Shown here: positions 1 to 64,000 of the stretch, one piece after another
Layout of the letters: the number at the start of each line of letters is the position of its first letter
Numbering within the stretch: the stretch's first letter is position 1
Assembly: GCF_000724545.1 (NCBI RefSeq)
Contig: NZ_JHBV01000039.1
Span: forward strand, 62,001-126,000
DNA: 64,000 nucleotides
Direction of reading: 5' to 3'
DNA from: Aureispira sp. CCB-QB1
GTDB lineage: Bacteria; Bacteroidota; Bacteroidia; Chitinophagales; Saprospiraceae
Notes under the pieces: generated by a model
What the model was told of the DNA's origin: nothing
The model's database searches: none
What the model saw: only the letters and a program-made list of their open reading frames with translations
Made by a program: the position numbers and the translations under genes

Positions 1-241
1 AATTTTACAACGAGTAGAACAAGCATTAACTACGTTGCGTCCTCACTTAGAAATAGATGGCGGAGATATCGAAATCGTTGAATTGACGGATGATATGGTC
101 CTTCGTTTCCGATGGTTGGGCAACTGTGAAACTTGTTCGATGAGTACTATGACAATGAAAGGTGGTGTCGAACATACTATCTTGTCTTTTGTACCAGAAA
201 TTAAAGCAGTAGAGGCTGTTAATGGACTTTTTATTGCTTAA
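1..241 (+). CDS. NifU-like Fe-S scaffold protein, C-terminal domain (5' end missing)
   Basis: The reading frame is open from the first bases of the window, so the gene starts upstream. The last 80 or so residues form a NifU C-terminal domain: a helix followed by a segment ending HLEIDGGDIEIVE, then the paired cysteines in GNCETCSMS. In this family the CxxC binds a transient Fe-S cluster that is handed to apo-proteins in the cytoplasm. A TTG at 35 could be mistaken for a start, but the upstream codons (ILQRVEQALTTLRPH) continue the family pattern. The upstream domain organisation cannot be seen. The next gene starts 63 bases downstream on the same strand. Confidence 0.9.
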   Translation, partial: ILQRVEQALTTLRPHLEIDGGDIEIVELTDDMVLRFRWLGNCETCSMSTMTMKGGVEHTILSFVPEIKAVEAVNGLFIA

Positions 242-304
242 ATTCAAAGACTAGTATTGACAATTGGTTCTCTTATGTTATCCATAAACGATTAAAACTA
301 TTTT

Positions 305-979
305 ATGCATCCATCTTATTCTCAGTGGTTTTTATGGGTTTGGTGTTGCCTTATGGGAGGCTTTACTTCTTGTGGAGGAAAGCCAGAACCGCCAATAGTA
401 GAAGAAACTCCAATAAAAACGTCTTGGACACAATCCGAATTGGATAAAATGGATGTATATGCAATCGCAGGAGATTATTATGAGATTCAAATTGGTATCA
501 AAGGCAAAGAGTTAACAGGTGTGTATCGAGACCCTAAGGCAAAGAATGTGCAAGATTGTCTTTTCTTTTTTGAAGGTATCATTGGAAACAAAAATCCTAT
601 AGAGGTACAATGTTACAACCCAACCAATACAAAGGCTGCTTTTAAGGGGTATTTTAAAATATTAGGCGATGCAATGATTATTCAGTTGGCAACCTTGCCT
701 TCTGCACAGTGTGATACAGAATTTACCGATAATGTAGGGCATTCTGTTGTTTTGGATTCTAAGAAAGAATGGTCGGCTATTCGAATGGTACAACACTCTA
801 CAGGTTTGCACGAACAACCAATTGTAGAAAGCCCAAAATTAGGAGAAGCACTTCAACGAGGTGTTGCGGTTGGGGTATTAGAACAGCGGAATACTTGGTT
901 TCGAGTAGAAGTACTTGATGGAAGTGACTCACAAGGCTGGATTTCTGGGCATGGTTTGTATCCATTAATAGAATTATAA
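305..979 (+). CDS. Putative lipoprotein with bacterial SH3 domain
   Basis: This is a 224-residue protein. The N-terminus has a hydrophobic stretch ending in GGFTSCGG, which looks like a lipobox with Cys23, so it is probably exported and lipidated; the phenylalanine at -3 is not ideal. The middle (about 45-160) is a small beta-rich domain I do not recognise. The last 55 residues (from GLHEQPIVESPKLGEAL, through WFRVEVLDGSD, to GWISGHGLYPL) fit a bacterial SH3 domain, usually a binder of peptidoglycan or other envelope parts. It ends 4 bases before the phosphatase gene, so the two are probably co-transcribed. Function is unknown. Confidence 0.7.
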   Translation: MHPSYSQWFLWVWCCLMGGFTSCGGKPEPPIVEETPIKTSWTQSELDKMDVYAIAGDYYEIQIGIKGKELTGVYRDPKAKNVQDCLFFFEGIIGNKNPIEVQCYNPTNTKAAFKGYFKILGDAMIIQLATLPSAQCDTEFTDNVGHSVVLDSKKEWSAIRMVQHSTGLHEQPIVESPKLGEALQRGVAVGVLEQRNTWFRVEVLDGSDSQGWISGHGLYPLIEL

Positions 980-983
980 AAAC

Positions 984-1709
984 ATGGGAATATATCTACC
1001 AGCGCCACCCGATGGGCGCCAGTTAGTTATTGGAGATGTACACGGCTGTTTCGACACGTTAAAAGCTCTGATAGAAGAACAAATTCAATTGACGCAATCT
1101 GACCAATTGATTTTTTTAGGAGATTTGATTAATCGTGGCAAAGACAGCAAGAAAGTACTGGATTATTTGATGCAGTTGGAGTTAGAGTATGAATTGTATT
1201 GTATCAAAGGAAATCATGAGCACAATTTATTAACCGCTTACGATTGTGGAATGGATTTTTTCGAAAACTTTTTGCACGAGTACAACTCAGATGACTTAAT
1301 GCAAGGGGATTTGTATGCCTACTTGGATTTTTGTGCACAGATGCCTTATTTCATAGAAACACCAACTCATATTTTTTCTCATATGGGATTTACGTTGAAA
1401 GAACCTAGACCGATTACCGATACTCGGGCTTATTTTCACAATCAATCGTTGCAGATCTCAAACGATTCTATTCAGAGTAAAAAACAAGTACAGGGACATA
1501 CCACAATGGCATTAAGCCAAATCAGTAAGGTAGTAGAAGCAGAACAAGCTGTTGTGAATATTGATGCAGGGTGCTACTATAAATCTGTTGATGGATTAGG
1601 TTATTTGTGCGCCTTAGAGACGAAGAACAACTTGTTATATGTCCAACGCAATATAGAAAAGATAACTAAAGTAGGAGCGCATCAAAGCGACCTTCCATCA
1701 ATCCAATAG
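984..1709 (+). CDS. Metallophosphoesterase, PPP serine/threonine phosphatase-like
   Basis: This is a 241-residue calcineurin-like phosphoesterase. The metal-binding motifs appear in order: GDVHG (17-21), GDLINRG (46-52) and GNHE (76-79), with later histidines in FSHMGF and VQGHTT. This order and the size match the bacterial PrpA/ApaH-like PPP group, which hydrolyses phosphoprotein or dinucleoside polyphosphate substrates using two metal ions. The substrate cannot be told from sequence. There is no signal peptide, so it is cytoplasmic. It sits between the SH3 lipoprotein (4 bases upstream) and aroQ (3 bases downstream), so the three genes likely form an operon. Confidence 0.88.
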   Translation: MGIYLPAPPDGRQLVIGDVHGCFDTLKALIEEQIQLTQSDQLIFLGDLINRGKDSKKVLDYLMQLELEYELYCIKGNHEHNLLTAYDCGMDFFENFLHEYNSDDLMQGDLYAYLDFCAQMPYFIETPTHIFSHMGFTLKEPRPITDTRAYFHNQSLQISNDSIQSKKQVQGHTTMALSQISKVVEAEQAVVNIDAGCYYKSVDGLGYLCALETKNNLLYVQRNIEKITKVGAHQSDLPSIQ

Positions 1710-1712
1710 TGT

Positions 1713-2126
1713 ATGAAAATTTTAATTATCAATGGCCCTAATTTAAATCTATTGGGTAAACGAGAACCTGAGATTTATGGGACAACAACCTTTGATGGAT
1801 ATTTAGCCACGTTACGAAAGCTATTTCCTCAGTTGGAGTTAAGCTATTATCAAAGCAATGTAGAAGGACATTTGATAGACAAGTTACATGAAGTCGGTTT
1901 TGATTGGGATGGAATTATTCTAAACGCAGGGGCATATACGCATACATCTTTAGCATTGGGAGATGCTATTGCTGCAATTAAAACACCTGTTGTAGAAGTG
2001 CATATTTCTAATGTGTTTGCACGTGAAAAAGTACGCCATCATTCCTTTATTGCTCCCAATTGTATTGGCAGTATTTCTGGTTTTGGGCTACGTAGTTATG
2101 AGCTAGCTTTGCGTTATTGGCTTTAG
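1713..2126 (+). CDS. aroQ: 3-dehydroquinate dehydratase, type II
   Basis: This 137-residue protein catalyses dehydration of 3-dehydroquinate to 3-dehydroshikimate in the shikimate pathway. Family signatures are clear: INGPNLNLLGKREPEIYG at the N-terminus with the catalytic Tyr22, NAGAYTHTS (71-79) and EVHISN with the catalytic His97, then the arginine-containing RHHS segment. Length is slightly short of the usual 140-150 residues but all key motifs are present. The stop codon overlaps the stop of the convergent gene by 4 bases (TTAG), leaving no space for a terminator. Confidence 0.96.
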   Translation: MKILIINGPNLNLLGKREPEIYGTTTFDGYLATLRKLFPQLELSYYQSNVEGHLIDKLHEVGFDWDGIILNAGAYTHTSLALGDAIAAIKTPVVEVHISNVFAREKVRHHSFIAPNCIGSISGFGLRSYELALRYWL

Positions 2127-2584
2127 TGTGTGATTTTTCGCTCCAATCTTTTAGCAGCTCGAAGTTGTCGCTTAGTGCATTGTTTTTTAATCTGTTGTTG
2201 TGTCTGTGACGTAGTAGTTTTTTGGAATTCATTATATGTAAAAACAATGGTGTCTTGATCAAAGCCATGGGCTTCAACTGTTGCGGTTAATCTCAAAATT
2301 TTATTAGGAACAATAGTAACATCGGTTATTTTTAATGGCGAAAATCCTAATTTAGAAACAATCAAATCATAGGAGCCAGCTTCTATATTTATGAAAAGAA
2401 AACCTCCATTTACATCCGTACGGGCTTGGGCAACTAAAGAGCCATTGCGTTGTAAGTAAAGGGAAGCATACTGGATTGGTTCTTGAGTGTAGTTTTCCAT
2501 TAGATAACCTCTTAAACCTCCGTAATGTTGAGCAGATGTTATTAAAGTGATGAATAGAAAAAAAAGACAAGTAAAATATTTCAT
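2123..2584 (-). CDS. Secreted protein with carboxypeptidase-regulatory-like domain
   Basis: This is a 153-residue protein. The frame could begin at a TTG at 2590, but the ATG at 2584 directly precedes a signal peptide (MKYFTCLFFLFITLITSAQ), so I chose it. After cleavage comes a CarboxypepD_reg-like beta-sandwich (about 25-105): GGLRGYLMENYTQEPIQYAS, then DVNGGFLFINIEAGSYDL and KLGFSP. This fold is common at the N-terminus of TonB-dependent receptors and in small secreted Bacteroidota proteins. The C-terminus is basic and Gln/Lys/Arg-rich (about 115-153), which is unusual for a periplasmic domain and may bind something acidic. It converges on aroQ with a 4-base overlap. Confidence 0.8.
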   Translation of the reverse strand: MKYFTCLFFLFITLITSAQHYGGLRGYLMENYTQEPIQYASLYLQRNGSLVAQARTDVNGGFLFINIEAGSYDLIVSKLGFSPLKITDVTIVPNKILRLTATVEAHGFDQDTIVFTYNEFQKTTTSQTQQQIKKQCTKRQLRAAKRLERKITH

Positions 2585-2825
2585 ACGCAAAATGGGTTTA
2601 GCTGTAGTCTATAGAATTTTGGAGAACTGTTAATAAAAGTTTAAATTTAGTTGGAGACTAAATCAATCTTTCGCAAGGTGCATCTAATTTGAATGTTAGG
2701 TGATGATTCAATTTAGGTGTGTCGCTCATCGACTCAATCATTACTTTGTGGGAGTTACTTTGTAGCAACAACGCTAAATTCCACCAATAAGATTCATTAA
2801 AAAACTAAAAGTTCCCTTTCAAATT

Positions 2826-4577
2826 ATGAAAACAATCACAATGTTGTTACTGTTTTGTTCTTTTTTTTGCTCTGTATTAATGGCTCAAAGTGAGGCTCCT
2901 ATACCTATTAAAACCAATATTCATGCCGTTAAATTGCATTTGCAAGGAGCTGAAGTCATGCGAAAAACCTCGATTCCTTTAAAAGAAGGTAGAAATCATC
3001 TTGTATTTACAAATTTATCTCCTAAACTATATGAGCAAACAATCCAAGTTGCTACCAACAAAGCCGTAAAAGTTATTTCTGTTACAAGCAAACAGAATTT
3101 TATAGAACGCCGTCAAGCTACCCCCAAAATCAAACGCTTAAACGATTCTTTGGATATATTAAGAGATGCGATAGATTTGCTGGAGAACGAACGTGGTTCT
3201 TATGAAGAAGAACAAGCATTGTTAAAGCAAAATCGTTCTATGAAATCTTCACAGCAAAATTTGACAGTGACAGAGCTCGAAAAAATGTCTGAGTTTTATC
3301 GAAAACGAAATTTTGAGATCAACAAAAATATTACCAGACTAACCAAGCGTATTACAACATTAAGCCGTCAGGTATTTGATTATAAATTGCAACTGTACGA
3401 ATTAAATGCCGATAGGAGGGCAATGGCAGAAATTTATCTAGTCGTAGAAGCGGCAACTGCTGCAAAAACAGACTTCGATTTGAGGTATGTTGTTAGTGAT
3501 GCTGGATGGGCTGCAATTTATGACTTAGAAGCCAGTAATTTTGGAAGTACAATTGACTTAGCATACCGAGCATTGACTTATAATAATACAGGAGTAGATT
3601 GGAATGACGTGGAACTAACACTTTCGACAGGTGACCCCTTACAAAGTATGTTACAGCCAACTTTAAACGTCTGGAATTTGACAGGATCGTCTTCTTACCA
3701 AATCAATACAATTGCTAATATTGATATTAGTGTTAATAATAATGCTCCGATTCAACAGCAAATAATTCAGCCAAACAATTATTATGAGTTATCCAAAACA
3801 GATGAAATTAAAGCAATCTTGGGCAAAGATTACTCAGAAACAATAGATTATAATACAGCAGAATTTGAACGTTATAGAAATAACCAGCCAGATATCCCAA
3901 ACATGGTTACTGCAACATTGGAAGTGCCAGAGTTTAATGCAGATTTTAAAATTAAAAAGCCTTATACCATCCCTTCTGATCGAAAGCCTTATTCGGTAGA
4001 TATAAAGCAATTTGAACTGCCTGCGACTTACAAGCATTATGCTGTCCCTAAATTAGACAAGGATGCTTTTTTATTAGCGCAAGTTGTCGGGTGGGAGGAC
4101 TTGGATTTGGTTAGTGGTCCTATTAATATTTATAACAATAAGAAATACATGGGACAATCTCGATTGAGTATTGATAATTTGAGCGATACGTTATCTGTTT
4201 CGTTGGGTCGAGACCCCAACGTTGTTCTATCTAGAAAAAAGGTAAAAGGTTCTTCTAAAAAAGTATTTTTGGGGACTTCTAAAAAAGCAACAATTGCTTA
4301 TGATATAGTGGTTAGAAACAATCATTCAAAGCCAATTAATATTGAAATTTTGGATCAAGTTCCGATCTCTTCAGATAAAGATGTTGTTATTACCGTTGAT
4401 GAAAAGTCCAATGCTGCTTATGATGAAAAGACAGGGGTGTTATCTTGGAATTTGACGATTCCTTCCACTCAAAACAAAGCGTTGACATTTGGCTTTTCTA
4501 TCAAATATCCGAAAGATAAACAGGTGAAAATTGAGTATAAAAAATCACGCACAATGGAACAGATGCGTTATTTTTAG
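2826..4577 (+). CDS. DUF4139 domain-containing protein (mucoidy inhibitor MuiA family)
   Basis: This is a 583-residue protein with a signal peptide (MKTITMLLLFCSFFCSVLMAQ). It follows the MuiA/DUF4139 layout: an N-terminal DUF4140 domain (about 28-125, with VKLHLQGAEVMRKTSIPLKEG), a charged helical coiled-coil segment (about 95-195), then a long beta-rich DUF4139 domain containing YVVSDAGWAAIYDLEA, LTYNNTGVDWNDVELTLSTG and, near the end, VRNNHSKPINIEILDQVP. Members are periplasmic or surface proteins of unknown biochemical role. It stands alone; a long inverted repeat follows the stop. Confidence 0.88.
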   Translation: MKTITMLLLFCSFFCSVLMAQSEAPIPIKTNIHAVKLHLQGAEVMRKTSIPLKEGRNHLVFTNLSPKLYEQTIQVATNKAVKVISVTSKQNFIERRQATPKIKRLNDSLDILRDAIDLLENERGSYEEEQALLKQNRSMKSSQQNLTVTELEKMSEFYRKRNFEINKNITRLTKRITTLSRQVFDYKLQLYELNADRRAMAEIYLVVEAATAAKTDFDLRYVVSDAGWAAIYDLEASNFGSTIDLAYRALTYNNTGVDWNDVELTLSTGDPLQSMLQPTLNVWNLTGSSSYQINTIANIDISVNNNAPIQQQIIQPNNYYELSKTDEIKAILGKDYSETIDYNTAEFERYRNNQPDIPNMVTATLEVPEFNADFKIKKPYTIPSDRKPYSVDIKQFELPATYKHYAVPKLDKDAFLLAQVVGWEDLDLVSGPINIYNNKKYMGQSRLSIDNLSDTLSVSLGRDPNVVLSRKKVKGSSKKVFLGTSKKATIAYDIVVRNNHSKPINIEILDQVPISSDKDVVITVDEKSNAAYDEKTGVLSWNLTIPSTQNKALTFGFSIKYPKDKQVKIEYKKSRTMEQMRYF

Positions 4578-4924
4578 AAAGAGTAGACTTGCCCAATATA
4601 ATATTCTGTATTCAACTCTATTTCGTATTGTGTGAAAAAAAAAGTTACTACAGAATATTATATTGATTAATTTAATTAAATTTTTTTTTTGTTTTAAAAT
4701 ATCTTTCTTGCTTTAGGTTTTATTTTGTTTTAATGATTGTTTTGATTATTATTGTATGTAATCCTTATTCTTTAACTAAATACTAAATCGATTTAGATGG
4801 AACTATTTAAGTGTTTTGTACGCTTTTTTAGACAAATAAAAAATATAAAATTTTGCTTCAATTCTAAAAAAATGGTTTAATGAATAACTAAATCGTTTTA
4901 GTGTTATTTGTAATACGAAAATAT
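4578..4924. other. Intergenic region, AT-rich
   Basis: Apart from the inverted repeat near its left end this stretch contains only runs of T and A and no coding frame. It must hold the promoter of the T9SS lectin-like gene, but I see no clear TAnnTTTG box. Confidence 0.6.
4594..4665 (+). terminator. Hairpin with 17-bp perfect stem after the DUF4139 gene
   Basis: CAATATAATATTCTGTA at 4594-4610 is matched by its exact reverse complement at 4649-4665, with a 38-base loop that includes an A9 run. It starts 16 bases after the DUF4139 stop. The stem is AT-rich and the loop is long for an intrinsic terminator, so it may be a terminator, a transcript-stabilising 3' structure or a shrunken inverted-repeat element. 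Confidence 0.5.
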
Positions 4925-6700
4925 ATGTACGGGAAATTTTACTTAATTTTAATAATTGGTTTATGGGCAAACCTTCCCCTAATAGGACAATATTGTTCCT
5001 CAAATTCCACAAATTCTAATGCTTCTAAAATAGACAACATTCGCTTGGTGGGAGAGACCGTGACCATTAATCAAAACTCGGTAGGACCCTGCGAAACCTA
5101 CACTGATTATACTGCTTTACCTGCTGCCGATTTGATGCTAGGCAATAGTTATACTGTAGAGGTGACATTGGGGACTTGTAATAATAATAGAGATAAATCA
5201 GCCAATGTATACATTGATTTTAATCAAGACAATGATTTCAACGATCCTGGCGAAGATTTAGGTAATACAGGACTAACGAATGGAACAGCGACCTTATCTA
5301 TTAATTTTACTATTGGCATGTGCCCACAGCCTTCACTAGGACTAACAAGAATGCGGATTGTTGCCGTTCAAGGAACAGGAGCAATTTCGCCTTGTGGGAC
5401 GTATACAAGAGGTGAAACAGAAGATTATTCAGTGCGAATCATTACCCCTGCTGCTAGTGGTGCATTTTATTTGGTTGGTAATGCAGTCTCTACAGGGGCT
5501 TCTTGTGTACAACTTACTAGTGCTGTAAATAGTCAATTGGGAATGGCTTGGGATATTGGGGCACCACTTAACTTTACACTACCATTTTCTTATGATTTTA
5601 CAGTAAATCTAGGGAGTGATAATGGAGGGGCAGATGGGATTATGTTTATTGTGCAGAATGATCCTAACTTGCAGTGTGTTACGCCAGCAGGAGGCTGGGG
5701 GGCTGGAAATATATCCAATTCACTATGTATTGAAATTGACACCTATCTGAATTTTGAAGATAGAGACGATGGCTTGCCTGGTGTTGTTTGTACAGGTTCA
5801 GGAACGGAACCAGATCATTTGGATATTTGGCTAAATGGAAATATAAACCCGACAACAGGAACTTGTGGAACAGGGGCTAGAATTATTCCTGCGGCAATTC
5901 CTTTGCTGGATGGTGGTGTAGATTATAATATAGAAAATGGGTTGAATCATATTTTTAGAATTACGTGGATTCCAGGCTTACCAGGAACATTAACCGCTAC
6001 GATATTAAATGCTGCGGGAACTACCAGTTATGGAACCGTTAGCTACTCGTTTGATCCGATGACGGTGTTTGGAACGAATACGCCAATGTATGGTTTTTCG
6101 GCTTCAACAGGTGGCTTAAACAATCAGCAGTCTTTTTGTTCTCCTACAATTCTATTGAACAATGATTTGATGGCTTTTGATGCGCAGATGAATACTGAAA
6201 ATACAGTTTATTTAGAGTGGTTGGCAATGACTCCTAACAATGGGGGGTATTTTGAAGTTGAGAAAAGCAGAGACGGTCAAAACTTTGAAATGTTGACAAC
6301 TGTGCTGGCACAAGGTAATGCTCAACAACCTTATAAATACAATAGTACAGATCCATATCCATTCATAGGAGATAATTATTATCGATTGAGGCAAGTAGAT
6401 GCTCAAGGAACCTCAATTTACTCTCCAATAAAAGTTATTCATAGAAAAGAAGGGACTGCTATGATTAATGTTTATCCTAACCCTGTACAAAATCAAGTTA
6501 CAATCGAGTTTCTGGATATTGAAAAAAAAGAGGGGACAGTTGTATTATATAACCACTTAGGGCAAACTATTCAAGAACTGTCTTTGTCCCCGACTTCTAA
6601 AATGACAGTAGATGTCTCTACCTTGGTTGCTGGCGTTTATTTTTTACAAATAAAGAATGTTCATTATACCAGTAAACTATTTAAACTGATCAAACAATAA
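4925..6700 (+). CDS. T9SS-secreted protein with GEVED and lectin-like domains
   Basis: The open frame begins at a GTG at 4901, but the ATG at 4925 directly precedes a signal peptide (MYGKFYLILIIGLWANLPLIG), giving 591 residues. Domains in order: a GEVED-type beta domain (about 45-172) with the hallmark VYIDFNQDNDFNDPGEDLG and GETEDYSV; an L-type-lectin-like domain (about 178-415) with NLGSDNGGADGIMFIVQND and DHLDIWLNGN; a fibronectin-like linker (about 425-500) of the kind usual before sorting domains; and a T9SS type A sorting domain (last 75 residues, from NVYPNPVQNQVTIEF to GVYFLQIKN). It is predicted to be exported by the Por/T9SS route and to be cell-surface bound or released, perhaps binding glycans. 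A terminator hairpin follows. Confidence 0.87.
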   Translation: MYGKFYLILIIGLWANLPLIGQYCSSNSTNSNASKIDNIRLVGETVTINQNSVGPCETYTDYTALPAADLMLGNSYTVEVTLGTCNNNRDKSANVYIDFNQDNDFNDPGEDLGNTGLTNGTATLSINFTIGMCPQPSLGLTRMRIVAVQGTGAISPCGTYTRGETEDYSVRIITPAASGAFYLVGNAVSTGASCVQLTSAVNSQLGMAWDIGAPLNFTLPFSYDFTVNLGSDNGGADGIMFIVQNDPNLQCVTPAGGWGAGNISNSLCIEIDTYLNFEDRDDGLPGVVCTGSGTEPDHLDIWLNGNINPTTGTCGTGARIIPAAIPLLDGGVDYNIENGLNHIFRITWIPGLPGTLTATILNAAGTTSYGTVSYSFDPMTVFGTNTPMYGFSASTGGLNNQQSFCSPTILLNNDLMAFDAQMNTENTVYLEWLAMTPNNGGYFEVEKSRDGQNFEMLTTVLAQGNAQQPYKYNSTDPYPFIGDNYYRLRQVDAQGTSIYSPIKVIHRKEGTAMINVYPNPVQNQVTIEFLDIEKKEGTVVLYNHLGQTIQELSLSPTSKMTVDVSTLVAGVYFLQIKNVHYTSKLFKLIKQ

Positions 6701-6721
6701 GGAGCGTTTATAGTTTTTGTG

Positions 6722-6754
6722 ACACAATCTTGTTCTCAATGAGCAAGATTGTGT
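6722..6754 (+). terminator. Rho-independent terminator
   Basis: ACACAATCTTG (6722-6732) pairs perfectly with CAAGATTGTGT (6744-6754) around an 11-base loop and is followed by GTTTTAT. It lies 21 bases after the stop of the T9SS lectin-like gene. Confidence 0.8.
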
Positions 6755-6817
6755 GTTTTATAGATTATCTATCGTTGTAGCCCTTCCCGTTGTTACTAAA
6801 TCAGTTTCTATTGAATG

Positions 6818-7093
6818 TTAATGAATGTTGAGGCTTAATGTTCCTAAACAAACTGAAAACCCAATGATTGCAATTAATAATCCTGCTAAAATAAGCGACA
6901 TCCCTCTTGAACGATTGGGGTCGTTGCTAAAAATAGCCATAAAAAGCCCTACAACGAATATACCTCCAGCATGAATGTAGGCAATAATAGCGCCCGCCAA
7001 TGCTGCATCACCATTATCACCTGCATGAATTAGTAAGGTATAGAGTATAAAAAGAAGTAGATTGATACCAATAATTTTTCCTGAATTTTCCAT
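6818..7093 (-). CDS. Small integral membrane protein
   Basis: This is a 91-residue hydrophobic protein with three likely membrane helices (about 8-24, 33-58 and 65-88). The loop between helices 2 and 3 contains SNDPNRSRG. I recognise no family. It is the last gene of a four-gene minus-strand operon, starting 23 bases after the radical SAM gene, so it may support the reaction carried out by the radical SAM and Lgt-like proteins. Confidence 0.7.
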   Translation of the reverse strand: MENSGKIIGINLLLFILYTLLIHAGDNGDAALAGAIIAYIHAGGIFVVGLFMAIFSNDPNRSRGMSLILAGLLIAIIGFSVCLGTLSLNIH

Positions 7094-7116
7094 AATACTA
7101 GGCTTGTCGATTTCTG

Positions 7117-8514
7117 TTAATTAGGCAGAACTTCTTGTCGAAGAACGTTCAATATTAGCTTTAATTCATCATTTCTATAAAATAGATTCATTGTTTCAAA
7201 AGGAATTATTTTTCCATCTGTATTGACGATATGAACACAAGATTTTTTAATTGCTCGTACATCAAAGTCATAAGCATCCATAAAATTCATGATAATAATT
7301 CTAAAAAGGTTGCTATAATTTAATTCAGGAGCAACGATATTGGGCAAACAGCACAGTAAATCGTGAAAACCTTCTTGAACTGTATCAACCGATTGAGCCG
7401 TACTAAAAACGTCTAATATTTTTCCTTTTAGAACTTGATCGTGTTCATAAACGATGGTATTTTTAGAATTATTGAGCAAGGCTTCTGGGTCAACCAAACT
7501 AGTTAGAGGAATGACTTTGTCAGCTACTTTCAAGGCATAGCCCATCACCAACGCATCTGGATTGCAAGGTACAGGTATTAAGTCGTTGGGTTTAAAAATA
7601 GGTGCTTGTTCTAAAATTTTGCGACGAATTTCTGTATTGGTCAATCTGTCTTTGCTAGGATCAAACTCTTCTAAACGACCACTAATTTGTATGGGTTGAA
7701 AGGTCACTCCTCGAACGCATTTTTGTTTTAATGCATAGTTGATAATTGTCCCAATTTCGTCATCGTTCAAACCTTTTTGAAGGGTTACTACTAGCGTGGT
7801 AGATAGATTGAGTTGATTGAGGTTGTCTAGTGCTTTTTGGCGAATTTTAGTCAAGTCCTTGCCTCTTAATTTCAACAATGCTTCTGGTTTAAAAGAATCA
7901 AATTGTAAGTAAATTTCGAAGCGAGGCATATAACTTGCTAAGCGTTTGGCAAACTCAAAGTCTGTTCCAATTCGAAGCCCATTGGTATTGAGCATTAGAT
8001 GCTTGATGGGTTTTGATTTTGCTAAGTCTAATATTTCAAAGAATTGGGGATGAATGGTGGGTTCTCCGCCACTAATTTGAACGACATCAGGCTCTCCTTC
8101 GCTGGCAACAATGGCATCTAACATGTTGTTAATTTCCTCCAAACTTCGATGATTGCCACAGGAAGGAGAAGAACTAGCATAACAAATGGGACAGGTTAAA
8201 TTGCAGCGATCTGTAATTTCAATTAAGGTTAGGCAAGAATGTTGTTCGTGATCAGGACAAATCCCGCAATCATACGGACAACCGTATTTGGTCTCTGTAT
8301 GAGGTTTTAAAGGATATTCTGATGCTTTGTTATAATTTCTTATTTGCTTGTAATAGGCTATATCGTCTGCAATTAATACTTTTTGGTGACCGTGTGTGGG
8401 GCAATGTTTGCTTAAATAAACATTCTCATCTTCAAAAATAACTTTGGCGTTGATGGTGCGATGACATTCATTGCAAAGGCTTTGTGTATGGTCATAATAA
8501 ATGTAGTTGCGCAT
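7117..8514 (-). CDS. Radical SAM protein of the MJ0619/Tes-like type
   Basis: The open frame begins at a TTG at 8562; the ATG at 8514 fits the conserved N-terminus (MRNYIYYDHTQSLCNECH), giving 465 residues. The N-terminal zinc-finger-like part has C14-x2-C17 and C38-x2-H. Next comes an extra cysteine cluster, CPYDCGICPDHEQHSC (79-94), then the radical SAM CxxxCxxC at 104-111 (RCNLTCPICYA) and SGGEPTIHP. This arrangement is characteristic of the MJ0619 group, which includes archaeal pterin methylating enzymes and tetraether lipid synthase (Tes); members use more than one Fe-S centre. The substrate here is unknown. The Lgt-like neighbour, 86 bases upstream, points to a lipid substrate, which is inference. 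It is not close to any pterin gene. Confidence 0.85.
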   Translation of the reverse strand: MRNYIYYDHTQSLCNECHRTINAKVIFEDENVYLSKHCPTHGHQKVLIADDIAYYKQIRNYNKASEYPLKPHTETKYGCPYDCGICPDHEQHSCLTLIEITDRCNLTCPICYASSSPSCGNHRSLEEINNMLDAIVASEGEPDVVQISGGEPTIHPQFFEILDLAKSKPIKHLMLNTNGLRIGTDFEFAKRLASYMPRFEIYLQFDSFKPEALLKLRGKDLTKIRQKALDNLNQLNLSTTLVVTLQKGLNDDEIGTIINYALKQKCVRGVTFQPIQISGRLEEFDPSKDRLTNTEIRRKILEQAPIFKPNDLIPVPCNPDALVMGYALKVADKVIPLTSLVDPEALLNNSKNTIVYEHDQVLKGKILDVFSTAQSVDTVQEGFHDLLCCLPNIVAPELNYSNLFRIIIMNFMDAYDFDVRAIKKSCVHIVNTDGKIIPFETMNLFYRNDELKLILNVLRQEVLPN

Positions 8515-8600
8515 AAGGTTGATATAGCTTGAGGGTAATGTTAAATGAATTTTCAAAAACAATTGGCGACCTATTGTAAAGTATAGTTTTTTCTGGACGA

Positions 8601-9371
8601 CTACTTATTGTGTAATAATTGTTTAGGATGAAAAAATAACTGATAAAAGGTTCGACTATAGTAAAGCATTCCTAATAAACAGGTAAGTTGAATGGTACTT
8701 AGCCCAAAAGAAAATTTATAACCAGGCTTGATGAAATCAATCATAAAACGGAAAATAAAATAAGCCATTAAAAAGAATTGAAAACGAATGCCTTCTCTAA
8801 AGTTAACGTTTTTTTCAATACAAACAAAAGATAGCCAAAGCGTTCCTAAGAACAGAATTTCGTAAAGTGCTACTGGATGGCGGCGAATACCATCTCCCAA
8901 ATACAAAGCCCAAGGTAAATCAGAGGGAAGACCGTAGGTTTGTTCGTGAACTCCCATGGAAAGGCAACCTATTCGACCAATCATCATGCCCAATAGGAGG
9001 GGATAAACAAATAAATCTCCAGAAGATCGCTTTTCTCCAATGATTTTTTTTACGATTTCAACACAAATCAAGCCCCCGAACAAGGCGCCAACAATGGTTT
9101 TGTTCAAATAAAAATAGAGTAGTCTATTTGGTGAATTAAAAAATTGAACAGGATTTTCTAAACTACCAATTAATCTAGAAAAAATGAGTGCCCCTAATGC
9201 TGCCCCAACTAATATCCAAAGCCGATTGGGTTCTGAAATAGTGTCTTTTTGTTTTCGACGTAAATACAAGAAGTATTGAAACCCAATTGCAATGCCTAGC
9301 ACTTCAAAAACCAAATGTGCCAATATGCTGAATGGACCAATTCTAAAAACTAAAGGAAATGTTATCTCCAT
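8601..9371 (-). CDS. Lgt-like integral membrane protein (divergent prolipoprotein diacylglyceryl transferase family)
   Basis: This is a 256-residue protein with about seven membrane helices. It has the Lgt overall pattern: IGPFSILAHLVFEVLGIAIGFQ-like N-terminus, GRIGCLSMGVHEQ (132-144) in place of the Lgt signature, RHPVALYE (164-171) and YFIFRFMIDFIKP (204-216). The canonical signature GRxGNFxNGE has its conserved Asn replaced by Cys136 and its Glu by Val141, so ordinary lipoprotein diacylglyceryl transfer is doubtful. It lies between a membrane-anchored unknown protein (34 bases upstream) and the radical SAM gene. I infer a related transfer or glycerolipid-handling role working with that enzyme; true lgt should be elsewhere in the genome. 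Confidence 0.82.
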   Translation of the reverse strand: MEITFPLVFRIGPFSILAHLVFEVLGIAIGFQYFLYLRRKQKDTISEPNRLWILVGAALGALIFSRLIGSLENPVQFFNSPNRLLYFYLNKTIVGALFGGLICVEIVKKIIGEKRSSGDLFVYPLLLGMMIGRIGCLSMGVHEQTYGLPSDLPWALYLGDGIRRHPVALYEILFLGTLWLSFVCIEKNVNFREGIRFQFFLMAYFIFRFMIDFIKPGYKFSFGLSTIQLTCLLGMLYYSRTFYQLFFHPKQLLHNK

Positions 9372-9405
9372 GTGGTGGTTATTAATTACTTAAAAAGTTA
9401 TTAGG

Positions 9406-10500
9406 CTAATAATCAAAAATGTGCTCTATCTCAATTTCTTTTTGCTCCAACTCCAAAACCAAGGCACTTAAGTTAGCAACGAGAACGACTAAGGCAACAC
9501 GTTCTAATGTTTTATGGGTGGCAATGGTTTGTCTAAAAATAGCTTTAGAATACTGTTGTGGGGCTTCCCAGTTTTGGGGTACCACAACGGTCAGTAAAAT
9601 CGCTGAACGATTTCCTGCAATCTCTATAATACGAGCCCCCGCTTTTATCAAAGCACATAACGAAGGGTTGAAGGCTGCATAGCGGGGCAATGTGATTAAC
9701 GTAGCTTCTGGTGAAAGTACCTTTATAAGTGCCAAACCTAAGTCGTTTTGATCGACTTCGGGTGGTAGTTGGTTAATGACAACAGCGGTAACTGGTGCAG
9801 CAACGCCATAAGCAGATTTTGTTCCCATGCCCAACAAAAAGCCATAAAAAGCCTTAAAAAGCAATTCACCACTAATAAAAACTCGACGTTCTATCTTGCG
9901 TATCCAATTCCATTCTAAGCAAGTTGTTTGAAACCAAAGCTGCCGAAATTCCTTTAAAAAAGAATAAAGATACCAAGGTTCTTTTTTTATAAAATCAACA
10001 TAGCGTTGCGTATAAGCAGCATAAAAGCGATCTTCTGCCGTCATTTTAGAAGGAATGAGGTCTGTTAAACGCCCCACACTACCTTCATACAAAAGCTTGC
10101 CTCGATACTCGATCAATGTGCTATATCCAATCACTTGGATCATTGTGTGGTATTGCTTATTGTAAGGAAAGTAAGGGGCAATGGCTTTAGACAAAGCATG
10201 GTAGCTGTCCCAAAATTGTTCTACGTGTTGCTCATAAGGAAAATGAGTAGCGGTCTGCTGTTTAAAATAAGCGGCTTGTTCGGCAGGGCTAAAAACTAAA
10301 AACCATTCAGGATAGGTTAAAAATGTCTGGTCGCCAGGTCGTTGATAGGCTGTTGGTGTCAAGGGCGAAACGTTTGTCGGAAACCAATCCTTGTTCAATT
10401 GTATGGTCGGTTTTATTTTCTTTGCTCGAATTCTTGTTTTAATAAAAAAAAGAAGGAAAATAAGAGCTAAAAATAAGAGTAAAGAAAGCAATATAGGCAT
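9406..10500 (-). CDS. Membrane-anchored protein of unknown function
   Basis: This is a 364-residue protein. The frame is open to a TTG at 10530, but the first ATG, at 10500, precedes an uncleaved N-terminal membrane helix (MPILLSLLLFLALIFLLFFI) followed by basic residues. The remainder is soluble or membrane-associated, with aromatic-rich segments (TYPEWFLVFSPAEQAAYF near 59-77, EPWYLYSF, LEWNWIRKIERR) and a hydrophobic patch near 215-240. I do not recognise the family. It is the first gene of the operon with the Lgt-like, radical SAM and small membrane proteins, and a good Bacteroidota-type promoter lies just upstream. Confidence 0.72.
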   Translation of the reverse strand: MPILLSLLLFLALIFLLFFIKTRIRAKKIKPTIQLNKDWFPTNVSPLTPTAYQRPGDQTFLTYPEWFLVFSPAEQAAYFKQQTATHFPYEQHVEQFWDSYHALSKAIAPYFPYNKQYHTMIQVIGYSTLIEYRGKLLYEGSVGRLTDLIPSKMTAEDRFYAAYTQRYVDFIKKEPWYLYSFLKEFRQLWFQTTCLEWNWIRKIERRVFISGELLFKAFYGFLLGMGTKSAYGVAAPVTAVVINQLPPEVDQNDLGLALIKVLSPEATLITLPRYAAFNPSLCALIKAGARIIEIAGNRSAILLTVVVPQNWEAPQQYSKAIFRQTIATHKTLERVALVVLVANLSALVLELEQKEIEIEHIFDY

Positions 10501-10541
10501 TGTGGTGAAAATTGGTGATGGTGTTGTCAAATCTTATGCAA

Positions 10542-10571
10542 CAAAGATACTTGTATTTAAATCAGGGCAAA
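10542..10571 (-). promoter_or_regulatory. Bacteroidota-type promoter of the Tes/Lgt-like operon
   Basis: On the minus strand TATCTTTG (10549-10542) matches the -7 consensus TAnnTTTG, and TTTG (10571-10568) lies 18 bases upstream as the -33 element. The predicted transcript starts about 35 bases before the ATG at 10500. Confidence 0.65.
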
Positions 10572-10577
10572 CAAAAC

Positions 10578-10616
10578 AATACTTCGTGTATTGTTTATAA
10601 AAACACACGAAGTATT
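10578..10616 (-). terminator. Hairpin terminator, R3-type inverted repeat
   Basis: AATACTTCGTGT (10578-10589) pairs perfectly with ACACGAAGTATT (10605-10616) around a 15-base loop. It lies 50 bases beyond the stop of the DUF3857 gene and just upstream of the next operon's promoter, so it likely ends DUF3857 transcription. Its outer sequence AATACTTCGT is shared with the larger inverted repeat at 24549-24625, suggesting a shrunken repeat element reused as a terminator. Confidence 0.6.
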
Positions 10617-10665
10617 ACAAATGAAAAATGATAATTAGCTAACTACTAATCTAAGAAACAATGTA

Positions 10666-12663
10666 CTAAGTTTTCTTAAAGATAATAGATTCCTTTTGTT
10701 TTCTTAGAATGGCTTCATAAAAAGCTTTTAGCTCAGGGTAGATACTACTAGGAAAATACCTTTGTTTTAATTGATAACTATACACTATTTGGATGTTTTC
10801 ACCAACAACGGATGCGCTATAACTATACTGTGCCGCTTTATTGGGCAAACGAATAATCTCAGATTGAGGCAACGATTTAACTTGATACCCTTGCGGAATT
10901 TCAATACTCATAACAAAACTTTGCTTTTCTAATACGGGAAATTGTATGGGACAGACTCTAGTTTCTGACGTAAAGAATGCTTCGTCCAACACCTTTAGGT
11001 AAGTTGGGGTGAAACTAGCCGTTTGAGCATTTATTTTATAGTTGTTTTTGATGCGAATTAACAAATCCAATGCAACCGATTGGTGATTACCTTCCATGTT
11101 TTTAATACTACCAGATTGAATGATTAAACCCTGATGATCCCGCTCCAATTGCTTGAAAAAACGCAGTTGATTGCCTGCTTTTTTCCACATATTGCGCAAC
11201 TCATAAGCACCATAATCCTTTCCAACATATTGCAAGGTTCCTGTTGCCAAGCCATCCTTGGTCAATTTAATTTTAGAGACATAGTTCTTAACAAATTTTT
11301 TGTTGGGTAAATCAACCCAATTGGAGTATTCGCCTAAGCGCAATCCTTGACTGCTCAAACAATAGTAAGGCAACAAATCTAAGGTGCTGAATGGCGTATT
11401 AGCATCCAAAAAATGAAATTTTTGATCCTTGAGTTCTACCCCTGCAATTACATAGTTAAAAGAACTGATGGATGGTTTTAAAGGATTGACAAAGCGATTT
11501 CCTGTTGTACTGAGCATGATGGGATATGCTTTTAAGCCAGCTTTTTTTAATGCAGCTACCAATAAGAGATTAACATCACTAATATTTCCAACTCCTTTGT
11601 CATAGACCATTCGAAGCGGCTTTTCACTATACATTTGCCACTTTTTGTTCCAAATGACTTTTTTTTGCAAATGCCCTAAAATCGCCAAGGCTTTTTCTTT
11701 AGGAGTTTCTAATCCTTTTGTTAGACTGTCGATGACAGGCTCTAAGAACTTAACTTCTCGCAAGTGTCGTCCAAAAGAAGCCCCTTGAAGCAGTCGCTGC
11801 CCAACCTCTTCCCAAGAATAAGAGAGTTGTTGTTGAAAGCCGCCAGGAATTTGATAACCTGCTATATTAAAATCCAAGAAACCAATGTAGTTGAGCGAAG
11901 AACCAATAAAAGGCTCGGTTTTAAAAGCAGGAACATTAGATGCCGAAAAACGTTTGTTAATTTCGGTGTACTGATTGTTCATATCTCCGCCATTAAAATC
12001 GGAATTGATAAGCGTACTATTTTCTTCCTTTTTAAGCTCTACCAAACCATTTGCAGTGACTTTATAATCAATGAACTCAGGGTACATAAATTCATAAAAG
12101 GAAAATTGAATGGGAATATAGGATTGATAGTACCAAGTGGGAAGAACAACCAGGTTCGGAGTACGGACACTATATTGTATGTCAACAATACTCCCTACAT
12201 AGACATCTTGAGCAGCATATTTTATAATATGATAATCCTTATGGCGCTTGTCAATGATACAATCTTTTTCTTTAAGAATGGTTTTTACTACTTTATCATC
12301 TTGTAGATTATAAGTTGTAATTGTCAAGCGAGACAACTTATCAATGTTCAAATCATCACTGATAGAGATGTAAATGCTGTCTTTGGTATATTTTATGCCT
12401 TTGTTTTTGTAAATCTTAATGCGATTTCTATACGTTATATCTGCCTTAAAACCATCTGGTTCTTGTAAATCTTTATAATAAGATATTTGGGTATAGCATT
12501 CTTTTTTTAAGTAGGCAGCAGGAACACTGGTGTCGCCTTGGTAGGAGGTTGATAATAATGCTTCTTTAGATGGTGCTTTAAATGGTTTGTTTTTTTGCGC
12601 AAAACTGGTGTTAATACTTACTAATAGGCAGCATAAGACAATGCCCAATGAATAGTACTTCAT
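10666..12663 (-). CDS. Secreted DUF3857 / transglutaminase-fold protein
   Basis: This is a 665-residue protein with a signal peptide (MKYYSLGIVLCCLLVSINTSFAQ). Residues about 50-215 form the DUF3857 beta domain (TYRNRIKIYKNKGIKYTKD, IVDIQYSV). Residues about 300-420 have the transglutaminase-like fold, and the rest is a beta-rich C-terminal domain. The usual transglutaminase Cys (in GDCKD-like motifs) is replaced in GNISDVNLLLVAALKKAGL-type sequence, and the His position reads FNYVI, so it is probably not a catalyst. This loss is common in Bacteroidota DUF3857 proteins. Function is unknown; it is periplasmic or surface located. It is a single gene between two others on the same strand. Confidence 0.87.
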   Translation of the reverse strand: MKYYSLGIVLCCLLVSINTSFAQKNKPFKAPSKEALLSTSYQGDTSVPAAYLKKECYTQISYYKDLQEPDGFKADITYRNRIKIYKNKGIKYTKDSIYISISDDLNIDKLSRLTITTYNLQDDKVVKTILKEKDCIIDKRHKDYHIIKYAAQDVYVGSIVDIQYSVRTPNLVVLPTWYYQSYIPIQFSFYEFMYPEFIDYKVTANGLVELKKEENSTLINSDFNGGDMNNQYTEINKRFSASNVPAFKTEPFIGSSLNYIGFLDFNIAGYQIPGGFQQQLSYSWEEVGQRLLQGASFGRHLREVKFLEPVIDSLTKGLETPKEKALAILGHLQKKVIWNKKWQMYSEKPLRMVYDKGVGNISDVNLLLVAALKKAGLKAYPIMLSTTGNRFVNPLKPSISSFNYVIAGVELKDQKFHFLDANTPFSTLDLLPYYCLSSQGLRLGEYSNWVDLPNKKFVKNYVSKIKLTKDGLATGTLQYVGKDYGAYELRNMWKKAGNQLRFFKQLERDHQGLIIQSGSIKNMEGNHQSVALDLLIRIKNNYKINAQTASFTPTYLKVLDEAFFTSETRVCPIQFPVLEKQSFVMSIEIPQGYQVKSLPQSEIIRLPNKAAQYSYSASVVGENIQIVYSYQLKQRYFPSSIYPELKAFYEAILRKQKESIIFKKT

Positions 12664-12818
12664 GGTGAATGGTTCGGTTTAAGTTTAAGAAAGTAAAAAA
12701 TGTTAAATTAAGAGCTAATTTAATGTTTATTTATAATAAAAATAAGCAAGCGAGTATAAAAAAGTATGGATAAAGTTATAAGATAACTTTAATTGTCTAT
12801 TAGATTGACAGCCTACAA

Positions 12819-15800
12819 CTAAAACAAAAGACCATCTAATTTTTTGCTGAATAACTGATCTAGTATTTTAATTAAATGTGGTAGCTGCTCGACTGGACGT
12901 AGCTCTCGTTTAGGGGATTTGAATACGGTGTCCTCTAGATGAGTCGGAGAGTAGGTCCTTCTAGGCTTTTTGTATTGTTGGAAAAAGTTTTTTCGATGTA
13001 CTTCTTCAGGAGTAGGTTGTTGGTTAGGACTTGCTTGAACCCAATAAGTATATTTATTATCTGCGTTAATAATACGATGCCAACCACCTTCTTGGTCAAA
13101 ATAGATGTTAGCGCCTAGACCATTGATTAATAACTCAATTCCTAGTAAAATGTCATCTTTGTGTTCTTTTTTCTGCTCGGGTTTCCAGCGATTTTTATCT
13201 TCCAAAGAGAACGGTTTTTTGTGGTATTGGCGTGCTTTGACTTTGGGAGTAGCGTTTTCTTCTTCTGTTTCCAGAGCATCTACCATTTTATTATAAATCG
13301 CCTCATTATACCATACCGTACGTGCTGTCCATTCAAACGATTTTTCTTTACAAATATCAATATAGTATTGCAATAAACGTTGAGGATGTTGACCATAAAT
13401 GCCTAAATAGATTCCGCCACTGTCTTCTCGAAGCATTCCATACAATTCCAATTTAAGATCAAAATAATCCTTTTCCCACTGTTCCATTTTTTTATAAACA
13501 GTGGTATTTAGAGTAGCTAGTCCCATTGATGTTAGTGCCATGTCTAACTCGTAATTTTCAATAATTTTTCGATGCTGCTCAAACTTATCTTCTAATGCCA
13601 AGAAATTGGTATACTGCAATGATTTTTTTTCATCTGCCCAGAATCCTTTGGCATTTTTGCGTTTAGAACGTTTTAGAATGTCCAATTCACTCAACAAGCG
13701 AACATAAAATTTCCCTTCAAAGAGCTGAACAATGTTTTGACGCAACTCGCTGGCAAAATCCATGTATTCGTTTTGAGTCAACTCTTCTAGCATCAATTCT
13801 AGTTTGAGAGGATCGGCTTCAATATCAATAACTAATGCCTCGTCTTGAATGTCAACAGCAATGACTAATTTTTCATCAAAACTATATTGATTCAATTGGT
13901 GGGCTAGTGGGATAATAAGAATCTCTCTAAGCGTTCGTTGCAATGCTCTTGCGCCATATTTGGGGTTGTACCCTGTTGCACACAAAAAGTCGTACAAGTC
14001 ACTAGATAGTTTAAACTCCAAGTTTCTATGCAAGATTCCTTCCCGTTTCTTAAATATCTCTAGTTCTCTTTCAACCACAAATCGAACAACATCTTGGGTC
14101 AAAGAATAAAAAGGAACCACTTGATCAATTCTATTAAAAATTTCAGGACGGAAATAGCGACGGACTTCATTGGTGAAGTGTTCGGCTTCTCTTTTTTCTG
14201 TCTTATCTTCTACCCAACCGATGTCATTATTTTGAAGCTTTTTAGCACCAATATTAGAAGTCATGATAATAATAGAACTACAGAAATTAACAACTTTCCC
14301 TTGGCTATCGGTCAAGCGCCCTTCACCCAAAATTTGCAAGAGCAAATCATTGAATAAAGGATGTGCTTTTTCTAATTCATCAAATAACAAAACACAGAAA
14401 GGTTCTCGTCGAACGGCAGAAGTCAGTAAACCATCTGAAAAATAGCTCTCTCCAGTTAGTCGAGTAACAGCATAAGGAGTAGAATATTCACTCATGTCAA
14501 AGCGAATCATTTTGTCCCTACTTCCAAACATAAACTGCGCTAAAACTTTTGCCATTTCTGTTTTTCCAACACCTGTAGGTCCAACAAAAAGCATGGAGGC
14601 AATGGGTTTACCTTGGCGCAAGAGCGCTGTTTTGACAGAGGCTAAGATGTCAACTAAAATACCTACGGCATGATTTTGCCCAAAGACATTGCTATGAAAA
14701 AAATGCTCAACAGAAGGCAAATCCATGGGAATCGAAGGGTCTACCATAAAAGGAGGCATTCCTGTTTCCTCACAAAATGCTTGGATAACTTCTGTTCGGT
14801 TTAAAACATACAACTGTTTTTGTTGCTGCATTTTTTTCTGTTTCGCTTTAGAACCAATAAGAATACTCTCTAAAAATCGGATTGGTTTTCCAGGGAAGCC
14901 AGAATAAGGCGTATAACGTTTGTTCAGTCGAATGGTTTCTTTAATGGCTTCGTGTTCAATAACTATTTTCTCTGTATGAGCAATGTGTTCCACCTTCTGA
15001 AGGATAATCGACTCTAAGGCGGTACTGCTTTGTGGTTCTGATAATTGAATTATTTGAAAATTATTAACATAGTTAGGACTACGCGCTTCTATTCGTGCAA
15101 ACTCTTCGTCGGTACATTCTGAAATAATAATGATTTCACCTCGTGCAATATATTCCCTCAAATAATCTGCAATACTAACACTATTACCTTGGTATTGACC
15201 AACTTCAAAGAGTTCTAATAAATTTCTAATGAATAAAACATCACCTCTTTGAGTCAATTCTTTGCAAAGCAACGTTAAGTTTTCTTGCCAACCCACATTT
15301 CCACTCAACTCTTTAATCAAAGTAGAAGCAGTTGTTTCCCAAATAGTAGGAGAAAGTTTGAAGCGTTTGCGTTGATGTGCCAGTTCCCAGACCAAAGTAC
15401 TCTTTCCAACTCCAGAACGACCTACAATCAAAACATTTTTGTTGTATCTACCAGTAACAATATCGGCTAGTTGTGTCAGTTCTTTTTCATACCCAAAAAG
15501 AGATGGAGTGTCAATTAAGACTTTCTGAGCAACTTTAGGCAATAATTCCTTTTTCTTTTCTTCTTGCAAGGAAGCAATTTCACTAGGTGTATAAGTACGC
15601 AAATCTAGCAGCTCTGTACTTAGAGTTGTTTTTTCAAACCACAAGGTAGAGATAACATCTTGCAGCAAGTTCAACCGTTGTTTACGCATAAAATCCAAGC
15701 GAATGGCTTCTTGAACAGCAGTTTCAATTTCGGCTTCCTCTGTTGTAAACGCTTCTACACCCAGTGCAGGAACAATAGCCCAAAAACCTTGGTGATGTGT

Positions 15801-16103
15801 TTGTATGAAGTAATCAAAAGTGACCTCTAAATTTCGAAACGCAATTTGGGATTTACCTGCTTTGAAATGAACGTTTACTTTCTTTTGTTCGAAATCTCCT
15901 TGAACGTAATAGTCCAGTAAAGTGTCATATTCTCCTTTGTCCAATAATTTATCTTGATAACTATCGCCAAATTTTCCAGCCATCATAGGAGCGGGAATAT
16001 TGACCCAAAGCACCCCATTATCTAGTATAGGGGTAGTAATAATATCAGGATTATGCTCCATTTGGAGTTGAACAATGTGAAAGGGTAGTTTTATCTTTTG
16101 CAT
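12819..16103 (-). CDS. Clp-family AAA+ ATPase with degenerate first ATPase domain
   Basis: This 1094-residue protein has a ClpA/ClpB-type double AAA+ core. Residues 1-200 are a novel N-terminal region without Clp_N repeats. D1 (about 200-415) keeps Walker A (GRSGVGKST, 228-236), but the Walker B segment reads VLFIRNLLELF (289-299), with Arg293-Asn294 where D-E should be, and the arginine-finger region reads SPNYVNNFQ instead of ALERRFQ. There is no ClpB middle domain. D2 (about 460-760) is intact: GPTGVGKT (508-515), VLLFDELEKAH (571-581), FRPEIFNRID (651-660) and sensor-2 GARAL. IGW (628-630) sits where ClpA/ClpC/ClpX-type proteins carry their ClpP-docking loop. A 330-residue C-terminal extension is unlike any Clp protein I know. 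It is likely a cytoplasmic unfoldase or disaggregase variant with a specialised partner. Confidence 0.85.
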   Translation of the reverse strand: MQKIKLPFHIVQLQMEHNPDIITTPILDNGVLWVNIPAPMMAGKFGDSYQDKLLDKGEYDTLLDYYVQGDFEQKKVNVHFKAGKSQIAFRNLEVTFDYFIQTHHQGFWAIVPALGVEAFTTEEAEIETAVQEAIRLDFMRKQRLNLLQDVISTLWFEKTTLSTELLDLRTYTPSEIASLQEEKKKELLPKVAQKVLIDTPSLFGYEKELTQLADIVTGRYNKNVLIVGRSGVGKSTLVWELAHQRKRFKLSPTIWETTASTLIKELSGNVGWQENLTLLCKELTQRGDVLFIRNLLELFEVGQYQGNSVSIADYLREYIARGEIIIISECTDEEFARIEARSPNYVNNFQIIQLSEPQSSTALESIILQKVEHIAHTEKIVIEHEAIKETIRLNKRYTPYSGFPGKPIRFLESILIGSKAKQKKMQQQKQLYVLNRTEVIQAFCEETGMPPFMVDPSIPMDLPSVEHFFHSNVFGQNHAVGILVDILASVKTALLRQGKPIASMLFVGPTGVGKTEMAKVLAQFMFGSRDKMIRFDMSEYSTPYAVTRLTGESYFSDGLLTSAVRREPFCVLLFDELEKAHPLFNDLLLQILGEGRLTDSQGKVVNFCSSIIIMTSNIGAKKLQNNDIGWVEDKTEKREAEHFTNEVRRYFRPEIFNRIDQVVPFYSLTQDVVRFVVERELEIFKKREGILHRNLEFKLSSDLYDFLCATGYNPKYGARALQRTLREILIIPLAHQLNQYSFDEKLVIAVDIQDEALVIDIEADPLKLELMLEELTQNEYMDFASELRQNIVQLFEGKFYVRLLSELDILKRSKRKNAKGFWADEKKSLQYTNFLALEDKFEQHRKIIENYELDMALTSMGLATLNTTVYKKMEQWEKDYFDLKLELYGMLREDSGGIYLGIYGQHPQRLLQYYIDICKEKSFEWTARTVWYNEAIYNKMVDALETEEENATPKVKARQYHKKPFSLEDKNRWKPEQKKEHKDDILLGIELLINGLGANIYFDQEGGWHRIINADNKYTYWVQASPNQQPTPEEVHRKNFFQQYKKPRRTYSPTHLEDTVFKSPKRELRPVEQLPHLIKILDQLFSKKLDGLLF

Positions 16104-16430
16104 GTAATAATCTATTGATTTGAGAATCTTAATTCTTCTCTTTTCAGGATTGTATAGAAACTAGAACTAAGTAGGGCAACTTTGTAAATATACAAGATTT
16201 AAAAAGAACCAATGCGAAGTTGCTGGATGAATTAAAACAAATATAAATAAAAGAATAAAGAAGGATAAATCAAATTTTTATTTACATTTGGGGGCATTTT
16301 AAGCAAGTCTACAACTAGATAAAATATATTATGTCAATTAATGCCTTGAGCAACAATTTTTTAATGATGTCAAAATAGTGTGTAGATACTTAAATAGTAT
16401 TTTTTAAAATTTTATATAAAAACTAAAACC
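16104..16430. other. Intergenic region between divergent genes
   Basis: This stretch separates the Clp-like gene (minus) from the DUF5723 gene (plus). It must carry both promoters. I see no repeat, hairpin or clear TAnnTTTG element. Confidence 0.6.
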
Positions 16431-17804
16431 ATGAAAAAAATTACACTGACAGCATTCGCTGTTGTTGCATTTTTATGCCAACTACAGGCACAAATCTACT
16501 CTGGAGTAGCAGAATCTCATTATGCAGGAGAACTTGGATTGGGGATTAACCCCGCCAACGTTGTCACCCCTTATTTCAAAGCCGATGTTAGTTTTATTGG
16601 ATATAATTTATCGTTTGTTAACGACTATGCTAGTATTAGTCAAGATAGTCTTTTTAATGGAAGAGGAGACTTTTTTGATCGATTGACCTATAAAGATAAT
16701 GGGAGCGACCAAGCAAATTTAGCTTTTAATGGTGAAATTAATTTGGTAAGCGGTCTAGTTTCTATTAATGATAAAATGGGAATAGGCTTTGGTATCAAAA
16801 GTAAGTTCTCTTTGAATGCAAGAGGAATTAATAAAGACCTAATTCGAATGAGTGCTTCTGGGTTGGAAGATTCTACTTATTATGGTTTTTCTTATCAAGA
16901 TGATTATTCTTATTTGTCGGCAATGGCTTGGAATGAGTATAGCGTTACGTTTGGAGCTGAGATTTTCCAAAAAGATAATCATTATGTAAAAGTAGGAGGG
17001 GCATTGAAATTGTTGCAAAGTGTCGGTTCTTTTTACGTACATGCAAGAGACATTTCTTATGAGTTTTATAACTCAGACACGATAATTAATGCTTCAGGAC
17101 AAATTTCTTTTGGAGGAAATGAAGCATTTTTAGATGCCTTTAATGGAAGAGGTTTCCCTAATTTCCAAAATCAATTTAGTGGTGGAAACTTTGGGTTTGC
17201 AGTTGATTTTGGAGGTGTCTATGAATACCGACCAGACAGCGAACAAGAATATAAATTGAAAGTAGGGTTATCGTTTCATGACATTGGTTTTGTGGCAATG
17301 TCCAAAGATCAAACATCTTCTAATACAGTAACATTTAAAAACTCAACATTTGATGTTAATATGTTTGATGGTATCCAATATCTTTATAATATCAATGATA
17401 TTATCATCCAAGATACCAGCCAATTTAATCATAATCAAGGAGAAGATAGTTATTTGATGCAAACACCTTCAAGAATGAATCTTTTTGTGGATTACAAAGT
17501 CATCAAAGGATTTTATGTTTCATTCTTGAGCGAAATTTCTTTGTACGACAGAAATAATCCTTACAAAGTAGTCGGAATCAATTCATTTCAGTTGACACCA
17601 AGATATGACTTTAAATGGTTTGGTTTCTCTATGCCTATTTCTTATGTTCAAAACTCAGGCTTTCACTTGGGCTTAGGATTTAGAGCAGGGCCTGTATTTG
17701 TAGGGTCATCCAACATATTGGATTTATTTGCGCTAGGTAATAAATTAGATAAATTCAACGCTTACTTTGGCTTTAGAGTACCTTTGTATAAAAAATTGAA
17801 GTAA
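16431..17804 (+). CDS. DUF5723 family outer-membrane beta-barrel protein
   Basis: This is a 457-residue protein with a signal peptide (MKKITLTAFAVVAFLCQLQAQ). The start of the mature protein (ESHYAGELGLGINPANVV) and the alternating hydrophobic/polar strands with aromatic girdles, ending in FNAYFGFRVPLYKKLK, match the DUF5723 family of Bacteroidota outer-membrane barrels. Such proteins are distantly related to FadL-like and PorV-like barrels; the ligand is unknown. It stands alone, with a strong bidirectional terminator 38 bases downstream. Confidence 0.82.
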   Translation: MKKITLTAFAVVAFLCQLQAQIYSGVAESHYAGELGLGINPANVVTPYFKADVSFIGYNLSFVNDYASISQDSLFNGRGDFFDRLTYKDNGSDQANLAFNGEINLVSGLVSINDKMGIGFGIKSKFSLNARGINKDLIRMSASGLEDSTYYGFSYQDDYSYLSAMAWNEYSVTFGAEIFQKDNHYVKVGGALKLLQSVGSFYVHARDISYEFYNSDTIINASGQISFGGNEAFLDAFNGRGFPNFQNQFSGGNFGFAVDFGGVYEYRPDSEQEYKLKVGLSFHDIGFVAMSKDQTSSNTVTFKNSTFDVNMFDGIQYLYNINDIIIQDTSQFNHNQGEDSYLMQTPSRMNLFVDYKVIKGFYVSFLSEISLYDRNNPYKVVGINSFQLTPRYDFKWFGFSMPISYVQNSGFHLGLGFRAGPVFVGSSNILDLFALGNKLDKFNAYFGFRVPLYKKLK

Positions 17805-17842
17805 TCTGTATTGTATAATTTTTTCTGAACGATTACTTACAT

Positions 17843-17881
17843 AAAAATGGCTCCTTGTTAATAGAATAAGGAGCCATTTTT
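17843..17881. terminator. Bidirectional rho-independent terminator
   Basis: AAAAATGGCTCCTT (17843-17856) pairs perfectly with AAGGAGCCATTTTT (17868-17881) around an 11-base loop. A and T runs on either side let it work in both directions between the convergent DUF5723 gene and the gene ending at 17903. Confidence 0.9.
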
Positions 17882-17902
17882 TTATAAATTTTTCAACGAA
17901 TG

Positions 17903-18385
17903 CTATTGATTAAAAATAGCCAAAGAGTACTCATTTGTTTTGAGTTGTAAATAAACTTCTTGGGTGTACAAATCCCTCAATCCATTGGGAGTTACTTTGA
18001 ATCGATGTTCTTCTAAGTGTGCAATTTTTAAATCTTCCCATGCTTCATTGGGCAATGGTTGATGTAACACGATCTGTTGATCTTGGTCTTTGTATGAAAG
18101 TTCCCAAGAACCTTCCAAGACAACCGATTCGCCAGAAGGCTTTGATACACTATATCGGTAAGTGTAGGTAGAATCTAAAATTAAATCTTTAAAACCAGTG
18201 ACACTATTGCTCGTTTGATAGGTTCCAGGCAAGGTGTCATTTCGATTAGAGGGAGTTTGGGAATAGGCTTGACCTTGTGATGTCGTGGAAGAGGAAGAGA
18301 GAGGAGAAGGCGTTACTGTCCAAAATTGCATATAAAAACACAAAAAAATAGCAGTTGCTAAAACTCCATAGGTAGCATTTTTCAT
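17903..18385 (-). CDS. Hypothetical membrane-anchored or secreted protein
   Basis: This is a 160-residue protein. The frame opens at a TTG at 18427, but the ATG at 18385 directly precedes a hydrophobic N-terminal segment (MKNATYGVLATAIFLCFYMQ), so I used it. A Ser/Thr/Pro-rich linker (about 25-50) follows. The remaining 105 residues are a beta-rich domain (LPGTYQTSNS, STYTYRYSVSK, LEGSWELSYKDQDQQIVL) that loosely resembles lipocalin or NlpE-type small barrels, without firm motifs. Function unknown. Confidence 0.6.
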   Translation of the reverse strand: MKNATYGVLATAIFLCFYMQFWTVTPSPLSSSSTTSQGQAYSQTPSNRNDTLPGTYQTSNSVTGFKDLILDSTYTYRYSVSKPSGESVVLEGSWELSYKDQDQQIVLHQPLPNEAWEDLKIAHLEEHRFKVTPNGLRDLYTQEVYLQLKTNEYSLAIFNQ

Positions 18386-18714
18386 GATAACGAGTGATTT
18401 ATGTAAGTGAATAGGAAGCTTGTCCAAATTACTAAGTATAAGCCTCAGAATGTGTTTTAGAGATGTTAATTTTTTTTTAAGGGATGTTAAGAGGTAAGGA
18501 GAAAATTAGTACAGGGTGGAATATATGAATTGAGCATTGTCTTATTTTGTTTGTCATAACTAACGTTAACGCTACAGGTTGCTGACAAAGTTTTATGAAT
18601 CGCACTGGATATTTTGATTATAAATCACTAAATTAGCTACAACAGCCTCAAAAAAAGCACAGAAAGCTTTTTTGAAAAAATCTCCCTTTATTTTATAAAA
18701 TAGATTGCCCAATT

Positions 18715-19818
18715 ATGGATGAATTCGAACAGAATCAAGAATTTTTAGAAAGTGTATTGGAATTGCCTTGCCCCAATTGTGGGAGTGAATTGAGCTACTC
18801 TGCTAGCAAAAAACAAATCAACTGTGATCATTGTGGTTTTGTCAAACCTTATGACCAAGCCAATGACTTAGTAGAGGAACAGTCGTTAGAACATGCTGTT
18901 CAATCAATGTCTTATTTTACACCTCAAGAAATACATAAAAAAGTAATTGATTGCAACAACTGTGGTTCTCGAATTATGATAGAGGATGATAAAGTGTCTG
19001 TTCGTTGTAACTTTTGCGGTTCTGAAAAAGTGAATGAATCGGCTCTAGAGAAAAACTTAATTCAACCACAGGGAATTATTCCTTTTCAAGTAGATGCCAA
19101 AGAGGCAAAAAAGAAATTTCAAGATTGGATAAAAGAGGGCTGGTTCAAACCCAATAAACTACAGACTTTGGCTGAATTGGGTGATGTACATGGCATTTAT
19201 GTTCCCTTTTGGACATACGATACGAAGACCTATACGAAATGGTCGGGCGAAGCGGGATATTATTATTATGAAACAGAACACTACACCGATAGTGATGGAG
19301 AATCTCAAACCCGTCAAGTTAAAAAGACACGTTGGGAATACGATCGTGGTAGCTTTGATCACTTTTTTGACGATGTATTGATTGTTGCTTCCAAAGGCTT
19401 GCCTCACAAAGTAATCACGCCCATATATCCGTTTGATTTGGATAAAGTAGTTAACTATTCCAATACATTGATGGTAGGTTGGGAAGCAGAAATTTATAGT
19501 TTGGATGTTTTGGAAGGTTACCATGTTGCAGAAAAACAAATGACAAAGCAATTGAGAGAAATGGCTAGTGAAGCTTTAGGAGGAGATACACAAAGAGGCT
19601 TGTCGATCAATGTACAGCGCTGGGGGCAGACTTTTAAGCATATTATTTTACCCGTTTGGATTTGTTCTTATATTTACAACGACAAAACCTATCACTTTGC
19701 AGTTAATGGTCAGACAGGAAAAATTAGTGGAACGAAGCCTACATCTTGGTTTAAAGTAGCTGGATTAGTTCTATTGATTGTCGCAATTATTGCATTGATT
19801 GTATTCTTTGCTCGATAG
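18715..19818 (+). CDS. Double zinc-ribbon protein with C-terminal membrane anchor
   Basis: This 367-residue protein begins with two zinc ribbons: C19-x2-C22 with C37-x2-C40, and C80-x2-C83 with C98-x2-C101. A central domain (about 115-340) contains many aromatic residues (VPFWTYDTKTYTKWSGEAGYYYY, WVWICSYIYNDKTYHFAVNG-like strands). A single hydrophobic helix at about 346-365 ends the protein, so it is a tail-anchored membrane protein facing the cytoplasm. Homologous proteins are widespread and poorly characterised, often mislabelled as helicase or primosomal proteins because of the ribbons. The PAP2 gene starts 39 bases downstream on the same strand. Confidence 0.78.
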   Translation: MDEFEQNQEFLESVLELPCPNCGSELSYSASKKQINCDHCGFVKPYDQANDLVEEQSLEHAVQSMSYFTPQEIHKKVIDCNNCGSRIMIEDDKVSVRCNFCGSEKVNESALEKNLIQPQGIIPFQVDAKEAKKKFQDWIKEGWFKPNKLQTLAELGDVHGIYVPFWTYDTKTYTKWSGEAGYYYYETEHYTDSDGESQTRQVKKTRWEYDRGSFDHFFDDVLIVASKGLPHKVITPIYPFDLDKVVNYSNTLMVGWEAEIYSLDVLEGYHVAEKQMTKQLREMASEALGGDTQRGLSINVQRWGQTFKHIILPVWICSYIYNDKTYHFAVNGQTGKISGTKPTSWFKVAGLVLLIVAIIALIVFFAR

Positions 19819-19857
19819 TGATATGGTAAAAGCATTATAAAAAAATAGATCAAATCA

Positions 19858-20643
19858 ATGAAAAAGTTATTGGTAGTTTACCTTCTTTTACTTAGTTATT
19901 GGGGGAGCTTTGGGCAAGATAATTCAACTACATTTTCCTCTCCATACCGTCTATCTTGGGCAGTGGATGTTCCAATTATCACTACAGCAGTAGGCGCAGG
20001 GGTAACTTATTTAATCTTGGATAGCCAAACACCTGTTTTGTCAGAAAGTTATATCAATTCTTTGAACCGAAGGGATGTGTGGGGCGTAGATCAAGCAGCG
20101 ACTTATAACTGGTCGATGCTAGTGGCGAGGGTTAGCGATGTTTTTTTGTATACAAGTTTTGCGGTACCGTTTACATTGTTAGCAGATCGCAAGGTTCGCA
20201 AAGATTATTTAAAAATTGGATTGATGTATGCTGAAACGATTGCTTTGACAGGAGCTTTGACTAGTTTGACCAAAAATATCGTTAGACGTCCTCGTCCATT
20301 TGTGTACAACGAAAATGTTGCTCTGCATTATAAACAAGAAAAAGATGCCCAATATGCTTTCTTTTCTGGGCATACCTCTATGACGGCAGCAATGTGTTTT
20401 ATGACGGCTAAAATTTTTCAAGATTATAACAAAGGAAGCAAAGCTATTCCTTGGGTATGGGCAGCAGCAGCTACTTTTCCTGCCGTAACAGGGGTGTTGA
20501 GGCAACAGGCAGGCAAGCATTTTTGGACAGATGTGGTAACAGGTTATTTAGTAGGGGCGGCAATTGGTTTTTTAATTCCTGAATTGCATCGAATTGATTT
20601 GTTTCAGAAAAAGAAAGCTGTTAAACCTTCTGTGAGTTTTTAA
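19858..20643 (+). CDS. PAP2 family phosphatase
   Basis: This is a 261-residue membrane protein with an N-terminal signal or first helix (MKKLLVVYLLLLSYWGSFG). The three PAP2 motifs are present: K139-x6-R146-P147 (KNIVRRPRP), S170-G-H172 (FSGHTS) and R215-x5-H221-x3-D225 (RQQAGKHFWTD). Such enzymes dephosphorylate lipid phosphates such as phosphatidic acid or undecaprenyl pyrophosphate at the membrane; the substrate here is unknown. The stop codon overlaps that of the convergent DUF3667 gene in the palindrome TTAA. Confidence 0.9.
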   Translation: MKKLLVVYLLLLSYWGSFGQDNSTTFSSPYRLSWAVDVPIITTAVGAGVTYLILDSQTPVLSESYINSLNRRDVWGVDQAATYNWSMLVARVSDVFLYTSFAVPFTLLADRKVRKDYLKIGLMYAETIALTGALTSLTKNIVRRPRPFVYNENVALHYKQEKDAQYAFFSGHTSMTAAMCFMTAKIFQDYNKGSKAIPWVWAAAATFPAVTGVLRQQAGKHFWTDVVTGYLVGAAIGFLIPELHRIDLFQKKKAVKPSVSF

Positions 20644-21647
20644 AAGGCAAAAAAGTTGATTACTAAAAAGATAGAAAGGGCAATAGTAATAATAAGAGGA
20701 TAAAATAATAAAAATAAAATAACTTTGAAGCTGGTTTTGATTGCTGATTGTTGATAAGCGTTTTTTAACGAAAGAATAAAATAAACGCCAATAACAATTA
20801 AAGTATATAGGATAGGACCAAGTAGGTGATTGTTGTTAATTAATAAGTAAATAAACAAGATCGTACAAGCCATAAAGATAAACGTATGAAGGTGCAATGC
20901 ATATACGATGTGCTCAATATAAGTTCTCTCGCGTCGTATGTATAATGATTTTAGTAGCAGCGCAATAAATGGGATGGAAACTAAAATAATCCAAGAAATA
21001 TGGCTTAGCAAGTAAATTTGAAAATTTCCTGGTGTCTTGATTGCCTTAGATAGTTGTATGACAAATTGTTTTTGAAAGAAACCTCTTATGTTGTACTTGT
21101 TAATAATTTCTTCCCCATCTAGCTTGTATAAATCTTCCATAAGAATATTATCGTCGCTCCCAAAGGAAAGAAATGAGTTGCCAAGTCCCTTTAATATATT
21201 GTTTTGATCTAATAGACTATCAATCATTTGGTGGTCAGTAGAATCTGGAAAGGCAAGAAAAAATTGCGTGCGAAGGGAGTCTTTATACAATTCAATCTGG
21301 ACATTCTTATCCATATCTTGTCCAAATTTTTGGAGGTCAGCAAGGACAAAGTTGAGCAGAATAAAGGCAATAGTTAACCCAAATAAAAATAAACGAATGG
21401 GAGTGTAATAGAGTTGGCGTCTACCTTTTGTATATTCTCTAGTTAACTTACCAGGAGAAAATATTAATCCACCATATGTGCGAAAAAACTTGGAATCTAA
21501 TGAAAATAAATTAGAAAAAAAATCTCCTACTAGTTCTTTAAAAGAAAGTGGTTTGGTAATCTTTTTTTGTCCACAAACACTGCAAAAATTAGAGCCTTCA
21601 TCAACTAAGCAATGGCAACTTTGGCATAAGTGTTTGGTTGGTTTCAT
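20640..21647 (-). CDS. DUF3667 family membrane protein
   Basis: This is a 335-residue protein. The N-terminus is a zinc-ribbon-like segment (C10-x2-C13 and C22-x2-C25, ending FCSVCGQKK), followed by the DUF3667 hallmark (FKELVGDFFSNLFSLDSKF, GLIFSPGKLTREYTKGRRQ, YYTPIRLFLF) and a first membrane helix. A charged loop (about 105-190) is followed by at least three more helices. Members are widespread in Bacteroidota and of unknown function. It is convergent with the PAP2 gene. Confidence 0.88.
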   Translation of the reverse strand: MKPTKHLCQSCHCLVDEGSNFCSVCGQKKITKPLSFKELVGDFFSNLFSLDSKFFRTYGGLIFSPGKLTREYTKGRRQLYYTPIRLFLFGLTIAFILLNFVLADLQKFGQDMDKNVQIELYKDSLRTQFFLAFPDSTDHQMIDSLLDQNNILKGLGNSFLSFGSDDNILMEDLYKLDGEEIINKYNIRGFFQKQFVIQLSKAIKTPGNFQIYLLSHISWIILVSIPFIALLLKSLYIRRERTYIEHIVYALHLHTFIFMACTILFIYLLINNNHLLGPILYTLIVIGVYFILSLKNAYQQSAIKTSFKVILFLLFYPLIITIALSIFLVINFFAF

Positions 21648-21758
21648 TGGATACGGTTATTAGAATGGAGTAGTAGCGTAGCTAACTGTAGAATTAATAC
21701 ATTGCATTTAACTCGAATATACTCAAACTAATTTTTATTTAGTAAACTTCTAACAATT

Positions 21759-21940
21759 AAGTAATCGTTCATAAAAATTTATAGGCAAAATAGAATTCTT
21801 TTTGCACTGTTCTTCATCAAAAAATCTCGTTTTAGCCCACTAAAACTTCAATTTTTTTCTTTGAACAGCACTAAAAACAATTACATTTTTAACTATACTT
21901 TTTTCTGTCCACTTACTTAAATACTTCTATCTTTGTATAG
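21759..21940 (+). repeat. R4 dispersed repeat, copy a
   Basis: This copy shares ordered blocks with 58615-58870: AAGTAATCGTTCA at the left, TTCTTTTTGC then TTCTT-ATCA, CACTAAAAA, ATTTTTAA-TATA and CCACTTACTTAAAT near the right end. It ends in TATCTTTG (21928-21935), a match to the Bacteroidota -7 promoter consensus. Copy b carries an internal insertion of other modules. Confidence 0.7.
21928..21935 (+). promoter_or_regulatory. Promoter-like TAnnTTTG box at the end of repeat R4a
   Basis: TATCTTTG fits the Bacteroidota -7 consensus exactly. An ATG at 21948 follows but its frame closes after 19 codons, so any transcript from here may be non-coding or may read through into the T9SS gene at 22232. 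Confidence 0.4.
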
Positions 21941-22020
21941 AAAAAACATGGATGGTCTCAAAATACGAGACCGCTACGCCAGACAATTTGCAACACTATT
22001 CATATAGTCGGTGTCTATTT

Positions 22021-22203
22021 ACAATACTTCATGGATTTTTTATCTTTTTGGTAACTAAGCTTGCCGAGTAGGCTTGTGCTAGTAGCACAAAAGCCCAAGC
22101 TCGTGACCAGAGGGAACTAGCCTTGCGCTCTCATGAGCGAACCGAGCATAGCGAGCTCACGACCGAAGGGAGTAACAAAGCGAATAATAATCAACGGAGT
22201 ATT
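22021..22203. repeat. R2-like modular repeat, copy c
   Basis: The right end TCAACGGAGTATT (22191-22203) matches the ends of other R2 elements. The interior shares TATCTTTTTGGTAA and CTAAGCTTGC with the R1 repeat at 26443-26645, as well as CTCATGAGCG and TAGCGA. The left end (AATACTTCATGGA) is degenerate. The GC-rich interior (GCGAGCTCACGACCGAAGGG) stands out from its AT-rich surroundings. Confidence 0.55.
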
Positions 22204-22231
22204 ATTTATTATCATCAAGATAAATCTGTCA

Positions 22232-23575
22232 ATGTACCGAATACTCATTATCTTATTATTTATAGTCAATAGAACAAATGTACAAGCTCAAAATGTTGTA
22301 GAGCCTTACGCATTTTCTTGCCATTCAGGGTTTTATCAGTTGGTTGATAATCAGTTGCATATTTTGTCCGTAAATGCGAAAGGAGAAATACTTTGGGTAC
22401 CCATACTCCCTCGATTTGAACGCTCTCTAAGTGCATTAGCGTACTGTACAGACGATGGCTTGCTGTATAGTTTTGATACCACCACACATGAATTACTTCG
22501 CATTTATCAATCTGGCGCTATACAGCCTTTATGGGTTCCTATTGATGAAAGAAATGGCAATCCATTATCTGTTCAATTAACTAAAGGTGCATTGATTGAG
22601 GGGATTTTTTGTGCCTATGCTCCTCAAGAAGATAGTTTGTATTGGGTGGATATACAGACAGGACGATTTACCAAAAGTAGAAATCCGATGAGAGGGGCTT
22701 TGACAAATTTATCTTATCATCCAATTAAAAAGGTTTTATATAGTATTGGTGTAAAGTCCAGAATACAATATTTGGATTTATACACCAAAGAAGTGGTTAT
22801 TGGAAAACAAGTCTATGACTTACCAACAGGACATACAAGGGAGCAAGCCAATACATGGATGACGAAGGATGGACGTATGTTTATGACACGCAAAGGGGGA
22901 AGCTATTTTGTGGAAATTAATGAAAAAGAAAATGTATTTTATCATTATAATAACCCTTTGGATAAAACGATAGGAGATGGGACTAGTTGCCCAAATGCTT
23001 CTCCGCCTGTTTTTATACAATCAGATGTTTTGGAATTGCAATTAGACATTCCTAAGCTGGATCGAGTGATGTTGCGTTGGATTGGTGTACATGAATATAG
23101 CAACGAAGACTATGTTATAGAGCACAGTACAGATCATCAACAGTGGTCTAAAGCGAGTGAAAAGCCTAGTATAGGAATCAATAATTTTCAAAACCCTTAT
23201 GGTGCTCGGTTGGTTTTTGATCAAGAGAAGGACAATTATTATCGTCTAAAAAAAGAGTATCAAGATGGGAATCGGTTGGCTTATAGCCCCACTGTATTTA
23301 TTGCCAAGCAGCCGACAGAGCATAGAGTGGTATTGTCTCCTCAATTAGTATTAGATCAAATTAACTTAGCACTATACATACGTGCCGATAGAGGGGAAGT
23401 GTTGGAAGTTGTTATCAAAAATTCATTGAATCAAGTAGTTGTTAGAAGAACTTATCAGATGTACACTACGGAAGCGACTTTTGATTTGACAGTAGAAGAA
23501 TTGCCGACAGGATTGTATTGGGTACAGATTAGTAGTAAAAACCATCAACAGCAGGAGTGGATTTGGGTTGATTAG
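22232..23575 (+). CDS. Secreted protein with T9SS-type C-terminal domain
   Basis: The longest frame starts at 22133 inside the repeat, but the ATG at 22232 directly precedes a signal peptide (MYRILIILLFIVNRTNVQAQ), giving 447 residues. Residues about 25-275 look like a beta-propeller or DUF6923-type repeat domain (ALAYCTDDGLLYSFDTTTHE, LSYHPIKKVLYSIGVKS, GRMFMTRKGGSYFVEIN). A fibronectin-like segment (about 285-365) precedes a C-terminal domain resembling a T9SS type A sorting domain (from VVLSPQLVLDQINLALYI to LPTGLYWVQISSK), although the usual YPNP is changed to LSPQ. The upstream repeat supplies the promoter region. Confidence 0.75.
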   Translation: MYRILIILLFIVNRTNVQAQNVVEPYAFSCHSGFYQLVDNQLHILSVNAKGEILWVPILPRFERSLSALAYCTDDGLLYSFDTTTHELLRIYQSGAIQPLWVPIDERNGNPLSVQLTKGALIEGIFCAYAPQEDSLYWVDIQTGRFTKSRNPMRGALTNLSYHPIKKVLYSIGVKSRIQYLDLYTKEVVIGKQVYDLPTGHTREQANTWMTKDGRMFMTRKGGSYFVEINEKENVFYHYNNPLDKTIGDGTSCPNASPPVFIQSDVLELQLDIPKLDRVMLRWIGVHEYSNEDYVIEHSTDHQQWSKASEKPSIGINNFQNPYGARLVFDQEKDNYYRLKKEYQDGNRLAYSPTVFIAKQPTEHRVVLSPQLVLDQINLALYIRADRGEVLEVVIKNSLNQVVVRRTYQMYTTEATFDLTVEELPTGLYWVQISSKNHQQQEWIWVD

Positions 23576-23585
23576 AATGAAAAAA

Positions 23586-23627
23586 TGCCTAAAACTTTGG
23601 ACTAGAATCCTTTTCCAAGCTTAGGCA
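23586..23627 (+). terminator. Rho-independent terminator
   Basis: TGCCTAA (23586-23592) pairs with TTAGGCA (23621-23627), extended inside by TTTGGA with TCCAAG, and is followed by AATATTTTTATT. It lies just after the T9SS gene stop at 23575. Confidence 0.75.
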
Positions 23628-23680
23628 AATATTTTTATTATTTGGTTCTAACTCTTTGGTAGCACCTAAATAAGGACTGG

Positions 23681-24271
23681 CTAAAAAGGAATGTAGGACA
23701 TGGCTCCTAAGACAACTCCTGTAACTTTTCCAATTAAACCAATAATGGTATTACCTTGGATAAATTCTTTGGTTTGATCCTTTAATTGATTTTTCATTTG
23801 TTCGTTGAGTATTTTCATAGGATCTTGTCCTAATGGCTCTGTTGTTAAGTTGTCTTCTATTTCTGGGTTAATAATAATAGTCGTTTCTTGTCCTTCCGAG
23901 TCGGTAGTGGTAATTCTATTGTCAACATTGACTTTCGCAGGATTATTAATGCGTTTGATGCCAAACCAAATGAAGGTGAAAATTAAAATTCCAGGTAGAA
24001 ATAAATCTAGTTTCAAATCCATTCCATTAAAGAAAACAACCCCCATCCACAAAGCTGCAAATCCATGAAATATAGCTGTTGTAAAGCCAATAGGATGTGC
24101 CAGTTTGATCGAAAACTGTAACAAGTTGACAGGAGACTTATTGCCCGTAAAACCCCAGTAAATTCTGGAAAAGAGCATAATTAAAAGCATTCTCAAAAAG
24201 AAAGCAACTAAAGGTATTATGGTAAAAGCCATAAATAGTGTTAATAGATAACCAATGGCGGAATAAAACAT
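23681..24271 (-). CDS. Hypothetical membrane protein
   Basis: This is a 196-residue protein with three or four hydrophobic segments in its first 110 residues (about 5-32, 52-75 and 84-104). It is followed by a hydrophilic, acidic stretch (DNRITTTDSEGQETTIIINP) and a Gln/Lys-rich helix, then a short hydrophobic C-terminus (about 170-196). I recognise no family. It stands alone between a terminator and the helicase leader region. Confidence 0.65.
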   Translation of the reverse strand: MFYSAIGYLLTLFMAFTIIPLVAFFLRMLLIMLFSRIYWGFTGNKSPVNLLQFSIKLAHPIGFTTAIFHGFAALWMGVVFFNGMDLKLDLFLPGILIFTFIWFGIKRINNPAKVNVDNRITTTDSEGQETTIIINPEIEDNLTTEPLGQDPMKILNEQMKNQLKDQTKEFIQGNTIIGLIGKVTGVVLGAMSYIPF

Positions 24272-24455
24272 GATTTTAGATATTGTTATGAGAAATAGCC
24301 CTAAAGGTATAAAATTAATTCAATTGTTTTGATAATGTTTATTAGAACAATAAAACAAGGCAAAAGTTTCCGAATTATATCTATTAGTCAAATCTTTGAA
24401 AATAAGAACTTTAGAATAGTTTAGGGAAAAGGTCTTTTAGTTGTAAAAAAAAACG

Positions 24456-24463
24456 TACCTTTG
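24456..24463 (+). promoter_or_regulatory. -7 promoter box of the DEAD-box helicase gene
   Basis: TACCTTTG matches TAnnTTTG. No good -33 TTTG is seen at the usual distance. Transcription from here would give a leader of about 180 bases before the ATG at 24653. Confidence 0.5.
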
Positions 24464-24548
24464 CGGTCAATTTAAGCATGTTCTTAATGCGCTTTTGCTT
24501 TATGGTTTTTTTGAGTACGGGGGAATTAAGCGGCTATATTTAATTTTT

Positions 24549-24625
24549 AGTACTTCGTAGCTTTATTGCTCTGCTATCACAGCAACAAAAAAGCATCTTT
24601 GTATCAATTTTCTTTACGAAGTATT
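24549..24625. repeat. R3-type inverted repeat, copy b, in the helicase leader
   Basis: AGTACTTCGTA (24549-24559) and TACGAAGTATT (24615-24625) are inverted copies with one mismatch, enclosing 55 bases. The outer sequence matches the hairpin at 10578-10616. In RNA this would fold into a hairpin ending 27 bases before the start codon. Confidence 0.6.
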
Positions 24626-24652
24626 GTATTTTTACACGTTGAAACAGAAAAA

Positions 24653-26419
24653 ATGTCAACATTTGAGGATTTGGGGTTAACCCCCAATGTATTAAAAGCT
24701 CTAGATGATTTAGGATTTGAAAATCCAACAAAAGTACAAGAGCAAGCTATTCCCTTTGTCTTAGAGTCTGACCAAGATTTGGTTGCTTTGGCTCAAACAG
24801 GGACAGGCAAAACCGCCGCATTTAGCCTACCCATTATTCATAAATTAGATAAAAAATCCAGAACCATTCAGGCTTTGGTATTGTGTCCTACGCGTGAGTT
24901 GTGTATCCAAATAGCCAAAGATATTGCCGATTATACAAAATATGAAAGAGGGATTGAGACTGTTTCTGTTTATGGAGGAGCGCCAATAGATGGGCAAATT
25001 CGTCAATTGAGAAAAGGTTGTCATATTGTTGTAGGCACACCTGGGCGTGTTCGAGATCTTATTGAACGTCGCAAATTAGATATTAGTGGTATCAATTTCT
25101 TGGTGTTGGATGAAGCCGATGAAATGTTGACAATGGGTTTCAAAGATGAGTTGGATGCTATTTTGGCTTCTACTCCCGAAGACAAGCAAGGGCTATTATT
25201 CTCAGCAACCATGCCTAGAGAAATTGATGCAATTGCAGAAAATTACATGCGTAATCCCGAAAAAATTGAGGTAAGTTCAAGAAACTCTGCCAATTTAGAC
25301 GTTAAACATGTTTACTGCGTTGCTCGTTCTTCGGATCGTTATCGTGCGTTAAAACGCATCGCAGATATTTCTCCTGAAATGTATGGAATCGTTTTTTGTC
25401 GTACTCGTGCAGAAACCAAAGAGGTGGCAGATTGGTTGATGGCGGATGGTTATTCAGCAGATGCGCTACATGGGGACTTGTCACAAGCTCAGCGTGATTA
25501 TGTAATGGGGCGTTTCCGCAAGAAAAATATTCAATTATTGGTAGCAACTGATGTTGCTGCTCGAGGTATTGATGTGAACAACTTGACGCATGTTTTGCAT
25601 TACAAAATCCCAGATCAACTTGAGAATTATATTCACAGAAGTGGTCGTACAGGACGTGCTGGAAACAAAGGAACTTCCATTGCTTTGCTAACAGCCAAAG
25701 AAACGCATAAGATTCGTATCTTAGAAAAGAAAATTGGTCAAAAATTTGAACGTCGATTGATACCCACGGGAGAGCAAGTTTGCGAAAAACGTATGTACAC
25801 GACGATTAATAAGATTGCAACTACTGAAGTTGACCCTAGTATTGAGAAGTTTTTGCCAACAGTATACGAACAACTTTCAAACTTCTCAAAAGAAGAAATT
25901 CTTCAAAAATTTGTTACTCTAGAGTTTGAGCGTTTTTTGAGTTACTACAAAAATGCACCAGATCTAAACATAACACCAGGAAAAGAAGGTAGACGTTCGC
26001 GTGAAGATCGTAGAAGACGTGACCGTGGTGACAACTCTAGTTTTGCTCGTTTTTATGTCAATGTTGGGTCGAAACACAAAATGACTGCTCCTAGAATGAT
26101 TGGGCTGATCAATGACAGTTTAAGAGTAAAAGGTGTTGAAATTGGAAAAATCGAAATCATGAAAGGGTTTTCCTTTTTTGAAATTGATAAGGCATACGAA
26201 GATAAGATGTTGGCTAGCTCTAGCAAAAATAAGATAGCTGGTGTTGACGTATTGATTGAGCGTACATCAGACCGAAGAGAGGGAAGAAGAGATGGTGGCA
26301 GTAGAGGTCGTTCTGGTGGCGGCGGAAAATTTAAGAGAAATAAAGAAGGGAAATCAAGAGATGGGGGAAGAAGTGGCAAACGTGGGAAGTCTTTTAAATC
26401 AAAGAAAAAACGTTATTAG
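24653..26419 (+). CDS. deaD: DEAD-box RNA helicase with DbpA-type RNA-binding domain
   Basis: The frame is open upstream to 24566, but the ATG at 24653 gives the normal family N-terminus (MSTFEDLGLTPNVLKALDDLG), 588 residues. The helicase motifs are all present: AQTGTGKT (47-54), PTREL (79-83), TPGR (129-132), DEAD (153-156), FSATMP, ARGID and HRSGRTGRAG. A DbpA-like RNA-binding domain follows (FARFYVNVGSKHKMTAPRM to VDVLIERTS, about 460-540), then a basic Arg/Gly-rich tail. Such proteins unwind RNA in ribosome assembly and cold adaptation in the cytoplasm. The predicted leader of about 180 bases with a hairpin is compatible with post-transcriptional control, as for cold-shock helicases. Confidence 0.93.
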   Translation: MSTFEDLGLTPNVLKALDDLGFENPTKVQEQAIPFVLESDQDLVALAQTGTGKTAAFSLPIIHKLDKKSRTIQALVLCPTRELCIQIAKDIADYTKYERGIETVSVYGGAPIDGQIRQLRKGCHIVVGTPGRVRDLIERRKLDISGINFLVLDEADEMLTMGFKDELDAILASTPEDKQGLLFSATMPREIDAIAENYMRNPEKIEVSSRNSANLDVKHVYCVARSSDRYRALKRIADISPEMYGIVFCRTRAETKEVADWLMADGYSADALHGDLSQAQRDYVMGRFRKKNIQLLVATDVAARGIDVNNLTHVLHYKIPDQLENYIHRSGRTGRAGNKGTSIALLTAKETHKIRILEKKIGQKFERRLIPTGEQVCEKRMYTTINKIATTEVDPSIEKFLPTVYEQLSNFSKEEILQKFVTLEFERFLSYYKNAPDLNITPGKEGRRSREDRRRRDRGDNSSFARFYVNVGSKHKMTAPRMIGLINDSLRVKGVEIGKIEIMKGFSFFEIDKAYEDKMLASSSKNKIAGVDVLIERTSDRREGRRDGGSRGRSGGGGKFKRNKEGKSRDGGRSGKRGKSFKSKKKRY

Positions 26420-26442
26420 ATATTTGAAGAATAATTTTTTTC

Positions 26443-26645
26443 AATAGTTCGTTGAAACCACGCAGTAGCAGCGCAGCTAAACTTTATTAGTTTGATAATC
26501 AGCAAATTGTGCTTTTGTTGCGTTTTGTGTTAAAATTTTGATTATCAGGATAATATAAATGTGCTTTTTTGTCTTTTTGGTAAAAAAGTAAAAAACTAAG
26601 CTTGCGCCCTCATGAGCGTAGCGAACTAATCAACGAACTACTATT
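26443..26645. repeat. R1 MITE-like element, copy a (203 bp)
   Basis: It is bounded by AATAGTTCGTTGA (26443-26455) and TCAACGAACTACTATT (26630-26645), which are inverted copies apart from a 3-base insertion. The interior, from AACTTTATTAGTTTGATAATCAG onward, aligns with copy b (30043-30189), including AAATGTGCTTTTTT and CTTTTTGGT. Relative to copy b it carries two extra blocks: a CACGCAGTAGCAGCGCAG module near the left end and an AAGCTTGCGCC..ATGAGCGTAGCG block near the right end. Both blocks recur elsewhere in the window. Confidence 0.8.
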
Positions 26646-26693
26646 TTTTAACAACTTCTAAAAAGTCTAAAGAAACGATTCTATAAAAAATAG

Positions 26694-26733
26694 AAAAATG
26701 CCTCTACTTCTCAGAAAGAATAGAGGCATTTTT
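26694..26733. terminator. Bidirectional rho-independent terminator
   Basis: AAAAATGCCTCTA (26694-26706) pairs perfectly with TAGAGGCATTTTT (26721-26733) around a 14-base loop. It lies 41 bases past the stop of the minus-strand T9SS gene and can also end transcripts from the helicase. Confidence 0.9.
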
Positions 26734-26774
26734 AGTATTAAATTTTATATAGTAGCAAAGCTAACTATTGAGTA

Positions 26775-29600
26775 TTAAGGTGCTTTTTTGACAATACGCT
26801 CCGTTGCCATAATTTCGCCTGTACTATTTTGAACTTTGATTAAATAAGTTCCCGCAGGATAAGCTTCTAAGTCAATTCTTTTAGTGTTAATACCAGGAGT
26901 AGTTTGATAAAACGTTTCTGATACTGTTTTTCCAAGCACATCAATAATAGAGATATGAAGTGTTTCTTCTTTAGTGGAACTAAATTGGTAACTGACAACG
27001 CCCAATGTTGGATTAGGGAAAAATACCTGAGTTCCCTTTAGACCATTGACATTGATCGCAATGATTTTTGAATAGGTATAGGTGCCATCAAAATCTACTT
27101 GGCGCAAACGGTAATAATTGGTTCCCAACATAGGAGCCGTATCCTCAAATAAGTAAGTTAATTTTTCCGTGCTATTTCCAGCACCACTAACTACACCAAT
27201 TGTTGTAAACCCATTTTGTGGGTCTATACTACGTTCAATCTCAAAACGTTCGTTGTTAAGCTCCGTTTCTGTAACCCATTGCAATACATTCACAGCATGA
27301 TCGTTCCAACCTTTAAAATTGGCAAACTCTACTGGTAAGTCTGTATCAGGAGATAGAGCGATTCCTCCTGCACCACCAGAGAAACTGGTGATACCTGTAA
27401 TTTCTGAATAGTTGATTCCTCCAATGGTGCCTGTTGTTGCCGATAATTTGGTTGGTTGATCAAATAGAGGAGGAAGATAAGTTGTTCCTTCATTTTTAAA
27501 CCAATAGAAACCATTTGGGTTAGGATATTTGTAGGTATAATTACAAGCTGTATTCGCTGCAATATGGTTGGCAGCAGCTGTCTCTAAATCTGTTTTTTCA
27601 CTAGCAGGGAAGTAGTAACGAACATTGTAAGGAGGATTTAAGGTTCCCAAGAAGTTTACATTCCAACTGCGAGGCAATTCAAAAAATTCTTCACCAGGAC
27701 TCAAGCCATTGATACAAAGACCCGCAGCTCCAACAGTAGTTTGATAATAGCTACCATTATTGGTAATTGTTACAACAGGAGCTACAGTTGCCCCTGTCAA
27801 ATCGCCTTCTATTGAAAAAATAATGTTATCATTTAAATCATAAAAATGGTTCCATCCTGCATTGTCTGTACAATAACCTACAGAAGTAGTGCCACCAATG
27901 GGAGTGTAGACAAAGTCTTTTACCGTTACTAATTCGGTATCATCGTTGGTTGTATTGCAAGTGCCTTCTCTACGAGCATAGTAAGTTGTCGAACTATTAG
28001 GAGTAACGCTAATTGAATTTCCAACACCTAGCGCTGTTCCCGTTCCATTAGGACCAGTATACCAAACGATATTAGATCCAGTTCCTGCCGCACCTCCACT
28101 GGCTGTTAAGGCGATGGTAGAGTTAGGGCAAGCTTTGCCCGAAACACTAGCAATGGTAGGAGCAGTAGAATTGGTATTTACAACAACGGTTGTTGGACTA
28201 CCTAATCCCGTCGTTCGCACACATCCATTGTTATCAGTAATAGAGCTTAATGTATAGGTAGTTGTACTTCCTGGAGTAACAGGAATGTTGGTGCCAGCAG
28301 CAATATTGTTTAATGTATTACCATTATAAACAATATCCCAAGGTCCTGCCCCCGCAGTAGGGTTGAATGTAATTGTACTCGAATTGCCTTGACAAATTGG
28401 TGCACCACTTGACAAGTTTCCATTAGGCAATGGATTTACCGTAACTGTAACCGTATTGGTATAACTTACCAGTCCGCAACCATCCAAAAGTCGTCTTCTA
28501 TAATAACGAGTTTGTGTTAACCCAGCAGGAGGGTCGTAGGCTAGTCCCGTTGCTCCCCCTATATTTGTCCATGTGCTATTGTTATTACTATATTGCCATT
28601 GATAATTAAGGGTAGTCGTATAAGCTTGCCCCGCAGTTGCAGAAGGGAAATTGCTAGGGTTGCCTCCAGAACAAATGCTTTGGTTTCCTGTGATGCTGCC
28701 TGGGTTATTATTGGTGGCGTCAATAAAACGGATTTCATCCACATAACCTCTATCTTCCCCTGAAGAAACAGAGCCATCTTTGTCATAACGCCATTCTACG
28801 GTATTATTTCCAAAATCTAAATTTATGGTTCTAGTTGCCCAACCGACAGTCCCTGAAATTCGGTCTCTACGTACCCCATTGACATAAATTTCTAAATAGT
28901 CATAATTGGCTTCTGAAGATACTCTCCATCTAAAAACGACTTGACTTTTGCAAGAAACAGTGGTCGAAAAGCTAGAAGTTTGGTTGTGTGTAATTGTTCC
29001 AGAAGTGGCACAATCGCCACCAACACTTGACCAAGCACCTCTAGAACCCCAGAAAGGTCTTGAGCCACTAGTTGTGAATGTTTCCGCTGTGTTTTCAACA
29101 GCATTAGGAATACTTGTTGTAGCATAGCGATAACGATAAAATGTATTCATATTGTAATCGCCTGTACCACAAGTCCTATTTGTGTTGGTCCATTGATATT
29201 CTAATGGGGTGGTAAAATTATAAGTACAAGTTTGGTTGGCTCGACAGTCATCATCATTGAAGAAACTTGTGTTAAAATCACAACGATCGCCGATGTCGTC
29301 TTCCCAAGAATCAATTCTTGTTCTAATTTGAGTAGCGGTGACATTGTATCGATTTCTAGTAGCCCATGAACCCGTGTGTGTCACAGCGCCGTTGTGATCT
29401 CTTGTAACACAACCAGAGTAAGTTTCGGCTGTATTTACGTTGTCACTAATCCATCCTTTCCAAGTGTGTTCTTCGTTGAATGCCTCTCCGCCACAGTTGC
29501 TACCGTAGAATTGTGTAATTCGAGATTCATAATCAATGTTTTGAGCTAGTAGGAGAGAAGCACTAGCCATTAACATAACTATTGTAAATAGTGGTTTCAT
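26775..29600 (-). CDS. Large T9SS-secreted protein with Ig-like repeats (paralogue 1)
   Basis: The frame opens at 29732, but the ATG at 29600 precedes a signal peptide (MKPLFTIVMLMASASLLLAQ) that matches its paralogue, giving 941 residues. Layout: a cysteine-containing N-terminal domain of about 130 residues (FYGSNCGGEAFNEEHTWKGW); a jelly-roll-like domain (about 160-290) with LEIYVNGVRRDRISG and NTVEWRYDKDG; several SprB/PKD-like Ig repeats (about 295-560) with YQWQYSNNNSTWTNIG and WYTGPNGTGT; a unique domain (about 560-740); a fibronectin-like linker after LPVEFANFKGWN; and a T9SS type A sorting domain (FFPNPTLGVVSYQF to GTYLIKVQN). It is likely a surface adhesin. It forms a tandem pair with the gene ending at 30234. 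Confidence 0.87.
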   Translation of the reverse strand: MKPLFTIVMLMASASLLLAQNIDYESRITQFYGSNCGGEAFNEEHTWKGWISDNVNTAETYSGCVTRDHNGAVTHTGSWATRNRYNVTATQIRTRIDSWEDDIGDRCDFNTSFFNDDDCRANQTCTYNFTTPLEYQWTNTNRTCGTGDYNMNTFYRYRYATTSIPNAVENTAETFTTSGSRPFWGSRGAWSSVGGDCATSGTITHNQTSSFSTTVSCKSQVVFRWRVSSEANYDYLEIYVNGVRRDRISGTVGWATRTINLDFGNNTVEWRYDKDGSVSSGEDRGYVDEIRFIDATNNNPGSITGNQSICSGGNPSNFPSATAGQAYTTTLNYQWQYSNNNSTWTNIGGATGLAYDPPAGLTQTRYYRRRLLDGCGLVSYTNTVTVTVNPLPNGNLSSGAPICQGNSSTITFNPTAGAGPWDIVYNGNTLNNIAAGTNIPVTPGSTTTYTLSSITDNNGCVRTTGLGSPTTVVVNTNSTAPTIASVSGKACPNSTIALTASGGAAGTGSNIVWYTGPNGTGTALGVGNSISVTPNSSTTYYARREGTCNTTNDDTELVTVKDFVYTPIGGTTSVGYCTDNAGWNHFYDLNDNIIFSIEGDLTGATVAPVVTITNNGSYYQTTVGAAGLCINGLSPGEEFFELPRSWNVNFLGTLNPPYNVRYYFPASEKTDLETAAANHIAANTACNYTYKYPNPNGFYWFKNEGTTYLPPLFDQPTKLSATTGTIGGINYSEITGITSFSGGAGGIALSPDTDLPVEFANFKGWNDHAVNVLQWVTETELNNERFEIERSIDPQNGFTTIGVVSGAGNSTEKLTYLFEDTAPMLGTNYYRLRQVDFDGTYTYSKIIAINVNGLKGTQVFFPNPTLGVVSYQFSSTKEETLHISIIDVLGKTVSETFYQTTPGINTKRIDLEAYPAGTYLIKVQNSTGEIMATERIVKKAP

Positions 29601-29785
29601 AAGTAAATTTGTGTAATAATTGTATAAGGGAATAAAATCAAGCAAGTTTAAAAATACGTTATTAATACCTAATAAACAATACTTTAACTTTAGTAAGGGA
29701 AATAAACTTGAAATTATATGATTTTTTGACACAAAAGTGTGAACATTATTAGGGAATTAATCCCTAGCAGGAGATAGAACAATAA

Positions 29786-29817
29786 AAAAAGCTCACCTCG
29801 AATGAGATAAGCTTTTT
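29786..29817. terminator. Terminator-like hairpin
   Basis: AAAAAGC (29786-29792) pairs with GCTTTTT (29811-29817), with an inner CTC/GAG pairing, and has A and T runs at both sides. It lies between the tandem T9SS genes and may stop read-through from the upstream paralogue. Confidence 0.55.
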
Positions 29818-29848
29818 CATTTGATATTTATATCAAATTTCTAATACT

Positions 29849-30037
29849 ATTACTCCGTTGCAAAATCGTATTAGTTTAGCCTCGCTGCTACTACGTGGTA
29901 CTTCGTGAGCGCTACGCTTTTAGTTAGCTTTGCTGCTACTACGTGGTATTGCAGGAGTGCTTCGCAGTTGATTATTAGTAAGATGCGTTTCTGTTATTTT
30001 TGCACTAAAAGACTGGTAATTAAATCAATGGAGTATT
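29849..30037. repeat. R2 MITE-like element, copy a (189 bp)
   Basis: ATTACTCCGTTG (29849-29860) and CAATGGAGTATT (30026-30037) are inverted copies with 10 of 12 matches. The interior has two direct copies of GCTGCTACTACGTGGTA (29888-29904 and 29931-29947), which are the reverse complement of the CACGTAGTAGCAGC module seen elsewhere. Confidence 0.6.
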
Positions 30038-30042
30038 ATAAC

Positions 30043-30189
30043 AATAGTTCGTTGAAAAACTTTATTAGTTTGATAATCAGTAAGTTGCGATTTTATTGCG
30101 TTTTATGTTAAAATTTTGATTATCAAACTAATATAAATGTGCTTTTTTATCTTTTTGGTGAAAAAGTAAAAAATCAACGAACTACTATT
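30043..30189. repeat. R1 MITE-like element, copy b (147 bp)
   Basis: Ends are AATAGTTCGTTGA (30043-30055) and TCAACGAACTACTATT (30174-30189), the same as in copy a. Inside there is a second, nested, perfect 17-bp inverted repeat: TATTAGTTTGATAATCA (30063-30079) with TGATTATCAAACTAATA (30117-30133). The RNA or single-stranded DNA could therefore form a long branched hairpin. This is the compact form without the extra modules of copy a. Confidence 0.8.
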
Positions 30190-30233
30190 ATAATATAAAA
30201 TATTTTTTTAATAAAGGGCTTGTGACGGACGAA

Positions 30234-33065
30234 TTACTCTATGTGTTTTACAATTTTTTCTGTTGCAATTACCTTGCCTTGATTGTTTTGAATTTTGACA
30301 ATATAAGTGCCAGAAGTATAATCGCTCAAGTCAATCGAAGTCGTGTTAATACCTAGTGTGATTTGATAATTTGTTTGATACAATGTTTTTCCTAGAATGT
30401 CCATAATTGTAATGGATAACATTTCTTCTTGGCTGGCATCTAATTGATAATTAACTATAGCTGATGTTGGGTTAGGGAAAAACATTTGTTTGCCTTTTGT
30501 ACCTTCAACCTCAATAGCGATAATATTAGAATAGGTATAAGTACCATCAAAGTCTATTTGTCGTAATCGGTAATAATTAACCCCTAACATAGGATTTTGA
30601 TCTTCAAATAAGTAGCTAAGAGGTTGGTTGCTTGTTCCTGCTCCATCAACCGTAGCAATTTTTACAAATCCTTCTTGTGGATTGATGCTGCGCTCAATTT
30701 CAAAACGGTCATTGTTTAGCTCTGTTTCTGTCATCCATTGTAAAACATTAGAAGTTTTCTCGTTCCAACCTTTAAAGGTTGTTAATTCAACAGGCAAACC
30801 TGGATCTGGCGTTAATGCAACAGCACCTGATCCTCCAGAGAAGCTTGTAATACCTGTTATTTGTGAATAATTAATGCCATTGACACTACCATTGTTGCCT
30901 GATAGTTTTGTCGGCTCATCGAATTGAGGGGCATTGTAAGTAGAACCAATATTTTTGAACCAATAAAAGCCATTGGGATAAGAATACTTGTAGGTATAAT
31001 TACAATCTGAATTTGTTGCCATATGATTGATTGCAGCATTCTCTACGTCTGTTTTTTCGTTGAGAGGAAAATAATAGCGTACCTCGTAAGGAGGATTTAA
31101 TGCTCCTGAAAACTCAACATTCCAACTACGAGGCAATTCAAAAAATTCTTCTCCTGGTGTCCAACCATTGGCACAAGAACCAACAGCACCAACTGTTGTT
31201 TGATAGTAACTGCCATTGTTGTTAATGGCAATAGTAGGCGTTGACGTTGCTCCAGATAAGTCGCCACTGACAGAGAAAATAATGTCGTCATTCGCATCAA
31301 AGAAGTGATGCCAGCCATTATTATCCGTACAATAATCGACAGATTGTGTTACGCCTACAGGAGTATAGATATAGTTTTTTACATCAACAACTTCTGAATC
31401 GTCATTTGTTGTGTTGCATGTTCCTTCACGACGAGCGTAGTAAGTAGTTGTACTAGTTGGAACAATATTAATAGTGTTACCCGTTCCGATATGACTGCCT
31501 GTCCCATTGGGACCCGTGTACCATTGGATGTTAGAGCCTGTACCTTCGGTTCCTCCATTCGCAGACAAGGTCATGGTTGTGTTGGGGCATTGTTTGCCAG
31601 AAACGGGGGTAATGGTTGGATCGGTTGAATTTGTATTAACAATAACTTTGGCATTGGAACCAAAACCAATTGTCCTAACGCAACCATTGTCATCCGTAAT
31701 AGAACTTAGACTATAAGTAGTTGTACTGGCTGGAGCAACGTTAATATTTGTTCCAGAAGAAATATTATTTAAGCTAACTCCATTGTAAACAATATCCCAA
31801 GGTCCTGTACCAGCATAAGCATCAAAAACAACGTTAGCAGAACCTCCAGGGCAGATAGCAGGCGGGCTTAACAAATCGGCATTGGGCAGAGGATTGACAG
31901 TAACCGTTACCGTATTAGAGTAAGCTGTGTTTCCACATCCATCTTGCAAACGTCTTCTATAATAACGAGTTTGAATCAAGCCACTAGGTGGATCGTAACT
32001 CAATCCATTAGAGCTACCTATATTAATCCAATTAGAATTATCGTTGCTAAATTGCCACTGATAGATTGGGGTATTGGAATAGATTTCTCCTGGATTAGTA
32101 GAAGCCAAATTACTAGGGTCTCCTTCAGAGCAAATAGTTTGATTACCAGAGATACTACCTGGATTAATGGTGTTGGCATTGACAAACGCTACTTGGTCAA
32201 TATAGCCTCTATCTTCGCCGACAGAAATAGCTCCATTTTTAGCATATCTCCATTCTATTGTATTATCTCCAAAATCTAAATTAATTGTTCTTGTTGTCCA
32301 TCCTTGTATACCCGATATTCTATCTCTGCGAACACCATTGATGTAGACTTCTAACCAGTCAGCACCTAATTCAGAGGAAACTCTCCATTGAAACGTAATT
32401 TGACTTTTACAGCTAACCGTTGTCATTAAACTAGATGTCTGATTGTCAGAGATAGTACCAGAAGTAGCACAGTCGTTACCTACATTAGACCAATTGCCTC
32501 GTGAGCCCCAAAAAGGACGATTTCCTCCTGTAGTGTATAATTCCGAATTTTCAACAGCATCAGAAAGAGCAACCGTAGCATAACGATAACGATAGAATGT
32601 ATTCATGTTATAATCACTTGTTCCACAAGTCTGGTCGAAGTTGGTCCATTGATACTCAAGAGGATTAGTAAAATTATATACACAAGTTTGATTGGCTCGG
32701 CAATCATCACCATTTCCACTTACATCAAAATCACAACGAGCACCAGCATCGTCTTCCCAAGCGTCAATACGAGTTCGAATTTGTGTAGCAGTAACGTTAT
32801 ATTGGTTGCGAATAGCGTAACTTCCTGTACGGGCGCAATCACCATTTCTGTCACATTGAATACATCCAGAGCTAGTTTCGGCAGTATTAACATCATCCGA
32901 AATGTAGCCATGCCAAGTATGTTCTTCAAGACTTGCGTTGCCTGGATCATTTCCGCAAGAAGAACTACCAAAAAAACTAGTAATCCGAGATTCGTAATTG
33001 ATATTTTGTGCTGATAGTAGGGAGCTAGTTATGATAAGTATGAATAGTGTAAATAGTGGTTTCAT
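30234..33065 (-). CDS. Large T9SS-secreted protein with Ig-like repeats (paralogue 2)
   Basis: This 943-residue protein is collinear with the one encoded at 26775-29600: signal peptide (MKPLFTLFILIITSSLLSAQ), a cysteine-containing N-terminal domain (here with an extra CIQCDRNGDC insertion), jelly-roll-like domain (LEVYINGVRRDRISG), Ig-like repeats, a unique domain (FFELPRSWNVEFSGALNPPY), fibronectin-like linker after LPVELTTFKGWN and a T9SS sorting domain (FFPNPTSAIVNYQL to GTYIVKIQN). Conservation is strong along the whole length, so this is a tandem duplication. No ligand can be named. The S46 peptidase gene lies upstream on the same strand. Confidence 0.87.
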   Translation of the reverse strand: MKPLFTLFILIITSSLLSAQNINYESRITSFFGSSSCGNDPGNASLEEHTWHGYISDDVNTAETSSGCIQCDRNGDCARTGSYAIRNQYNVTATQIRTRIDAWEDDAGARCDFDVSGNGDDCRANQTCVYNFTNPLEYQWTNFDQTCGTSDYNMNTFYRYRYATVALSDAVENSELYTTGGNRPFWGSRGNWSNVGNDCATSGTISDNQTSSLMTTVSCKSQITFQWRVSSELGADWLEVYINGVRRDRISGIQGWTTRTINLDFGDNTIEWRYAKNGAISVGEDRGYIDQVAFVNANTINPGSISGNQTICSEGDPSNLASTNPGEIYSNTPIYQWQFSNDNSNWINIGSSNGLSYDPPSGLIQTRYYRRRLQDGCGNTAYSNTVTVTVNPLPNADLLSPPAICPGGSANVVFDAYAGTGPWDIVYNGVSLNNISSGTNINVAPASTTTYSLSSITDDNGCVRTIGFGSNAKVIVNTNSTDPTITPVSGKQCPNTTMTLSANGGTEGTGSNIQWYTGPNGTGSHIGTGNTINIVPTSTTTYYARREGTCNTTNDDSEVVDVKNYIYTPVGVTQSVDYCTDNNGWHHFFDANDDIIFSVSGDLSGATSTPTIAINNNGSYYQTTVGAVGSCANGWTPGEEFFELPRSWNVEFSGALNPPYEVRYYFPLNEKTDVENAAINHMATNSDCNYTYKYSYPNGFYWFKNIGSTYNAPQFDEPTKLSGNNGSVNGINYSQITGITSFSGGSGAVALTPDPGLPVELTTFKGWNEKTSNVLQWMTETELNNDRFEIERSINPQEGFVKIATVDGAGTSNQPLSYLFEDQNPMLGVNYYRLRQIDFDGTYTYSNIIAIEVEGTKGKQMFFPNPTSAIVNYQLDASQEEMLSITIMDILGKTLYQTNYQITLGINTTSIDLSDYTSGTYIVKIQNNQGKVIATEKIVKHIE

Positions 33066-33533
33066 TTATTGTATCTTTTTTTTAGTGAAAAAATAGGATT
33101 TCATACATTTCAAAAATCAATACTTCAATATAGGGTATAGCAAGCCCTACAAAATTGTTTCTTCCAATATGATCCAAATTTTAAGATCGGACACAAGGAA
33201 GCCTTCCAATTTTGCATTAGATTTACTATAAAAACAATTTGTTTTTTTGCTTAGTCTAAAATATTAATTTTTGTGCTCATGATGCCCTTTGGTGAAGGTT
33301 AAGGGATTGATAGAATATCATGAACGTTAATTTGATCAGATATTAGTAAAACACATTGTTGTATTAAATGTTCATAGAAAAGCAGCTTTTCTAAAAAAAA
33401 TACAATATAAAGGCATATAAAAGTAGCAGATATATTGGTACCTGTAGAAAAAAAAGAGACCAATTTCTACCTAGAAATTGATCTCCTTAACAGCTTGTTT
33501 GCCAAGCTATAGAAGCTTAATAATAGCCATATA
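33066..33533. other. Intergenic region upstream of T9SS paralogue 2
   Basis: This AT-rich stretch contains the S46 peptidase terminator near its right end and presumably the promoter of the T9SS paralogue. No repeat, gene or clear promoter box is seen. Confidence 0.6.
33456..33485 (-). terminator. Rho-independent terminator of the S46 peptidase gene
   Basis: GAGACCAATTTCTA (33456-33469) pairs with TAGAAATTGATCTC (33472-33485) with one mismatch and a very short loop. On the minus strand it is followed by a run of eight T. It starts 48 bases after the peptidase stop. Confidence 0.88.
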
Positions 33534-35669
33534 TTATTTAACCAGTTTCATTTCTTTAATCAAATGCCCAGCTTCACCATATTTGTCGATGACCCAAAGA
33601 ACATACCGAGCATCTACCACAATATTACGACATCTTGACTCGTCAAACATAAAGTCACTCATGGTACTTTCCCAACTTCTATCAAAGTTAATACCCATCA
33701 AATTTCCATCAGCATCAATTACAGGGCTACCAGAGTTGCCACCCGTTGTGTGATTAGAAGCCGTAAAGCAAACCCAAAGTTCACCATCTTGTTCGTAGGC
33801 ACCCCAATCACCTTCTTTGTATAATTTTAAGAAGCGATCTGTCAATTGGAAATCAGGATTATTGGGATCATATTTTTGCATAATTCCCTTCATCGTAGAG
33901 TAATGCAAATATTTCATGCCATCAACAGGGGCAGAACCTTCTACTTTTCCATAAGCAATACGCATGGTAGAGTTGGCATCGGCCCAAGTTTTTTTCTCAG
34001 GGAACATAGTCAAAATTCCTTCGACATAAATTTTCATCAAAGCCTGTTCTTCTCTTGCAAAGCCAACATAAGAAGGGTTGGTATTGCTAACAAAATGATT
34101 GTACAACTCATTTGCCATCATTAGAGCAGGATCTTTTTGCAGTTTTTTGCAGGATTTTTCAGAAAATTTGGAAAGCATTGATTCAATTTGATCCAAATTC
34201 ATGAGCATTGACTTCGCATAGATTTTTTCCCCATTTTTCTTCCAATTTTCTTTGAATCCTTTGGGTAGAAATTCACTACTATTTAGAAAGTCAATGTACA
34301 TTGGTGTCAACTTATTGAAGATTTGTTCGTCCAAGTTTTTGTCATAATCTTTGAAAAAGCTTTTGGCTTTTCCTTGTAGACGCTTGATTTCGTCTTCTAC
34401 CTTTCCTTTTTCTTCTAGTTCTTTGTAGTTGTTGGCTAAGGCATTAAAATCGTGTGCAAAACGTAGCATTTCAGGTCCAACATAAAAGTACTCTATGAAC
34501 ATAGAACGAGCAAACTCATAATTGCTATTTTCTTCTTGAATACGGTTCAGCTCTGCCAAAACGTTTTTATAGCGTGTCCAAGCAGATTTTTCAGAAGCTT
34601 TTTCACGATACGTTTTTTCCCAAGCAATCTTTTTATCCAAGGCATTTAGTTCTTTCAACCCACCAATTTGCCCAATCCATTTTTTCCAAGCATTAGCAAT
34701 ACGAGCTTGTTTAGAAGCGTATTTGATGCGAATTTCGTCGCTGCTATTCATAGCAGGTTTGATCAAATCTAAACTTGCTTGACGCATCGCAATTCTTGCA
34801 GGACGTTCTACGTCCATATAAAAGCTCAATTTTTCAGAAGGAAAATGTTGATCGGTGCTACCAGGAAAACCATATACCATAGTAAAGTCGCCCTCTTTTT
34901 TAGGTTTTAGGCTAATAGGCAAGAAATGAGCTGGTTTGTAAGGTACATTTGCTTTGTCGTGTTTTGCAGAGTTATTGTTGTTGTCGGCATAAATTCTGAA
35001 CACCGCAAAATCACCTGTATGGCGAGGCCATACCCAGTTGTCAGTATCGCCACCATATTTGCCAATAGCAGAAGGAGGAGCACCTACCAAGCGAATATCA
35101 TTGTAATCTTGAGTGATTAACATATAGAACTGATTGCCCAAATTAAACGCTTTGATCTTAGCAGAAATTGAAGCATCTGATGCTTCCGCAGCTTCTAGTT
35201 TTGCGATATTTTGCATGATAATTTTGCCACGTTCTGCGCCAACAATTTCGTCTGTAAGTCCTTCAAGTACTTCTTTCGTAACATCTCTAATTTCTTTGAC
35301 AAAGGTAACTCTCAACCAAGGGCAAGCAAGTTCTTCTGCTTTACTTTTTGCCCAAAAACCATTCTTTAGATAATCGTTTTCTAATGAAGAATGGCGTTGA
35401 ATAGCACTAAATCCACAATGGTGGTTGGTAAATAGTAAGCCTTCTTCAGAGACAATTTCTGCTGTACAGCCACCGTTAAATTGTACGATAGCATCTTTTA
35501 AACTAGATTTATTAGTCGAATAAATTTCTTCGGGACTCAACTTTAATCCATACGTTTTCATATCAGAATGAAACATATCAATCAAAGAGGGAATCCACAT
35601 GCCTTCTACGGCAAAGAGGTTGCTTTGAAAGGTGAATAATAAGGCAACTAAAAGAACAAAATTTTTCAT
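33534..35669 (-). CDS. S46 family dipeptidyl peptidase, DPP11-type
   Basis: The frame opens at a GTG at 35678; the ATG at 35669 precedes the signal peptide (MKNFVLLVALLFTFQSNLFA), giving 711 residues, the normal length. The trypsin-like triad is His84 (TNHHCG), Asp220 (RHTGDFAVFR) and Ser646 (GGNSGSP). S46 enzymes remove dipeptides from protein N-termini in the periplasm. The residue that sets specificity reads INFDRSWE with Arg664; DPP11 enzymes of Porphyromonas have Arg here and prefer Asp or Glu at P1, whereas DPP7 has Gly. I therefore infer acidic specificity. The enzyme supports use of peptides as carbon and nitrogen source. A strong terminator follows. Confidence 0.92.
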   Translation of the reverse strand: MKNFVLLVALLFTFQSNLFAVEGMWIPSLIDMFHSDMKTYGLKLSPEEIYSTNKSSLKDAIVQFNGGCTAEIVSEEGLLFTNHHCGFSAIQRHSSLENDYLKNGFWAKSKAEELACPWLRVTFVKEIRDVTKEVLEGLTDEIVGAERGKIIMQNIAKLEAAEASDASISAKIKAFNLGNQFYMLITQDYNDIRLVGAPPSAIGKYGGDTDNWVWPRHTGDFAVFRIYADNNNNSAKHDKANVPYKPAHFLPISLKPKKEGDFTMVYGFPGSTDQHFPSEKLSFYMDVERPARIAMRQASLDLIKPAMNSSDEIRIKYASKQARIANAWKKWIGQIGGLKELNALDKKIAWEKTYREKASEKSAWTRYKNVLAELNRIQEENSNYEFARSMFIEYFYVGPEMLRFAHDFNALANNYKELEEKGKVEDEIKRLQGKAKSFFKDYDKNLDEQIFNKLTPMYIDFLNSSEFLPKGFKENWKKNGEKIYAKSMLMNLDQIESMLSKFSEKSCKKLQKDPALMMANELYNHFVSNTNPSYVGFAREEQALMKIYVEGILTMFPEKKTWADANSTMRIAYGKVEGSAPVDGMKYLHYSTMKGIMQKYDPNNPDFQLTDRFLKLYKEGDWGAYEQDGELWVCFTASNHTTGGNSGSPVIDADGNLMGINFDRSWESTMSDFMFDESRCRNIVVDARYVLWVIDKYGEAGHLIKEMKLVK

Positions 35670-35820
35670 GTTGAACACTTTTTTACAAATCAGATAAGTA
35701 TAATGGCTAAAGTTACAAATTTTAATTTTATTTTAATTTTAAACCTGCTCTTATTGCAATTCTATTCGACGAAGTGATGAGTAAAAGCGCTATTCAAAAA
35801 ATTGGTAAAATTAGTTGGCA

Positions 35821-36543
35821 CTATAATTTAAGTCGATAATTCTTAATCAAAAATTGTTCTTGAAATCCTAATTTTAGATAAAGCCCTTTTCCCATATTAG
35901 AGGCTTGAAGTGTGATGGATTGTCTGTTATTTTGTATGGCGCGATTGATTAAATTTTTCATAATTGCAGCTGCAAAACCTTTTCTACGCATAGAAGGCGG
36001 CACACCAATAGAGTGAACACCTACTGTTTGGTGGGTAACATTGGTTAAACCTGTTCCAACAGCTTGCTCATTATCATAGGCAATATAGTAGGTGAAGTGT
36101 TGTTTGTTGTTAAGAATACTTGATATGCCAATGGTATAACCAAATGCCTGTTTGAATAAATGAGCCCATAGATTAGCTTGTTGTTCATTTTGAACAGGAG
36201 ACAAGTAGAAGTTAGCTTTTTCTTCAAATGTTGTCGTTGGTTTTAAAAACATGGCTATTTGCTCAAACATCAATTCAAAGCCTGCTGCTTCTAGCAATTC
36301 AAAAGAACGACTCTTGTAAATGTCGAAATAGGGAATTACTAAGGGGGTAGGAGTTTGTGTTAAGATTGCTTTGGCGGTTTGGATGCTTTGAGAGCTAAGA
36401 TCTTGATGAAACCAAAGGCGGTTGGGCCAGTCTGATTTTTCTATATAACAATAATCAAAAAGAGGGGTTGCATGATAGGTCTCAGAAGCTAATGCAGCTG
36501 TTTTCCATAAGGAAGTAAGATTGTGTATGTTTGTGGTATTCAT
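35821..36543 (-). CDS. GNAT family N-acetyltransferase
   Basis: This is a 240-residue cytoplasmic protein. The C-terminal half has the GNAT fold: YIAYDNEQAVGTGLTN, VHSIGVPPSMRRKGFAAAIM (acetyl-CoA binding motif, about 165-185) and LQASNMGKGLYLKLGFQEQ, the typical final strand. The N-terminal half (about 1-110) resembles a second, degenerate GNAT-like or substrate domain. The acceptor is unknown. It lies 20 bases downstream of the YdcZ-type transporter gene on the same strand and may be co-transcribed with it. Confidence 0.85.
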   Translation of the reverse strand: MNTTNIHNLTSLWKTAALASETYHATPLFDYCYIEKSDWPNRLWFHQDLSSQSIQTAKAILTQTPTPLVIPYFDIYKSRSFELLEAAGFELMFEQIAMFLKPTTTFEEKANFYLSPVQNEQQANLWAHLFKQAFGYTIGISSILNNKQHFTYYIAYDNEQAVGTGLTNVTHQTVGVHSIGVPPSMRRKGFAAAIMKNLINRAIQNNRQSITLQASNMGKGLYLKLGFQEQFLIKNYRLKL

Positions 36544-36563
36544 AAGATTAATGGTGTTCTTAC

Positions 36564-37013
36564 TTATTTTAGATTAATTAATAAAATGCCTACTATCATG
36601 GCTGCTAAGCCCCCTAATCGTTGCAATGACATAGGTTCTGTGGGTAACCCAAACCAGCCAAAATGTCCCGCTATAACAGCAAAAACCAATTGCCCACACA
36701 ATCCAAAAGAGATCATAGTAGATAACCCTAGTTTGGGAATGGTGTAGTAATACAAGCTAATACCAATTAGGCTAAATAGACCACCTGCAAACCATAAATA
36801 AATGGGTACTTCTCGAACGATTATGGCATTAGGATAATGTTTGGTTGTTAGTAAAACCAAGCAAAAAGCAAAGCAAGTACTGCTACAAAATGCTATTAAG
36901 GATGCTAACAATGGATTTTTTAAGAGTAAACCCAATTGAGCATTTAAAGAACCTTGAAGAGCTAAAAATGCGCCTCCAATTAGTGCTAGTAGAGATAGTA
37001 AGTATTGATTCAT
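36564..37013 (-). CDS. DMT-superfamily small transporter, YdcZ/DUF606 family
   Basis: This 149-residue protein has five predicted membrane helices. The start (MNQYLLSLLALIGGAFLALQGSLNAQLG) and the segment LWFAGGLFSLIGISLYYYTIPKLG fit the YdcZ/DUF606 family, half-size relatives of EamA drug/metabolite transporters that usually work as dimers. The substrate is unknown. It is followed by the GNAT gene with 20 bases between. Confidence 0.85.
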   Translation of the reverse strand: MNQYLLSLLALIGGAFLALQGSLNAQLGLLLKNPLLASLIAFCSSTCFAFCLVLLTTKHYPNAIIVREVPIYLWFAGGLFSLIGISLYYYTIPKLGLSTMISFGLCGQLVFAVIAGHFGWFGLPTEPMSLQRLGGLAAMIVGILLINLK

Positions 37014-37132
37014 ACCACAAACATAAGGCAGGAAATCAAGACTTGCATTTACATATGTTGATAGGAGGAGATTTTATCGAAATTTGTTGCGTTTTAGGAG
37101 AGGGGAATTTGGAGTAGAATTAAGTCGGTGGG

Positions 37133-37756
37133 TTAATTAGTGTCATTTTTTGAAGTGTTCATCTGTTTTCGGATTCGACTCAATTGGGTGGGAGTGATGC
37201 CTAAATGCGAGGATAGGTGTCTTTGAGCGATTCGTTGGTCAATGTTGGGGTGTTTCTCCAATAATTTTAAATATCGTTCGGTTGCGTTTTCCATGACAAT
37301 AGATACTTCTCGTTGCTCTTTTTCAATAATCCACTGTTGTTCTATATACGCAATATAGTAATCTTTAAAGTCAGGATATTCTTCAATTAGTTTTCGGTAG
37401 CGCACATAGTCTATATTAATTAAAATACAATCTTCTAATGCCTCAATGGTAAAGTTGGAAGGAGCGGTTTGAAGCAAAGATACGGTTGAACAAGCCAAAT
37501 CATTTTCAAGAAAAATATTCTTATTATAAAAATCACCCTCTAAATCTGTAAAATAGGCACGCAAGGCACCTTGGGCAATAAAGTGCAAGTTGCGAGCAAT
37601 CTGACCATGTCTCAACAGCAAAGTCCCTTTTTGAATGGTTTGGAACTGAACAATGTTTTTTAATGCTTCCCAAGTACTAGGTTTAATTGGGGCGTAAGAT
37701 TCTATTTTAGCTTTTAATTGAGCTAGGTGCTTTTCTTTTTCTAACATATTAAGCAT
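37133..37756 (-). CDS. Crp/Fnr family transcriptional regulator
   Basis: The longest frame starts at a TTG at 37768, overlapping the upstream gene. The first ATG, at 37756, is separated from the upstream TAG by one base, and gives 207 residues. The N-terminal cyclic-nucleotide-binding-type domain (about 20-130) contains QKGTLLLRHGQIARNLHFIAQGALRAYF. The C-terminal winged helix has the recognition region ATERYLKLLEKHPN, then HLSSHLGITPTQLSRIRKQM. There are no Fnr cysteines, so it is not an Fe-S sensor, and the effector is unknown. It is translationally close to the barrel protein upstream, which suggests a shared operon. Confidence 0.9.
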   Translation of the reverse strand: MLNMLEKEKHLAQLKAKIESYAPIKPSTWEALKNIVQFQTIQKGTLLLRHGQIARNLHFIAQGALRAYFTDLEGDFYNKNIFLENDLACSTVSLLQTAPSNFTIEALEDCILINIDYVRYRKLIEEYPDFKDYYIAYIEQQWIIEKEQREVSIVMENATERYLKLLEKHPNIDQRIAQRHLSSHLGITPTQLSRIRKQMNTSKNDTN

Positions 37757-37757
37757 T

Positions 37758-38393
37758 CTATTTTCCAAAACGATTCCATAGCGTCAAGCGCAAACCTGTA
37801 CTAAAACTAATGGTTCCAAAGGGGGCAGCGCCAGCTCGGAAAAAAAGCTCTACTTCTCGAAGGTGTTGGCGTTTGTGTCCCACTGCCGAGATGTGAATGC
37901 CTGTTTCTCCTACAATACTAGCAAAAAAAGGATTGTACGTATTTTGATAAGCACTCGGACGAGCGTAAATATCGGTGTGTAGTAATTGAGTTCCTGCGCC
38001 AAAATGAAGCATCAGCCACAAGCTTTTTTGTTTTGCAACAGGAAATTGTACTTTGGCTAAAAGAGGGATGCTTAATGCGCCTAAACCTTTGTAATGATCT
38101 ATGTCTAATGCAAAAGGAAGGTACTCAATTCCTCCTTCAATCGAAACTATCCAACGGTCAACATCACCCACCCAAAAATTGACTCCAAGACCGGGTAAGA
38201 TATTTAATACTTGTCCAGAAGCACTAAGTGGAGACTCAATTCTACTTGGCTTTTGATACCAACTATAGAGGTTGTAATTCATAAAAAAAGCCGAACCAAC
38301 ATATATTGGAGAAGTCGTTTGTGAATTTTCCTGTGCTTGGAGTTTTCCGAATAATAATCCAATAAGAGAGAGGCAGAGTAAAGTATACTTCAT
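37758..38393 (-). CDS. Hypothetical outer-membrane beta-barrel-like protein
   Basis: This is a 211-residue protein with a signal peptide (MKYTLLCLSLIGLLFGKLQAQ). The mature part consists of alternating-hydrophobicity strands rich in aromatic residues and glycine (WIVSIEGGIEYLPFALDI, LWLMLHFGAGTQLLHTDI) and ends in LRLTLWNRFGK. This suggests an eight-stranded outer-membrane barrel. No named family is recognised. The Crp/Fnr gene starts 1 base after its stop. Confidence 0.65.
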   Translation of the reverse strand: MKYTLLCLSLIGLLFGKLQAQENSQTTSPIYVGSAFFMNYNLYSWYQKPSRIESPLSASGQVLNILPGLGVNFWVGDVDRWIVSIEGGIEYLPFALDIDHYKGLGALSIPLLAKVQFPVAKQKSLWLMLHFGAGTQLLHTDIYARPSAYQNTYNPFFASIVGETGIHISAVGHKRQHLREVELFFRAGAAPFGTISFSTGLRLTLWNRFGK

Positions 38394-38409
38394 ATGGTTT
38401 GGTTGAAAA

Positions 38410-38460
38410 ACATCTCATTCGAATTTCTATTAAAAAGTGATAGGCATAAGAATGAGATGT
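38410..38460 (-). terminator. Terminator-like hairpin
   Basis: ACATCTCATTC (38410-38420) and GAATGAGATGT (38450-38460) form a perfect 11-bp stem with a 29-base loop. It lies 43 bases after the PhoX-like gene and 16 bases before the next start on the minus strand. There is no strong T run, so efficiency is uncertain. Confidence 0.55.
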
Positions 38461-38503
38461 AGTATGGCAGCATAAAATAAGTGAATGGCTTTTAATCTAT
38501 GTA

Positions 38504-40162
38504 TTAAGATGCCCCTTTCATTAAATCGCTAAGAGCAGGGCCAGAAATACAAACGACTGAAGGTTTTGGCTGTGCCGAACCGCCTTCTGGCCAATGACTC
38601 GTCAAATTTTCTAAGTCTTTGGAACGTTCGCCAGGGTGTTGAACACTCAAAAACAACGTCTCGCCATCAGGTGCAAAAAATGGTCCTGTAAATTCTGCGT
38701 CAGTAGGAGCAGAGGCAACTTGGATAACTTTTCCTTTTTGCTCTCCCCAAGATGGCACCATAAACAAGCCATTATTACCAAAAGGAAGATAAGGTCCTGT
38801 ATTCACAGAACTACCTGAAATGTCGGAGGTAAACCAAAGATTACCTTTGGGATCAAAAGCCATGTTATCAGGACATGCAAAACCAGTGTCCTCTCCGCCA
38901 GCCAAGAAGGTAGAAGCTTCAAATGTCAGAGAAGTTTTGTCTTCTAAGTCTGTCTCAACAATTTTCAAAATTTCTCCTAAATAATCTCCTTTGGGCTTGT
39001 TATTAGTCAAGGCGACTAGAACATGCCCCGTGATGGGATCAATTTCTATATCTTCAGGTCGATTTAGTGGCGTGCCACCGACCAATTTAGCCGCTTCTCT
39101 TAAACGAATTAAGACTTCCGTCTGATTGGCAAAATTATCTTGAAGTATTTTTTGTTCGTTGTAATTCAAAGAGACCCATTCTCCTTTGGTGGTATTGGCG
39201 ACATAGAGGGTCCCTTCTTTTAGATTTTCAGGTTCTTTGCTAATAAATTTATACAAACACTCATCATTTGAATCATCGCCAGAATAAACAACCAAACGGC
39301 CATCTTTGGTCTGATGAACGGTGGCACATTCATGCGCACAACGTCCCAAAGCCACTAATTTTTTAGCTTCTCCAGTCAATGGATTGACTTCCACCACCCA
39401 TCCATAATGCTCTGGAGGATAGTCATAGTGTTGCGACCAACCGTAATAATCTCCGTCCAAATCTCGGAAGGGGTTTTTTGGGTCAGAGCGATTGGTTTCA
39501 CCATAGAACATATCATAGTTCTCTTCGCAAGTTAAGATGGTTCCCCAAGGCGTGACCCCTCCAGAGCAATTTGCAAAAGTACCAATGGCACTAGTACTGC
39601 CCTCGATAGGCTCGTCCCAATGGAAAGGAATTTCTGTTTTTGCTGTTAGGCGTTTATTGTGTGGATCGTTGTGTACCACTTCCCATTTTCCTGCATCATT
39701 TTTTCGAATGCGTACCAAAGAACCTCCAACAGAATACATCTCTATATCTACGAGTTCTTTTGTTTTTTTGCTTTTATCTTTGTCGTTGTAACCACTGATA
39801 AAGATCTCTTGAAAATACTCGTGATTAACCCACAACATACCATCATTGGGGGTATTTTTATCAAAGGGAACAAAAGCCAAATAATCGTTGTTGAAACCAA
39901 ATTTATCTTTCTCAGAAATTGGATCGTCCCATTTGATCAAAATATCATATTCCAAGCCATTGGTAAGGACTAATTTATCTTCCAACGAATGCTGCATATC
40001 TTGGAGCGGAAACGGGCGAGGATCAGATGGTTTGGTTTCAGGATTTTGAGGTTTTTCGGTTGGTGTACAAGCTTGTAGATTGACCAAAAACGCACCAGCG
40101 CCTAAGCCAATTCCTGTACGACCCAAAAATTGTAAAAAACTTCTTCTATTTTGTTTTTTCAT
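38504..40162 (-). CDS. PhoX-like (DUF839) phosphatase-family protein, Tat-exported
   Basis: The frame is open to a TTG at 40219; the ATG at 40162 precedes a twin-arginine signal (MKKQNRRSFLQFLGRTGIGL) with a Cys in LQACTP that may also be lipidated. The mature protein, 552 residues in total, has the PhoX/DUF839 beta-propeller pattern: LVWVNHEY-type segment (MLWVNHEYF), NCSGGVTPWGTILTCEENYD, GRCAHECATVH, GRLVVYSGDDSNDECLYKF and RPEDIEIDPITGHVLVALTNN. PhoX enzymes are Ca/Fe-dependent phosphatases. Whether this member is an active phosphatase is not certain from sequence. No phosphate regulon genes are nearby. Confidence 0.85.
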   Translation of the reverse strand: MKKQNRRSFLQFLGRTGIGLGAGAFLVNLQACTPTEKPQNPETKPSDPRPFPLQDMQHSLEDKLVLTNGLEYDILIKWDDPISEKDKFGFNNDYLAFVPFDKNTPNDGMLWVNHEYFQEIFISGYNDKDKSKKTKELVDIEMYSVGGSLVRIRKNDAGKWEVVHNDPHNKRLTAKTEIPFHWDEPIEGSTSAIGTFANCSGGVTPWGTILTCEENYDMFYGETNRSDPKNPFRDLDGDYYGWSQHYDYPPEHYGWVVEVNPLTGEAKKLVALGRCAHECATVHQTKDGRLVVYSGDDSNDECLYKFISKEPENLKEGTLYVANTTKGEWVSLNYNEQKILQDNFANQTEVLIRLREAAKLVGGTPLNRPEDIEIDPITGHVLVALTNNKPKGDYLGEILKIVETDLEDKTSLTFEASTFLAGGEDTGFACPDNMAFDPKGNLWFTSDISGSSVNTGPYLPFGNNGLFMVPSWGEQKGKVIQVASAPTDAEFTGPFFAPDGETLFLSVQHPGERSKDLENLTSHWPEGGSAQPKPSVVCISGPALSDLMKGAS

Positions 40163-40307
40163 GTTTGTCTCTTTAGATTTTACCCTGCAAATGCTCTTGC
40201 AAGGTGAACTTTTTATCAAATATAAAATAGCATTGGCATCGACATAAAGATTGGATACTAAAACTATTCATTTTGAGATTTTACTTTCAATAAGCGTCAA
40301 AATCTAC

Positions 40308-40337
40308 AATACTCCGTTGAAAAAGCAACGGAGTATT
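40308..40337. repeat. R2-type end-to-end hairpin, copy b (30 bp)
   Basis: AATACTCCGTTG (40308-40319) faces its exact reverse complement CAACGGAGTATT (40326-40337) across only 6 bases. The arms match the ends of R2a and R2c, so this looks like an R2 element reduced to its terminal inverted repeats. Confidence 0.65.
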
Positions 40338-40345
40338 AAATCTTA

Positions 40346-40402
40346 GTACTCTGTAAAGTGAAATTCTTTCATTTTTATAGAGTAGTTCACCTTACAGAGT
40401 AC
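40346..40402. repeat. Inverted repeat, possibly shrunken element
   Basis: GTACTCTGTAAAGTGAA (40346-40362) is matched by TTCACCTTACAGAGTAC (40386-40402) as reverse complement with one mismatch, enclosing 23 bases. It sits 8 bases from R2b and has the same AGTACT-like ends as the R3 family. Confidence 0.6.
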
Positions 40403-40511
40403 CTAGCCTAAAATTATAAAAAATGAGGCAGAATTTGGATTCTATATTGCTATTATTTACTTAATAATTTTAAGACTAAAAGAATTTACTGAACAATTGG
40501 TTGTGAAAAAA

Positions 40512-40543
40512 AATAGGACAAAACATCAATGTTTTGTCCTATT
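40512..40543 (-). terminator. Rho-independent terminator of the M19-like gene
   Basis: AATAGGACAAAACAT (40512-40526) and ATGTTTTGTCCTATT (40529-40543) form a perfect 15-bp stem with a minimal loop. On the minus strand a T run follows. It is 39 bases beyond the stop of the M19-like gene. Confidence 0.9.
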
Positions 40544-40582
40544 GGTATCTTTTAGGAAGTCGTCCTGAGCCAAAGAAGGAAT

Positions 40583-42259
40583 CTAAGGTGTTTCAAGTTC
40601 TACTTCAGGTAAATTTCTTTCAATAAAATTCAGTGCATTTTTATACATAATTTTATCAACAATTTCTTCAGGAGTTAGATTATACATAAAGTTTTGAATT
40701 TCCTTAACCGAGTACAAGCCATTAATATCTCTAGGATTCTTAAAAAATTCTAATAAATCTCTGTACAAAGTAGTCATATCGCTAGAGGAATCAAATACGT
40801 CCAAATGACGAGCGTGTGCATCAAATTGAGAACTAATACAAAGCATATTCCACGCTTCAATATCATTGCTCATATGAATGGCTTTACAAATGTTACTAAC
40901 CAAAGCTTCAATTGCTACACGACGTCTATCGGCAGAATTAGGAATGGTTTCATCATAGCGTTTTTGAAATTCCTTTCCCATTAATTTGTTCTTATCCAAA
41001 GAGATAGCAACCAATCCTCTAGATTGTAAGATTGACGTTAAGTCTTGGCGGCATAAGTTGGTAAATTGATGATTAAGCAATTCTTTTTTATCTTCACGAC
41101 CATAGGAATTATCTTTTTTAGACAAGCCACTAATTCCAACCCCTGCAGCGATAATAGGGATACTGTCTTTGCGATAGCGTAAATCTTTGACGTATTTGTA
41201 ATACCATTCTCTGCCACGTACGCTCATTCCTCCGACATCAATTAATATTCTACGACCTCTTTTTCTATCTAATAATTCTCTAATTGCTTTTTGACCTAAA
41301 CTTGTAATTTCATCACCTATTGTCGTCGGTCTTTTAAACGCTTCTTCTTCGCTGAGCGAAAAACGAGGTGTTTTTCCTGAAATTCCATCCCTAAAATAAT
41401 TTCCAAAATTAATTGAAAAAATAGGAAGATCTAAATAATCTGTTGTGCCTGTTTCTAAAGGTGTAGAACCTTTTAGTTTTCGAATATTTGTTAGCACAAT
41501 ATTTTGATATTCTTCTGTTTCTACTTGATCTTGCTCAATGTACAAATAGTTCCCTAAACTATGTCCCCCTCCAATGCTAATCAAAAAACCTACTTTGGTA
41601 GGATCCTTTAAAACTTGGCGAATGTCTGTTTTGTTGCGAATCAAGACCGCTTGATAAGTGCGACCATTCTTGTGATAATTATATTGCAACTCTTCTTTTA
41701 AGTAATTTAAATTAGCCAAGACCAAATCAAAATACCCTACATTATTAAGAATAAAATTTTCTTCTCGATAAGACATTCCTGTTAAGCAACCAAATATTTT
41801 AGAACTAGAGCCAGGTGTTAAAAAGGGGCTGTGCATGAATTGGCGTTCGGTAGGACTAATGATTTGATTAGAAATTTTGACATTTCCTTTGACCAAATCA
41901 TAAATCGAACTTTGGTTCCTACGAGCAATACCCGCAAAAGCATTGGTCAACTCAATTGGAATTTCCTCCAAGTCCAAAGCGCAATCATTTTCGATACGTT
42001 CCCACATGCTATGACGTTTTACTTTTCGAGATTTGAATGCTTTTTGAGTAGAGTAGACCCCCATGTCAAACATTTTGACAGGGTCTTGTTTTCTAGGTTT
42101 TTCTTTAGGAGGAACACTATCTTGCAAATTAAACCCATTTAATTCTTCAGCAACAGGATCAACAGGGTCTGTATTGGTAGAGTCATCTTGTGCCAAACTA
42201 GTATTGCTAAAACCCATTAGCAGTACAAAGAATAAGCTGTATGTAATGTTCAATTTCAT
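40583..42259 (-). CDS. Secreted protein distantly resembling membrane dipeptidase (M19)
   Basis: This is a 558-residue protein with a signal peptide (MKLNITYSLFFVLLMGFSNTSLAQ). The segment FLISIGGGHSLGNYLYIEQ (225-243) resembles the M19 peptidase motif around EGGHSL, but the metal-ligand Glu is Gly here. The C-terminus (EEIVDKIMYKNALNFIERNLPEV) resembles the final M19 helix with its xGxNFxRV pattern. In between, AAGVGISGL and LCISSQFDAHARHLDVF look like further TIM-barrel strands. I infer a divergent metal-dependent hydrolase fold exported to the periplasm or surface; activity is uncertain. Alternative: an unrelated Bacteroidota-specific family. Confidence 0.6.
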   Translation of the reverse strand: MKLNITYSLFFVLLMGFSNTSLAQDDSTNTDPVDPVAEELNGFNLQDSVPPKEKPRKQDPVKMFDMGVYSTQKAFKSRKVKRHSMWERIENDCALDLEEIPIELTNAFAGIARRNQSSIYDLVKGNVKISNQIISPTERQFMHSPFLTPGSSSKIFGCLTGMSYREENFILNNVGYFDLVLANLNYLKEELQYNYHKNGRTYQAVLIRNKTDIRQVLKDPTKVGFLISIGGGHSLGNYLYIEQDQVETEEYQNIVLTNIRKLKGSTPLETGTTDYLDLPIFSINFGNYFRDGISGKTPRFSLSEEEAFKRPTTIGDEITSLGQKAIRELLDRKRGRRILIDVGGMSVRGREWYYKYVKDLRYRKDSIPIIAAGVGISGLSKKDNSYGREDKKELLNHQFTNLCRQDLTSILQSRGLVAISLDKNKLMGKEFQKRYDETIPNSADRRRVAIEALVSNICKAIHMSNDIEAWNMLCISSQFDAHARHLDVFDSSSDMTTLYRDLLEFFKNPRDINGLYSVKEIQNFMYNLTPEEIVDKIMYKNALNFIERNLPEVELETP

Positions 42260-42637
42260 TGATTGATATTTAGATGGCTTTAGAGAGTCTGTTAAAAAAA
42301 TATGTTCAAGCTATAAATGATTGATTTAAAATCTATCTGCGACTATTTGAGCTTTGCTAGCATAGCGGTTATCTCAAGAGGAATTTACCTCTAAAATCAA
42401 TACATTTTTGCATAAAGAACCTAAAACTTAGACAAACTCTAAGAGGATTGAATTTTGAATCAAAATGGTTTTATCTAGTTGTATAGAAGATAATGCCATA
42501 TTGTGATAAAACAAGGTAAAAGGCTGATTTTTAACCTGATTTTCACAAAAATACCTAAAAAGACTGTTTCTACAAGCTAAATAACAGATAGATTCTATCC
42601 AATAGGTTGTTCAATTGTCTTGCTCTAGAAGCAGTAG
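42260..42637. other. Intergenic region containing R5a
   Basis: It contains the R5a repeat (42284-42440) directly upstream of the M19-like gene. The remainder (42441-42637) is AT-rich with no gene or clear signal. Confidence 0.6.
42284..42440. repeat. R5 MITE-like element, copy a
   Basis: The left end AGAGTCTGTTAAA and right end TTAGACAAACTCT are inverted copies with a few mismatches. The interior shares ordered blocks with 52336-52515: TTGATTTA, TTTGAGCTTTGCTAGCA-like, AAAATCAA-CATTTTTGC and AAGAACCTAAA-like. It lies 25 bases upstream of the M19-like start codon. Confidence 0.55.
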
Positions 42638-43222
42638 CTATAAGATGAATTTTTTTTGTTGAATAATATTTTTTTGTAATATAGGTTCGTACTCTTTTTT
42701 TGCAACGTCTGTATAAAACTGAACGTGTTGAAGGAAATTGTATTGTAAAAGTTCCCATTCTTTATTGGAATAAAACAATGCCAAACAAGCCTCCCATTCT
42801 TGGCGTAACAATGTTCCTGTTTGAAAAAAGCGTTCTGTTACCCCGTAGCCAATATCGGCATCTTTTATAATTTTTTCTAGTTGATTTCTAGGTGTCAAAG
42901 ACATTTTTGTAGCTTCTATACAAGCTTTAACAAGGTTAATAGCAGCAGAATTAACCGATTTATTTTGTAAATAATCTATGGCAATTACCATCCCTCTGTC
43001 TTCGTGCTCATCATAACCATAAAGGTATCCTACATCGTGGAACCAACCTGCTATTTTTAGCAACAGTAAATCAGAAGTCTCTAAACCAGCAGAAAGTGCT
43101 TCAATCCGTTGTACCACCTCAATAGTATGAGCATAATTATGGTAACAAAGATTGGACGTATCTGTTTGTTCAAACAACTGTTTGACATGTTGTTGTACTT
43201 CCTGTTCTAATGCTTTTAGCAT
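42638..43222 (-). CDS. HD domain protein, predicted metal-dependent phosphohydrolase
   Basis: The frame opens at a TTG at 43288 inside the folD terminator, so I chose the ATG at 43222, giving 194 residues. The HD-domain metal ligands are visible: HNYAHTIEVV (about 28-37), WFHDVGYLYG with the HD pair (about 61-70), HEDRG and, near the end of the domain, KDADIGYG. Such small HD proteins hydrolyse nucleotides or related phosphomonoesters in the cytoplasm; the substrate is unknown. The folD terminator hairpin lies 38 bases upstream. Confidence 0.85.
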   Translation of the reverse strand: MLKALEQEVQQHVKQLFEQTDTSNLCYHNYAHTIEVVQRIEALSAGLETSDLLLLKIAGWFHDVGYLYGYDEHEDRGMVIAIDYLQNKSVNSAAINLVKACIEATKMSLTPRNQLEKIIKDADIGYGVTERFFQTGTLLRQEWEACLALFYSNKEWELLQYNFLQHVQFYTDVAKKEYEPILQKNIIQQKKFIL

Positions 43223-43244
43223 ATGTATCAAGGATTGGTTTGCG

Positions 43245-43259
43245 ACGTACTTGGTACGT
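43245..43259. repeat. Small palindromic hairpin next to the folD terminator
   Basis: ACGTAC-TTG-GTACGT forms a perfect 6-bp stem with a 3-base loop, directly beside the larger hairpin at 43260-43294. It may be part of the same terminator or an operator for the HD gene. Confidence 0.4.
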
Positions 43260-43294
43260 AGTTGGTTGATTCTTTTGTGTACAATCAACCAACT
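43260..43294 (-). terminator. Hairpin terminator after folD
   Basis: AGTTGGTTGATT (43260-43271) and AATCAACCAACT (43283-43294) form a perfect 12-bp stem with an 11-base loop, starting 11 bases after the folD stop. There is no long T run, but position and stem support a terminator. Confidence 0.65.
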
Positions 43295-43304
43295 AAGAAT
43301 AATT

Positions 43305-44189
43305 TTAAACGTTTAAATAATGCTTTTTGTAAGATTTTAAAGTATTCATAATTAGAGCTGTTACGGTCATAGGCCCCACTCCACCAGGAACAGGAGTAAT
43401 AAAACTACACTTGGGGGCAACGGCATCAAAATCCACATCACCAACCAGTCGATACCCTCGTTTTTTGCTACTATCTTCTACGGAGTTAATACCAACATCA
43501 AGAATAACAGCCCCTTCTTTGACCATATCAGCAGTTACAAAATTAGGAATTCCAATTGCAGCAACAATAATATCTGCTCGCTGGACTTCTTCTTTTATAT
43601 CTTTGGTTCGACTGTGTGTTAGCGTAACGGTACAGTTACCAATTTTTGCTTTTCTAGACATCAAAATACTCATGGGGGTTCCAACAATATTAGAGCGCCC
43701 TAATACAACACAATGTTTGCCTGATGTTTCAATTCCATAACGTTCTAGCATGGTTACCATCCCAAAAGGAGTTGCTGGAATATATTGTGGCATTCCTTGT
43801 GCCATGAGTCCAAAATTGGTTGGATGAAAACCATCCACATCTTTGCTTGGGTCAATTGCCAACGTAATTTTATCCTCAGAAATATGCTTAGGAAGTGGCA
43901 GTTGCACAATAAAACCATCTACTTCATCATCTTCATTTAATTGCTGAATAATTTTTAGCAAAGCTTCTTCTGTAATGTCACTCTCTTCTTTGATCAATGT
44001 AGACTTGATTCCTGTACGCTCACAAGAGCGCATTTTGTTGCGAACATAACTGGCACTAGCAGGGTTGTCGCCAACCAAAATAGCAACCAAATGAGGTAGA
44101 CGATGTCCTTTTTGCGACCATTGCTCTACGTCTACACGCATTTCTTCTTGAATGTCAATAGCTAGTTGTTTGCCGTTAATTAATTCCAT
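43305..44189 (-). CDS. folD: Bifunctional methylenetetrahydrofolate dehydrogenase/cyclohydrolase
   Basis: This 294-residue enzyme interconverts 5,10-methylene-THF and 10-formyl-THF using NADP in the cytoplasm. Signatures: ASASYVRNKMRSCERTGI (50-67) with the catalytic Tyr-x3-Lys, DGFIVQLPLPKHI, DVDGFHPTNFG, the Rossmann segment VLGRSNIVGTPMSILM, LTHSRT, and PVPGGVGPMTVTALIMNT near the end. Length and all motifs are normal. It is divergent from udk, with a 316-base space between. Confidence 0.97.
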   Translation of the reverse strand: MELINGKQLAIDIQEEMRVDVEQWSQKGHRLPHLVAILVGDNPASASYVRNKMRSCERTGIKSTLIKEESDITEEALLKIIQQLNEDDEVDGFIVQLPLPKHISEDKITLAIDPSKDVDGFHPTNFGLMAQGMPQYIPATPFGMVTMLERYGIETSGKHCVVLGRSNIVGTPMSILMSRKAKIGNCTVTLTHSRTKDIKEEVQRADIIVAAIGIPNFVTADMVKEGAVILDVGINSVEDSSKKRGYRLVGDVDFDAVAPKCSFITPVPGGVGPMTVTALIMNTLKSYKKHYLNV

Positions 44190-44505
44190 GATAATGTTGT
44201 TGTTCTTTATTGGTTGAAAAACTAGTTTTATTAATTTTTTATCTTTAAGATTTGGCTTAAGAAATGATTCTGAAAAGTATTTCCTTTGCCTTTTATTTTA
44301 TGTATAAATCAGTTTATTTAAGCGTTCAACAAAGCATAGATCTTATTTAGAAGAAAAGACATGTCCTGTTTTAATGACAAATTAAATACAAAATTTTTCG
44401 TTAATTTATGGAATTAGTGACAAACAATTGTAAAAAGGACAAACAATTATTTATAATTGCGAGAACTGATCGTATCTGTTTTGTTGGTAAATTAATAATA
44501 AAAAC
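44190..44505. other. Divergent intergenic region between folD and udk
   Basis: This AT-rich stretch must carry promoters for both genes. I see no convincing TAnnTTTG box, repeat or hairpin. Confidence 0.6.
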
Positions 44506-45135
44506 ATGCAAAAGCCTTTTCTAATTGGCCTAACAGGAGTGAGTGGCTCTGGGAAAACCACTTTTTTAAAACGTTTGGAAACGAGTTTTACCAAAGAAGA
44601 ACTTTGTGTCATCTCTCAAGATAATTATTACAGACCTAGAGAGGAGCAAATGGTAGACAAGGAAGGAGTGCATAATTTTGATTTGCCAACATCTATTAAT
44701 CGGGAAGAATTTCATCGTGATATTGTCGCTTTATTAGAAGGAAAAACAGTTTTGCGAGAAGAGTATACCTTTAACAATGCTTTGGCAACACCCAAAATGT
44801 TAGAATTCCCGCCTTGTCCTATTATTCTAATAGAAGGAATTTTTATTTATCATTATAAAGAAATAAAAGACCTCATGGATTTAAAGCTGTTCTTACACGT
44901 CAAAGAAACAACGGCTTTGAGTCGCCGTATTCGACGAGATAGAATTGAACGCAACTATCCTTTGGACGATGTGTTGTATCGTTATGAGAAACATGTATTG
45001 CCAACTTACGAGCGATATATCAAGCCTTTTGAATACGAGGCAGATTTGATTATTAATAACAGCACGAATTTTGATACGGGCTTAGATGTTGTGGTAAATT
45101 ACCTAAAAGGTATCTTGGCAGAGCGATCAAAATAG
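44506..45135 (+). CDS. udk: Uridine kinase
   Basis: This is a 209-residue P-loop kinase that phosphorylates uridine and cytidine in pyrimidine salvage. The Walker A motif is GVSGSGKTT (11-19), followed by SQDNYY (38-43), HNFDLPTSI (56-64), PCPIILIEGIF, and the lid RRIRRDRIER. This is the family pattern and normal length. The alpha/beta hydrolase gene follows 41 bases later on the same strand. Confidence 0.92.
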   Translation: MQKPFLIGLTGVSGSGKTTFLKRLETSFTKEELCVISQDNYYRPREEQMVDKEGVHNFDLPTSINREEFHRDIVALLEGKTVLREEYTFNNALATPKMLEFPPCPIILIEGIFIYHYKEIKDLMDLKLFLHVKETTALSRRIRRDRIERNYPLDDVLYRYEKHVLPTYERYIKPFEYEADLIINNSTNFDTGLDVVVNYLKGILAERSK

Positions 45136-45176
45136 GTTGTTATTGTAAATGGCTTCACAACCAAAATCCATAAAAA

Positions 45177-45968
45177 ATGCTATTATTACTACAAGGTGTT
45201 TTATTGTTGCTTAGCTTTTATGCTTTGGGCTGCTGGGTAGCATATTGGATGCAAGAAACCTTAATTTTTCACCCTACGGTATTAACAAAGGATTATGTAT
45301 TTCATTTTGAAACAGACTTTGAGGAACTGTTTATAGAAGTGGCGCCTGATATTCGTCTACATGCCCTACACTTTAAGGCCGAAGCATCTAAGGGAATTGT
45401 ATTTTATGTGCATGGTAATGCTGGTTCCTTGCATGATTGGGGCGGGTTGTCTAGCTTGTATATTCACTTGGGGTATGATTTGTTTATGTTTGATTATCGA
45501 GGTTTTGGAAAGAGCGATGGAAAAATTAAGAATCAAAAGCAGTTTTTTAATGATGTACAGGCTTTGTACGATTATGTAAAACAAGGGTGGGAGGAATCTA
45601 AAATTATCGTAGAAGGCTTCTCTATCGGAACGGCAACAGCGGCTAAAATTGCCGTTGAGAATAATCCTAGACATTTGATACTCAAAGCTCCCTATTATTC
45701 TTTGCCTCATTTGATCAAATCAAAACATGCTTATTTGCCATCTTTGTTGTTGAAATACCGATTTATGACAATTGATTTCTTAAAAGCAGTACGTTGCCCA
45801 ACAACCATATTTCATGGAACAGCAGATGAACTCATCCCTGTTTCCAATGCAGAACGTTTGTTTCAAGAGGTGCCTAGCGTTGATTTTGTCATCATTCCCA
45901 ATTGTTTGCATAATGATATCCCATATACAAGTCTATATCAAGAGAAGATGCAAACTATATTGGTGTAA
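45177..45968 (+). CDS. Alpha/beta hydrolase with N-terminal membrane anchor
   Basis: This is a 263-residue protein. The first 24 residues (MLLLLQGVLLLLSFYALGCWVAYW) are an uncleaved hydrophobic anchor, a feature of the BEM46/YhfA-like group, along with LIFHPTVL soon after. The hydrolase core shows the oxyanion segment VHGNAGS (about 75-81), nucleophile elbow GFSIG with the catalytic serine (about 146-150), the Asp in HGTADELIP and the His in CLHND near the end. It is a probable membrane-bound esterase or lipase-like enzyme with unknown substrate. Confidence 0.85.
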   Translation: MLLLLQGVLLLLSFYALGCWVAYWMQETLIFHPTVLTKDYVFHFETDFEELFIEVAPDIRLHALHFKAEASKGIVFYVHGNAGSLHDWGGLSSLYIHLGYDLFMFDYRGFGKSDGKIKNQKQFFNDVQALYDYVKQGWEESKIIVEGFSIGTATAAKIAVENNPRHLILKAPYYSLPHLIKSKHAYLPSLLLKYRFMTIDFLKAVRCPTTIFHGTADELIPVSNAERLFQEVPSVDFVIIPNCLHNDIPYTSLYQEKMQTILV

Positions 45969-46033
45969 TCTTTGTTCTTTTTTATGATTTGATACTACAT
46001 TATTACAGAAATGATTTTGTTAAATAGCTGCTT

Positions 46034-46882
46034 ATGAAGCAATTATGCTCCGTGCTTGTTTTGGTGTTAATTGTCTTAGCAACAGTGAGGACATCCGCTC
46101 AAGACTTTCGTTCACCAGCCGTATGGCAAGATGAAATTGTAGTTGATGGGCAGAATGAGGATTGGCAACAGCCGTTTAAATTACACAATAGTTTAGCAGG
46201 TCTTTCTTTTGCCATTGCTAATGATTCGACCAAACTATACCTTTGTTTTGAAGCAATAGAACCACTTTATATTGTCAAAATGTTGCGAGCGGGCTGGTCT
46301 TTTCAGCTTAGTTGTAAGGAACGAAAGAGGCGCTTTAATACCAGTGTTGTATTTAACCCAATGTATATCGAGTTGGACCCTAAACATGATTATGTAGAAA
46401 AGAAAGAAAAAAAAGAACCTACTTTTGAAAATTGGTTAGACGATTATAAATTGGAATCTAACACCTATACAACACAAGGATTTAAGCATTACCAGAAAAA
46501 TGCTTTAACCTTATCAGACACTAGTCAAAATATCATCCATGTTCAATTGAATTACAATGAAACAAAAGCTGTTTATGAAATTGCAATTCCTTTAAGAGAA
46601 TTGATGCCTTTGAATCATGTAAAATGGAATGAACGGATGAAATTGAAGGTTTATATCAACAATTTAGAAGCTCCTCCAGAAAAGGGAACTTTAACATTAG
46701 AAACAAACCGATTGCAGCCAATCGGTCGTCAAGGAGGACAAGTAGTTAGCCCTTCTAATGCGCCTACAGATATTGTACAGCCTAAAAAATTAACAGAGAG
46801 AGTTACCAAAGAGGTCTTGTATTACAAAGCAAGCTTTAGCCATGATTTTTATTTGGCAGCTCCCCCAAACACAACTCCGTAA
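46034..46882 (+). CDS. Secreted CBM9-like protein
   Basis: This is a 282-residue protein with a signal peptide (MKQLCSVLVLVLIVLATVRTSAQ). The segment EIVVDGQNEDWQQPFKL (about 33-49), followed by SFAIANDSTKLYLCFEA, is the typical start of a CBM9-like/DOMON-type beta-sandwich. Members bind sugars or haem, or serve as extracellular domains. Later strands (YEIAIPLRELMPLN, MKLKVYINN) fit the same fold. The C-terminal 60 residues look disordered. No sorting domain is present. It is convergent with lptB. Confidence 0.75.
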   Translation: MKQLCSVLVLVLIVLATVRTSAQDFRSPAVWQDEIVVDGQNEDWQQPFKLHNSLAGLSFAIANDSTKLYLCFEAIEPLYIVKMLRAGWSFQLSCKERKRRFNTSVVFNPMYIELDPKHDYVEKKEKKEPTFENWLDDYKLESNTYTTQGFKHYQKNALTLSDTSQNIIHVQLNYNETKAVYEIAIPLRELMPLNHVKWNERMKLKVYINNLEAPPEKGTLTLETNRLQPIGRQGGQVVSPSNAPTDIVQPKKLTERVTKEVLYYKASFSHDFYLAAPPNTTP

Positions 46883-46952
46883 TGACTTTATAGTTGATTG
46901 TATAATGCGTTTTTGGCAACAAAAGTAAATTATAGAAACACAGGTGTTTATT

Positions 46953-47708
46953 TTAATCTTGGTTTCGTGGGGGCAATTCAAATTTTCGCTTGAGTGTAAA
47001 ACTCTGCCCAAGATAAACCTCTCGTACTTTTTCATCACTGGCTAGTTCTTCCGATGTACCTTCTCTAAAGATACTCCCATCAACCATAATATAGGAACGA
47101 TCGGTAATCGATAGTGTTTGTTCAACGCTATGATCTGTGATTAAGATGCCAATATTTTTTTGTTTTAGTTTAAAAACAATGGATTGAATATCTTCTACTG
47201 CAATGGGGTCGATGCCAGCAAAGGGTTCATCAAGCAAAATAAACTTAGGGTTGACCGCCAAAGAACGAGCAATTTCAGTGCGTCTACGTTCTCCTCCTGA
47301 CAATGTATCTCCGTTGCTTTTACGTACCTTATGCAATCTAAATTCATCAATTAAATCTTCTAATTTTTCGGCTTGTTCCTTTTTAGATAAATTGGTCATT
47401 TCTAGAACAGCAGAAATATTGTCTTCTACGGATAATTTTCTAAAAATAGAAGATTCTTGGGGCAAGTAGCCAATACCTAGCTTTGCCCGTTTGTACATAG
47501 GGAGTTTGGTAATATCCAAATCGTCTAAAAAAACGTTGCCTTGTAGTGGTTGTACGAACCCCACAGTCATATAGAAACTAGTTGTTTTGCCAGCACCATT
47601 AGGACCCAGCAAACCAATAATTTCTCCTTGTTCTACTTGTAAAGAAACGCCTTTAACAACCATTCGGTTGCCGTATTTTTTCATTAGATTTTCTGCTCTA
47701 AGCTGCAT
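46953..47708 (-). CDS. lptB: LPS export ABC transporter ATP-binding protein
   Basis: This 251-residue ATPase powers the LptBFG complex that extracts lipopolysaccharide from the inner membrane. Motifs: Walker [10 protein letters not shown] (35-43), [16 protein letters not shown] with Q-loop and the LptB-specific region, signature [16 protein letters not shown], Walker [13 protein letters not shown] and switch His in [11 protein letters not shown]. The C-terminal tail after VYLGQSFTL is about 10 residues longer than usual. LptFG are not beside it, which is common. It is likely transcribed alone. Confidence 0.95.
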
Positions 47709-47854
47709 ATAGAAGTATGAGTACGTTGGTGTGAAAGAATTATGCTACACAAGAATTCTTAAGTTGGATAACTTAATTTTTGAATCAAATGGATATCGAA
47801 TTGTAAGAAAGTCTAATCAAAAAGCATCTAAACTAAAATACTTGATCTATAGGT

Positions 47855-49078
47855 TTATAAATTAGAAGCTAATAGTAAATTCAAATCTGTATATTTGACA
47901 TTAAAAAAGTCACTCAAGTACTTGTTGGTTAAACAACCCTTGTACATATAAACCCCATTTCTAAAGCCAGGGGAAGAATGGAGCAACGCTTCAATCCCTT
48001 GAGTACCTCCAGCTTCTAAAAAGAAAGGAATTAAAATATTACTAATTGCCTTAGAGCTTGTTTGTGGGATTCTTGCTACGATATTAGGAACACAGTAATG
48101 AATAACATCATACTCAATGAAGGTAGGCTTGTCGTGAGTCGTCATTCTGGAAGTAGCAAAGCAACCGCCTTGATCAATACTAACATCAATAATAACAGAG
48201 CCCGATTTCATATTTTTAACCATAGAATCACTGACAATAATTGGTGTTCGACCAATTTCTGAGTGAATGGCTCCAATGACGACCTCTGCATCTCTCAATT
48301 CAACTTCTAGTTCTGGCGAGTTAAAAGTGCCAGTGTATATTTTTTGTCTCAAATTGCCTTGTAAGCGCATGAGTTTTCGAATATTGTTATCAAAAACTCG
48401 TACCTCTGCACCATAACCTAGAGCTACTCTTGTCGCAACTTCTGCAACGACTCCAGCGCCTAAAATAACGACCTTGGCTGGAGGGATACCAGGAATGCCC
48501 CCCAATAAGATACCCAGCCCATTTCCACTTTTAGAAAGCAATTCTGCGGCTGTTTGCATGGCACTAATTCCGGCCATTTCAGACATACTATGTACAAACG
48601 GAAAAATACCAGATTGATCTTTCATATATTCCATCGCCAAAGCTGTGACCCGTTTCTTTTTGAGGCGATAGATATATTCTTCGGATAAGGAAGGCAAGTG
48701 AATAGGAGAGATGATAATCTGTCCAGGATGACACAAATCGATTTCTTGAAGAGAGGGAGGAGCGACTTTTATAATGACGTGAGCTTTAAAAACTTGTTCA
48801 GAGCTGTAAGCAATTTCTGCACCTGCCTCTGAATATTCAAAATCTAAAAAGCCAGCTTCCAAACCAGCATCTTCTTCGACCACTATCTTATGACCTGCAT
48901 TGACTAGTGTTTTGACAGCAGCAGGAGATAGGGCAACTCTATTTTCTTGAAAAGACCTTTCTTTAGGAATTCCAATAAACAACTTTGCTTTTTTTTGAGG
49001 AATTTCTAAACATTCTTCTTGTGGCGTTAACATATTTTGCGTTAACCGTTGAGGAATATCAATCTTTCTTTTTTCCAT
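47855..49078 (-). CDS. ald: Alanine dehydrogenase-like NAD-dependent enzyme
   Basis: The frame opens at a TTG at 49099; I used the ATG at 49078, giving 407 residues. The N-terminal domain starts with IGIPKERSFQENRVALSPAAV, and the Rossmann region reads ILLGGIPGIPPAKVVILGAGVVAEVA. SIDQGGCF and TTHDKPTF follow, all as in alanine dehydrogenase. The enzyme converts L-alanine to pyruvate and ammonia with NAD. It has a 40-residue N-terminal extension and RIPQTSSKAISN where classical enzymes have a PGAVPRTST-type motif. This is the Bacteroidota variant, and a transhydrogenase-alpha-like role cannot be fully excluded. Confidence 0.82.
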   Translation of the reverse strand: MEKRKIDIPQRLTQNMLTPQEECLEIPQKKAKLFIGIPKERSFQENRVALSPAAVKTLVNAGHKIVVEEDAGLEAGFLDFEYSEAGAEIAYSSEQVFKAHVIIKVAPPSLQEIDLCHPGQIIISPIHLPSLSEEYIYRLKKKRVTALAMEYMKDQSGIFPFVHSMSEMAGISAMQTAAELLSKSGNGLGILLGGIPGIPPAKVVILGAGVVAEVATRVALGYGAEVRVFDNNIRKLMRLQGNLRQKIYTGTFNSPELEVELRDAEVVIGAIHSEIGRTPIIVSDSMVKNMKSGSVIIDVSIDQGGCFATSRMTTHDKPTFIEYDVIHYCVPNIVARIPQTSSKAISNILIPFFLEAGGTQGIEALLHSSPGFRNGVYMYKGCLTNKYLSDFFNVKYTDLNLLLASNL

Positions 49079-49458
49079 ATGTGGATGTGTGTTTGCCAAG
49101 GGGAGTTATAAATATAGAATTATGATCGTTCTATGTACACGATACTAAATTCGTTTATTAGGACTAGCTTGAGAATTTAGAATCTTAATAGTAATTTATA
49201 ACGAATTAATAATCTTTATGTTAAGGTTTAATAGTGCTAATTTTTAGCTTTTTATTAAAAACTCCCTTTAAGATACGTAAGAAAATAGATTAATAGTTTA
49301 AAAATGCTCAATTTTTACAAAGGATTAACAAGAATTAAATTTTCCTCTATAAAGGCTGTGGATGTAAAAAGTTATGAAAGCAGTTGCTGTATTTTTTGAT
49401 TTTCAGCAGCAGGAAATAGTTAACATTTTTGTCGTTCTTTTTTTATAAAAAATGGTTC
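49079..49458. other. Intergenic region upstream of the ald-like gene
   Basis: AT-rich stretch without repeats or a gene. It should carry the promoter of the ald-like gene; no clear TAnnTTTG box is seen. Confidence 0.55.
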
Positions 49459-51273
49459 TTAACTCGAGGGGACATCTGGTTTGCGTTCCCAAATAGTAAT
49501 CATAGGAGGTGGAGGACCGCCAGCCTTGCCCTGTTTTTGTAAAGCAGCATTTTGTTGTTGCCACTGTTGCATACGTTGGTTGTAATAAGGAAGGGCATCC
49601 TGATTCCACTTGTAAAATGTTTGATATATGATGGGGCCGTTTTGAATGTTCCTTGTGGGGATACACTCAGCAACACCAATAAGATTATAATACTTTTGAT
49701 GGTATTGTTCTATAAACTTAAAAATTCGTCCTGTTGGATCTCGATTTAACCAAGAAGTATTCATCCAAGTGTAAACCGAGAAGCGCGGTTTTCCTGTCTC
49801 CACATCCTGAATAAACTCATCCTGCAATTGTTTCATGTAAACGCCATTGTATACAAGAGGGTAACCAAAGGCTTGTCCAGTAACACTTTCACGTTTGGCA
49901 TAAAAGCTAATTTGAGGTTCTGAGCAGGCAACAACAATTTTATCTTCAGGGGTTGAAATTTGTTTTAAGTATTCTCCGATAATCTTTGATTCAGGAAAAG
50001 GATTCGTGCCATAGGCATTACGTAAAATTTTATCTTCATCAGGAGCAAAGAAATAACTAGAATCTACTCGTATAATTTGCGTCCAAGCAAAAATAAAGAT
50101 TACGGTAGGAATGATAATCCCCCAGTTGATATTTAGAATGTTATTGATTAAGATTCCTGTATTTCTTACAAACATACCATTCAAAAGTGCCAAAGCAGGT
50201 ATGAATACAACAAAATAATGGGCATAAAAGTGGAAACCTGTGGCTAAACCAAAAGACATGAATAGGGCAAACATTAAGGTAAATACACGCCACCTATTGT
50301 CAATTTTGACTAAAAACATAGAAATAGCTCCTCCTAAACCTAGATACCAGATCCATTCTTGGTCTGGAATGACTTGGTTGATTTGCATTTTAAAAATCTC
50401 ATAATTAGCTCCCGTCTGCGAGGAGGTTGCAAATTCAGTAGGCCAAGCAACGGTGTAGAACCAAAAATCATCAAAATGCCCTCGAGCTAGCATATACAAT
50501 ACAACCGATAAGTAAGGTGTTACCGAACCAATTACTAGCAGAACTTCACTGACAAACCAATTTTTCCAATCGATGGGCTTTTGTCTAAAAAATGCAAAGA
50601 TAACATAGAAGCCAGAAAAGAGCATGAAATGAATGGCTTGCTGCTTGATTAAAAATGCAGTACCACAGGCTAATCCTGCGAATAGAAAAAGGCTTTTTTT
50701 CTGAGAATCAATTGCTTTGGTTAAGATGAATAAGCCAATTAATCCTGGCAAGATAGCGAAATGAGTGGCATGTGCAGCAAACCCCAATAAATTGGGACCT
50801 AGACTTAAAATAGCAAATGCAAAAGCAGCGACGACAGCAATTGTTTTGTCAAAGAAATATTTAGCGAAAGCAAAAAGAGTTATAATATAAGCAATATCAA
50901 AGATGAGTAGCCCTGTGTGAATGCCCTCAACAGAATGCCCAAAAACACGGATAAAAAAGGCATAGGTAATATAAAGTAAAGGGGGTTTGATTTCGTATAA
51001 GTCAGTATAAAGACTTTTGCCTTCTAACATTTGATAAGCAATATAGGCAAAACCACCTTCGTCTCGTTCAAAAGGAATGCTTAGTAGTTTGAATCGAATT
51101 AGTAAAACAAAGAGAACTAGACCTCCAATGAGCAACACATCCCATGTTAATTTGCTAGGCGTTGTCGTTGTATTGGCAGCGTCTTTGGGCAAAACTGGTT
51201 CTGCTTTTTTTGTCTCTTTGCTAGTAATTGTTTTTTTCTTCTGACTTTCTTTGCGATTCTTTTTCTTTGCCAT
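49459..51273 (-). CDS. Glycosyltransferase family 39-type integral membrane protein
   Basis: This is a 604-residue protein. The N-terminus is highly basic and disordered (MAKKKNRKESQKKKTI). About ten to eleven membrane helices follow from residue 47. The first loop has the catalytic acidic pair in FERDEGGFAYIAYQMLEGKSLY (about 69-90), with KPPLLYITYAFFIRVFG soon after, the hallmark of GT39/ArnT/PMT-like dolichyl- or undecaprenyl-phosphate-sugar mannosyltransferases. A C-terminal soluble domain (about 420-604) faces the periplasm. The donor and acceptor are unknown; protein O-glycosylation or envelope glycan modification is plausible. A Pro/Gln/Gly-rich tail is odd. It is a single gene. Confidence 0.85.
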   Translation of the reverse strand: MAKKKNRKESQKKKTITSKETKKAEPVLPKDAANTTTTPSKLTWDVLLIGGLVLFVLLIRFKLLSIPFERDEGGFAYIAYQMLEGKSLYTDLYEIKPPLLYITYAFFIRVFGHSVEGIHTGLLIFDIAYIITLFAFAKYFFDKTIAVVAAFAFAILSLGPNLLGFAAHATHFAILPGLIGLFILTKAIDSQKKSLFLFAGLACGTAFLIKQQAIHFMLFSGFYVIFAFFRQKPIDWKNWFVSEVLLVIGSVTPYLSVVLYMLARGHFDDFWFYTVAWPTEFATSSQTGANYEIFKMQINQVIPDQEWIWYLGLGGAISMFLVKIDNRWRVFTLMFALFMSFGLATGFHFYAHYFVVFIPALALLNGMFVRNTGILINNILNINWGIIIPTVIFIFAWTQIIRVDSSYFFAPDEDKILRNAYGTNPFPESKIIGEYLKQISTPEDKIVVACSEPQISFYAKRESVTGQAFGYPLVYNGVYMKQLQDEFIQDVETGKPRFSVYTWMNTSWLNRDPTGRIFKFIEQYHQKYYNLIGVAECIPTRNIQNGPIIYQTFYKWNQDALPYYNQRMQQWQQQNAALQKQGKAGGPPPPMITIWERKPDVPSS

Positions 51274-51690
51274 GCAATTAATGTTGGTTCGTGTGTTAGA
51301 GTAAGTACTAAAAACAACTTGTTGGTCTTAGATACGCTCTATAGGAAGATTAGAATGATATGCAAAATAAGATATTTGTTTTTGATTCAAAGGAATATCT
51401 GTTTGTTTTTTAAGAACAAAGTATATGATAAAAGGCAAAATTTAGATTTTAATTCCCAATTATATAGGGCATTTATACAAGCGGAATAAATGGCTGGTTT
51501 TAAACAAATAAAACTCAAATTTATAGTCTTAAATGAAGGGGGGGGACAACAGATAAAGGGTAGAATAATTAAAATTATAGAAAACTATTCAATACTCGAA
51601 CCAAAAAAACTTACCTTTGTATTTACTTGAATTGATTATGAAGTGAAACATTTTTTTTTTGTCCTTCTTTAAAAGCTTAACTACACATTC
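51274..51690. other. Divergent intergenic region upstream of gmk
   Basis: It contains a run of eight G (51538-51545), rare in this AT-rich sequence, the gmk promoter box (51612-51619) and a long T run just before the gmk start. No gene is seen. Confidence 0.6.
51612..51619 (+). promoter_or_regulatory. -7 promoter box of gmk
   Basis: TACCTTTG matches the Bacteroidota TAnnTTTG consensus 72 bases before the gmk ATG. No -33 TTTG is seen at the ideal spacing. Confidence 0.5.
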
Positions 51691-52272
51691 ATGGATAATA
51701 AGAAATTGATCATTTTTACAGCTCCCTCTGGAGCAGGGAAAACCACTATAGTTCGTCATTTGTTAAAAACACGAAAAGACGTCTCCTTTTCCATTTCGGC
51801 ATGTACTAGGACTCCTCGATATGGAGAAGTAAACGGAATGGATTATTATTTCTTGAGTCCAGATGAATTTAAAAGAAAAGTTAATGCTGGTGATTTTGTA
51901 GAATATGAAGAAGTCTACGAAAACCAGTTTTATGGTACTTTGCGAAGTGAAATTGATCGTTTATGGAAATCGGGCAAGCATGTGTTATTTGATATTGATG
52001 TAAAGGGTGCCTTGTCTATCAAACAAAAATATGGTGAGCAAGCTCTGTCTATTTTTGTGAAACCACCTTCTTTTGAAATACTAAAAGAACGTTTGATGAA
52101 TCGAAAAACAGAAGACGATGCAAGTTTGAGAAAACGAATCAATCGAGTAAAGGAAGAAATGACTTATGAGCGCCACTTTGATATTACCTTAGTTAACAGT
52201 GACTTGTCATTGGCTTTGCAAGAAGCAGAAGAAATTGTAGAAAATTTTTTAGCTTTGGAAACTAGCTCATAA
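51691..52272 (+). CDS. gmk: Guanylate kinase
   Basis: This 193-residue enzyme phosphorylates GMP to GDP in the cytoplasm. It has the P-loop APSGAGKTT (11-19), GMP-binding SACTRTPRYGEVNGMDYYFL, FVEYEEVYENQFYGT, LFDIDVKGA and the lid RMNRKTEDDASLRKRI-type sequence. Length and motifs are typical. Confidence 0.97.
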   Translation: MDNKKLIIFTAPSGAGKTTIVRHLLKTRKDVSFSISACTRTPRYGEVNGMDYYFLSPDEFKRKVNAGDFVEYEEVYENQFYGTLRSEIDRLWKSGKHVLFDIDVKGALSIKQKYGEQALSIFVKPPSFEILKERLMNRKTEDDASLRKRINRVKEEMTYERHFDITLVNSDLSLALQEAEEIVENFLALETSS

Positions 52273-52335
52273 AACAATCTAAAACCTGTGGAGAATTTAT
52301 GACCTTAAAAAGAGTAGGTTAATGTCATTGGATTA

Positions 52336-52515
52336 AGAGCCTGTTTAAATTCTATCTTTAAGTTACAAATGTTTGATTTAGCCGCTATTGGCAGCTTTTT
52401 GGAGCCTTGATAGTAGCACTCTATCAGCCTAAAAAAGAGCGTTGTTAGGCACTAAAATCAACTCATTTTTGCCAAAACTATTGGTTTTGAAGAACATAAA
52501 TTTTAAACTTGCTCT
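52336..52515. repeat. R5 MITE-like element, copy b (180 bp)
   Basis: AGAGCCTGTTTAAATT at the left and the reverse complement of AGAGCAAGTTTAAAAT at the right agree at 13 of 16 positions. The interior is related to copy a at 42284-42440 but carries additional sequence. It fills most of the gap between gmk and apaG, ending 30 bases before the apaG start, so it probably contains or borders the apaG promoter. Confidence 0.6.
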
Positions 52516-52545
52516 AACTATTTTGAACACAAAAAGGCAATTACC

Positions 52546-52932
52546 ATGGAAACTGCAATTACGCATGATATAAGGGTTAGCGTGGAAGCCATGTATCAAT
52601 CAATGTATTCCAAGCCATTTGCAAGAGAATACGTACATGCATATCGAGTAACTATTGAAAATCTGGGAACAGAAACAGTTCAGTTACTGAGTAGACATTG
52701 GCATATTTGGGATTCTACGGGAATGCTTAGAGAGGTCAAAGGAGATGGCGTTATTGGTTTGCAACCTGTTTTGAAACCCAATGATGTGCACCAATATGTA
52801 TCTGGTTGTCCTTTGAAAACAGACTTAGGAAAAATGTCTGGTAAGTATACTATGAAACGAGATGCTGATGGAACATTGTTTGATGTGACAATTCCGACCT
52901 TTTATTTGGTGCCTCCTTTCAAGTACAACTAA
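52546..52932 (+). CDS. apaG: ApaG domain protein
   Basis: This 128-residue protein is a single ApaG/F-box-like beta-sandwich: VSVEAMYQSM, YRVTIENLGTETVQLLSRHWHIWDSTG, VKGDGVIGLQPVLKPND and FDVTIPTFYLVPPF. Length matches the family (about 125). ApaG is linked to Co2+/Mg2+ resistance and to diadenosine tetraphosphate metabolism through ApaH; its biochemical role is not settled. The PPP phosphatase at 984-1709 is far away. The LutA-like gene follows after 58 bases. Confidence 0.95.
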   Translation: METAITHDIRVSVEAMYQSMYSKPFAREYVHAYRVTIENLGTETVQLLSRHWHIWDSTGMLREVKGDGVIGLQPVLKPNDVHQYVSGCPLKTDLGKMSGKYTMKRDADGTLFDVTIPTFYLVPPFKYN

Positions 52933-52990
52933 TATATTACTTTTGTAATATACTGTTTATTTAATAGATATTTTAATTGCATTTTAATTC

Positions 52991-53710
52991 ATGACCCAAA
53001 CACATATATTCGTTCCTTGTTTTATCGATCAACTTTATCCTCAGACGGCTGTAAATATGGTGACAGTTTTAAAACAGGTTGGTTGTACGGTGGAGTATAA
53101 CCCCAATCAAACTTGTTGCGGACAGCCAGCCTTAAATGCAGGGTTTTGGAACGAAGCGTATGACGTTGCTAAGAAGTTTGTGGCAGATTTTGGAGACAAA
53201 AAACAAGTGGTTTGCCCTTCTGCTTCTTGTGTAGGATTTATTAAAAATCATTATAAAGAATTGTTGGGGACCGATGTCGAGCAGCCTATATTGGAGCACT
53301 TGCAGAAGCATATTTATGAATTTTCTGAATTTTTGGTGGAACATTGTAATATAGAAAACTTAACTGTTGAGTTAGAAGGAAGGGCTATGTACCACGATGC
53401 TTGTTCTGCTCTTCGAGAATGTCAAATAAAAGAAGCTCCAAGGCTATTGTTATCCAAAGTAAAGGGATTGGAGCTCCTTGAAAATCCTAATTCAGAGGTT
53501 TGTTGTGGCTTTGGAGGTACTTTTTCTGCTAAGTATGAACCTATTTCGGTAGCAATGGCAGAAAAAAAGGTGGAAGAAGCTTTAGATCTGTCGGCAGAGT
53601 ATATTATTTCAACGGATTTATCTTGTTTAATGCATTTAGAAGGTTATATAAAGAAAAAGAAAGTACCACTAAAAACATTGCATTTGGCAGATGTATTAGT
53701 AGGAGGGTAG
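52991..53710 (+). CDS. LutA/YkgE-like CCG-domain Fe-S protein
   Basis: This 239-residue protein has two cysteine-rich CCG domains: FVPCFIDQLYPQTAVNMV (7-24) with TCCGQPALNAG (41-51), and MYHDACSALRECQIKE with EVCCGFGGTFS. It matches LutA/YkgE of the lactate-utilisation complex LutABC, which oxidises L-lactate; the CCG domains carry a noncubane or 4Fe-4S cluster. No lutB or lutC is adjacent. An alternative role as a component of another Fe-S oxidoreductase is possible. The next gene follows 41 bases later on the same strand. Confidence 0.88.
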   Translation: MTQTHIFVPCFIDQLYPQTAVNMVTVLKQVGCTVEYNPNQTCCGQPALNAGFWNEAYDVAKKFVADFGDKKQVVCPSASCVGFIKNHYKELLGTDVEQPILEHLQKHIYEFSEFLVEHCNIENLTVELEGRAMYHDACSALRECQIKEAPRLLLSKVKGLELLENPNSEVCCGFGGTFSAKYEPISVAMAEKKVEEALDLSAEYIISTDLSCLMHLEGYIKKKKVPLKTLHLADVLVGG

Positions 53711-53751
53711 GAGTTTAGGTTGTAACGAGGTACTTTAAGTAAAACGTACGT

Positions 53752-54651
53752 ATGAGTAAAAAGAAGGTCGTTAAGACGAAAGAAGAATTATTAGAAGAAT
53801 ATCATCAACTAAAAAAGCAGAAAAATAGTTGGTGGAATGTATTGGCTAGTGAAAACAATTCTGTAAAAACAATTGTAGGTGGGTTTATTCTATATATAGG
53901 TTATCTCATTGTTGCCTCACTCGATGTCAATGCACTTTTATTGGTGTATACGGTTATTGTAGTAGGCGTAATTTGGTATTGGGTCGATATGTTGCGGGTA
54001 CAATACGAGAAAAATAACAAAGAATATAAGCAAAAAATGCGCGTGTTGAGTGGAGAAATCCGCCGATGGTCTAAAAAAAAAATCGTAGATAAACACAATG
54101 ATCTAAAAAGCATCGATCAACGAAGTTTTCATATCGTAAAAACGATGTTACCTTATATTTGGGGATACACTCCTGAGGCAATTCATCAGGTAGATTATTA
54201 CAATTATAAAGCAGTAAATATTTCTACCATTCAAATTAAACAAGAAAAAAAAATACAAGAATATTGGTTCTTTGCAATAAGACACGAACAACAACACAGC
54301 GAAGAAAGTACGGCCTTGATTCCCAAACCTTACCAACACGATAAGTGGCAACAAGTAGAATTTAATCAACAAATAGAGCTACCTGAATTTAAGGAACAAT
54401 TTACGATTAATAGTTCCTTATTTATGCATAGTTATTATTTGATTAATCGGCATTTGATTGCTCAATTTTTGTCTTTGCCTACATTGGATAAATGGTTGAT
54501 TTTTAGACAAAATATTGCTTACTTGATACTGCCTAAAGCCTCTATTAGTCTCGATGTTCAGAATTTAGATCAAGTCCAAAAAGAGGCTGAAAAGCAAGCT
54601 TTGGAAGCGATAGAACTAAGTACTGTTTTCTTGCAGGCACTTCAAAAATAG
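53752..54651 (+). CDS. Membrane protein, possibly DUF3137-like
   Basis: This is a 299-residue protein. A basic N-terminus and helix (1-42) are followed by two close membrane helices (about 42-60 and 64-82). The rest is a cytoplasmic domain with FKEQFTINSSLFMHSYYLINRHLIAQFLSL (about 210-240), which resembles the DUF3137 pattern of a soluble domain after two helices. I am not certain of that assignment. The stop is 2 bases from the stop of the convergent FG-GAP gene. It may be co-transcribed with the LutA-like gene. Confidence 0.6.
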   Translation: MSKKKVVKTKEELLEEYHQLKKQKNSWWNVLASENNSVKTIVGGFILYIGYLIVASLDVNALLLVYTVIVVGVIWYWVDMLRVQYEKNNKEYKQKMRVLSGEIRRWSKKKIVDKHNDLKSIDQRSFHIVKTMLPYIWGYTPEAIHQVDYYNYKAVNISTIQIKQEKKIQEYWFFAIRHEQQHSEESTALIPKPYQHDKWQQVEFNQQIELPEFKEQFTINSSLFMHSYYLINRHLIAQFLSLPTLDKWLIFRQNIAYLILPKASISLDVQNLDQVQKEAEKQALEAIELSTVFLQALQK

Positions 54652-54653
54652 CT

Positions 54654-57600
54654 TTATCTTATTTTTTCAAATGCTATGAGTTTTCCATTGTTAACGGCTA
54701 GAAGATAGACTTGTCGTTTCCCAATTTTTATTTTTCGAATTTGTTTGACATTATCCCAAGCAAAAAAACCAGATTCTACAGGAGATAGTGGGGCAAAGCT
54801 TCCCTTACCATTACCCAGCAAAACTGTTCCACGACCAGCGTCATATCGAACCGTTTCCACCTCGGTATCATACATATTGCCAACCAAAATTAGATCAATA
54901 TGGCCATCTTTATTAACATCTTCTACTAAAATATCTTTAGTTGGTGAAAATTGTGCTTCGTTTGGTAGTTTTTTCATCGTAAACTGCCCTTTGCCATCAT
55001 TTAAAAATACAGAAGTATAGAACCCACGAGCTGTTAAGTGTAGCGCTGTATCGATTTTGGGACCACATATTTCAGTGATTTCAGCAATTGCATATGCTTT
55101 GAAAGTTGGAAAGCTATCTGTGATAAATGGCATTTGCTCTGAGCTACAGTCACGACCTCTGACAGGGTAATTCTTGTCACCCTCATAACTACTCATCATC
55201 ATGTCCCAAGTACCATTATCATCAAAGTCGTCTGCATAAATATTAAAAGGTTTTTCTAAATTTCCTTTAAACTTGCAGTTTTTGCCTAAGTTCCCTCCTA
55301 CAAAATCTAAATCCCCATCGTTGTCTAAATCGACAGCCTTTAAGCTAAACCAAAGGCTTTCACTTTCTTGTTGTATGGGCATTTTTTCAAATGATTGCCC
55401 CTTGTTGAGAAATGTCATCATTGGCATCCATTCTCCAAGTAGTGTTAGGTCTAGGAGTCCGTCTCCATTTACATCTCCAAATTCAGCGCCTGTAACCATG
55501 CCTGGGTACATTAAATCTTGACAATATTTTTCTGTAACATCTATAAATTGCCCATTGTTGTTTTGAAGCAAGTAACTACGTGGTGCTGATGGGTATTTGC
55601 CTGGGACTAAGCGTCCTCCAACAAATAAGTCCAAATCCCCATCTTGATCAAAATCAGCTGCTTTGACTACCTGTGTGCTTGTGTGCATTTTAGGAAGATG
55701 ATCTATTTTTTTGAACTGACCGTTGTTGTTTTGATACAAACGATCTTGGAAGCGATAATCGTCAATATAATATTCATTTCCCCCACTACATACGTACAAA
55801 TCTAAATCATTGTCATTGTCATAGTCAAAAAATAGAGCACCAACATCTTCGCTAACACTATTGGGTTTTAATGTATGAATGATGGAAGAATCCATGATAA
55901 AAGATGCGTCTTTTTGAAGAAATAAAGCCCCTAATTGTGTGCGAGCTCCTCCTATAAAATAGTCATCTAGTCCATCGTTATTAATATCTCCAACAGCCAA
56001 GCAGGGACCTTGCGCAGACAACTTGTGAGGAAGCAGCACTTCTCGTTTAAAATCAGGGTAATAGTTTTCGGTGTGTTTAAATGGTAGTTTTAACTGGGAT
56101 GATACATCTTTAAAAAAAGGATTATTCTTAGGAGATTTTACTTTTCTAAATGAAGATTTGTTATAATCAACAGTTATAGTCTTGTTGGGTTTAATATTTT
56201 TCAAAACAGTTTTTTTTGTGTCTGGCCACTGTACAACTAGTTGGTTAATTTTGTTTTGCTGACCTAATCCAAAATGTAATTTATAGTCAACAGAAGATTG
56301 AAAACCACGTGTAGGATATAATTCTAGAGTTTGAGTCATACTATCACTATATACTGTTACTTTGCTACCAATTGCAAATCGATTTTTTGGAGGACCAATT
56401 AGTTGAATACCAAGGTAATTATTGTCATTGCCATTGTTTCGATAGATACTTGCAATTGAATCTAAATTATTGACAACTAAATCAAGATCACCATCATTAT
56501 CTAAGTCTCCATAGGCAACACCATTAGAATTAATTTTCTTATTAAACCCCCAATCTTCAGTCTTTTTTTCAAAAGTCAAATCTCCTTTATTTCGAAAAAG
56601 ATAATTATGCTCTTTGGTTCTTGGTGAAATACTCACAGCCTTTAAAATAATTTGCTCAAAGTTTTTATCCTTGAAAGATATACTATTGTACATTTTTTTG
56701 TGTGTATCTCTATCTCTTACGTCTACTTGATAACCGTTCGTAACTATAATATCTTTAAAACCGTCGTTGTCAAGATCTGCAAATAACGCTCCCCAACTCC
56801 ATTCTGTTTTTGCTACCCCTGCAAGATATGCAATATCACTAAATGTATTATTACCATTATTAAGTTGCAGTGCATTAGACATATACTGGTAATATTCTCC
56901 ATTTTTAACTCGATTATAAAAAAGATTGGTAGACATACTCGGCATTTTTCTTTTAGAATCAATGTGTTTAGAAAAGGCCATATCAACTTGGAATATGTCG
57001 GGATATCCATCATTATTAAAATCTGCTATATCAACTCCCATTCCAAAATTAGGAACATGTCGTGTGAATTGTCGAACAGCATTTTCAAAAGAATCTTTTT
57101 TATTAATAAATAAATTATCACACTTCTCAAAATCATTGGATATGTATACATCAGGATATGAATCGTTGTTTAGGTCTGAAATACCTATTCCCAATCCGAA
57201 AGCATGGTTATTAATGCCTGTTTTACTAGATATATCTATAAATTTCCCATTTTTGTTCTCTAACAATCTATCCGACATACTCCTTTCTGTGGTAGGAATG
57301 CTACTATTTGGGTCAAGAATACTAGAGCCTAACTCAGATATTGGAGTATTCATGATGTAACAATCTAAGTCTCCATCTAAGTCAAAATCGAAAAATGTAG
57401 TCTGAGTAGTAGAAGATATATCTGCTAGACCATATTCTTCAGCTTTATCTGTAAAAGTTAAATCGCCATTATTTATATAAAGTAAATTTTTCTTGAAATT
57501 ATCATTAGAAGGAGCTCCTGCTCTGCTAACATAAATATCTAAGAAGCCATCATTGTTAAGGTCAACCATTGTTACCCCTGTGTGCCAGCCCTCTTGCCCA

Positions 57601-57938
57601 GACCTAATTGCATTGTTTGTAATGTCTTCAAATAAAAAATCTCCTTTATTGATATATAATTTATCTTCAACCATGTTGCCTACGAGATAGATATCAGGCA
57701 GGTTATCGTTATTGATATCCCCAATTGCAACCCCGCCACCATTATAAAAATATCCATCTCTAAAAATATTTATCGTATCATTAGAAGTTAATTGATTATT
57801 AAAGGTAACTTTTGTTGATGCTGGTTTTAATAAGCTGAATAATGTAGGAGGAGACTGGGCAACTGATTGGGAATATAAGACGGCTAAAAAAACAAAGCAT
57901 AGATATCTTTTTGGGGCTAGAAAAAATGGCATATTCAT
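54654..57938 (-). CDS. FG-GAP/VCBS repeat protein with ASPIC/UnbV domain
   Basis: This is a 1094-residue protein with a signal peptide (MNMPFFLAPKRYLCFVFLAVLYSQSVAQ). It contains many calcium-binding FG-GAP/VCBS repeats of the type GDINNDNLPDIYLVGN, DLNNDGFLDIYVSRAG, DFDLDGDLDCYIMN and DLDNDGDLDFVGGN, forming two beta-propellers. An ASPIC/UnbV domain lies between them (about 495-580: LGIQLIGPPKNRFAIGSKV, RGFQSSVDYKLHFGLG). This is the CRTAC1-like arrangement common in Bacteroidota secreted proteins; the role is unknown, probably carbohydrate or matrix binding. No sorting domain is seen. Calcium would be needed for folding. Confidence 0.9.
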   Translation of the reverse strand: MNMPFFLAPKRYLCFVFLAVLYSQSVAQSPPTLFSLLKPASTKVTFNNQLTSNDTINIFRDGYFYNGGGVAIGDINNDNLPDIYLVGNMVEDKLYINKGDFLFEDITNNAIRSGQEGWHTGVTMVDLNNDGFLDIYVSRAGAPSNDNFKKNLLYINNGDLTFTDKAEEYGLADISSTTQTTFFDFDLDGDLDCYIMNTPISELGSSILDPNSSIPTTERSMSDRLLENKNGKFIDISSKTGINNHAFGLGIGISDLNNDSYPDVYISNDFEKCDNLFINKKDSFENAVRQFTRHVPNFGMGVDIADFNNDGYPDIFQVDMAFSKHIDSKRKMPSMSTNLFYNRVKNGEYYQYMSNALQLNNGNNTFSDIAYLAGVAKTEWSWGALFADLDNDGFKDIIVTNGYQVDVRDRDTHKKMYNSISFKDKNFEQIILKAVSISPRTKEHNYLFRNKGDLTFEKKTEDWGFNKKINSNGVAYGDLDNDGDLDLVVNNLDSIASIYRNNGNDNNYLGIQLIGPPKNRFAIGSKVTVYSDSMTQTLELYPTRGFQSSVDYKLHFGLGQQNKINQLVVQWPDTKKTVLKNIKPNKTITVDYNKSSFRKVKSPKNNPFFKDVSSQLKLPFKHTENYYPDFKREVLLPHKLSAQGPCLAVGDINNDGLDDYFIGGARTQLGALFLQKDASFIMDSSIIHTLKPNSVSEDVGALFFDYDNDNDLDLYVCSGGNEYYIDDYRFQDRLYQNNNGQFKKIDHLPKMHTSTQVVKAADFDQDGDLDLFVGGRLVPGKYPSAPRSYLLQNNNGQFIDVTEKYCQDLMYPGMVTGAEFGDVNGDGLLDLTLLGEWMPMMTFLNKGQSFEKMPIQQESESLWFSLKAVDLDNDGDLDFVGGNLGKNCKFKGNLEKPFNIYADDFDDNGTWDMMMSSYEGDKNYPVRGRDCSSEQMPFITDSFPTFKAYAIAEITEICGPKIDTALHLTARGFYTSVFLNDGKGQFTMKKLPNEAQFSPTKDILVEDVNKDGHIDLILVGNMYDTEVETVRYDAGRGTVLLGNGKGSFAPLSPVESGFFAWDNVKQIRKIKIGKRQVYLLAVNNGKLIAFEKIR

Positions 57939-58614
57939 TTGTAGTTAAATGTTAAATATGTTTTTAATATAAAGTCGAACTTAGCCTGCATGTTAATACT
58001 GAAATAAATACTAAGGTAAAAAGGAATATGGAGTGATGTTGAGATGAGTATCAACAGCAAGTCTTAGAATTCACAACTAAATAAAAAAGTTGCGTAAGCT
58101 TTGAATGAGTGCTTGATTTAAATAACTGATAAGGTGTTGCTGGTTAAATCTTGCTCCTAATTTCTTTAAAAAACTTTGCAATAGCTTAATTGTAGGTTAT
58201 GATTAGGTGCTAAAATTTATTGTAAATTTACTTGTCATATTATTATAACCATTCATTTATAACCCATTATGTAGAGTAATTCGACTGTAGAAAGTAAATA
58301 AGGTAAAATAATTATAGGTGAATTGTGTTATTTTATGTTGCGCAAAAATTTGAATTATTTCATTGATAAAGGTTTTAATACTTGTTAAAAAGAAGATCTA
58401 TATTTTGCCTTATTTTTGTTGGAATGCAGTGGTTAAAATACTGTTAGTTTTCTATGTTTATTCGAATTTGATATTTTATTTATGTATTCAATGAGCTATT
58501 TATTTTAGATTCAAACTTACTAATTTTTATTCTTTTATTTTTGTCTAATTTTTCAATGAAGTATTACTTTAAACATCTCCAATAATATTAGTTGACGGTT
58601 AATTGCACATACAT

Positions 58615-58870
58615 AAGTAATCGTTCAGCAAAAATTATATAAACGACGAAGTAGTAGCGCAACTAACTAAGCAAAGCGACCTCACGAGGTAAAGAACCTT
58701 CTTTTTGCGCTATTCTTTATCAGAAAAATTTGCTTTAACTCGCTACCACGAAGTAGCACCGTAGATAAAGCCGCACTTACCTTCTTCGATTAACACTAAA
58801 AATAAGGCTATTTTTTAATTATATTTTTTTTTGCCCACTTACTTAAATTTTTATCTCTTTTGTTAGTATA
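58615..58870 (+). repeat. R4 dispersed repeat, copy b, with inserted modules
   Basis: This copy begins with AAGTAATCGTTCA and ends near CCACTTACTTAAAT, as in copy a (21759-21940). Between the first and second shared blocks it carries an insertion with ACGAAGTAGTAGCGCAACTA and CCTCACGAGGTAAAG, and a later one with CCACGAAGTAGCACCGTAG. These inserted modules are the same as those in the R1a and R2a elements. The promoter-like box of copy a is here altered to TATCTCTTTTG. Confidence 0.65.
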
Positions 58871-58902
58871 TAACCTCAATAAGCTTTTAAAATTAGTAAA
58901 AA

Positions 58903-58947
58903 ATGAAAACACTAGCTTTTTTAATATTTTTTGTATTGACGATATGA
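58903..58947 (+). pseudogene. Possible remnant of a gene start
   Basis: A 14-codon frame MKTLAFLIFFVLTI followed by TGA resembles the first part of a signal peptide and stands just behind R4b. No coding continuation is seen in any frame. It may be the stub of a lost secreted-protein gene or chance. Confidence 0.25.
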
Positions 58948-59079
58948 AAAGTACTACATCTATGACTTTTTAAATTAGATAAAAGAACAATTATCTAAGA
59001 TAAATTTAAAAAAAATAAAAAATCATTTTTTTTCTCTTTTTATGATTTTTTTATAATTTAGTATAAGAATTTTGATATA

Positions 59080-59101
59080 CTTGTAATTGGGCAATTACAA
59101 G
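59080..59101 (+). terminator. Perfect hairpin, first of a tandem pair
   Basis: CTTGTAATT (59080-59088) and AATTACAAG (59093-59101) enclose GGGC and are followed by TTTTG. Its form is terminator-like although no gene ends just upstream. Confidence 0.5.
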
Positions 59102-59106
59102 TTTTG

Positions 59107-59129
59107 TTGTGTATTACATTAATACACAA
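59107..59129 (+). terminator. Perfect hairpin, second of a tandem pair
   Basis: TTGTGTATT (59107-59115) and AATACACAA (59121-59129) enclose ACATT. It is 5 bases after the first hairpin and 116 bases before the giant gene's ATG. Confidence 0.5.
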
Positions 59130-59245
59130 AAACTTTAATTAATAAAATTCTAAAAAAATAACCTAGATACTAGCTAAAAAATCGTATTTTGTTTCGCCAA
59201 AATATGAAAGGACTTCCCATTTAAAATAGTTTAAATGTTACCACT

Positions 59246-62200
59246 ATGCAGCTAAAATCTTTACGTTATTTTTTTTTATCTTTTCTTTTTACATCCTTTT
59301 CCTTACAAATATTTGCTCAGCCAGAAATTGATATTTTAGGTAATGGTATTTCTATAACATCAGGGGATGTTACCCCAGATCTTACAGATGATACTGATTT
59401 TGGAACTGTTTACATTGGGGGGAATGCTGTGCATACCTTTACCATAGATAATACAGCAGGTTCATCGCCATTGTCAATTAACTCAATAGTAGTTAATGGG
59501 GGGCATTCGGGAGATTTTGTAATAGGAGGAATTTCTTTACCTATTTCTATAGGAGCAGGAGCAACTATGACATTTACATTGACGTTCACTCCAAGCTCTA
59601 CAGGTAGTCGAAATACGACAGTTCGTATTGATAATAATGATGCAGATGAAATGGTTTATACGTTTGCAGTGACTGGGATGAGTTCTATCAATCCATGTTT
59701 CCCTACAATTCAAAGTACCAACACCAACAACCAAAATACAACAGTTATATGTAATGGAGATCCTTTAACTTTAAGACCATCTGTTTCATTGGCAGATTGT
59801 CCTAACTGTACCTATGTTTGGAGTGACGGAACAACAGGTCCTTTTGCATTTGCTTATTCTCCTGGATCTTATACTGTTACGGTTACAGATAACTCTCCGA
59901 ATGGGTGCACAGGTGTTTCTTCTTCACTTCAAGTAACCGCTACAACTTTGATGCAACCACAAATAAGTGGTGATTCATTTTACATTTGCAGACCAGTAGG
60001 TTCTTCTACAGCACCTCCAATCTCAATATCTGTATCAAACTCTTGCCCAGGTTGTTCTTATCAATGGTTCAGACATGATTCATATAATAGCCCAGATAGT
60101 TTAATGACAGGCGAAACTAATACGGTTTTGATGACAGATGTTCCTGGTGAATATTATGTGGAAGTGACTAGCCCTGGGGCGGCACCAAATTGCCGAGAGA
60201 ACTCAAAAATCGTTATTGTTAAAACAACCACTGTAACCAAACCGTTTTTAACAGCTTCTACTATGGGGATTTGTGATAGTAATACATCTGTTTTGACAAC
60301 GATTGACTGTAATGGTTGTAAGTATGAGTGGAATTATTATGATTATCCAGAAGAAGGAAAATTGATAATATCGGGTGTTTTTAATGGAACAAGACCTGAT
60401 GGTGGACCTAATGGTGTTGAATTATATGCTATAGGGAATATCCCAGATTTAAGTCGTTATAGTTTTAATGTATGGAGAGATGGAGGTGCTGTTACAGGAG
60501 GATTAAGTACATTTTCTTTTCCCGCAAGAGCACTAGCTTCAGAAACATATATATATATAACAGATGACCAAGATGAATTTGCAGAGTTTTTTGGTTTTTT
60601 GCCAGATTATGAAGATGCTACGGCAAATATAGATGGAAATGATGTTATTGAAATTTATTATAATAATGGGGGAGCATTATCGCTAGCAGATGTTTTTGGA
60701 GATACAAATGCTGTAACAGCTGCGAATGTTTATCCTAGTGCTTGGACTTATGATACAGGATGGGCTTACCGAAGACCTAACGTCAATCCATCAACTACTT
60801 TTGTGACTACAGAATGGTTGTTCGGACAAGATCATTTTAATGTAGATAGAGATAATAGTTTTTGGGGATCGGATAGTATGCCTGTAGAAACGTATTCAAC
60901 ACCAGCAACTCCAGTCAATGGCTTAATTCTATCAGCTGTATTTTCAGATACTACAGGAGGTAATAAGGTTAAAGGAATAGAGTTTTATGCAACAAACTAC
61001 ATTCCTGATTTGAGTATTTACAGCATTAAAACTGTCTTAAATGGTGCTGGTCAAGTTACAACAGCACCATCCTATACTTTTCCCAATACTGCTGTCAATG
61101 CAGGTGCTTATGTTTATTTAACAGATGATTTGGGAAGGCTAAATTCTTTCTTCCCAAGCTTAGGTGGAGTTCAACATAGTGACCCTATTATTGATTCAAT
61201 AGATGGAAATGATGCTATTCTTCTTTATAGAAATGGTACTGTTTTAATAGACTTATTTGGAGATACTACTTATACAGGATCCGTAACATGGGACTATACT
61301 GTAGGGTGGGCTAAAAGTAATGATAATCGTTCCTTTAGCCCTTCTTTTGTAGAGAGTGATTGGCTTATATCTCCAGGAGCTTGGACCAGTTGTCCTACCA
61401 ATAATACTGGAAATTGTGGGCAATTAAACTCTGTTGTAGATTTAGAAGTAAAAAGTGTTGTTTTTGAAACTCATGCATCAAGTTTAATTATTTCAGGTAT
61501 TTTTGATGGTAATAGACCTGGAGAACCTAAGGGAATAGAATTATACGCAATAGATGACATATCCAATCTTAGTGCTTATACTTTGGAGATATATGAAGCG
61601 GGGACAGCTACTTCTGTCTTATCGTACCCTCTTTCTGGAGGAATTACTGCTGGTAATTATATTTATATAACAGATAATAGTGCTGCTTTTACAAATTTAT
61701 TTGGTTTTGCACCTACATTATCAAATGCAGGATTTAATGTATTAGATGGTAATGATGCAGTAGAAATAGTGTTTAATTCGCAAGTTGTAGATGCTGTTGG
61801 AGACAAAAATGCTATTATTCCAATAGCTCCTAATAATTATAGTATACCTTGGGCGTACCAAGATGGTTGGTTGTATAGATATAATAATACATTTCCCAAC
61901 CAAGGGCTTTTTTCGGATGCTAATTGGAGATTAAGGAATCATATATATCGTGCAAGAAATAGTGCATTTACTGCCACAGGAGAATCTATGCCTATTCAAA
62001 GTTATAGTAATAGTTATGCAGGAACAGTATTGAATGTAATTCAAGGTCAAGACAGCTTTACTTATGAAACAAGTATAACAGGAGATTACATTGTTCGTGT
62101 AGAATATCCTAATGGTTGTATTGCTGAATCTGATACAGTAGGAATCGATACGCTCATTTTTACTCCTCAAATTCAGGCTTTAATTCCTAGTGCAAATACT

Positions 62201-64000
62201 AGTTCAACAGATACTGCTTACTTATGCTCAGGAAGTACAGTTGAGTTATATATGATTGGAGTATATGCATTGCCTCCGAACTGGTCTTATCAATGGTCTC
62301 GTAATAACATAAATATCATAGGGGCTACTGGTTATAACTATTCTGCAGCTAATCCGGGATTATATAGAGTAAAGGTAATAGACGATAATGGGTGTATAGC
62401 ATTTTCAAATACTATTGTAGTGATCAATTCGACTAATGGTGCTAATCCTAGTATTTCTGCTAGTTCATTGTATCTGTGTTCTTCTGATGCAACATCTGTA
62501 CTGACTACTTCTGCTTGTACAGGTTGTATTTATTCTTGGAGAACACAGGCTGATGGAATTCCTAGTTCTGCTATTACAGGAGTTAGTAATAGAACTTATA
62601 CAGTTCCAGGTACGGAGTCTGGAGGGTATTTTGTTCGAGTTACAGATGATGCATCAGGATGTATATACCAATCTTCAATTATTTTAATAAAGGATACGAC
62701 ATATTTAGCTCCAACGCTTACGACCAATGGTGCAACTGTATGTAGTGGAACACCAATAGACTTAGTTACCTCTCCTTGTGCAGGATGTGATTATATTTGG
62801 AAAGTAGATGTAGGGGGGACGTTTGTCTCTAAAGATACTACTCAACAGTTTACGTATCAAATAGATACTTCTGGAAAATATAGACTTGAAATTATACACC
62901 CTGATGGATGTCAAACAAACTTTTCTAATACAATACAAGCAACTTTTCAAACAGTGAATGCTGCAATTGCATCATTACCTAATAGAAGCATTTGTAATGG
63001 TCAACCTGTAACTATTAACGCATTACCAAATCTAACATCTTGCCCAGATTGCTCTTATTTATTTTATAGAGATAGTGTTCCCATGCAAATTACAAGTCCG
63101 TTAGATGAACAAGTAATTAGTCTTGAAGGTAACTATCATGTTGTGGTTACGAATAAAGATAATTGTGCAGATACGTCTATAGTACAAGATTTTAAAGAAA
63201 TATCAATTTCAACAGCAATCCGACAATCAACAGGAGTCGTTTGTAATCCTACAGCTTGTGTTGATTTGGAAGTAGATTCTTGTGATCAATGTACGTACGA
63301 ATGGCTATATGAGGGAAGTTCAATTATTACCAATCAAGATACTTTTTATACCGCTTGCGGATATGCCTCAACTGGACGCTATAATGTAAAAGTTAGAAAA
63401 TCAGGTTGTTTAGCTCAGGATTCGATTGTTTTGACTTCTGTTCCTGAAAGAACTGTAACAATTGATATTAATACTAATGTCTCTCAAACACCAACTATTT
63501 GTAGTGGTTCTATTGTTGAATTAACAGATACTTGTCAAAACTGTATCAGTAATAACCAATACCAATACCAATGGTTTATGGGAGGAAATCCAATAACAGG
63601 AGCAAGTTTTGAATCTTATCAAGTTGATACTCCAGGATTATATCATGTTTTCACAGTTGATAATAACAACTGTACAGCAGTATCCAATTCCATTACCGTA
63701 CAATCATTTGCACCACCGACAGACTTTCTATTAGATTTTGATACTTTGTCGGTGCTTCCAATTACATATGGAACATTTAGTTTAGACGATTATTTATATC
63801 CGACCAGTTTGCGAAATACAGGAGGGTATACCTCTCTGACGGCTAACGGTGCTATTATAACAAATGGTATAAATGATTCCTTGAATGTAGGTGCTGCTGG
63901 GTCAGGTTATCACTATATAACCTATGCTTATACAACAGGGAATGCACAAGGAACTTGTACATTTAGCACGACAGATACAATAGAGGTTTTGGGAGCTGTA
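59246..64000 (+). CDS. Giant secreted repeat protein, probably T9SS adhesin (3' end missing)
   Basis: The ATG at 59246 starts a frame that stays open for 1585 codons to the end of the window. A signal peptide (MQLKSLRYFFLSFLFTSFSL, cleaved near QIFAQ) comes first. Residues about 25-145 are a choice-of-anchor-D/HYDIN-like domain (DFGTVYIGGNAVHTFTIDN, LTFTPSSTGSRNTTVRIDN). Ig-like modules with CxxCxYxW cores follow at about 184, 266 and 354. Three lamin-tail-like repeats (about 372-552, 560-708 and 746-925) are inserted next, each with YxYxTD and DGND motifs. More Ig-like modules come at about 940, 1020, 1090, 1177, 1265, 1345 and 1429. A sorting domain would be expected at the missing C-terminus. 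It is likely a surface adhesin or matrix protein. Confidence 0.85.
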   Translation, partial: MQLKSLRYFFLSFLFTSFSLQIFAQPEIDILGNGISITSGDVTPDLTDDTDFGTVYIGGNAVHTFTIDNTAGSSPLSINSIVVNGGHSGDFVIGGISLPISIGAGATMTFTLTFTPSSTGSRNTTVRIDNNDADEMVYTFAVTGMSSINPCFPTIQSTNTNNQNTTVICNGDPLTLRPSVSLADCPNCTYVWSDGTTGPFAFAYSPGSYTVTVTDNSPNGCTGVSSSLQVTATTLMQPQISGDSFYICRPVGSSTAPPISISVSNSCPGCSYQWFRHDSYNSPDSLMTGETNTVLMTDVPGEYYVEVTSPGAAPNCRENSKIVIVKTTTVTKPFLTASTMGICDSNTSVLTTIDCNGCKYEWNYYDYPEEGKLIISGVFNGTRPDGGPNGVELYAIGNIPDLSRYSFNVWRDGGAVTGGLSTFSFPARALASETYIYITDDQDEFAEFFGFLPDYEDATANIDGNDVIEIYYNNGGALSLADVFGDTNAVTAANVYPSAWTYDTGWAYRRPNVNPSTTFVTTEWLFGQDHFNVDRDNSFWGSDSMPVETYSTPATPVNGLILSAVFSDTTGGNKVKGIEFYATNYIPDLSIYSIKTVLNGAGQVTTAPSYTFPNTAVNAGAYVYLTDDLGRLNSFFPSLGGVQHSDPIIDSIDGNDAILLYRNGTVLIDLFGDTTYTGSVTWDYTVGWAKSNDNRSFSPSFVESDWLISPGAWTSCPTNNTGNCGQLNSVVDLEVKSVVFETHASSLIISGIFDGNRPGEPKGIELYAIDDISNLSAYTLEIYEAGTATSVLSYPLSGGITAGNYIYITDNSAAFTNLFGFAPTLSNAGFNVLDGNDAVEIVFNSQVVDAVGDKNAIIPIAPNNYSIPWAYQDGWLYRYNNTFPNQGLFSDANWRLRNHIYRARNSAFTATGESMPIQSYSNSYAGTVLNVIQGQDSFTYETSITGDYIVRVEYPNGCIAESDTVGIDTLIFTPQIQALIPSANTSSTDTAYLCSGSTVELYMIGVYALPPNWSYQWSRNNINIIGATGYNYSAANPGLYRVKVIDDNGCIAFSNTIVVINSTNGANPSISASSLYLCSSDATSVLTTSACTGCIYSWRTQADGIPSSAITGVSNRTYTVPGTESGGYFVRVTDDASGCIYQSSIILIKDTTYLAPTLTTNGATVCSGTPIDLVTSPCAGCDYIWKVDVGGTFVSKDTTQQFTYQIDTSGKYRLEIIHPDGCQTNFSNTIQATFQTVNAAIASLPNRSICNGQPVTINALPNLTSCPDCSYLFYRDSVPMQITSPLDEQVISLEGNYHVVVTNKDNCADTSIVQDFKEISISTAIRQSTGVVCNPTACVDLEVDSCDQCTYEWLYEGSSIITNQDTFYTACGYASTGRYNVKVRKSGCLAQDSIVLTSVPERTVTIDINTNVSQTPTICSGSIVELTDTCQNCISNNQYQYQWFMGGNPITGASFESYQVDTPGLYHVFTVDNNNCTAVSNSITVQSFAPPTDFLLDFDTLSVLPITYGTFSLDDYLYPTSLRNTGGYTSLTANGAIITNGINDSLNVGAAGSGYHYITYAYTTGNAQGTCTFSTTDTIEVLGAV

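Follow-up and report, generated by a model that had tools for sequence, protein, structure and literature searches.

An Lgt-like protein, a radical SAM enzyme and a small membrane protein form a conserved three-part cassette in Aureispira sp. CCB-QB1, other Bacteroidota and a few Actinomycetota

Background

The usual bacterial lipobox has G, A or S at position -1 of its cysteine and closes an N-terminal signal peptide. For the diacylglyceryl transferase Lgt, mutants described in the available text of PMC4728403 identify H103 as essential in the E. coli enzyme. Modified peptides that are also given a diacylglyceryl group have been described as DAG-RiPPs (Chen et al. 2025); they reportedly use the ordinary lipoprotein pathway on an N-terminal Cys together with an MNIO maturase.

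Among radical SAM enzymes, the known systems closest to the one studied here are archaeal tetraether synthase (Tes, or GDGT-MAS; MJ0619, structure 7tol), which joins two lipid tails through a C-C bond, and TrsS (NF045646). Tes and pterin methylating enzymes had been offered as two separate alternatives in an earlier sequence-only reading of this locus, but they collapse into one because MJ0619 and Tes are the same protein and its earlier pterin methylase annotation was judged incorrect by Lloyd et al. (PMC9433317, available text). The same text reports Met439 and Tyr459 as completely conserved in archaeal Tes homologues, and the Tes metal-site ligands used below were taken from it. A total of 456 bacterial Tes relatives were counted by Zeng et al., who guessed, in the text available, that they make branched tetraethers (PMC8941075).

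Results and discussion

Layout of the locus

The window (the whole stretch of DNA analysed, 64 kb) contains four consecutive minus-strand ORFs separated by gaps of 34, 86 and 23 nt, exactly as previously read. The features of the locus are as follows.

10542..10571, minus strand: promoter-like sequence of Bacteroidota type, TTTG-N18-TATCTTTG, preceding the gene cluster
9406..10500 (ATG; the mechanical ORF extends to 10530 with TTG), minus strand: gene A, 364 aa, first gene of the cluster
8601..9371, minus strand: gene B, Lgt-like membrane protein, 256 aa, Pfam LGT
7117..8514 (ATG; a TTG start gives 8562), minus strand: gene C, radical SAM enzyme with the radical SAM cluster motif
6818..7093, minus strand: gene D, small membrane protein of 91 aa carrying a Cys motif near its C-terminus, the proposed substrate
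6722..6754, no strand assigned: inverted repeat of 14 pairs with a T run, terminator-like, between gene D and a convergent gene at 4901-6700

The single promoter assigned to the cluster is indeed present as a sequence, but it is weak evidence on its own because TTTG-N18-TANNTTTG was found three times in the window. Terminator-like sites numbered three, against 3.3 expected in shuffles; the remaining two have stems of only 6 and 5 pairs, compared with 14 for the repeat behind gene D.

Conservation and spread of the cassette

The unit kept by evolution consists of three parts (Lgt-like protein, radical SAM enzyme and small membrane protein) and not of four genes. An Lgt-like ORF lies less than 3 kb from the radical SAM gene in 98 of 106 loci, and the radical SAM enzyme is present in 24 of the 25 genomes having the Lgt-like protein, so the pairing noticed in the window is real and widespread. 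The exception (G017) carries the Lgt-like protein without the enzyme and has no motif ORF nearby (L160). One to three tiny membrane proteins stand beside the pair in 97 of the 106 loci, mostly right after the radical SAM gene. The cassette is carried by many Bacteroidota and by few Actinomycetota, where Mycobacterium and Nonomuraea have the same three parts. Bacteroidota carriers include Maribacter stanieri DSM 19891 (L107) and Chitinophaga niastensis DSM 24859 (L083). No other family near the pair occurs in more than 12 of the 36 genus labels, and no relatives were found in viral contigs.

Gene A was rejected as a member of the cassette, and the four-gene operon is therefore not a conserved one. 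It had no match at E 1e-8 in the 295 other Bacteroidota genomes; within the 296 genomes searched, matches occurred only in its own genome, including a 42 % identical paralogue on another contig (C40). It also had no match in the loci of the 105 relatives, some of which are short. Matches of 27-29 % were found on four Tritonibacter/Ruegeria plasmids. By eye, the protein has an N-terminal hydrophobic stretch.

Two points had escaped the sequence-only reading, namely that gene A is not conserved and that gene D is one member of a group of small membrane proteins sharing a Cys motif at the C-terminal end.

Gene B is an Lgt paralogue with an altered active site

Gene B matches Pfam LGT with 74.6 bits (cut-off 24.9), which bears out its description as an Lgt-like neighbour, though it scores far under the NCBI lgt cut-offs (TIGR00544, 32.5 bits against 118.9 required). 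The own genome encodes a separate, better-scoring Lgt elsewhere (contig C14). When the AlphaFold model of gene B (pLDDT 93) was searched with Foldseek, E. coli Lgt (5azb) was the only match at E <=0.001 (E 1e-6, TM 0.57).

In the alignment, R133, R208, D212, E171 and Y204 of gene B correspond to R143, R239, E243, E202 and Y235 of E. coli Lgt. Equivalents of R143, R239, E243 (D/E), Y235, E202, G142 and G145 are kept in 100 of 100 Lgt-like sequences, and so are the catalytic arginine network and the hydrogen-bond network; at position 246, 92 sequences have K and the other 8 have R. None of the 100 sequences has a His at the position of H103 (HGGL motif), whichever alignment column is taken, the gene B residue being V94 (MAFFT) or F98 (HMMER alignment to 5azb). 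The N146 position is Cys in all 100 (C136 in gene B).

Gene C belongs near Tes and TrsS without reaching either cut-off

Residues of gene C are numbered from the TTG start at 8562. Its best fold match is 7tol (TM 0.77), and it keeps the ligands of three of the four Tes metal sites: a rubredoxin-like site (C30, C33, C54 and H57; C-X2-C-X20-C-X2-H), an N-terminal C/C/C/H cluster motif (C95, C99, C102 and H105) and, after it, the CX3CX2C radical SAM cluster (C120-C124-C127). The additional Cys cluster that had been noticed ahead of the radical SAM motif is thus confirmed. Further conserved cysteines are C110, C333, C404, C405 and C442. As the structure model is only fair (pLDDT 73, weak at 364-408), the ligands of a C-terminal cluster were left unassigned from it. 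Pfam matches comprise Radical_SAM, the HMPTM zinc ribbon and a sub-cut-off Fer4_12, with no SPASM domain among them. Of 57 NCBIfam matches, the best 25 all fell short of their own cut-offs.

Membership in Tes, which had been suggested for this protein, was not upheld. Gene C scores 288.3 bits against the Tes model NF045702 (cut-off 450), whereas a locus of the same phylum (L057) scores 493.8 bits. The alignment of gene C does not keep Tyr459, C470 and C338 of MJ0619, and C110, C333, C404 and C405 of gene C are missing in both Tes rows. Met439 is kept as M425 in 19 of 19 aligned rows and Tyr459 is I445 in the same 19; Met439 is not a clean test for Tes because L057, the second Tes row, carries Asp there. 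The partner genes also differ from those of Tes. In the enzyme tree, Tes clusters with methyltransferase-linked enzymes, apart from the cassette enzymes; only the label grouping was used, as long branches meet in this tree.

The top NCBIfam score of gene C was that of TrsS (323.8 bits; cut-off 490). Gene C shares C110 and C333 with four methyltransferase-linked relatives, and the two of these that were scanned also gave TrsS as best score, again under the cut-off. Unlike TrsS, gene C has no in-frame stop read as selenocysteine, and the locus lacks methyltransferase, CcdA and disulfide oxidoreductase neighbours of the kind found at L140. The idea of a selenoprotein in the family, raised by in-frame stops first reported in four matches (L017, L018, L026 and L027), was dropped, as the ORFs there are stop-free across the aligned stretch.

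Gene D and the small membrane protein set

Gene D runs from a basic loop (NDPNRSR) through its last helix to GFSVC and a 9-residue tail. The same architecture, a final helix with a positive inner loop followed by the Cys motif and a short tail, is seen across the set. In a small-protein alignment of 30 rows, selected for having the motif, a single column is invariant:

6848..6850, minus strand: codon of Cys82 of gene D, sole invariant column of the alignment and proposed lipid acceptor

The first definition of the motif asked for a 15-residue charge-free stretch and was matched by 30 of the 446 nearby ORFs, spread over 25 of 106 loci. It failed because the helix is shorter than assumed. The thresholds were loosened once, on the same loci. 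Counts were afterwards made separately for the first 25 loci and for the 80 named ones, and the motif was compared against the next ORF of other genes. With the loosened definition, motif ORFs made up 124 of 451 small ORFs near the pair and 8 of 3537 elsewhere. In the 80 named loci, a motif ORF follows within 120 nt after 67 of 79 radical SAM genes, after 1 of 437 other genes and after none of 69 Lgt-like genes.

Among the 106 loci, one motif ORF was found in 74, two in 19, three in 4 and none in 9; gene D is single in the window. No motif ORF was found by the criterion at L045, L061, L099 and the Tes locus L057, nor by eye at the first three, and at L134 the nearest one is 2 kb away. A few tandem copies are without the Cys (L071, L066 and L082). 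Pfam names matched by the small proteins (BrkB, SepZ, DUF998 and others) were all under the cut-off and were dropped.

The inner-loop charge is above zero in 119 of 124 small proteins, and the tail is near neutral. At position -1 most motifs have I, T or V, while A or S stands there in 24 of 124. Gene D fails the ordinary lipoprotein signature of an N-terminal signal peptide plus lipobox, its Cys being residue 82 of 91, but by predicted topology it has a positive inner segment, a hydrophobic helix and a Cys at the outer end.

A proposed modification cassette and its alternatives

With moderate confidence, we propose that genes B, C and D work as one cassette that modifies a small membrane protein: the Lgt paralogue would lipidate its Cys and the radical enzyme would alter the product. 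Gene D would form a hairpin in the membrane, with its last helix running from the positive inner loop to the outer side and ending there in a lipobox-like [GS]-[LF]-[GS]-x-Cys and the short tail. Such a layout would be that of a lipoprotein signal peptide placed at the C-terminus, where cleavage is not expected. Gene B would move a diacylglyceryl group from phospholipid to Cys82 through its kept arginine network; the altered active site (H103 lost, N146 changed to Cys) would suit a non-canonical acceptor. We infer that gene C, a member of the Tes/TrsS group and presumably cytosolic, acts next, using a 5'-deoxyadenosyl radical on an unactivated carbon, most likely of the acyl chain or the adjoining helix, and making a C-C or C-S bond. 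What the analysis establishes is that the parts are inherited together, in which order they lie, the features of their sequences and their modelled folds; the identity of the acceptor, both chemical steps and their sequence are inferred from these.

Several points count against this mechanism as read from the sequences: the loss of H103 in all 100 Lgt-like sequences, the mostly non-lipobox -1 residue, the loci without a motif ORF, the tandem copies that lack the Cys, and G017 with its Lgt-like protein but no enzyme. The loosening of the motif thresholds on the same loci also weighs against it. The predicted geometry is also in tension with it, since the Cys should be outside and the radical enzyme cytosolic, and their action on one site needs explaining. 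An improbable version would explain why an inner-side enzyme is kept with an outer-side acceptor: the radical enzyme may join the Cys-bound diacylglyceryl tail to an inner-leaflet lipid tail or to a second lipidated peptide, giving membrane-spanning lipid-peptide conjugates. In that case, Tes chemistry would have been taken over to act on a peptide lipidated at its C-terminal end.

The unusual lipid or lipid-modified product suggested earlier stands in its second half, a lipid-modified product being the best reading; the idea of a tetraether lipid finds no support as such. A free lipid seems less likely than a membrane peptide carrying lipid, since a small protein with a lipobox-like Cys makes up the third conserved part.

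Instead of being a substrate, the small protein could serve as a membrane subunit or scaffold on which the radical SAM and Lgt-like proteins dock. These two would together make an unusual free lipid, and the Cys would hold a metal or take part in a disulfide. The start of the first small gene overlaps the radical SAM stop codon in 32 loci, as in subunits made together, and the fold and metal sites of gene C suggest a lipid-handling enzyme. Even so, we regard this as unlikely, as the small proteins are far more variable than the enzymes (mean column identity 22 % in the 30 chosen rows, against 51 % and 74 %) and 23 of 97 loci hold two or three copies that have diverged from one another (26-61 % identity between the pairs examined), which is more like precursors than subunits.

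Somewhat more doubtful is a radical SAM reaction on the peptide itself before insertion, such as the formation of a thioether or a C-C crosslink close to the Cys, with the Lgt-like protein then anchoring or further lipidating it. The small, variable and sometimes tandem genes directly after the enzyme gene do resemble RiPP precursors beside their maturase, and lipidated RiPPs exist, as the available text of PMC12636315 reports. In contrast to a radical SAM RiPP system, gene C has no SPASM or peptide-recognition domain by Pfam and, as noted, no NCBIfam assignment among its best matches, and one Cys is the only invariant residue in the aligned small proteins.

A third alternative, in which the small protein is incidental and the operon produces membrane-spanning free lipids, tetraether-like or otherwise, is very unlikely: Tes is the closest solved structure and Zeng et al. 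proposed such products for bacterial homologues, but gene C falls under the Tes cut-off with C110 and C333 instead of the lost Tes residues, the tree places Tes away from the cassette enzymes, and a genome of the same phylum (G066) encodes a protein over the Tes cut-off (494 bits) without a close Lgt-like protein or a motif ORF at the locus.

The preferred reading, lipidation of gene D by gene B followed by alteration by gene C, looks like an apparently undescribed way to lipidate a membrane peptide and alter it further. Alongside the ordinary lipoprotein pathway it would provide a second and dedicated route of lipidation, acting on a C-terminal and not an N-terminal Cys. From DAG-RiPPs, as far as the available text describes them, it would differ by a dedicated Lgt paralogue, a radical SAM enzyme and the position of the Cys. 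As the sequence-only reading had stated, we recognised no paper describing the Lgt-like/radical SAM pair in the literature searched, so the pairing would have no recognised precedent there. Bacterial Tes relatives would gain a defined partner and a testable substrate, at least in the cassette branch. Through the cassette, more than a hundred small ORFs (54-123 residues) also come together as one recognisable set.

The gene cluster in the window

The sequence-only reading was borne out: ORF reading gives four genes on the minus strand at 6818-10500, separated by 34, 86 and 23 nt. These are gene A (9406-10500), gene B (Lgt-like), gene C (radical SAM enzyme) and gene D (a 91-aa small membrane protein). 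Two further features were recorded:

10542-10571, minus strand: promoter-like TTTG-N18-TATCTTTG
6722-6754: 14-pair inverted repeat, terminator-like

The pattern TTTG-N18-TANNTTTG has three occurrences inside the window. The closest named relative of gene C among the matches listed is an uncultured Aureispira protein (84 %). When 296 genomes of the phylum were searched, gene A was present only in its own genome, in two copies; the paralogue (42 %) is located on contig C40. Among plasmids, gene A is matched only by Tritonibacter and Ruegeria records (27-29 %).

Co-occurrence of the radical SAM and Lgt-like genes

Relatives of gene C (E-value 1e-30 or better) were observed in 26 of the 296 genomes and relatives of gene B (1.9e-29 or better) in 25, and both were found together in 24. 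Of the four genes whose co-occurrence the sequence-only reading put forward as a check, the Lgt-like/radical SAM pair stands and gene A drops out. Three genomes were exceptions: G017 has the Lgt-like protein only, the radical SAM protein of G066 exceeds the Tes (archaeal tetraether synthase) cut-off, and G096 contains an adjacent but more distant pair (Lgt at 2e-14).

A scan of named genomes added 80 loci under 36 genus labels, the best 80 of at least 584 relatives. Together with 25 loci from other genomes of the phylum and the window, 106 loci were compared. In 98 of them a same-strand Lgt-like ORF is no more than 3 kb away, and 73 of 101 Lgt-like ORFs, fragments included, overlap the radical SAM ORF or sit no more than 20 nt from it. 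The remaining eight loci comprise L045 and L052 (with their Lgt at another place in the genome), L057 (the Tes locus of G066), L072 (Lgt about 4 kb upstream), L101 and L130 (where the contig extends just 309 and 66 nt upstream, respectively), L061 and L117. When neighbouring proteins of at least 55 aa were clustered at the 80 named loci, the radical SAM cluster covered 79 loci, the Lgt-like cluster 75 and one subset of small proteins 43; no additional family was found in more than 12 of the 36 genus labels, and the 25 other loci were similar.

The count of bacterial Tes homologues given by Zeng et al. 2022 (PMC8941075) is 456, with branched tetraethers as the guessed product; the word "prolipoprotein" is absent from the main text of that paper. 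No description of the Lgt/radical SAM pair was recognised by title or abstract in the literature covered, most subscription journals being outside its scope. The nearest published idea found is that of the DAG-RiPP (PMC12636315).

Small membrane proteins as the third part

Almost every locus contains a small membrane protein whose final hydrophobic helix leads into a G-x-x-C-like motif and then a short tail. The motif was defined as an ORF of 45-160 aa with Cys within the final 20 residues, 11 hydrophobic residues at -15 to -5 and Gly no more than 5 residues before the Cys. It was observed in 124 of 451 small ORFs near the pair, and away from it in 6 of 1550 same-strand and 2 of 1987 opposite-strand small ORFs. 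As an initial stricter motif (30 of 446 near ORFs) was loosened using the same loci, the gene following the radical SAM gene in the 80 named loci is a fairer control: a motif ORF lies within 120 nt behind 67 of 79 radical SAM genes, behind 1 of 437 other genes (at least 200 aa) and behind none of 69 Lgt-like genes.

At least one motif ORF was found in 97 of the 106 loci (one in 74, two in 19, three in 4), comprising 75 of the 80 named loci, 21 of the 25 others and the window. Most (118/124) are positioned after the radical SAM gene, whose stop codon is overlapped by the start of the first small gene at 32 loci. Nine loci lack a motif ORF. In two of these, L056 and L066, such a small ORF is visible by eye, L134 has one 2 kb downstream, and the contigs of L050 and L092 stop within 120 nt past the radical SAM gene. 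Another of the nine is the Tes locus, L057, and at L045, L061 and L099 no small motif ORF was found by criterion or by eye.

Of the 124 motif ORFs, 119 have a positively charged loop ahead of the last helix, and the tail past the Cys is nearly neutral, so by predicted topology the Cys should face outward, the side where Lgt works. In a 30-row alignment, with rows picked for the motif, this Cys is the sole invariant residue and the rest is very variable. Relatives of gene D are recognisable at Saprospiraceae and Mucilaginibacter loci (33 % identity, E-values down to 8e-7), and no convincing second copy was found in its own genome. At L071, the tandem copy right after the radical SAM gene has Phe for Cys, and an intact copy is next. 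A fair, uncounted part of the small proteins has His as the final residue, often in N-I/F/M-H or G-M-H (gene D end, window 6818-6823).

The Lgt-like protein

The AlphaFold model of gene B (pLDDT 93) has E. coli Lgt (5azb) as its sole structural match at E-value 0.001 or lower. When 100 Lgt-like sequences were surveyed, three of them from genes not adjoining a radical SAM gene, equivalents of E. coli R143, R239, Y235, E202, G142, G145 and E243 (D or E) were kept in all 100. The arginine network has been proposed as the catalyst of lipid transfer in E. coli Lgt, where H103 is essential (Mao et al. 2016, PMC4728403). The H103 equivalent is His in none of the 100 sequences under either of two alignments, and the N146 equivalent is Cys in all. 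A better-scoring Lgt is encoded elsewhere in the same genome (contig C14, 200 bits), and gene B therefore need not serve the ordinary lipoprotein pathway. A second Lgt-like protein of this genome (L031, G000:C21:130247-130951, 396 aa) likewise carries Cys at the N146 position and lacks H103.

The radical SAM enzyme

Gene C matches the archaeal synthase GDGT-MAS (PDB 7tol) with a sequence E-value of 2.6e-68 and a fold TM of 0.77 (model pLDDT 73). All ligands reported for the rubredoxin iron, N-terminal cluster and radical SAM cluster of Tes (Lloyd et al. 2022, PMC9433317) are kept. Towards the C-terminal end, however, Met439 and C456 are kept and C338, C470 and Y459 are not. All 19 main-group rows have C333 and C404-C405, which neither Tes row has. 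C333 was found in all other aligned groups, and C404-C405 also in three haloarchaeal rows. Placement of gene C within Tes is not supported: it scores 288 against an NCBIfam Tes cut-off of 450; its score for the TrsS radical SAM group (324) is also below the cut-off (490). With 493.8 bits, the L057 protein (L057:7364-8821) exceeds the curated archaeal-type Tes cut-off, and this locus has neither an adjacent Lgt nor the small-protein motif.

The unrooted tree, with 31 rows, separates (95/81) the Lgt-linked groups from Tes and the enzymes linked to methyltransferases. This would fit a single origin of the Lgt/radical SAM association, a provisional reading with long branches in the tree. The actinobacterial group (four enzymes, including L056) is without the N-terminal cluster ligands, so the shared function, whatever it is, does not require this cluster.

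Proposed mechanism

The Cys of the small protein is most likely the acceptor for the Lgt-like enzyme because of its position, the topology and the kept arginine network. The Lgt-like enzyme would lipidate this Cys, and a radical SAM step would follow. The nearest characterised relative of gene C acts on lipid tails via a carbon-sulfur intermediate (Lloyd et al., PMC9433317); by analogy, modification of the lipid chain or helix end of the lipidated product is most likely. The main difficulty is that the two would be on opposite sides of the membrane, the radical SAM enzyme inside and the Cys outside; lipid tail ends meeting mid-membrane may offer a way round.

Occurrence beyond Bacteroidota and unusual loci

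A gene C relative was found in nine plasmid records, of which eight were examined (Halorarius was left out). In the Mycobacterium branderi and M. avium plasmids, an Lgt-like gene, two small-protein genes and a radical SAM gene stand in a row; the ends of the small proteins read GGLC, VGVC, AGIC and AGYC, then TGLNPxxY. Nonomuraea encodes a 368-aa protein (L143:4123-5229) with a membrane end as in the small proteins (AGICTGINPSLYG), followed by the Lgt-like and radical SAM genes. About 270 mostly proline-rich residues precede this membrane end, and the protein terminates in ILSAGICTGINPSLYG. Persicobacter has the cassette in its Bacteroidota form.

No Lgt is annotated in the stretch examined of Mycolicibacterium vanbaalenii and three haloarchaeal records, and a methyltransferase adjoins. 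In these plasmids (L140, L144, L163 and L164), the radical SAM gene abuts or overlaps the methyltransferase gene, and the haloarchaeal ones also adjoin redoxin-type and DUF547 genes. L078 carries the title Limnohabitans, a betaproteobacterium, yet its cassette is of Bacteroidota form; it is probably a mis-binned metagenome contig. At L054 (4784-5855, G156), the radical SAM gene is separated from the Lgt-like gene by genes for an ICMT/PEMT-family methyltransferase and a DUF4395 protein, possibly for extra tailoring of a lipidated cysteine. At L055, an ORF clustering with this DUF4395 protein precedes the Lgt.
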